Shown here: piece by piece, positions 1-9,008 of the stretch | Position numbering within the stretch: position 1 is the first letter of the stretch | Layout: the number at the start of each line of letters is the position of its first letter | From: Candidatus Borrarchaeota archaeon | Lineage (GTDB): Archaea; Asgardarchaeota; Sifarchaeia; Borrarchaeales; Borrarchaeaceae | DNA length: 9,008 nt | Direction: 5' to 3' | NCBI GenBank assembly: GCA_016840645.1 | Contig: JAEORY010000131.1 | Coordinates: 1 to 9,008, forward strand | Notes under the pieces: model-generated | The model's database searches: none | What the model saw: only the letters and a program-made list of their open reading frames with translations | What the model was told of the DNA's origin: nothing | Position numbers and translations under genes: made by a program

Positions 1-734
1 ATAATCTTACAATGAGATCAAAAAAAGAAAAGATTAAGCACAAAGAACTAACATCAGTAGAAAAAGATGCTTATGCGAGTATTGATCATTTGCTAAACTT
101 TCTTGGTTCTCAACTCCCGGAAGGAATGCAATTAGAACTAGACGATATTGCATTTCGGATTATTTTTCAGCCAGAGCGAAAAAAGGCATATGGTTATGTA
201 AGTGCTCTAAATGGAGAATTGAACGTCAAGGGGTTCGAAGCTATTCGAGGAGATTGGACAGAATTCGCGAAAAAAGTTCAGTTAAAAGTGATTGATATTC
301 TCCTTCGAAGTATTGAGACAAAAGCCTTGGTTGACGCAAAACGGTTTGTAATAGATGCGTGTCGTGTACTCTTAGAAAGTCCAGTTGACGAAATAAAGGA
401 AGATATCATTCAATACGCTCCAATAAGTAGAGCTCCATCAAAATATAAATCAATCACACCAGCTGTTGGTGCTTTTCTGCATTATTGTAATGCTTATGGA
501 CTTGATCCTGAAAAAGAGTGGCGGAAAATCGCAAAATTTCCTTATCTTATACTCAAGGGTGAAGGGCCTCAGTATAAACGTGCTAGACATCCTGATCTAT
601 TAAATGGCACAGAGATAGATAGAGACCAGTATATCTTAGAAGTACTAGGAGCGGTATCAAAATTTGGCGTTCAACTTAGTTTAGATGAAATTAAAGGTAA
701 AGGAAGAAAAACTACACTATTTGATTTTGTATGA
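1..734 (+). CDS. polB: DNA polymerase family B, C-terminal part (partial at window start)
   Basis: This is the C-terminal third of an archaeal replicative or repair family B DNA polymerase, which copies DNA together with the PCNA sliding clamp. Numbering from the ATG at 12, residues 29-82 match the stretch after catalytic motif C: the helix ending LPEG, the KK-x-Y motif (KKAYGY, 57-62) and GFEAIRGDW (74-82). The thumb follows at about 134-190, with PISRAPSKYKSITPAVGAF and YLILKGEGP. The last residues, KTTLFDFV (233-240), form a PIP box for PCNA binding. The frame is open to the window edge with no stop before the ATG at 12, so I annotate from base 1. In known polymerases motif C (YGDTDS) lies some 20-30 residues before the first conserved helix, so here it would fall just outside the window. 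A separately encoded small subunit starting at 12, as in Methanothermobacter's split PolB, is the alternative. The gene converges with the acetyltransferase genes, 9 bp apart. Confidence 0.88.
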   Translation, partial: NLTMRSKKEKIKHKELTSVEKDAYASIDHLLNFLGSQLPEGMQLELDDIAFRIIFQPERKKAYGYVSALNGELNVKGFEAIRGDWTEFAKKVQLKVIDILLRSIETKALVDAKRFVIDACRVLLESPVDEIKEDIIQYAPISRAPSKYKSITPAVGAFLHYCNAYGLDPEKEWRKIAKFPYLILKGEGPQYKRARHPDLLNGTEIDRDQYILEVLGAVSKFGVQLSLDEIKGKGRKTTLFDFV

Positions 735-743
735 AAATAGAAT

Positions 744-1190
744 TTAAATCATCTTACGTAACATTACTACATCTTCAAGTGTCTGACTTTTTGTCAAGCC
801 ACAATTAGTGAACCCGAGCTTCTCATAAAAAACTTTAGCGCCTTGATTTGTTGGGCGAACATATAGAAAAACGGAATTGCAGCCATTATTTTTCAAGAAT
901 TCACATGCTTCCTGCACAAGCATTGAACCAATACCATGTCCTCTAAATCCCTCTCTAACGGAAAGTGAGTTAATATAACCATCATCGGATCGTGTCGACG
1001 CATTTATGCATCCAATTATGTGTCCCTGACTTGATCGTGCTACAAACCACTGACAAGGACGCTGTTGACCGTCGATATAACAATCTAGTTCTAAGGTGTC
1101 TAATGAACTCAAAGTATCAAATGAGTTTTTTAGAATTGCTCTTAGGCCTATTCTATCTTCATGATCCGCCTTTTTTAACTCAATGTTCAT
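744..1190 (-). CDS. GNAT family N-acetyltransferase
   Basis: A single-domain GCN5-related acetyltransferase that moves an acetyl group from acetyl-CoA to an amine; the substrate cannot be read from the sequence. Numbering from the ATG at 1190 (148 residues), the acetyl-CoA pyrophosphate-binding motif A is R83-G-H-G-I-G88 after the beta strand INSLSV. The C-terminal motif B has N115 and FYEKLGF (121-127). Start choice: a TTG at 1199 would give three more residues, but AAAGG lies 9 bases before the ATG at 1190 and directly abuts the TTG, so I prefer the ATG. The gene follows the RimI-like gene by 12 bp, or 3 bp with the TTG start, so the two are almost certainly co-transcribed. It has no N- or C-terminal extension and no transmembrane segment. 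Confidence 0.85.
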   Translation of the reverse strand: MNIELKKADHEDRIGLRAILKNSFDTLSSLDTLELDCYIDGQQRPCQWFVARSSQGHIIGCINASTRSDDGYINSLSVREGFRGHGIGSMLVQEACEFLKNNGCNSVFLYVRPTNQGAKVFYEKLGFTNCGLTKSQTLEDVVMLRKMI

Positions 1191-1202
1191 TCTTATCAAC
1201 CT

Positions 1203-1721
1203 TTATTCCATCATCTTCATTACAACAGCGTCTTTTCCATCTCCATAATAGTTTCGTAGAATGTGTACATAGTTGAAACCTAGTTTACGATACATTTCCC
1301 TTGCAGCCTTATTTGTCATTTTTACTTCTAATCGAAAATTTGTAGCACCAGCATTTTTTAATTGTTTAATAAGTTCTTTAATAAGTTCTAAACCTATACC
1401 TAGACGTCTATTATTTGGATGAACTGCAACTGAAATGATATGGCCTACGGTTCCTTCTCTAGACGATTTAAGAACTCCAATACAATATCCTATAATAGAA
1501 GATCCTTCATTTTCTTGTGCTACAAGAAAGAAATAACGTTTAAAATCTCCTAGCATTTCTAAATGCTGTCTTGTATATCTTTCGCTTTCTGAAAAGCAAT
1601 TTTTTTCTATTTCATAAATTGATGGAAGGTCCTTTTGATTATACGGGCGTATAATTATTGTAGCCCCTTCTTTAATTGCAGATTCAGTCCCTTCATTATT
1701 ATCGTTCTGCATCAAATTCAT
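1203..1721 (-). CDS. rimI: RimI/Ard1-like N-terminal acetyltransferase (GNAT)
   Basis: This 172-residue GNAT protein resembles the archaeal RimI/Ard1 (Naa10-like) enzymes that acetylate the alpha-amino group of protein N-termini. The fold begins at about residue 21 (TIIIRPYNQKD) after a polar, poorly conserved N-terminal tail. Motif A is HPNNRRLGIG (101-110), with R105/R106 and G108/G110 for CoA binding. LEVKMTNKAAREMYRKLGF follows at 131-149. The tail NYYGDGKDAVVMKM (157-170) corresponds to the YYxDGEDAxxM signature of RimI/Ard1, with Lys for Glu. The start at 1721 has a strong AAGGAGGG about 11 bases upstream. An internal ATG at codon 4 is possible but lies further from the SD. It is first in a two-gene operon. 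Its promoter is not visible between the SD and the transposable element that begins within about 10 bp upstream. The symbol rimI is by family resemblance only. Confidence 0.82.
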   Translation of the reverse strand: MNLMQNDNNEGTESAIKEGATIIIRPYNQKDLPSIYEIEKNCFSESERYTRQHLEMLGDFKRYFFLVAQENEGSSIIGYCIGVLKSSREGTVGHIISVAVHPNNRRLGIGLELIKELIKQLKNAGATNFRLEVKMTNKAAREMYRKLGFNYVHILRNYYGDGKDAVVMKMME

Positions 1722-1730
1722 ACTTCTGAA

Positions 1731-1738
1731 AACCCTCC
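1731..1738 (-). promoter_or_regulatory. Strong Shine-Dalgarno site of the acetyltransferase operon
   Basis: Read on the minus strand this is AAGGAGGG, complementary to the archaeal 16S 3' end, about 11 bases before the ATG at 1721. It fixes the start of the RimI-like gene. It is the last host feature before the left end of the small mobile element. Confidence 0.75.
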
Positions 1739-1752
1739 TTACGAGTAATTAA

Positions 1753-1793
1753 GCAAGAAAGCACCACCGCTTCAGCGTGGTGATGAATGGCGT
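1753..1793 (+). repeat. Left end of element 1 (subterminal hairpin)
   Basis: GCAAGAA at 1753-1759, two bases, then a stem-loop at 1762-1782: 8 paired bases, one bulged C at 1767, loop TTCA. It is followed by ATGAATGGCGT at 1783-1793. The same layout with the same 9-base offset to the hairpin occurs at 2312-2351. The stem sequences differ while the flanks are kept, as expected for single-strand DNA hairpins recognised by a TnpA-type (Y1) transposase. Confidence 0.75.
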
Positions 1794-1849
1794 GAGTGTT
1801 CACTTTCATTATTTGCATCGAGGGGTCGCCCTAATAGTTATAAGGTGGT

Positions 1850-2071
1850 ATGACGAAGATACCAACTGCAATTGGAGGGATAATACGCACACTTGCATAC
1901 AAGGTGCATACTACGATTGCATCTCGATCATTAGCAGTACCTACGGGACGTAGGGAATTTAAGCCTGTGGAGACTGAATCCTCTACTGCGGCAGTGGAAT
2001 ACCTCAATAGTATTCCCTAGGTCACAGCAAGTTCGGTCTGAGAAGCAGGAAGCTTCACAGTTTTAGCGTGA
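1850..2071 (+). pseudogene. Decayed tnpB 3' remnant inside element 1
   Basis: One frame reads from ATG 1850 (MTKIPTAIGG...) through LAVPTGRREFKPVETE and then AAVEYLNSIP to a TAG at 2018. It continues as VTASSV, a TGA at 2039, EAGSFTVLA, and a TGA at 2069. The PVE...ASSV...EAGS pattern running into the right-end hairpin is how many archaeal IS1341-type TnpB proteins end, so I read this as the C-terminal tail of a lost tnpB. The RuvC and zinc-finger parts are absent, so no nuclease is made. AAGGTGG just upstream of 1850 could be an SD, and a 56-residue peptide ending at 2020 could in principle be translated. More likely the segment is kept for its RNA or DNA structure. Its tail does not resemble that of the downstream TnpB, so it came from a different subfamily. 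Confidence 0.6.
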
Positions 2072-2101
2072 GGTAGTTCACATTTGTATAATAATGCTCC
2101 A
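1930..2101 (+). ncRNA. Possible omega-RNA-like structured RNA of element 1
   Basis: Consecutive stem-loops line up on the + strand: 1940-1954 (CCTACG/CGTAGG), 1967-1986 (GTGGAG/CTCTAC, one G-U), 1996-2016 (GGAATAC/GTATTCC, 7 perfect pairs) and the right-end hairpin 2053-2073 (CTTCAC/GTGAGG). TnpB omega RNAs arise from exactly this place, the tnpB 3' end plus right end, with the guide taken from flanking DNA. A guide here would begin at about 2082 (ATTTGTATAATAATGC). I see the stems and infer the RNA. No promoter is assigned, and both ends are approximate. Confidence 0.4.
2046..2082 (+). repeat. Right end of element 1 (hairpin plus AGTTCACA)
   Basis: CAGGAAGC runs into a stem-loop (arms 2053-2058 and 2068-2073), then AGTTCACA at 2075-2082. 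It matches the right end of element 2 (CAGAAGC, hairpin, AGTTCACA at 3918-3925). Confidence 0.72.
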
Positions 2102-2122
2102 TGTGATGGAGCGTTTATTATA
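2087..2122. repeat. Long AT-rich palindrome abutting element 1
   Basis: The arms at 2087-2102 and 2106-2122 pair over 15 bases (TATAATAA and GCTCCAT with their complements). There is a small internal loop (T against 2 bases) and a 3-base loop GTG. It begins 5 bases after the right end of element 1. Read on the minus strand, its arms contain TATAATAA and TTATTATA, either of which could be a TATA box. It may be a terminator hairpin, an operator or promoter palindrome of the acetyltransferase operon, or the target preferred by the element. Confidence 0.65.
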
Positions 2123-2301
2123 TTCAGTTAACTGTCCTATTCAATCATCTACTGGAAGATATTCTTTTTTAATTTCTTAATAAAGACGTATATAGACAAA
2201 ACGCATATTACATGTCCATAAATCATTGTCGCATGACAGGATCTCATACCTTATAAAAAAAATTCTCCAATATCTTTCTTAAATTTCTCGGTCAAGCTTT
2301 T
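2123..2301. other. AT-rich intergenic DNA between the two elements
   Basis: This stretch holds no credible reading frame, RNA gene or repeat that I can see. It is AT-rich host-like sequence separating the two TnpB elements and presumably belongs to the original divergent intergenic region between the acetyltransferase operon and enolase. Confidence 0.5.
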
Positions 2302-2311
2302 ATACAACTTT

Positions 2312-2351
2312 GCAAGAAGACCCCTCAACTTTTTGGGGGGATGAATTGCGT
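2312..2351 (+). repeat. Left end of element 2 (subterminal hairpin)
   Basis: GCAAGAA at 2312-2318, two bases, then a stem-loop at 2321-2340 (CCCCTCAA with TTGGGGGG, one G-T pair, loop CTTT), followed by ATGAATTGCGT at 2341-2351. The flanks differ from those of element 1 by a single base in 18, while the stem is wholly different. Confidence 0.78.
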
Positions 2352-2440
2352 AGCTATCGTTGCACTTTTTTTCACGGTATTCTGGTTGGCGAAGCTTTTT
2401 TAAGTCTAGTGTCCCATCGTTTCTTAGGGTGTGGTAGAGG

Positions 2441-3904
2441 ATGGTCTTGGAACTTCAACTTGCCAATCCATTAACAGTCTGCAAGACGCTAGTACTTCCT
2501 GTTGATGACAGAATCACCAGAACGAAAGTGAAGTTCCTCGACAGACTTACGGCACGGCTCACTTACGGGGTGCAATTGTTTCTTGAAAAAATCATTACTG
2601 AAAACATAACAAGTGTTAAAGAGGCGGAAAAATACCGCCAGTACATACAAACCCTGACCGGGCTGTCGTCAGGATTCCTACAAGCCTGCCGCGATAAGGC
2701 TCTCTGGATGTTTAAATCATATCGGGAACTACATCATGACTGGCAACAAGATATTTACCGTCTGGAAAAGTCCATCGCCACCTGTAAAGAACGTCTCGCC
2801 AGGAAAAACACCGCTAAAGATGTGAAACGGTTGCGAAAATTCCAGCACAAACTTTACCGCTGGAACAAGAGGGAACCCTCGCCACCGACTATCAGGGGGA
2901 AGGTACCAATCATGTTTGACTACCGTGTAGGAGACATAGCACCTCCCCGCACCGCAAAGGAGTTTGCTCTCTGGGCGAGAATTTCCACCCTTAAAAAGGG
3001 TGAGAAATTACACCTGCCGCTGTATATGTATCAGTATGCCGTGAAGCATCTTCATGACAAAGAATGGCGAGTTAAGTCTTTTCAACTCGTTAACAACTAC
3101 AGATTGAAACGCTACGAAGTGCATGTCGTTGTGGAAAAGGAAGTACAACCGGTGTTGAAGTCACTGTCTGGCATCGACTTGGGCTTGAAGCGGTTGGCGA
3201 CGGCTGTAACGTGCGAGTTGGAGGGCGATGCCAACGTCATATTCTTTAACAAGGAGAATTATAAAGAGTTCTTCATCCATATGCGCCAACTGAATAATAG
3301 GATCGCTAAATTACAACGGTTAGGGAATTATGCAGTAGTGAAGAAACTCTACAGTAAGCGGAAGAATTTCACCAAGGACTTCAGGAGAAAGTTGGCGATA
3401 GCTATTGCCGAGCACCTTAAAGGTTCGTTGGTGGTCATAGGCTACCCCGACAAAGTGCGTAATTGCCACTACAAGGGATCGGGGCACCGAAGGAACAGAA
3501 AACGGGTGAATCATTGGGCGTTTAAGGATTGTGCCGATCGTATCGCGATGGCGGTGTTAATGCGAGACGGAAGCCCCGTGGTGATCAACGAGTGGTGGAC
3601 TACCCATCGTTGTTCGATTTGCGGTTCGCGCAAGGTGGATGTCAAAGACAGGGTATTCAAATGTCTAAAATGCGGATTTATCGCCGATAGAGACGTAAAT
3701 GCCGCGTTCAACATCCTGATAGATGCTCTGAAGTGCCTTACCGGGTTGAAGAACCACAAAGATCGTAAAAGTGGTAGGACAAAAACCAAAGTGTTCCTTC
3801 AAGGAACGGGGGGTGAGGTGGATCACCCCGAACTGTCGATGAGCGGGTTCTTGCTCTCTCTCGTAGGGACAGCTCAACAATCCGTGAGGGCAGAAGCCAC
3901 CTAA
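2441..3904 (+). CDS. tnpB: TnpB, RNA-guided RuvC-like endonuclease of an IS200/IS605 element
   Basis: TnpB proteins cut DNA guided by an omega RNA and help keep IS200/IS605 elements in place. The 487 residues fit a full-length member. An N-terminal beta/OB part (CKTLVLPVDD at 14-23) and a helical, basic region come first. The RuvC domain starts at SGIDLGLKRLA, with catalytic D246. The zinc ribbon is C391/C394 with C408/C411. RuvC-III is ADRDVNAAFNIL, with D418 the likely ligand. At the usual RuvC-II glutamate site (vvxEdL) the sequence reads VVIGYPD (G334-Y335-P336). Instead E384 in INEWWTTHRC is a candidate replacement, so activity is plausible but unproven. The ATG at 2441 follows an in-frame TAG with GAGG directly against it, so the TTG at 2447, 6 bases from GAGG, may be the real start. 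The stop codon lies inside the right-end hairpin. There is no tnpA partner. Confidence 0.9.
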   Translation: MVLELQLANPLTVCKTLVLPVDDRITRTKVKFLDRLTARLTYGVQLFLEKIITENITSVKEAEKYRQYIQTLTGLSSGFLQACRDKALWMFKSYRELHHDWQQDIYRLEKSIATCKERLARKNTAKDVKRLRKFQHKLYRWNKREPSPPTIRGKVPIMFDYRVGDIAPPRTAKEFALWARISTLKKGEKLHLPLYMYQYAVKHLHDKEWRVKSFQLVNNYRLKRYEVHVVVEKEVQPVLKSLSGIDLGLKRLATAVTCELEGDANVIFFNKENYKEFFIHMRQLNNRIAKLQRLGNYAVVKKLYSKRKNFTKDFRRKLAIAIAEHLKGSLVVIGYPDKVRNCHYKGSGHRRNRKRVNHWAFKDCADRIAMAVLMRDGSPVVINEWWTTHRCSICGSRKVDVKDRVFKCLKCGFIADRDVNAAFNILIDALKCLTGLKNHKDRKSGRTKTKVFLQGTGGEVDHPELSMSGFLLSLVGTAQQSVRAEAT

Positions 3905-3944
3905 CTTGTTGGGTGGCAGTTCACACAAGCACTTGAATATTATT
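3790..3944 (+). ncRNA. Probable omega RNA of element 2 (approximate)
   Basis: The last part of tnpB and the right end form a run of stem-loops: 3793-3807 (GTTCC/GGAAC), 3810-3829 (GGGGTGA/TCACCCC, 7 perfect pairs), 3841-3856 (GAGC/GCTC) and the terminal 3896-3917 hairpin. TnpB guide RNAs are processed from this place in studied systems. If so, the guide would start after AGTTCAC, at 3925 (ACAAGCACTTGAATATT), and reach over the enolase TATA box. The 5' limit is a guess; only the stems are seen directly. Confidence 0.5.
3891..3925 (+). repeat. Right end of element 2 (hairpin plus AGTTCACA)
   Basis: CAGAAGC leads into a 9-pair stem-loop (3896-3904 with 3909-3917, one G-T pair, loop CTTG), followed by AGTTCACA at 3918-3925. 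The tnpB TAA stop (3902-3904) is part of the stem, so coding and structural constraints overlap. Confidence 0.8.
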
Positions 3945-3950
3945 TAAAAA
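3941..3950 (+). promoter_or_regulatory. TATA box of the enolase gene
   Basis: TATTTAAAAA fits an archaeal TATA box. Transcription would then start near 3971, leaving a leader of about 20 bases that includes the SD AGGTG at 3983-3987. It lies only 16 bp from the end of element 2. Confidence 0.55.
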
Positions 3951-3993
3951 ACTCAGTTAATCTATTAATCCGAAATTTTGGTAGGTGAAAAAA

Positions 3994-5313
3994 ATGGATG
4001 CATTTTTAGTTAGCGATATTAAAGCAAGATGGATTCTTGACTCAAGGGGAAATCCAACTGTTGAAGTTGATGTAATAACTCGTGACGGGTCCGTAGGAAG
4101 AGATGCAGTCCCTTCTGGAGCATCGACAGGTGAACATGAAGCCGTCGAACTACGTGATAAAGAAAAAGCGTTTAGAGGAAAAGGGGTTTTAAAAGCTCTA
4201 AAGAACATAAACGAAATCATAGTTCCAAAAGTCATTGGTATGGACGCAAGAGAACAAGAAACGATTGATGAGCTCATGATTGCGTTAGATGGTTCTGAAA
4301 ATAAAGGAAATTTAGGAGCAAATGCCATTCTTGCAGTGTCTATGGCAGTAAGTCGTGTTGCAGCACTTTCTTCCTCTAAGTCACTTTATATCTACCTTAA
4401 AGAACTCATACAAGCGTCAGGTTCTGGAAGTGATGGACAATTCTTGTTACCTACTCCACTCTCGAATGTAATTAATGGAGGAGAGCACGCTGGCAATGAC
4501 TTAGCAATCCAAGAATTTATGATTATGCCTATTAATTTCAAAACGTTTAAAAACGCAATTCAAGGCGTAAGCGAAGTTTATCAGGCACTTAAAGGAGTTC
4601 TGACGAAAAAATACGGTCCAATCGCTCGGAATGTTGGTGATGAAGGTGGTATGGCTCCACCTATGACATTTACTACTGATGCCCTAGATGCCCTTATTAC
4701 AGCCATTGAAGAGGCAGGGTATAGGCCCAAATCCGATTTTGTTTTAGCCATGGACGCGGCTGCTAGTGAGTTCTTCGAAAAGGGCGTGTATAACATCGAT
4801 GAAAAGAAACTCACAGCTGTGGAATTGTTGGAAGTCTATTCAGAACTTGTAGAAACTTATCCTATAGCTAGCCTTGAGGATCCTTTTGATGAAAATGACT
4901 ATAATAGTTTTGCCGCACTAACTAAAGCACAACCATCCCTTCAAGTAGTTACTGACGACCTAACGGTTACAAACCTAAAACGACTTAAAACAGCCATTGA
5001 CCTTGATGCTGGAAACTGCCTTCTTCTCAAAGTAAATCAAATAGGTACACTTACTGAAGCTATAGCTGCAGCTAAAATGTCTTATGAGAACAATTGGGGT
5101 GTTGTTGTAAGCCATCGATCTGGAGAAACAGAAGATTCTTTCATTGCTGACCTCTGTACTGCGCTCTCGTGTGGTCAAATTAAAACAGGTGCACCATGTA
5201 GAAGTGATAGAACAGCGAAATACAATCAACTGCTTCGAATCGAAGCTGAACTCAAAGAAAATTCAGAATACGCTGGTAAGAATTTTGGAACTGCCTATAA
5301 ACGATATCATTAG
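3994..5313 (+). CDS. eno: Enolase (phosphopyruvate hydratase)
   Basis: Enolase interconverts 2-phosphoglycerate and phosphoenolpyruvate with Mg2+ in glycolysis and gluconeogenesis. All family marks are present: DSRGNPTVEVDV near the start, SGASTGEHEAVELRD, INGGEHAGN, and the acid residue E217 in NVGDEGG. Metal ligands are D254 (AMDAAAS), E295 (SLEDPF) and D321/D322 (TDDLTVTN, with Thr where Gly is usual). The base is K346 in LLLKVNQIGT, followed by SHRSGETEDSFIADL and KTGAPCRSDR. At 439 residues it is slightly longer than most and complete. Start choice: AGGTG at 3983-3987 lies 6 bases before the ATG at 3994. A GTG at 3985 (three extra codons) overlaps that SD and is less likely. It has its own TATA box and stands alone rather than in an operon. 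It lies 1.3 kb upstream of ppsA, the other PEP-forming enzyme. Confidence 0.97.
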   Translation: MDAFLVSDIKARWILDSRGNPTVEVDVITRDGSVGRDAVPSGASTGEHEAVELRDKEKAFRGKGVLKALKNINEIIVPKVIGMDAREQETIDELMIALDGSENKGNLGANAILAVSMAVSRVAALSSSKSLYIYLKELIQASGSGSDGQFLLPTPLSNVINGGEHAGNDLAIQEFMIMPINFKTFKNAIQGVSEVYQALKGVLTKKYGPIARNVGDEGGMAPPMTFTTDALDALITAIEEAGYRPKSDFVLAMDAAASEFFEKGVYNIDEKKLTAVELLEVYSELVETYPIASLEDPFDENDYNSFAALTKAQPSLQVVTDDLTVTNLKRLKTAIDLDAGNCLLLKVNQIGTLTEAIAAAKMSYENNWGVVVSHRSGETEDSFIADLCTALSCGQIKTGAPCRSDRTAKYNQLLRIEAELKENSEYAGKNFGTAYKRYH

Positions 5314-5497
5314 ATGTATCTGCACAAGAGTTCAAGGTATCTCAATAGTCTATATAATTCTATAGAGAAAATAGAGGAAATATATATAGTGCTTAAACAC
5401 GATTCCTTTCTTAATAAAAAAAATGTCATATTGGGTATTTTTAAATGCTCAAACATCAAAAAGAAAATAAATGTTTTCGGAACTCAAATTTTCAGAG

Positions 5498-5505
5498 AAT
5501 AAAAG
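5498..5505 (+). promoter_or_regulatory. Possible TATA box of the 119-residue protein gene
   Basis: AATAAAAG is centred about 26 bases before the ATG at 5528, which would put the transcript start on or next to the start codon. No SD is visible before that ATG, so a leaderless mRNA is the simplest reading. The rest of the 5314-5527 gap shows only AT-rich DNA. Confidence 0.4.
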
Positions 5506-5527
5506 CAATTAATGGTAATGATCTATC

Positions 5528-5887
5528 ATGATAGAATCTCAAATGCAAGGAAACCATAACGTTGATCATCTTGATTTCTTTACAGCGTTATCGCAATTCT
5601 ATTCTGCAGTCGAGCGTACAAAAAAACACTTAACATCGCCAGCACATTGTACAACATCTGAGCGAAAATCTTTTGCCGTTAAATTTCCTATACTTAAACT
5701 TTATCCGCTCTTCGAAAATGTAGCAAAGTATCGGTCGAAATTTCCTGAACTAGCGCTTCATGACGTAGTCTTAGCATGGCAAACAGTGTTTTGGATGGCT
5801 GAACATCATCAACTCGAAACAATCTTCGAGTATTTCTTTAGAGCATATGAATTGCTTAAGACTCTTCACGAGTCTTTCAACAAATAA
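5528..5887 (+). CDS. Hypothetical protein, 119 residues
   Basis: I do not recognise this protein. It has no signal peptide, transmembrane segment or cysteine cluster (one Cys only). It reads as a soluble, mostly helical protein. After a polar start come amphipathic stretches around FFTALSQFYSAVERTKKHL (17-35), LKLYPLFENVAKYRSKF and LHDVVLAWQTVFWMAEHHQ. It ends in a helix rich in aromatic residues (LETIFEYFFRAYELLKTL). Length, composition and a clean stop just before a T-rich terminator support a real gene. The start is uncertain: ATG 5528 lacks an SD but suits a leaderless transcript from the TATA-like site at 5498-5505, and ATG 5543 would remove five residues. It converges with the cupin gene, 31 bp apart, and shares no obvious operon. 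Confidence 0.65.
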   Translation: MIESQMQGNHNVDHLDFFTALSQFYSAVERTKKHLTSPAHCTTSERKSFAVKFPILKLYPLFENVAKYRSKFPELALHDVVLAWQTVFWMAEHHQLETIFEYFFRAYELLKTLHESFNK

Positions 5888-5891
5888 CTCC

Positions 5892-5907
5892 TTTTGTTTT
5901 TTTATTT
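5892..5907 (+). terminator. T-rich transcription terminator after the 119-residue gene
   Basis: The + strand runs TTTTGTTTTTTTATTT a few bases after the stop at 5887. Archaeal RNA polymerase stops at such T tracts without needing a hairpin. It sits in the 31-bp gap between convergent genes. Confidence 0.6.
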
Positions 5908-5918
5908 AAAATCAGATG

Positions 5919-6317
5919 TCATTTCCAGTGATTTTTAACTCTAACAGCTTCATTTTCGCCCGGCCACGGCGGCATAGTTGTTATTAAAAATTTTAATGGT
6001 TCACTTCCTGTGTTGCGGAACTGAAAATGGGTGCCTGTGGGGATTGTAATACAGACGCCATTCTTGATTTCGACAACTTCCTCTCGTTTTCCTTGTTTCC
6101 GCCAAACCTCGCCTTGACCTTCGATAAAATACCAGACTTCTTCAACGGTTTTATGACAAACAGCCAGTGATATTTCATGTGGGGGGAGAGTACAATGCAC
6201 TGCACTGCCGCCCTTCATTGTTAACAGAAGTCGAATTTCCGATCTATCTGGTGCTATTATATCGTATCTGGTGGGTAGACATTTGGTTTCGAAATCTATG
6301 TTGTCTTCCTTATTCAA
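5919..6317 (-). CDS. Single-domain cupin protein
   Basis: A small beta-barrel (cupin_2 type) protein of 132 residues from the TTG at 6317. The core reads CHKTVEEVWYFIEGQGEVW (54-72), then NGVCITIPTGTHFQFRNTG (86-104), and finally LITTMPPWPG (111-120). The last motif marks a distinct cupin subfamily whose reaction I cannot name. Metal binding is unusual: motif 1 keeps H55 and E59 but lacks the HxH pair, and motif 2 has H97 one place earlier than in the standard PxGxxH. Start choice: no early ATG exists. GAGGTG lies 5 bases before the TTG at 6317 and only 2 before the TTG at 6320, so 6317 is preferred. It is transcribed divergently from ppsA across a 255-bp gap. It might bind a sugar, nucleotide or other small ligand, or act as an isomerase; no substrate follows from the sequence. 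Confidence 0.85.
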   Translation of the reverse strand: MNKEDNIDFETKCLPTRYDIIAPDRSEIRLLLTMKGGSAVHCTLPPHEISLAVCHKTVEEVWYFIEGQGEVWRKQGKREEVVEIKNGVCITIPTGTHFQFRNTGSEPLKFLITTMPPWPGENEAVRVKNHWK

Positions 6318-6412
6318 CAAAACACCTCAATAAAATCCATATAATTACTTCAAGATATTCTATTTTGGATAGAAAATGTCAAAAGTAAAGGGAGTCAACT
6401 ATACTTAGCCAA

Positions 6413-6461
6413 AATCTTTTAAGAGGTTTATTAGCCTCCTTGAAGGAGATCTAAAAAGATT
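6413..6461. repeat. Nested inverted repeats upstream of ppsA
   Basis: The outer arms AATCTTTT (6413-6420) and AAAAGATT (6454-6461) enclose a perfect 13-base palindrome CTCCTTGAAGGAG (6436-6448). A competing stem, GAGG at 6423-6426 with CCTC at 6435-6438, overlaps the palindrome. The structure lies 30-80 bp before the ppsA TATA box in the divergent cupin-ppsA gap. It could be a regulator binding site; no function is shown by the sequence. Confidence 0.5.
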
Positions 6462-6490
6462 ATCTCATCAATTCCTTCATCTATTAAAAG

Positions 6491-6500
6491 TATATAAATA
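6491..6500 (+). promoter_or_regulatory. TATA box of ppsA
   Basis: TATATAAATA preceded by AAAAG is the clearest archaeal core promoter in the window. Transcription would start near 6521, giving a leader of about 50 bases that ends with the SD GGAGG at 6559-6563. Confidence 0.7.
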
Positions 6501-6522
6501 ATTAAAACTCTTCTTTATTTTT

Positions 6523-6554
6523 AACTTTCATCCCTTCTAACTTTCATCTCTTCT
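6523..6554 (+). repeat. 16-bp tandem repeat in the ppsA leader
   Basis: AACTTTCATCYCTTCT occurs twice in direct tandem, at 6523-6538 and 6539-6554, with one C/T difference, followed by AATT. The repeat is pyrimidine-rich. It lies between the expected transcript start and the SD, so it would make up most of the 5' untranslated RNA. Confidence 0.85.
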
Positions 6555-6558
6555 AATT

Positions 6559-6563
6559 GGAGG
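6559..6563 (+). promoter_or_regulatory. Shine-Dalgarno site of ppsA
   Basis: GGAGG lies 9 bases before the ATG at 6573 and fixes that start. Confidence 0.75.
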
Positions 6564-6572
6564 AAAACCCTT

Positions 6573-9008
6573 ATGACGGAGATTGATAGAGAAAAACTTT
6601 ATGTTATCTTTTTCGATGAACTCACAAATGAAGATCTCGCGCTAGTAGGTGGAAAAAATGCTAGCCTTGGAGAAATGATTCAAAAGGTTAATGTCCCGAT
6701 ACCTCCAGGCTTTGCAGTTACGTCACACGCATATCAAACCTTTATTGAATCAGTATCAGGTCTTAAAGAGTTTATTGCCTCTGAAATAAAAAAGGTTCAG
6801 GTAACACTCGAAGCTAAAGATGATGTAGAGGCGAAAATCAAACAGGCTGAAACTGATGAAGATTTCGGCGAGGTTGCACTTCTCACTGTGATCTTCCAAG
6901 AAAAGCAGAAAGAGTTCGTCGAAACGCTTCAAGAAGTTGGACATGATATTCGCCTGAGAATGATTCAATCAGAAATACCTGATGACATCAAACACGCTAT
7001 TGCCGAAGCGTACAAAAAACTAAATGCAACATTAGGAACTACTAATGTTGATTGCGCGGTTAGATCATCCGCAACTGCTGAAGATCTCCCAGAAGCCTCA
7101 TTTGCTGGTCAACAGGAAACGTACCTTAATGTCACAAAAGAAGCTAATATCCTTGAAAAAGTAAAAGAATGCTTCGCTAGTCTTTTCACTAATCGTGCCA
7201 TCTCTTATCGAGAGGATCAAATGCACTTACAGAAACTTAAAGTTTTAGAAGCCGAAAGACAAGGCAATTTAGAAAAAGCAGAATATCATAAACATATTAT
7301 AAATGCCGTTGATCACTTTTCCGTAGCTCTGTCGGTCGGCGTACAACAGATGGCTCGTTCTGATCTTGCTTCCAGTGGAGTTATTTTTACTTTAGACACC
7401 GATTCTGGATTCAGAGACGTGGTTTACATCACAGGAACTTGGGGTCTAGGCGAATATGTCGTACAGGGCACCGTAAACCCTGATCAGTTCTATGTCTTTA
7501 AACCTACTGCAAAATTGGGCTATAACGCCGTTATCGATAAAAAGGCTGGCAATAAAGATAAAAAACTAGTGTATAGCACACGAGGAGGTACTGTCGAGCA
7601 ACAGGTTCTTCCAGAAGATCAGGTTAAATTCGTTCTTTCTGATGAGGAAGTAGTTCAATTAGCTAAATGGTCAATGCTAATAGAAGAACATTATGGACAT
7701 GCGATGGATATTGAATGGGCAAAAGATGGCATCACCGGTAATCTCTACATCGTTCAAGCTCGCCCTGAAACTGTCCACGAAATTAAAGTAGGCAATGTAT
7801 TAAGAACGTATAAGTTGGCTGAATCTGTCTCAGAAGACGATATTATACTTACCGGTGAACCCGTAGGCAGTATGATAGGTCAAGGAATCGCAAATGTTAT
7901 AGAAGATGCATCACGTCTCAGTGAATTTAAGCCGGGTGAAGTACTCATCACAGAGCAAACAAACCCTGATTGGGAACCTGCTATGCGAATTGCCGCTGCT
8001 CTCATCACTGAACGCGGAGGACGAACAAGCCACGCAGCTATTGTATCACGCGAACTCGGTCTTCCCTGTATTATCGGTACACTCACTGCAACAAAGTTAC
8101 TGAAAGACGATGATGAGGTAACTGTCGATTGTAGTGAAGGAATCGGCCGCATCCTCAGAGGTCTCAAAAAATTTGAAATCAAAGAAATAGACTTAGCTGA
8201 ACTCCCAGAGACTAAAACACAGATAATGTTGAATTTAGGAGTTCCAGATTCAGCTTTTGTATATGGACAATTGCCTCACCATGGAGTTGGCCTGGCACGA
8301 TTAGAGTTTATCATCAACGACCATATCCAGTTCCACCCAAAAGCACTTCTTGATTACTCGAAATATAAGCAAACTGTTGAACTTATCGATGGTATGTATA
8401 AAGGAGAGGTAGGCCGAGAGAAACTGAAAGATTTACGCGAATTAGTTCGGCTCATCGAGGAAAGGACAGCCAACTATGAAAACAAAGCCGATTATTTCGT
8501 CGATAAATTAGCCCAAGGGATTGCACGAATAGGCGCAGCTTTCTACCCTTACGATGTTATCGTTCGTTTATCTGATTTTAAAACTAACGAATATGCCAAC
8601 CTTATTGGCGGCGAATTTTATGAGCCGCATGAAAGTAACCCGATGATCGGTTGGCGAGGTGCAAGCCGCTACTACGCTCCTAACTTTAAAGATGCGTTTG
8701 CTCTTGAGTGTAAAGCCCTTACCAAAGTCAGAAAGTTAATGGGCCTTAAGAATGTCAAAGCAATGGTTCCATTCTGTCGTACTCCTGAAGAAGGGCGAAA
8801 TGTCATAAAGGTGATGAGCGAAAATGGCCTCGTGCAGGGAGAAGACGGATTAGAAGTCTATGTCATGGCTGAAATTCCAAGCAACGTGATTTTAGCTGAG
8901 GAATTTGCAGACGTATTTGACGGATTCAGCATTGGGTCCAACGACTTAACCCAACTAACTCTTGGCTTAGATAGGGACAGCGAGCTGGTAGCACACATTT
9001 TCGACGAA
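6573..9008 (+). CDS. ppsA: Phosphoenolpyruvate synthase (pyruvate, water dikinase), 3' end outside window
   Basis: It turns pyruvate, ATP and water into PEP, AMP and phosphate, the entry to gluconeogenesis. The frame is open from ATG 6573 to the window end, 812 codons. The ATP-grasp domain comes first: VGGKNASLGEM (25-35), PIPPGFAVT (42-50), AVRSSATAEDLPEASFAGQ (162-180), WGLGEYVVQGTVNPD (290-304, Tyr for the usual Asn) and IVQARPETV (393-401). The swivelling phosphohistidine domain has GGRTSHAAIVSRELGLPCI with catalytic H487. The TIM barrel follows: GLARLEF (R576), VRLSD (R665), NPMIGWRG (R695), AEIPS (E767) and GSNDLTQ (788-794). The last part, with the proton-donor Cys (CGQAPSD in relatives), is cut off. 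H487 lies about 66 residues further along than H421 in the E. coli enzyme, because of charged helical insertions near 75-115 and 216-245. It has its own TATA box and leader repeats. Confidence 0.95.
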   Translation, partial: MTEIDREKLYVIFFDELTNEDLALVGGKNASLGEMIQKVNVPIPPGFAVTSHAYQTFIESVSGLKEFIASEIKKVQVTLEAKDDVEAKIKQAETDEDFGEVALLTVIFQEKQKEFVETLQEVGHDIRLRMIQSEIPDDIKHAIAEAYKKLNATLGTTNVDCAVRSSATAEDLPEASFAGQQETYLNVTKEANILEKVKECFASLFTNRAISYREDQMHLQKLKVLEAERQGNLEKAEYHKHIINAVDHFSVALSVGVQQMARSDLASSGVIFTLDTDSGFRDVVYITGTWGLGEYVVQGTVNPDQFYVFKPTAKLGYNAVIDKKAGNKDKKLVYSTRGGTVEQQVLPEDQVKFVLSDEEVVQLAKWSMLIEEHYGHAMDIEWAKDGITGNLYIVQARPETVHEIKVGNVLRTYKLAESVSEDDIILTGEPVGSMIGQGIANVIEDASRLSEFKPGEVLITEQTNPDWEPAMRIAAALITERGGRTSHAAIVSRELGLPCIIGTLTATKLLKDDDEVTVDCSEGIGRILRGLKKFEIKEIDLAELPETKTQIMLNLGVPDSAFVYGQLPHHGVGLARLEFIINDHIQFHPKALLDYSKYKQTVELIDGMYKGEVGREKLKDLRELVRLIEERTANYENKADYFVDKLAQGIARIGAAFYPYDVIVRLSDFKTNEYANLIGGEFYEPHESNPMIGWRGASRYYAPNFKDAFALECKALTKVRKLMGLKNVKAMVPFCRTPEEGRNVIKVMSENGLVQGEDGLEVYVMAEIPSNVILAEEFADVFDGFSIGSNDLTQLTLGLDRDSELVAHIFDE

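Follow-up and report, generated by a model that had tools for sequence, protein, structure and literature searches.

The window, a 9,008-nt stretch of a Candidatus Borrarchaeota contig, carries an enolase gene with 94% identity to that of Ca. Borrarchaeum weybense, and two IS200/IS605-type elements, termed here element 1 and element 2. At the orthologous B. weybense locus (L001, Asgard) the gene order is the same and both elements are absent; outside the elements the two loci align in four blocks with 87.3, 89.3, 91.1 and 88.9% DNA identity, so that the window derives from a species closely related to B. weybense. In B. yapensis (L002), about 470 bases lie between the flanking alignments, and both elements are seemingly absent. 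Measured against the L001 empty site, element 1 starts right of CCTCCTTAC and its right end reads GGTAGTTCAC; the insertion is precise, without target duplication, and lies 3' of a short conserved target. The features on which the following analysis is based are:

1739..1742, plus strand: TTAC, the target or transposon-adjacent motif in the left flank, kept in the L001 empty site
1743..2081, plus strand: element 1, 339 bp, a non-autonomous IS200/IS605-type element; empty orthologous locus in L001, ends matching those of relatives
1762..1782, plus strand: left-end hairpin CACCAC..GTGGTG, seen in the sequence and at the same position in relatives
1850..2020, plus strand: tnpB-derived ORF of 56 codons, GGIIRTL... 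then VPTGRREFKPVE..., with the zinc-finger part missing
1937..2081, plus strand: omega-RNA-like scaffold, 145 nt (covariance model 75.2 bits, E 1.1e-14; covariation over 63 sequences)
1940..1954, plus strand: stem 1, CCUAC/GUAGG with its loop; three pairs flip from CG to GC between subfamilies
1946..1949, plus strand: pseudoknot 5' strand GGAC, in the loop of stem 1 (partner 2076-2079)
1964..1967, plus strand: stem 2 5' strand CCUG (partner 2046-2049)
2046..2049, plus strand: stem 2 3' strand CAGG (partner 1964-1967)
2052..2074, plus strand: right-end hairpin, from folding and the 63-sequence comparison
2076..2079, plus strand: pseudoknot 3' strand GUUC, from the 63-sequence comparison
2082..2097, plus strand: potential guide, the first 16 bases of the right flank, placed by analogy with the ISDra2 position given in excerpts of PMC8612924 and PMC10097598
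about 2304-3924: element 2, IS200/IS605-type, with a TnpB ORF of another family at 2441-3904 (487 aa); absent from L001, adjoining TTTAT

The first-pass annotation had placed element 1 at 1740..2081, of which the right boundary holds and the left one falls 3 bases early. Its reading of both ends as IS200/IS605-type agrees with the hairpins at 1762-1782 and 2052-2074, which are subterminal at both ends; no terminal inverted repeats were seen by eye. TnpA needs such right-end hairpins as DNA too, so the right-end hairpin is not evidence specific to an RNA.

Between these ends, element 1 keeps the remains of a tnpB gene. One frame of 1937-2081 reads VPTGRREFKPVETESSTAAVEYLNSIP*VTASSV*EAGSFTVLA* and lines up with intact TnpB C-termini (for reference, that of L120a is VPTGRRDVKPVETESSTMASLEYLNGIPYVIASSVVEAGSLTALA) apart from two extra stops; the same TAT to TAG stop is common to the window, L111 and the 446-bp L170. 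An intact tnpB ORF with RuvC residues is absent from element 1, which holds tnpB fragments and the two extra stops only, and the 56-codon ORF is probably a relic because frameshifts or truncations affect it in many of the related copies. The C-terminal frame with two extra stops and the missing zinc finger thus identify element 1 as an internal-deletion derivative, in keeping with the earlier description of a small, nuclease-free, tnpB-derived element with a stop-interrupted C-terminal tail.

Fold and covariation of the scaffold

The 145-nt scaffold is matched by the omega RNA that relatives carry within intact tnpB genes and sits, as there, at the tnpB 3' end, its own end coinciding with the right boundary of the element. 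To model it we used R1, a covariance model built from compact relatives only, with the window excluded, and from nested stems only, without the pseudoknot. Up to E 10, R1 returned a single match in the window, covering exactly 1937-2081. Such a search, with further copies as its expected outcome, had been proposed in the first-pass annotation, and both the window score (E 1.1e-14) and the many copies in relatives bear it out.

Comparative support comes from 63 distinct sequences in two sets, A1 with 41 of 42 type II and III elements (defined below; L154 omitted as a near-duplicate of L115) and A2 with 22 long cores (omitting L165, in which stem 1 is lost, L136, whose boundaries were found later, and L134, L137, L164, L166 and L171-L173, each with one end only in its stretch). 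Paired cells amount to 95.3% over the 63 rows, compared with 27-39% when partners are slid, and to 98.8% in the 41 compact and 98.5% in the 22 long cores when each set is taken by itself. Covariation was 0.188 as opposed to 0.086 in shuffled alignments, none of 500 shuffles being as high, although two of the five measures were matched by 3 and 74 of 500 shuffles. The pseudoknot, joining the scaffold 3' end with the stem 1 region, is paired in 97.2% of cells and includes one compensatory AU/GC pair; this varying pair is GC in 37 rows, AU in 21, GU in 3 and otherwise (unpaired) in 2, and one pseudoknot mismatch occurs in 7 of the 63 rows. Stem 2 is silent on covariation because it is invariant in 63/63 rows, and two pairs in the upper part of the right-end hairpin fail in 16/63 and 36/63 rows. 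Independent covariation events are few, since the changes in stem 1 and the pseudoknot largely sort by subfamily.

Single-sequence folding alone was modestly better than shuffles, both for 1930-2085 (z -1.84, 8/200 shuffles as good) and for 1741-2100 (z -2.12, 2/100 as good); the comparative evidence is much stronger. An Rfam search of the window gave no match up to E 1. Among five loci with relatives, the sole Rfam match above the gathering score was HEARO, beside the L111 element and not the element itself, and ten more loci gave none. The clean stem-loops of guide-RNA type noted at first pass are supported by covariation over 63 sequences, as a fold that includes a TnpB-type pseudoknot.

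Decay of the stems in relatives had been named as a sign against an RNA role, and here the outcome favours such a role, with exceptions. The window core is better conserved than the rest of the element against L111 (129/145 vs 154/192, p 0.036) and L170 (129/144 vs 148/193, p 0.002), but no better against L136 (110/144 vs 141/190, p 0.70), and in L165, a short relative, stem 1 is lost. The two origins first offered for element 1, a deletion derivative or a stand-alone guide-RNA gene, are compatible: it is a deletion derivative by origin whose retained core has a guide-RNA fold.

Nuclease-free relatives and their distribution

Searches with element 1 (E <= 10) returned 72 matches in B. weybense (G001), 73 in B. 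yapensis (G002) and 33 in Sifarchaeum (G003), many matches being pieces of one element. From the fetched stretches we assembled 65 elements with both ends, the window included and L136 not among them. Fifteen are 1.4-1.7 kb long and carry tnpB, as one open frame of 423-432 aa in 12 and broken in 3 (L144, L160, L168); four are partial (446-590 bp). The remainder comprise type I, short with a long core (4/65: the window, L111, L140 and L165), type II (29/65, 299-325 bp) and type III (13/65, 203-206 bp), types II and III together providing 42 nuclease-free elements. In two loci a second copy of the tnpB segment GGIIRTL.KVHTP lies upstream of the gene (L120:330-376 and 1452-1510; L160:1491-1529 and 2610-2668).

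The Borrarchaeum genomes hold dozens of 117-base compact cores, many of them within nuclease-free elements of about 315 or 205 bases whose ends are those of element 1 and whose flanks, the potential guides, differ. The ends of the type II/III core (about 117 nt) align with the tnpB-embedded omega RNA, and its middle arm is about 30 nt shorter. In 56 of the 65 elements TTAC is found at the left boundary (positions -6..+3), against a simulated chance of about 3%; among the four type I elements only that of the window has it, the other three being among the misses. The first 16 bases of the right flank are distinct in 64/65.

We looked for guides common to different copies and found only the pair L115/L154, which is accounted for by a near-identical genome stretch: two species share a stretch of 96-99% identity in which a type II element is inserted next to an identical right flank, possibly through recent transfer or a binning error. 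Type II elements (e.g., L114, L116 and L150) also contain a 45-codon ORF after TATATAGGTGGT that leads from the tnpB remnant into the RNA core. We considered that it might encode a microprotein; the ORF is intact in some copies and frameshifted or truncated in many, and we treat it as a relic.

Type III elements show where conservation is concentrated. Over 22 copies (the 13 above and nine of ten newly fetched G001 compact cores, omitting L269, which has no recognisable left end, and 6 further compact G001 matches), mean pairwise column identity is 0.89 in the core, 0.89 in an 8-base TATA-like box and 0.60 in the spacer between them, the spacer lying below the core with a Mann-Whitney p of 9e-9 when columns are treated as independent. 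In 12 of the 13 copies of the first set the start of the box precedes the core by 31-32 nt, the exception, L148, reading GTTATATA; among the nine added copies, several have a weaker box and L271 has a shorter spacing. Such spacing is that of archaeal promoters. Element 1 itself is without the clean box-to-core spacing of type III. Related genomes contain the same design in a more reduced form, as compact nuclease-free elements, one class of which has a TATA-like box at a near-fixed distance.

Beyond these species, R1 matched at least 43 of 227 genomes of the relatives' phylum (E <= 0.001; up to 16 candidates scored per genome), with 55 matches in G001, 47 in G002, 14 in G178, 26 in G227, 12 in G069 and 46 in G035, tnpB-embedded copies included. 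Among the matches listed, 37 in G001 and 27 in G002 exceeded 100 bits, as compact cores do. We inspected 37 of 40 further fetched Asgard loci from 11 genomes (L237, L242 and L243 omitted). By our own grouping, an ORF of at least 120 aa with a zinc-finger pattern covers the core in 12; another 16 show neither such an ORF nor anything tnpB-like upstream; the other 9 are truncated, decayed, unclear or located at contig ends. ORF-less copies in G227, G069/G071 and G035 each carry a conserved block that stops at the right end; their cores measure 103 nt (117 in L223), 95-96 nt and 86 nt, respectively. Because the upstream blocks differ between these genomes, stand-alone forms probably arose more than once. 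One stand-alone 86-nt core (L257, G035:C71) precedes a TnpA and a truncated-looking TnpB by about 130 nt and is located past the end of an ornithine-carbamoyltransferase-like gene.

R1 gave no match in four distant genomes; in the phylum to which an Acidilobaceae genome belongs, it matched 19 of 200 genomes, a count of RNA matches that leaves adjacent ORFs aside. In another archaeal phylum, G254 and G376 have 16 and 11 RNA-model matches, mostly of 160-176 nt. Phage and plasmid collections gave no blastn match to 1741-2100 at E 1e-5.

Candidate partners, mechanism and alternatives

Proteins that could serve element 1 are encoded in related genomes. Intact TnpBs of 423-432 aa that carry element 1-type RNA occur in G001, G002 and G003 (RuvC motifs by eye), among totals of 41 and 47 PF07282 matches from all TnpB families in G001 and G002. 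An intact Y1 TnpA (Y1_Tnp) is present once each in G001 and G002, with fragments also in G002; a search for it in G003, G069 and G178 found none. The TnpA element of G001 ends in GGGGTAGTTCAC.

We propose, with a probability of about 0.68, that element 1 is a tnpB deletion derivative that keeps an omega-RNA scaffold, takes its guide from the right flank, depends in trans on a related TnpB and is moved by TnpA. An internal deletion would have removed most of tnpB and left both ends together with the scaffold at the tnpB 3' end. Transcription through the right end would then yield an RNA made of the 145-nt scaffold and a guide from 2082 onward, and a TnpB of the subfamily that still carries element 1-type RNA, rather than the neighbour, would bind it; we infer both the transcript and the partner, and consider the scaffold probably usable in trans by such a TnpB. 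Karvelis et al. propose, in the excerpts consulted of PMC8612924, that the donor site, once emptied, is cleaved by TnpB and regains the element by copying during repair. An element that brings a guide but no nuclease could profit from this cut-and-recopy process in trans: the RNA-loaded TnpB would cut TTAC-flanked copies of the empty site, repair would copy element 1 back, and TnpA would move it in trans. Such a scheme fits both the anatomy and the conservation described above.

Alternatively, element 1 might be a relic like the PATEs of Haloquadratum, moved by TnpA via its end hairpins, with the omega-RNA part left over as DNA that has no use as RNA. Excerpts of PMC3119063 report that IS605-type elements of Haloquadratum decay into PATEs by repeat-mediated deletion and that one PATE retains part of the tnpB C-terminal region. 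Our data hint at the same route: recombination between the duplicated tnpB segments in L120a and L160 would leave about 583 and 573 nt, close to the 590 nt of L133 and the 572 nt of L161a (by hit-coordinate arithmetic, with junctions not aligned). The two extra stops in the window copy and the lack of core preference in L136 and L165 point the same way. Against this reading, conservation is high in the type III core and TATA-like box (0.89 and 0.89 in 22 copies) and low in the spacer between them (0.60). Stem 1 and the pseudoknot moreover extend over 100 nt into the element, further than TnpA, as generally understood, should need for recognising the ends, and the window core exceeds the rest in conservation in the comparisons with L111 and L170. 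We regard the relic reading as unlikely.

That the neighbouring TnpB (2441-3904) acts as partner in trans, as suggested at first pass, is very improbable. Proximity favours it, as does GTTCAC, which ends both elements at the right, but the protein is distant from the TnpBs carrying element 1-type RNA (24-36% identity over 47-280 aa), the end hairpins differ from those of element 1, R1 finds no match at its 3' end up to E 10, and its left flank is TTTAT as opposed to TTAC. Within element 2, the 3' CAGTTC could by eye pair with GAACTG at 3830-3835. Adoption by the host, as a guide RNA regulating a gene through its flank-derived guide, is scarcely credible: nuclease-free guide-RNA elements lend themselves to such use and L115/L154 share a right flank in two species, but guides are otherwise all different (64/65 distinct), the near-identity of the L115/L154 stretch (96-99%) makes that pair uninformative on guide selection, and element 1 is absent from the orthologous L001 site.

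Returning to a scaffold served in trans by a related TnpB, we tentatively extend it to a class, a generalisation that we hold with less than even confidence. The Asgard archaea may harbour mobile guide-RNA genes of 170-340 bp that carry a promoter and a compact TnpB scaffold as cargo, whose guide is re-programmed from the flank at each insertion, and which share a few TnpBs in trans; element 1 would represent an early, tnpB-derived stage, and the class of about 205 bp and the 86- to 103-nt scaffolds found in other Asgard genomes later, streamlined ones. If true, the guide RNA itself would be selfish, exploiting a shared nuclease much as parasites exploit a transposase. These observations suggest that a guide RNA may spread alone, borrowing its nuclease from elsewhere in the cell. 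They also provide short scaffolds of 117, 103, 95 and 86 nt as a natural collection free of coding constraint, and offer, in Asgard archaea, a case in which RNA-guided retention in trans can be tested.

Comparison with known systems

TnpB guide RNAs are usually described within the gene of their nuclease, and ORF-less and trans-acting IscB omega RNAs are known. HEARO, the IscB omega RNA (RF02033), resembles the element 1 RNA as an OMEGA guide RNA found with or without an adjacent ORF, but has another fold and another nuclease family, and lies 5' of its ORF. At E <= 0.001, HEARO matches number 36 in G001, 9 in G002, 12 in G003 and 36 in G178; when both strands of 13 loci were viewed, an ORF of about 400 aa with a PLMP motif adjoined the RNA in 7 and was missing in 6. 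One HEARO (L111:1371-1613, 130.8 bits) lies 22 bases past a B. weybense type I element, with no IscB-like ORF beside it.

The reRNA of ISDra2 TnpB is closer. According to excerpts of PMC8612924 and PMC10097598, it too is a right-end RNA with its guide in the flank and the TAM at the left flank, and it folds into four stems plus a pseudoknot that links the 3' end of the scaffold to the region of stem 1 (PMC10097598). Its scaffold measures 116 nt, compared with 117 nt in our compact relatives, whose arm is shorter, in the direction of the trimmed ISDra2 RNAs made in that work. The ISDra2 RNA, as described there, accompanies its tnpB gene, whereas in element 1 tnpB is gone. Among the open-access matches listed, seen in part, we found no description of stand-alone TnpB guide-RNA elements, which is weak evidence of their absence in print.

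The nearest described elements, judging from the same partial view of the literature, are the PATEs of Haloquadratum walsbyi. As given in excerpts of PMC3119063, they are, like element 1, short, transposase-free and present in many copies without target duplication, they have the near-terminal palindromes common to IS605-type transposons, and an origin by repeat-mediated deletion has been proposed for them; one of them, HqIRS71, retains a piece of the tnpB C-terminal region, as element 1 does. A structured guide RNA, a promoter-like box and a compact core, found in the element 1 group, are not described for PATEs in these excerpts of a paper that dates to 2011, earlier than the description of TnpB guide RNAs. 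Element 1 thus resembles a haloarchaeal PATE in which a guide RNA is the apparent cargo.
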